Shown here: positions 1 to 10,000 of the stretch, in pieces
Layout: each line of letters opens with the position of its first letter
Numbering within the stretch: the first letter of the stretch is position 1
From: Methanospirillum hungatei
GTDB taxonomy: Archaea; Halobacteriota; Methanomicrobia; Methanomicrobiales; Methanospirillaceae
Assembly (NCBI RefSeq): GCF_020216685.1
Contig: NZ_JAIWNS010000063.1
Location: 1-10,000 of the forward strand
Direction: 5' to 3'
DNA: 10,000 nt
Notes under the pieces: model-generated
Told to the model about the DNA's origin: nothing
The model's input: the letters and a program-made list of their open reading frames with translations, nothing else
Database searches by the model: none
Program-made: the position numbers and the translations under genes

Positions 1-1454
1 AACGACGCGGTGGACAGGGCAAACCGGTCAATAGAGCCATCACATATCCTGACATAACAGAGATTTCGTCCTCGGGGGGATTCAACGGCTGCAAGGGCAT
101 CTCCATCACAGACCTCAAACTCTGCCTGAACCGGCCCTTTTGGTATCTGCCTGACGAGTTCGGTAATGTACGCAAGGGATGCCAGGACCTCATCACCCTT
201 CAGGGCAAACCGTCCCAGGACATCACCGGTCATCCGGGTGAGCGGAGGAATGGGATGAGTTTCGTACAGGCCATAGGGATGATCTGACCTGACATCAAGT
301 GCCCGGCCGCTCGCCCGTGCCACCGGCCCGGATAGTGCCAGAGGATCGATGAGTGGCTCCCGCACCACCCCGGTTGTGGAGAACCGGTCAATAACAGACG
401 GGACAGAGAGGACCCAGGACAGGATGCCCTCAAGATCAACCCTGACCTTCATGAGCGTATCCGTCACCTCAACCAGCAGATCATCGGATATGTCATGGCT
501 GATACCGCCGATACCGATAATCCCTTTCAGGAACCGTGAACCGGTCAGGCGTTCACAAACCCGCTGCACCGTCTCGCGGAGAATGAGAAGCCGGCTTGCT
601 GCCGTGGAAAACGCAACATCGGTGACCATACCGGCCAGATCTGAGAGCAGTGACCAGGATCGTTCAAGCTCGAGGAAATACGCCCGGAGCCAGACTGCAC
701 GGGGCGGGACCTGTATTGATAAGATCTGTTCAACTGCCATCGCATAGCAGCAGGCATTGGCAACCGACTCATCTCCGCTCACTGACTCTGCAATGCTCAC
801 ACCCTGTTCAGGACTGCACCCCTCAGCACGTTTCTCAATACCCCGGTGCAGGTATCCAAGACGAATCTCAAGGTTTAAAATGTCCTCCCCAATCACCGAG
901 AACCGGAAATGCCCTGGCTCGATGATCCCTGCATGGACCGGTCCGACCGGAACCTGATACACCCCTGTCCCTTCCATGGTCCTGAATTCATAGGGAGCCG
1001 TATGGTCCGACGCCGTGATGGGGGTGATGGGGGCATTCTTGATACTCTTTTTTAATGGATAAAACCCGTCAGGATATGCTTCATGTAGGAAGAGTCTGCG
1101 GGTATCAGGAGAGCCGGCAAACTGAAGACCAAATCCATCAGTGATCGCCCGTTCAAACCTGCTCGCAGCAGGATAGATCTCCACAAGTGACTCAGGCATT
1201 CGGGTATTGAGGACCAGGACAAGATATTTCCTCATCTCTGTGAGCTCAAAGACATACCTTAGCACAAAGGAACCATCTTTCGCTTCTCTTTCGCAGAATA
1301 TCCAGACCAAACGGGACTCAAGAGCCAGAAGTGTCTCTGCAACCGCTCTGATACGCTCATCAGGCACTGCATAGGAGATGGTTGTCATATCTTCCCCTAT
1401 CAGCCATTCGGCCGGGAGGGAGAGGGCTGAATAATGTGCATGTACACCGGTCAT
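1..1454 (-). CDS. HyfG/HycE-type large subunit (NuoC-NuoD fusion) of an Ehr-like complex, lacking the first Ni ligands; 3' end cut by window
   Basis: 484 residues are visible in one open frame and the gene runs off at base 1. ATG at 1454 overlaps the preceding stop (ATGA), with GGGGTG at 1460-1465 as ribosome binding site. Residues about 20-140 are NuoC-like, ending in the family signature (DGFGL...F.G.PDTRRL.LHEAYPDGFYPLKK). From about 165 it is NuoD/[NiFe] large-subunit-like: GPVHAGIIEPGHF (171-183), RLGYLHRGIEK (198-208), and ESPRG (458-462), equivalent to EAPRG in HycE. Where HycE has E-R-V-C-G-I-C-G, this protein reads E-S-V-S-G-D-E-S (223-230), so both L1 cysteines are replaced (S226, E229) and the following His position is N233. 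The C-terminal L2 motif (DPCxxC in hydrogenases) would begin roughly 25-30 residues past the window edge. A normal NiFe centre is therefore unlikely. By family knowledge this matches Ehr complexes, thought to couple an unknown redox reaction to ion pumping on the cytoplasmic face. Confidence 0.87.
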   Translation of the reverse strand, partial: MTGVHAHYSALSLPAEWLIGEDMTTISYAVPDERIRAVAETLLALESRLVWIFCEREAKDGSFVLRYVFELTEMRKYLVLVLNTRMPESLVEIYPAASRFERAITDGFGLQFAGSPDTRRLFLHEAYPDGFYPLKKSIKNAPITPITASDHTAPYEFRTMEGTGVYQVPVGPVHAGIIEPGHFRFSVIGEDILNLEIRLGYLHRGIEKRAEGCSPEQGVSIAESVSGDESVANACCYAMAVEQILSIQVPPRAVWLRAYFLELERSWSLLSDLAGMVTDVAFSTAASRLLILRETVQRVCERLTGSRFLKGIIGIGGISHDISDDLLVEVTDTLMKVRVDLEGILSWVLSVPSVIDRFSTTGVVREPLIDPLALSGPVARASGRALDVRSDHPYGLYETHPIPPLTRMTGDVLGRFALKGDEVLASLAYITELVRQIPKGPVQAEFEVCDGDALAAVESPRGRNLCYVRICDGSIDRFALSTAS

Positions 1455-2920
1455 AGCTGCACCCCAAATCCCAGATCAGCAACCGCCGCAGCAAGGAAGG
1501 CTTCCTCCCCAGGTATCATCACGGTCCCAATCATGATTGAAAGGAGGAGAAGCAGAACAATGGGAACTTTCATGGAGAGAGGCGCCGTATAGGGCACCGG
1601 ACCTTCCCCGGCCGGGAACCTGACCGCCATCACCGGCAGGTAAAACCGGAGCAGGGCAACTCCTGCACAGGCAAACAAGAGAAGGACTATTGCCGGAATC
1701 CATACTGAGATCGCTGCAGCTGCCAGAAGTATCCCCACCTTTGAGAGAAAGAGCGGGAAGAGAGGCATTCCGATAAGAGCTGCACACCCTGCCATCACGG
1801 TTACCGCCGCAAAGGGCTGAAGCAGCAGGAGGTCTCCGATCTCGTCCTCACCGGTCCGTGTCGGAACCTTATACTGGCGGTGGAGGATACCGGCGGAGAA
1901 GAACAGACCTGCTTTGATGCAGGAATGCGAGAGCATATGAAAGAGTGCCCAGAATAGTGCCACCGGGCTTCCGATACCAATGCCAAGCAAGATGAACCCC
2001 ATATTCTCAATGGATGAGAAGGCGATAAGCGTCTTAAGCTTCTTCTGCCTGAGCATCGAGAGACAGGCGACCGAGATAGTAATCATGGCAAAGACGATCA
2101 GGAGAACTGATACCTGCCCGAACACCCCTGTCTCCTTCATGATCCCGGTCATCCGGAGGATTCCATACATCCCGATATTGAGTATTGCACCGGACAGAAC
2201 CGCACTTACCGCTGAAGGAGCCTTGGCATGAGCCAGAGGAAGCCAGGTATGAAATGGCACAATGCCTGATTTTGCTGCAAACCCGATAAAGAAGAAGACA
2301 AAGGCGATAAAGACCATGCCGCTGTCCAGACCGGCTGCTTCATCCACAATCTCTGTCCACAGAAGACTTCCGACACCGGTCTTATTCCTGACCGCCTCAA
2401 AGAGGAAGATGATCCCGATGAATGAGAAGAGCATCGAGGTTGAACAGATGAAGATGTACTTCAGCGATGCATCAATCGTTGCCCTGAGTGCAAGGATTGC
2501 AATGAGCACTGCAGAGAGAACGGTCGTCAGTTCTGCACAGATCCAGAACAGGGCAATATTGGGGGTGAAGATTGCCATGGTTGTAGCGGCAAGCAGGAAT
2601 GAGAATCCGAAATAAAATATCCGAAGACTTCTCTTCTCCAGATCCCCTGACCTGACCAGCCCGTCAATATATCCAACAGCATACAGAGCTGCTGCAGCAA
2701 AGATGATGCTGGTTGTGAGCATCACAAAAAGACTCATGTGATCGATGAGGAAGAACGGGGAATCGTCCCAGATCCCAGGAGATACGATAAAATACAGCGT
2801 TATTATGAGGGAAATAACCGGATGGATAACGCCAAGAAGGCTGAGTGACCGGTGTGTCCGGAGCAGCAGCTGCAAAAGAAGAATCACCATTGCAACCACC
2901 GGGTAGAGGACTGCTATCAT
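1451..2920 (-). CDS. HyfF/NuoN-type antiporter-like proton/ion-translocating membrane subunit
   Basis: This is a 489-residue polytopic membrane protein of the Mrp-antiporter/complex I family (NuoL/M/N, HyfB/D/F). It is one of two such subunits in this operon and is expected to form an ion-translocation channel. Visible landmarks are the glutamate in helix 5 (FWICAEL, E130), the family core around K217 (AAKSGIVPFHTWLP, then AHAKAPSAVSA.LSG), the helix 8-9 segment FSSIENMG (301-308), FHMLSHSCIKAGLFF with H332 and K336, and a late lysine in LFLSKVGIL (K394). Length fits NuoN/HyfF (about 485-525). ATG at 2920 overlaps the HyfE-like stop as ATGA and is preceded by a strong GGAGGGAT site. Its own stop overlaps the large-subunit start. 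HyfF is preferred over HyfD because of its position after the HyfE-like gene, but the paralogues are hard to separate. Confidence 0.9.
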   Translation of the reverse strand: MIAVLYPVVAMVILLLQLLLRTHRSLSLLGVIHPVISLIITLYFIVSPGIWDDSPFFLIDHMSLFVMLTTSIIFAAAALYAVGYIDGLVRSGDLEKRSLRIFYFGFSFLLAATTMAIFTPNIALFWICAELTTVLSAVLIAILALRATIDASLKYIFICSTSMLFSFIGIIFLFEAVRNKTGVGSLLWTEIVDEAAGLDSGMVFIAFVFFFIGFAAKSGIVPFHTWLPLAHAKAPSAVSAVLSGAILNIGMYGILRMTGIMKETGVFGQVSVLLIVFAMITISVACLSMLRQKKLKTLIAFSSIENMGFILLGIGIGSPVALFWALFHMLSHSCIKAGLFFSAGILHRQYKVPTRTGEDEIGDLLLLQPFAAVTVMAGCAALIGMPLFPLFLSKVGILLAAAAISVWIPAIVLLLFACAGVALLRFYLPVMAVRFPAGEGPVPYTAPLSMKVPIVLLLLLSIMIGTVMIPGEEAFLAAAVADLGFGVQL

Positions 2921-3609
2921 GCTATCCCTCCCTCTTCAGACAGCAGATGAAACTCCTCCAACCGGCTTTTATACTCCTCAATGGATGAGTCTATGCCGAC
3001 GGTCATGATGGATGTCAGGAGCACCAGGATGATGAGATCGATGACGATGACAAACTCGATGAAGAACGGCAGTTCAGTGACGAATAAACCAAAGGCAAGA
3101 ACCCCGTTCTCCATCGAGAGATAGCCGATGACCTTGGATATCGCCATCCTCCGAATGCACACCGCTAAAAGTCCCATCAGGACGAGGGATACCCCGATGA
3201 CCGAGCCTAAGAAGAACAGGCTGCTTGCTGCATAGAGTTTCTCAAGTATCTGTGCAAACGTGATATAGACCAGCAGAATGATGAGGATGCTGAGCATAAG
3301 GGCACCAGGAGGCCGGAGATAGGAGAATTTCAGATCCTGCTGAATATGTATCCGCTCCTGAATGAGCCTGATACATGCCGGAATCCCCCATACCTTGGAT
3401 ACCACTGTGAGGGCAGCGACCAGGAGGAGGATGGTATGTTCTTCAAGTACGACAAGGCCAAGAGCAATCAGAACCAGCAGGAAAGACTGGAACTGATATG
3501 TCCTGACCAGATTTTTAAGACTTCTTGATGAGAGGAGAAATCCCCCTGACACCAGAACCAGTATCAGGCATATCCTGATCCATACCGGTGCCACGTCGTT
3601 GAGTATCAC
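2917..3609 (-). CDS. HyfE-type membrane subunit (NuoK-like C-terminal part)
   Basis: The 230-residue hydrophobic protein has about seven predicted membrane helices, close to the usual length of HyfE (about 216). The C-terminal half carries the NuoK-like pattern: a positively charged turn (CIRRMAISK, 151-159), then IGYLSMENGVLAFGLF with E167, then an acidic helix containing E185 and D191. These buried carboxylates are typical of the ion-conducting part of complex I-like membrane arms. The start is GTG at 3609, chosen because it overlaps the HyfC stop (GTGA) and is preceded at 3613-3620 by GAGGTGAT, an essentially perfect match to the archaeal 16S tail. The last 25 residues are acidic and polar, probably cytoplasmic. 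It would link the HyfC-like heel to the two antiporter-like subunits. No key residue appears to be missing. Confidence 0.88.
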   Translation of the reverse strand: MILNDVAPVWIRICLILVLVSGGFLLSSRSLKNLVRTYQFQSFLLVLIALGLVVLEEHTILLLVAALTVVSKVWGIPACIRLIQERIHIQQDLKFSYLRPPGALMLSILIILLVYITFAQILEKLYAASSLFFLGSVIGVSLVLMGLLAVCIRRMAISKVIGYLSMENGVLAFGLFVTELPFFIEFVIVIDLIILVLLTSIMTVGIDSSIEEYKSRLEEFHLLSEEGGIA

Positions 3610-4547
3610 AGCATCACCTCGATGAATATCGTAAGAATTGAAAAGAAAAATGCAATCATGAAGAGATTTGGGATCTGGAAGAACCGCATCTTTGCATAGG
3701 CAGATTCAAAAAGCCCGATGATGACGCAGAGTACCGTCCCTTTCAGGAGGAACAACACTCCCCCAAGTATCAGGGCTCCGACTGACAACTCAAGAGCAAT
3801 CCCTGCCGGGACTATGATATTGAGGAGAATTGCCATAAGAAGGGTCTGTTTCACCGCATGGGAGAGTTCAAAGAGGGCAAGATTTCGGCCTGATGTGTCA
3901 AGCAGCATCCCCTCATGAACCATGGTAAGCTCTAGATGAGTCTCCGGGTTGTCCACCGGAACCCGCCCTGTTTCCACAATGATCAGGATAAAGAGCGGTA
4001 CTGAGAGGAGAAGAACCGTCGGGTTGTATGCAGGGAAGATCGTTGTCGCCGTTCTGAATATGTCGTGAATTGAAAAACTGCCCGTCACATATACCAACGC
4101 TGCAAACACGACCACAGTCACCGGTTCGATGATGGCAGACAGGCTCATCTCCCGTGAACTGCCCATTCCACCAAAGGTGCTTGCCGCATCAAGACCAAGC
4201 AGGGCTATGAGCAGCCGGCCGGCGACGAGAAGATAGAGGAATACGATGATATTGGCGGTGACCAGCTCCTGCTCAGGTATCCAGAAGAGCGGGACCATTA
4301 TGGCTGCAACCAGAAGTATTGACAGAGCAGCATACGGAGCAATCCGGGAGATACACCCTGCATACTCTGAATACAGCGTCTCTTTTCTGAAGAGCTTTGC
4401 AAGATTATAGTATCCTTGCAGAAGATGCGGGCCTTGTCTGCCCTGCACCCGTGCCTTTACCTTCTTTATGACCATCATGAAGAATGGCGATATCACAAGG
4501 ACAAACGCAACATTCAGAAGGGCGAAGATGAATGATTCTCCAATCAT
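3606..4547 (-). CDS. HyfC/HycD/NuoH-type membrane subunit
   Basis: A 313-residue membrane protein of the NuoH/HyfC family, the heel subunit that joins the peripheral redox module to the membrane ion pump. It shows the conserved cytoplasmic loop KKVKARVQGRQGPHLLQG (28-45) with the following YYNLAKLFRKE, and the loop ETGRVPVDNPETHLELTM (192-209), rich in the charged residues of the quinone-site/E-channel region in complex I. Length fits HyfC/HycD (307-322). I place the start at ATG 4547, which overlaps the previous stop as ATGA and has GGGTGG upstream. The open frame extends to 4688, but that extension is Cys/Arg/Pro-rich, non-membrane and lies inside the upstream gene, so it is not part of the protein. 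In E. coli hydrogenase-4 a HyfD gene sits between HyfC and HyfE; it is absent here. Confidence 0.92.
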   Translation of the reverse strand: MIGESFIFALLNVAFVLVISPFFMMVIKKVKARVQGRQGPHLLQGYYNLAKLFRKETLYSEYAGCISRIAPYAALSILLVAAIMVPLFWIPEQELVTANIIVFLYLLVAGRLLIALLGLDAASTFGGMGSSREMSLSAIIEPVTVVVFAALVYVTGSFSIHDIFRTATTIFPAYNPTVLLLSVPLFILIIVETGRVPVDNPETHLELTMVHEGMLLDTSGRNLALFELSHAVKQTLLMAILLNIIVPAGIALELSVGALILGGVLFLLKGTVLCVIIGLFESAYAKMRFFQIPNLFMIAFFFSILTIFIEVML

Positions 4548-6475
4548 GCCGACCACCCGAGGATGAGAATCAGCAGAATCACGGTGCAGAAGACATAGAG
4601 GACAAACCGGTCGATATCCCCGTTCTGAAGGGCTGCGACAAGGGATGCATACCGGTCTATCCTTCGTGCAGCCGGCAGGTAGAGGCATTCCTCAAAAAAT
4701 TTCATGAGATGGATACTTCCGGTTCCTGTTCTGAACAGACACTGGTGCTCATCAAGGTATTCCCGTGTTACGCATATCCGGGTCCGGTACACCGGGGCAA
4801 AAAACCTGACCACAGGCTCGGTAAACCCTGAACCGGTATACTCCATCTTGCTTGAGGGAGCTCTCATCCCACAGTCCCATGTCCGGGTTATCCGGGTTTT
4901 TCGTGAAGCATACGACCAGACCGCCACATACACCAGGACACTCGTCCCGAGGAGGAGGAGAAAGAGTACCAAAAGATCAGGGAGCAGTCCTGGATACCCA
5001 AGGAACGAGAAGATCTGACCTGAGAAGATACCAAGACCTGCACTCATCAGAGCCAGAACAGCCGGTCCTGCATACATCGGCCAGGGGACCTCCCGTGCAT
5101 GATATGCCCCCTCCGACCGGGGGAGTGCGAGAAAGGTCAGCCCGACTGCTTTCACAAAGGTTGTGACGGTCAGTGCCCCGGTCAGGCTGAAGAGGGAGAG
5201 CACAACCACCATGACGATCTGCAAAAGCGGGGAGAGTTCTGACAGACCACCGATAAGGGACATAATTATCAGAAACTCACCAATAAATCCGCTAAAGGGA
5301 GGGATTGATACGATGGACAGGACACCGATGAAGAAAAGTCCGCCGGTCCAGGGCATCCTGACAAGGATTCCACCCATCTCATCAATATTCCTGGTCCCTG
5401 CAGCCTGGCAGACCGACCCTGCGGTCAGGAATAACAGCCCCTTGAACAACCCATGACTGATGGCATGAAAGACTGCCCCTGCGATCGCCATCAAAGCAAG
5501 GGCCGGGGATCCGAATACTGTGAAGAGAACCCAAAGACCAGTCCCTATCAGAATAATCCCCGTATTATCAATGGATGAGTAGGCGAGCAGGCCCTTTATA
5601 TCCTGTTCCTTTAAGGCATACATCACCCCAAGCACCGCCGAAAGGCACCCGAATGCCAGGATAAGAAATCCCCATGCAGCGTTTGGAGCATAGAATCCGG
5701 TTACCACCCGGAGCAGGGCATACAGAGCCGTGCTTATCATCATCCCGGACATCAGGGCCGAAACCGGCGATGGTGCGGCAGGATGCGCATGGGGAAGCCA
5801 TTTATGAAACGGAATGACCCCTGATTTGATAGCAATACCAAAAAACAGGCAGAGGAACGAGAGGGATATGAGAGGATCGGATCCGGACAGATGAGAGGGA
5901 TACTCCCAAGACCCGGTACTCACACACATCAATAGTATCCCCAGGAAAACAAATACCGTTGAGATCTGAGTCATTGCCAGGTAAAAGAGGGAGGCATACC
6001 GTGTTTTCTCCTCCTCAAACTCCGTCAGGACCAGGAAGAAGGAGAGGATAGCCATGAGTTCCCAGAATACCAGGAATGCAATGGTTGTTCCTGCCAGGAT
6101 GACGAGCAGCATACTCAGCAAAAACAAGGGGATGAACCCTGACACCACATATCTTCGCCGGTTTCCATGCATCCGGTCAAGATATCCGGGTGTGTAGAGT
6201 GCAACCGCAAGACTCAGCATCCCAAGCAGGATACAAAACAGCGCAGACAGGCGATCAATACCGATGCATATCGGAAATGTTACCCATTCGCCCTGAAAGA
6301 GAATGGTCTTTGCAGATGACACCAGAAGACAGGGGAGTGAGAAGAGCGTGAGCAGAATACCGCCACCGCCCATGATTATCGAAGAAACTGACCATATTCG
6401 TTTTTTTCGGATGCACAGAGGGATGACCCCTGAAAGAGCATAGAGGAGTACGATGAAAAGAAATATTTCAGACAT
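4544..6475 (-). CDS. HyfB/NuoL-type antiporter-like proton/ion-translocating membrane subunit
   Basis: First gene of the operon, 643 residues, a large multi-helix protein of the Mrp-antiporter/NuoL family. Diagnostic residues are E139 in helix 5 (FWELM), K217 in the core motif (AIKSGVIPFHKWLPHAHPAAPSPVSALMSG), H340 and K345 (ISHGLFKGLLF), and E400 in the late amphipathic helix (PPFSGFIGEFL). The C-terminal cytoplasmic stretch has TWDCGMRAP...YTGSGFTEPVVRFF (532-559), which resembles the HyfB/HycC ending rather than NuoL, supporting assignment to a hydrogenase-4-like complex. ATG 6475 is the natural start, since the hydrophobic N-terminus begins immediately. The ribosome binding site is weak (GTGG about 5 bases upstream). 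Its stop overlaps the HyfC-like start by four bases. It probably pumps ions at the far end of the membrane arm; whether H+ or Na+ cannot be told from the sequence. Confidence 0.92.
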   Translation of the reverse strand: MSEIFLFIVLLYALSGVIPLCIRKKRIWSVSSIIMGGGGILLTLFSLPCLLVSSAKTILFQGEWVTFPICIGIDRLSALFCILLGMLSLAVALYTPGYLDRMHGNRRRYVVSGFIPLFLLSMLLVILAGTTIAFLVFWELMAILSFFLVLTEFEEEKTRYASLFYLAMTQISTVFVFLGILLMCVSTGSWEYPSHLSGSDPLISLSFLCLFFGIAIKSGVIPFHKWLPHAHPAAPSPVSALMSGMMISTALYALLRVVTGFYAPNAAWGFLILAFGCLSAVLGVMYALKEQDIKGLLAYSSIDNTGIILIGTGLWVLFTVFGSPALALMAIAGAVFHAISHGLFKGLLFLTAGSVCQAAGTRNIDEMGGILVRMPWTGGLFFIGVLSIVSIPPFSGFIGEFLIIMSLIGGLSELSPLLQIVMVVVLSLFSLTGALTVTTFVKAVGLTFLALPRSEGAYHAREVPWPMYAGPAVLALMSAGLGIFSGQIFSFLGYPGLLPDLLVLFLLLLGTSVLVYVAVWSYASRKTRITRTWDCGMRAPSSKMEYTGSGFTEPVVRFFAPVYRTRICVTREYLDEHQCLFRTGTGSIHLMKFFEECLYLPAARRIDRYASLVAALQNGDIDRFVLYVFCTVILLILILGWSA

Positions 6476-6510
6476 AAAACCACGTCGGGGTTCGTTCTAT
6501 AATGCAGATG

Positions 6511-6520
6511 TAAGAATAAA
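6511..6520 (-). promoter_or_regulatory. Possible TATA box for the Ehr-like operon
   Basis: On the minus strand this reads TTTATTCTTA, about 35 bases upstream of the ATG at 6475. With archaeal spacing of about 25 bases, initiation would fall near 6490 and leave a leader of roughly 15-20 bases. A second TATA-like string (ATTATAGA, about 6495-6502) and a third (CTTTATCG near 6574-6582) make the choice uncertain. Confidence 0.3.
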
Positions 6521-6623
6521 TTCAGGGACGATACGTATGATCGAACCGGAATTACAGATTAGAAGGAAATAGACGATAAAGGTTTCCTGCATATCAGGAC
6601 TTCAGAGAACAAACCTAAAGAAA

Positions 6624-6634
6624 GCATATATATG
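6624..6634 (+). promoter_or_regulatory. TATA box for the SLOG-like gene
   Basis: GCATATATATG lies in an AT-rich stretch, preceded by a purine-rich AAAGAAA that could serve as the BRE. The TATA centre is about 28 bases before the ATG at 6657. Normal archaeal spacing would therefore start the RNA within a few bases of the start codon, giving a very short or absent leader. This fits the lack of a Shine-Dalgarno site there. The core CATATATATG is a perfect palindrome. Confidence 0.6.
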
Positions 6635-6656
6635 ACAGATTTTAATTATTAAGGGC

Positions 6657-7064
6657 ATGAAAAAATTAATCATCTCCGGTCCACGCACATGCCGGAAATT
6701 TACCACGGTTTCTAATGAAATCGCGAAATATATCAAAGAAATCAATGGTGTTGACGAGATTATCACCGGCGGTTCTACTGGTGTCGACCTCATCGCAAAG
6801 GAGTTTGCGGAACAGAATAAAATCGCATACAAAGAGTTTGCACCGAATTGGCAGGACGATTTGAATGCCGCAGGCCTGGTCAGAGACGCGCGGATGGCAG
6901 AGTACGGGACTCATCTCCTGGTCCTCTCCAACGGAGCCTCAAAAGAATCCAGAAACCTGATTGCAGAAGCAAAAAAGAATAACCTCACCATCAAGACCAT
7001 TGGATACGTAGAAGAGATGCTCATCGAGATGAAACAGCCGGTCATGAATCCGACTGCCATCTAA
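6657..7064 (+). CDS. Small Rossmann-like SLOG-superfamily protein (DUF2493/YspA-like)
   Basis: A 135-residue soluble protein with the layout of the DUF2493 branch of the SLOG superfamily (predicted nucleotide-derivative binders related to DprA and LOG). The first strand is followed by SGPR (7-10), then a helix, then the glycine-rich TGGSTGVD (37-44) followed by a helix (LIAKEFAEQ). Next comes a loop with F61-A-P-N-W65, then AGLVRDARMAEYGTHLLVL (72-90), matching the family's R(N)xxM....D.LI(A/V) pattern. In the family the G-rich loop and the R/N-rich segment form the ligand pocket. The N-terminus is short and starts directly with the first strand, so ATG 6657 is right even though no Shine-Dalgarno site precedes it. 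It is a single gene between its own promoter and an oligo-T terminator, divergent from the Ehr-like operon. The ligand and role are unknown; other SLOG proteins bind nucleotides, nucleobases or cytokinin-like molecules. No partner gene is adjacent. Confidence 0.8.
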   Translation: MKKLIISGPRTCRKFTTVSNEIAKYIKEINGVDEIITGGSTGVDLIAKEFAEQNKIAYKEFAPNWQDDLNAAGLVRDARMAEYGTHLLVLSNGASKESRNLIAEAKKNNLTIKTIGYVEEMLIEMKQPVMNPTAI

Positions 7065-7066
7065 CC

Positions 7067-7075
7067 TTTTTTTTT
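7067..7075 (+). terminator. Oligo-T terminator after the SLOG-like gene
   Basis: A run of nine T begins three bases after the stop codon, with no convincing hairpin before it. Oligo-T on the non-template strand is enough to end transcription in archaea. Confidence 0.6.
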
Positions 7076-7105
7076 AATACATTCTCTACCCTTTCATACC
7101 AATAC

Positions 7106-7127
7106 AAAAAAGTTCGGGTTAAACCCG
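7106..7127 (-). terminator. Hairpin plus T-run terminator for the carbonic anhydrase gene
   Basis: On the minus strand, CGGGTTTAACCCG (7127-7115) forms a small GC-rich stem-loop. It is followed after three bases by six T (the A-run at 7106-7111), 15 bases past the carbonic anhydrase stop. It sits back to back with the T-run of the convergent gene, so the 77-base gap is fully used by two terminators. Confidence 0.6.
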
Positions 7128-7141
7128 TAATACCATTCTGT

Positions 7142-7756
7142 CTATTCTCCCTTCAAAGGTCTGCCAGGATCGACAACCTCAAGCTGTGCGGTTGACATCC
7201 GGTAATAGAGTCCGACCACCCTGAGCTTTCCTGCATCTTCGGCGTCCTTGACCACGCTGTAGGTGCGGAGATGTGCAAGCTGGAGTTTCACATTCTCAAT
7301 CTCAAGTTCTGACTGCCATTTCCTGGCCTCTTCAGGATCAGAGGGTTTTTCTCCCTTCTTTTCAACGGCATCCAGGGCCGTATGGGCATGTCTAAGCCAT
7401 CCGGGGATCAGAACATCATCACCACTCTTCTTTTCGGCCAGTGCTTTCATGGCACCACACTCTTCATGACCGCACACAACCAGCGTGTTTATCTTCAGAT
7501 GGCGAATCCCGTACTCCAGAAATGTCCCGACATTCCAGTCTCCGGGGGGGACGATATTCCCAATGTTCCGGTGGACAAAGATCTCTCCTGGCTTTGCATG
7601 ACAGGTGATCTCTGGTGCGACTCTTGAGTCACAGCACCCGATCATCATGACATGCGGGTTCTGCCCCTTGAGAAGGGCTTTGTAATACTCAATATTCTCT
7701 GCGTATTCATTCTCTACGAAGGTCTGATTCCCTTCCATTAACTTTTCAATTCCCAT
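7142..7756 (-). CDS. Beta-class carbonic anhydrase (carbonate dehydratase)
   Basis: Catalyses CO2 + H2O to bicarbonate + H+. In a methanogen it would balance CO2 for methane formation with bicarbonate for carboxylations. The 204-residue protein has the full beta-class active site: C42-D43-S44-R45 (first zinc ligand and the Asp/Arg dyad), and H97 and C100 in CGHEECGA (second and third ligands). Supporting blocks are GEIFVHRNIGNIVPP (57-71) and a C-terminal GLYYRMSTAQLEVV (182-195) typical of the fold. Length matches bacterial/plant-type enzymes (about 200-220) rather than the short archaeal Cab type (about 170). I choose ATG 7756 because GGGAGAT lies about six bases upstream and a TATA-like box lies further up. 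The open frame extends to a TTG at 7813, but that adds 19 unconserved residues and would overlap the presumed promoter. Single gene, not in an operon. Confidence 0.95.
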   Translation of the reverse strand: MGIEKLMEGNQTFVENEYAENIEYYKALLKGQNPHVMMIGCCDSRVAPEITCHAKPGEIFVHRNIGNIVPPGDWNVGTFLEYGIRHLKINTLVVCGHEECGAMKALAEKKSGDDVLIPGWLRHAHTALDAVEKKGEKPSDPEEARKWQSELEIENVKLQLAHLRTYSVVKDAEDAGKLRVVGLYYRMSTAQLEVVDPGRPLKGE

Positions 7757-7810
7757 GTTATCTCCCAGGGTCCTTATCACATAAGGATTACAGATCGTGA
7801 ACTGAAGAGC

Positions 7811-7820
7811 CAATATACAT
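7811..7820 (-). promoter_or_regulatory. Likely TATA box for the carbonic anhydrase gene
   Basis: On the minus strand this reads ATGTATATTG in an AT-rich patch. About 25 bases downstream would put the start of transcription near 7790 and give a leader of roughly 35 bases containing the Shine-Dalgarno site. This supports the ATG at 7756 over the longer frame. Confidence 0.5.
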
Positions 7821-7888
7821 TACGATTTAATCTGGAGACCGGGTGATAAACCGAAAGATTGAAAAAGGTTATTACCTGATTAAACCAC

Positions 7889-8701
7889 ATGGAGGAAGCA
7901 ACCCTGCAGGCAGTGAAACGGGCAATGCCCGGTCACGGAAGAGCCCGCATTCATGAAAAACTCCTTTCATTCCTCGGTGTCGAGGATCAGTCAGAGGTGG
8001 AAGTGAGCACAGATGCAGGGGCAACCCTTACTCTGACCATCTTTGCAGATGCCATGGTAGACGAGGGAACGATACGAATCAGCGGAGAGGATCTGAAAAA
8101 GCTCAATATTCCGGATGGCGGGAAGGTCCATGTAACCAGGAAGATTCCGCTTGAGGAGAGAATTCGGACTGCCGCTGAATCCGCTGCCGACCAGATACGG
8201 GGAGGAGCACAGGAGATCGGATCAAAACTCTCTGAAACTGCAGACAAATTACAGAAGGGAGCAGCAGATACCGCAGGACAGATCAGCACAAAAGCAAAGG
8301 AAATAACTGAAAAGGTGAAAGAGGACACAAAACCCATCGGAGAAAAAGTCAGCAAAGCAGCAAAGAGTTCGGCAGATGCCATCAGGGACAAGATACCCAT
8401 CGGAAAACTCAGCCCGGAGATTGAGAAGGGATTATCTGCCATAAGTCAGGAGGAGGCAAAGGCGATCAGAAGTGCCCTGACCGGCATAGAGGGCGTCAGC
8501 GCGGCAGTCCCGGTACGGTTTGCAGCAGGCCGATCCCTTGGCAACCTCACAATACCGCCGGAAATTACACTCGTAACCGTCCAGCGGAAAGATAAGGTCC
8601 TGGGACTTGACAGAGACATCATCCTGAAAGAGAATGATATTGTATATTTCTCCGGACCTTCTGACGCCGTCGGATTTGTTACCAGAATGCTGGAGGGATA
8701 A
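7889..8701 (+). CDS. Unrecognised fusion: double-psi-barrel-like domain, 11-residue-repeat helix, TrkA_C-like domain
   Basis: A 270-residue soluble protein with three parts. Residues about 14-86 look like a small beta-barrel of the double-psi/AbrB sort (VEVST.AG.TLTLTIFADAMVDEGTIRISGEDLKKLNIPDGGKVHVTRK). The ISGEDLKKLNIPDGGKV segment resembles barrels in VAT/Cdc48 N-domains and formylmethanofuran dehydrogenase D; this is a pattern match only. Residues 89-165 are an alanine- and lysine-rich helix in exact 11-residue units. Residues about 203-268 follow the TrkA_C/RCK_C pattern: a strand (AVPVRF), GRSLGNL, a P-E-I-T-LVTV.R strand pair, D.ILKENDIVYFSGP and a final helix. In potassium channels and transporters TrkA_C regulates by dimerising or binding a ligand, but there is no transporter or TrkA_N domain here. 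ATG 7889 lacks a clear Shine-Dalgarno site; ATG 7925 is a possible but weaker start. First of five co-oriented, closely packed genes. Confidence 0.8.
   Translation: MEEATLQAVKRAMPGHGRARIHEKLLSFLGVEDQSEVEVSTDAGATLTLTIFADAMVDEGTIRISGEDLKKLNIPDGGKVHVTRKIPLEERIRTAAESAADQIRGGAQEIGSKLSETADKLQKGAADTAGQISTKAKEITEKVKEDTKPIGEKVSKAAKSSADAIRDKIPIGKLSPEIEKGLSAISQEEAKAIRSALTGIEGVSAAVPVRFAAGRSLGNLTIPPEITLVTVQRKDKVLGLDRDIILKENDIVYFSGPSDAVGFVTRMLEG
8153..8383 (+). repeat. Seven 11-residue (hendecad) helical repeats inside the fusion protein
   Basis: Residues 89-165 divide without gaps into seven 11-residue units. The last position is A99, I110, L121, I132, V143, V154, I165. The fourth is I92, I103, L114, A125, A136, T147, A158. 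The eighth is nearly always small (A96, A107, A118, A129, T140, G151, A162). Lys, Glu and Asp occupy the outer face. Such spacing is typical of LEA group 3, apolipoprotein and synuclein-like helices, and of right-handed coiled coils. The repeat is at protein level; the DNA units have diverged. Confidence 0.75.
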
Positions 8702-8703
8702 GC

Positions 8704-9081
8704 TTGGAGATCTCCTTTTCCCAGGATGGTCTTATAGGAATTGCAGTCCTTCTTGTCATCGTTATCATGATATACCTGATCATCAGGGAGATCAGACTGA
8801 TGCGGACCAATACCAGGAAACTGGAGCTGGAACTGGAACGCGATAAGCTCCAGATATTAAAACAGGATACCGCAGCTTCAGTCCAGCCGGCCTTACGACT
8901 GACAACAGATCAGATATCAGCACTCAAAGAGATTGAAGAATCGAACATCGCCCTTGAAACCGAGATCTTCATGAAACAGAAGACTATCGAGGGCAGACTC
9001 AAGCGTCTTGAAAATTATGTCAAGCGTGAAAAACTTGACCTGATGCTGGACCGGATTGATTCAGAGGAAAAAAAGATTTAG
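8704..9081 (+). CDS. Small one-helix membrane protein with cytoplasmic coiled coil, unknown function
   Basis: 125 residues. A short N-terminus is followed by one strongly hydrophobic helix (about 8-29). Then comes a basic patch (R28, R31, R34, R38, K39), which by the positive-inside rule puts the rest in the cytoplasm. Residues 30-58 and 68-123 are charged, helix-forming and coiled-coil-like, separated by a short break around QPALRLTT. The start is TTG at 8704, unusual but well supported: GGAGGG (8692-8697) sits six bases upstream, and the frame opens two bases after the previous stop. I see no enzyme motif and do not recognise the family. The close spacing and shared helical character with the neighbours suggest it anchors a soluble partner, perhaps the preceding hendecad protein, to the membrane. 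The tail LDLMLDRID (111-119) faintly recalls the Y-L-D-R motif of the next three genes, but the tyrosine is missing. Confidence 0.75.
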   Translation: MEISFSQDGLIGIAVLLVIVIMIYLIIREIRLMRTNTRKLELELERDKLQILKQDTAASVQPALRLTTDQISALKEIEESNIALETEIFMKQKTIEGRLKRLENYVKREKLDLMLDRIDSEEKKI

Positions 9082-9090
9082 GTGAGAGGA

Positions 9091-9387
9091 ATGTTTGAAA
9101 CATCTGGGAGCACACGAAAATTCTTTGATAACCTGAGCAGTTTTGAAACACTCGCCGCATCTCAGGTCCCTACCTTTGACCGGACACTGGACTCCTACTT
9201 TGATCGGAATTTTGAAGCCATTGTCGAAGAATGGGGTCTTATCACCGAGGCAGACCTGCATGAATATGCACGGCGGCTTGAATTTCTCAGCTATGAAGTC
9301 GGACGACTCTATGCCATGAAAGAATTATTCAAAAGCCGGGCAGACTCCATTGAAAAGGCCATAGAGGAGCTGGAGGCGAAGAAATGA
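9091..9387 (+). CDS. Small soluble YxDR-motif protein, member 1 of 3
   Basis: A 98-residue soluble, mostly helical protein of unknown function. Residues 29-63 align without gaps to the two following proteins around Y36-F-D38-R39, then hydrophobic residues, an acidic pair (E46-E47) and an aromatic (W48). After the motif comes a long charged helix to the C-terminus, probably a coiled coil. Of the three it has the longest N-terminal lead (about 28 residues) before the motif. I choose ATG 9091 because AGGTGA (9080-9085) lies five bases upstream. A GTG at 9082, directly after the previous stop, would add only three residues and would overlap that binding site. The stop at 9385-9387 overlaps the next start. 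No catalytic motif is visible. Confidence 0.72.
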   Translation: MFETSGSTRKFFDNLSSFETLAASQVPTFDRTLDSYFDRNFEAIVEEWGLITEADLHEYARRLEFLSYEVGRLYAMKELFKSRADSIEKAIEELEAKK

Positions 9388-9605
9388 CCATGGATAAGTA
9401 CCTGAACGCCTATCTTGACCGGCGGATGAAACTCATCATTGACGACTGGCAGCTTGCAACGACCGCTGACATCAGGGAACTATCACAACGGTTCAGACAG
9501 GTCAAACAGGAGGCGGAGAGTCTGAAATCTTTTGAGCGTGAATCAAAGGATCGGATGGACCGAATGGAAGAGCGGATACGCACCCTCAGGAGCCGGATAA
9601 AATGA
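9384..9605 (+). CDS. Small soluble YxDR-motif protein, member 2 of 3
   Basis: 73 residues, the minimal form of the family: the shared segment starts almost at the N-terminus (Y10-L-D12-R13-R14-M, then I-I-D20-D21-W22) and is followed by a highly charged helix to the end, rich in Arg, Glu and Lys and likely a coiled coil. ATG 9384 overlaps the previous stop as ATGA, with GGAGG at 9372-9376 seven bases upstream. A second ATG at 9390 would be too far from that site. Its stop overlaps the next start, again ATGA, so translation of the three genes is probably coupled. It has no membrane helix or signal peptide. Function unknown; the arrangement suggests it forms mixed oligomers with its two relatives. 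Confidence 0.72.
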   Translation: MTMDKYLNAYLDRRMKLIIDDWQLATTADIRELSQRFRQVKQEAESLKSFERESKDRMDRMEERIRTLRSRIK

Positions 9606-9946
9606 CACTCATTGAGATACTCCTGATCATCCTCATCGTTCTCATCATCCTCTTCCTGCTGTTCTGGTTCTTCCAGGGAACCACCGGGAGAATATCCCTT
9701 CGCAGACCGGTTGAAAGCAGGGTGGATGAGTACCTGGACCGGCGGTTTGCCCAGCTTGTTGAAGACTATGGTGTTATCCGCAGACCAAAACTGAACCGGT
9801 TCAAGGAAGAACGGGGATCTGCTCTTGAGAATGATGCACAAAAGATCGCCGAGCTGAAACAGTTTGAAAGTGAGTTCTCACAAAACCTCTCTCTGCTTGA
9901 GGCACGACTTGATGCACTGGAAAGATCATTTGATTCGAAGAAGTAA
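9602..9946 (+). CDS. Membrane-anchored YxDR-motif protein, member 3 of 3
   Basis: 114 residues. A very hydrophobic N-terminal helix (about 4-24, almost all I/L/V/F) ends before R30, R34 and R35, so the remainder should face the cytoplasm. Residues 37-71 align without gaps to the two previous proteins (Y44-L-D46-R47-R48-F, then L-V-E54-D55-Y56), with Tyr in place of Trp. A C-terminal charged helix (about 75-112) completes the same plan of motif plus coil. ATG 9602 overlaps the previous stop as ATGA, with AGGAG at 9588-9592 nine bases upstream. It is the only one of the three with a membrane anchor, so it may recruit the soluble members to the membrane. I do not recognise the family. Confidence 0.76.
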   Translation: MTLIEILLIILIVLIILFLLFWFFQGTTGRISLRRPVESRVDEYLDRRFAQLVEDYGVIRRPKLNRFKEERGSALENDAQKIAELKQFESEFSQNLSLLEARLDALERSFDSKK

Positions 9947-9968
9947 GGACACACAATCATCAGGGGGC

Positions 9969-10000
9969 ATGTTTCAGGCTCTTAAAAACCAGGTATCCCG
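9969..10000 (+). CDS. Possible start of a further gene in the same operon
   Basis: ATG 9969 opens a frame (MFQALKNQVS) that stays open to the window edge. It is 22 bases after the previous stop. AGGGGG just upstream is close to the ATG for a ribosome binding site. Only ten residues are visible, so this is tentative. Confidence 0.35.
   Translation, partial: MFQALKNQVS

Follow-up and report, generated by a model that had tools for sequence, protein, structure and literature searches.

It has long been asked how redox reactions in the head of complex I push ions through its antiporter-like subunits. A conserved relative whose cluster and active-site ligands have given way to other residues, fixed charges among them, would show what that head does when electrons lack their known route. 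The window analysed here, the whole stretch of 10,000 nucleotides at the end of a Methanospirillum hungatei contig, raises this question through an operon that encodes the Methanospirillum Ehr complex and corresponds to Mhun_1817-1822 of strain JF1. This operon was described in 2009 as resembling membrane-bound hydrogenases, with large subunits that appear to be without the NiFe cysteines, and Methanosarcina acetivorans and M. mazei were stated to have homologous operons (PMC2686161); in 2016 it appears under the name ehrABCDLS, listed among the membrane enzymes that likely reduce Fd (PMC4704411). Passages on Ehr elsewhere likewise describe complexes without NiFe ligands for which a function was at most proposed (PMC10284858, PMC6349859, PMC4378227), and another states that Geobacter Ehr was made more on formate than under hydrogen-containing conditions (PMC7894505).

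The operon lies on the minus strand, with hyfB-, hyfC-, hyfE- and hyfF-like genes and the gene of a large subunit, L, which leaves the contig at base 1:

3..1454, minus strand: Ehr large subunit L (NuoC-NuoD/HycE-like), first 484 of 519 residues, with PF00346 and PF00329 and the start codon at 1454
768..788, minus strand: former L1 nickel motif, E223-S-V-S226-G-D-E229, from translation and HycE alignment
1451..2920, minus strand: HyfF-like antiporter subunit, from domain match and residue alignment
2917..3609, minus strand: HyfE-like membrane subunit (NF008556, below the curated cut-off; no Pfam match; found by tblastn in 26/26 loci)
3606..4556, minus strand: HyfC/NuoH-like membrane subunit, from domain match, its start codon set by comparison with locus L031
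4544..6475, minus strand: HyfB-like antiporter subunit, from domain match and residue alignment
6657-7064, plus strand: gene of a YspA-like SLOG protein (PF10686), between ehr and the carbonic anhydrase gene
7142..7813, minus strand: beta-carbonic anhydrase (PF00484), a possible functional neighbour outside the complex

A second contig of the same genome (C204), which shares 67 bases with the window end, supplies the remainder of L and the complete small subunit S, giving full lengths of 519 and 174 residues, respectively, and the six-gene hyf-like set of Ehr (B, C, E, F, L, S) in one operon. Pfam searches of the operon products found only PF00361, PF00146, PF00346, PF00329 and PF01058, and nothing in HyfE; the ehr operon holds no ferredoxin gene, and an Rfam scan of the window gave no match. 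Beyond S lie an opposite-strand helicase-like gene, a small gene and then fdhB- and fdhA-like genes, with a formate-transporter-like gene one gene past the fdhA-like gene (fdh and transporter genes named from sequence). In each of the six Methanospirillum loci inspected, the YspA-like SLOG gene was close to ehr. The nearest relative was genome G024, with L 99% identical over the matched part, and the L of M. stamsii (L007) was 83% identical. Compared with L031, synonymous divergence of the window ehr genes goes from 0.29 (hyfB) through 0.19 and 0.12 down to 0.02 (hyfF and L), a gradient which suggests recombination inside the operon between close strains.

Residues 223-229 of L read ESVSGDE, coded by 788-768 on the minus strand, and a HMMER alignment to E. 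coli HycE (7z0s_E) set V-S-G-D-E opposite V-C-G-I-C, so that the two L1 cysteines of HycE face Ser226 and Glu229, and a HycE His faces Asn233. Translation and alignment therefore agree with the preliminary description of this DNA, which had read the stretch as a hydrogenase-like large subunit deprived of its first nickel-binding cysteine pair. The second motif, which lies past base 1, could be read after joining C204: in PDB comparisons that used the full-length L031 protein, DPCYSCTD of HycE faces NLSYAGTD in L, where Ser513 and Gly516 replace the cysteines, three residues follow Gly516 and no intact DPCxxC is present. With S226/E229 at L1 and SYAG at L2, all four nickel ligands are therefore lost. 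C235 and C236, once considered as alternative nickel-site cysteines, were rejected, as no column there holds Cys in at least half of the 23 cluster-less rows.

Comparisons across genomes cover 26 loci, 23 of them cluster-less and three cluster-bearing with regard to S (see below), after L007 was dropped as a duplicate of L032 and L030 was merged into the joined locus. G227 and D228 are found in 26/26 Ehr loci and E229 in 23/23 cluster-less loci, while S226 is retained in 21 of these 23, the two f16 genomes (L080 and L081) having Cys in one case and Gly in the other with a cluster-less S in both. Nickel ligands were incomplete in 32/32 Ehr large-subunit rows; in the window's own genome, three hydrogenase-type large subunits (L001-L003) have CGIC and DPCxxC intact. 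In a tree of large subunits built without the motif columns (L065 omitted; L008 and L042 trimmed to their last 530 residues), the 32 Ehr rows stood apart from 12 hydrogenase rows with 100/100 support, these 12 being assigned by motif, not assay, and nine of them being truncated sequences. L itself fell outside the hydrogenase rows and has neither the L1 nor the L2 CxxC ligands of a group 4 [NiFe] hydrogenase (S226/E229, S513/G516), and a functional hydrogenase was rejected on these grounds. The earlier interpretation as an Ehr large subunit without nickel ligands, placed outside the hydrogenases, stands. It is not new, since the missing ligands were published for Mhun_1817-1822 in 2009, and it missed a further loss, in S, because S lies off the contig.

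According to passages of PMC9474812, HycG ligates the proximal cluster G1, the equivalent of N2 in complex I. Aligned to HycG, S has D56-N-A-A59 for C-N-G-C, G-D-D123 for G-A-C and G-N153-P-P for G-C-P-P. Every one of the four ligands of the single [4Fe-4S] cluster of S is gone: Asp56, Asp123 and Asn153 stand at three of their positions and a variable residue at the fourth, 59, and Asp122 and Lys149 adjoin these sites. S thus has none of the four small-subunit Cys of group 4 [NiFe] hydrogenases (D56, A59, D123 and N153 stand in their place) and departs from the usual, not known to be defining, Ehr trait of a small-subunit [4Fe-4S] cluster. Across the 23 cluster-less loci, positions 56, 122 and 123 are always D, 59 is A, T or P and 153 is N (22) or D (1), and the site residues are constant while their codons vary synonymously (GAT/GAC, AAT/AAC). 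Among 219 S homologues (best 120 of each of two protein searches, merged, with P0001 omitted), a set of nearest relatives only and therefore biased towards likeness, D56 was found in 218 (E in one), D122 in 218 (N in one), D123 in 214 (E in five), N153 in 208 (D in ten, T in one) and K149 in 207, and 193 carry the exact D56-D122-D123-K149-N153 signature. Cys occurs at position 56 in 0/219 and at any of the four ligand positions in 2/219, both at 59. Ranked by conservation among 171 S columns, D56 is 31st, D122 36th, N153 63rd and K149 67th; K149 and N153 being less fixed than D56 and D122, the site is distinctive by its chemistry, not by top conservation. The cluster-bearing loci L009, L082 and L083 keep CNGC, GxC and GCPP with an L that is without nickel ligands, and the same combination is retained in five of six bacterial plasmid loci.

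Judged from sequence, it is almost certain that L has no nickel ligands and S no cluster ligands. The loss in L is the part already known, and that in S goes unmentioned in the passages of the literature searched, outside which lies Marreiros 2013, which may bear on it. With S lacking iron-sulfur ligands, asking for an electron donor or acceptor may be the wrong question. The same losses bear on the reading given in the JF1 genome paper, a hydrogenase-type complex that reduces or oxidises ferredoxin. Gene order and subunits do resemble those of Ech and Hyf, and a passage of PMC4704411 counts the operon among enzymes that 'likely reduce Fd'; an L without Ni ligands, an S without cluster ligands and an operon without a ferredoxin gene contradict such a role, which we consider highly improbable. 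The annotation as a ferredoxin-reducing hydrogenase, as it stands in that passage (PMC4704411), needs revision.

In the trees we built, the cluster-less proteins, most of them archaeal and some labelled as bacterial, form a single clade within Ehr. With motif columns removed, the 23 cluster-less rows of the L tree formed one clade (100/99), as did the 33 cluster-less rows of an S tree (100/99) that included 10 cluster-less and five cluster-bearing database proteins, with Cys confirmed in the latter. An S tree with motif columns, including 46/219 cluster-less and 12/120 presumed cluster-bearing database proteins, gave the same cluster-less clade beside a single cluster-bearing Ehr clade (97/78). 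Cluster-bearing rows were not one clade in the L and S trees built without motif columns, and the trees are midpoint-rooted, with weakly supported deep order and some long branches. As the cluster is present in hydrogenases as well as in cluster-bearing Ehr, the simplest order puts its loss after that of the nickel ligands.

Within family f1, 15/61 genomes carry L at 50% identity or more, and the best 30 matches in a 294-genome phylum sample comprised 17 cluster-less proteins (eight from f1, one from f2, six from f8 and two from f16) and 13 others. Archaeal names among the listed S homologues include Methanomicrobiales, Altiarchaeales, Woesearchaeota, Thermoplasmatota and Bathyarchaeota, and bacterial names among them include a Dehalococcoidales MAG and Candidatus Moduliflexus, MAG labels being sometimes wrong. 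Six bacterial loci were fetched of 242 plasmid records with a match, two of them unannotated (L085 and L088); gene order is B, C, E, F, L, S in three of the four annotated loci, and the Rhodococcus plasmid has S first. On an Allomeiothermus silvanus plasmid (L087), S (8254-9126) has TGLD, GNE and GSPA at the cluster sites; from motif and tree place, this is perhaps an independent second cluster loss, and one clade with the other cluster-less S was not rejected (AU p 0.286). The L087 protein keeps an N-terminal ferredoxin-like Cys motif despite its lost cluster ligands.

A decaying operon or an assembly artefact would fit the loss of all known catalytic ligands and a window that stops at a contig edge. 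It is contradicted by open frames, by the same residues in 23 loci and 219 database clusters and by a dN/dS of about 0.1, so that we find it barely credible; a decaying pseudogene was rejected on the same evidence. Over five pairs, dN/dS was 0.11-0.13 for L, 0.09-0.22 for S and 0.04-0.23 for the membrane subunits, ratios that are rough because several comparisons have synonymous change close to 1 or higher, the pair of window and L031 being too close for L and S. The values for L uphold the initial view of a maintained gene, and in some of these pairs the rates of L and S lie a little above those of most membrane subunits. The predicted model of S has a pLDDT of 92 and that of L of 80, with a weak stretch at 147-204. 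HycE was the best PDB match of the L model (TM 0.87/0.85), while complex I NuoB-type chains and HycG were the top structural matches of S.

Residues of the membrane arm, placed by alignment to MbhH, MbsH, HycC and HycD, are largely constant. E139, K217, K294, H337, H341, K345 and E400 of HyfB, E130, K217, K296, H332 and K336 of HyfF, and E144, E195, D202, E215 and E284 of HyfC are kept in 26/26 loci. Less constant are H328 (16/26) and position 394 (K in 22, E in four) of HyfF, and E136 (19/26) and E205 (17/26) of HyfC. Neither the invariant Cys columns nor the Pfam domains of the complex reveal another site for a redox cofactor. Only three Cys columns (HyfB C535, L C486 and S C125) are invariant across the 23 loci, in rows that start at the tblastn match and leave some N-termini outside coverage, and Pfam found no flavin, heme or ferredoxin domain in the scanned operon products.

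With electrons barred from the known route into L, a redox-free ion transporter is favoured. We tentatively propose that cluster-less Ehr may be an ion transporter of the complex I type that operates with no transfer of electrons. Its six subunits (HyfB, HyfC, HyfE, HyfF, L and S) would act as a secondary ion transporter, by cation/H+ exchange or by ligand-gated H+/Na+ conduction, and the L/S arm would be kept as a structural head that senses ligands and couples its conformation to the membrane arm. The old cluster site would now carry fixed charges (Asp, Asp, Asp, Lys, Asn) and either stand in for the cluster or bind a redox-inactive cation, and a role in balancing pH and CO2/bicarbonate would be consistent with the carbonic anhydrase and formate genes nearby in some lineages. 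The ligand losses, the kept ion-path residues, the lack of a ferredoxin gene in the operon and the constraint on all subunits support this proposal, as do the S and L models, the single clade of cluster-less proteins and the MNHE contrast described below, although this contrast takes no account of kinship and is owed to Mbh no less than to Mrp. Against it stand the conserved L pocket loop, where a substrate reaction may persist, a new non-cysteine metal site in S that could remain redox-active, the faster L and S in some pairs and the absence of PF00484 from 9/26 genomes (six f8 genomes with the complex among them). It is also conceivable, and we put it forward with reserve, that a widespread branch of the complex I superfamily dropped electron transfer, with the N2-equivalent site rebuilt as Asp-Asp-Asp-Lys-Asn, possibly a static mimic of the cluster charge or a cation site, and ion transport served by the same head-to-membrane coupling. 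If redox-free, the complex would be a natural control for head-to-pump coupling in complex I. M. acetivorans is genetically tractable.

An alternative explanation is that the complex is still an oxidoreductase. Either two substrates would react directly inside the pocket of L, or the Asp/Asp/Asn site of S would bind a mononuclear metal in place of the cluster, and ion pumping would be driven by the reaction. Conservation of the pocket loop of L (VGPVHAGIIEPGHFRF, SGD) equals that in cluster-bearing Ehr, with 83 L positions invariant across all 26 loci of both kinds, and the pocket residues shared by cluster-less and cluster-bearing Ehr speak for this alternative, as do the carboxylate site, which varies mostly conservatively in the 219 homologues as metal ligands would, and the thiol-redox genes beside ehr in some genomes. 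However, the scanned operon products hold no flavin, heme or ferredoxin domain, no chain of redox centres leads from outside to the pocket, and the L positions aligned to what we take to be the quinone-site His and Tyr (identities and numbering presumed) are Ile and Gly. We therefore judge a remaining oxidoreductase unlikely.

The neighbourhood of ehr brings in a further explanation, a machine that ties the ion gradient to CO2 hydration or bicarbonate movement, for which DAB and the cyanobacterial NDH-1 CO2-uptake systems are models. PF00484 is present in 17/26 Ehr genomes in one or two copies each, and in 10 of these 17 a copy lies no more than about 6 kb from ehr, which speaks for such a machine; the ten fall into three groups, namely six Methanospirillum, three of the nine other family members with Ehr, and G069, where the nearby carbonic anhydrase accompanies an Ehr that is cluster-bearing. 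L083 also speaks for it, as ehr there is followed by genes of a formate transporter, FdhA, FdhB and a carbonic anhydrase (Fdh and transporter named from sequence). On the other hand, the carbonic anhydrase is PF00484 and not DabA-like, its gene is distant or on a different contig in the other seven of the 17 genomes, and it is absent from 9/26 (six f8, both f16 and G240). A CO2/bicarbonate-coupled machine is thus quite doubtful. The carbonic anhydrase gene near ehr in G060 (G060:C1:1493340-1493776) is broken by a TAG stop, or by a sequence error. Some Methanoregula-like genomes also have the gene near ehr, and the enzymes of Methanospirillum and of Methanoregula-like genomes seem to be of different subtypes.

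Formate dehydrogenase genes were found near ehr in 5/26 loci (the window, L031, L032, L033 and L083). Ferredoxin-thioredoxin-reductase-like genes lie near ehr in five Methanoregula-like loci (L036, L037, L039, L040 and L042) and glutaredoxin-like genes in four; the former hint at a redox context, which counts mildly against a redox-free transporter. Overall, the carbonic anhydrase, formate and thiol-redox neighbours are suggestive, and their links to ehr are not universal. MNHE, an Mrp/Mbh marker, is missing in 11/15 f1 genomes with the complex and in 19/46 without it (Fisher p 0.04, kinship ignored), a contrast that seems to be mainly an Mbh signal because several MNHE genes adjoin hydrogenase-type large subunits (e.g. 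in G024).

Compared to known systems, the complex shares with Ehr the gene set B-C-E-F-L-S, the loss of L1 and L2 cysteines and the antiporter-like subunits; passages of the Ehr literature treat missing Ni only, whereas in Methanospirillum S is without cluster ligands as well. Antiporter-like subunits are also common to Mrp cation/H+ antiporters, and their Glu, Lys and His align with those of MbhH, MbsH and HycC; in contrast to Mrp, L, S and HyfC are retained, and Pfam found no MnhB/C/E/F/G-type domains, and hence no MrpA-G set, among the ehr operon products. DAB pairs a DabA-type protein with a NuoL-like subunit, and no DabA-type protein was found among the eight window ORFs scanned, the neighbouring carbonic anhydrase being PF00484. 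MBS/Mbx of Pyrococcus is a hydrogenase relative without a [NiFe] centre, and MBS has Fe-S clusters, whereas cluster-less Ehr has no cluster ligands. Catalysis by MBS (6u8y) is by an Fe-S cluster, according to PMC7684303. E. coli formate hydrogenlyase (7z0s) has the same subunit types and gives the best structural match of L and one of the best of S; it differs in that its HycE has [NiFe] and its HycG cluster G1, fed by HycB and HycF (passages of PMC9474812), and cluster-less Ehr is without any ligand set of its [NiFe], G1, HycB or HycF. Complex I and F420H2 dehydrogenase (Fpo) differ from cluster-less Ehr by their N2 ligands, by what we presume to be their quinone-site His and Tyr and by an electron-input module, which has no counterpart in the ehr operon, but share with it the fold, NuoC-NuoD and NuoB homology and an arm of NuoH- and NuoL/M/N-like subunits.
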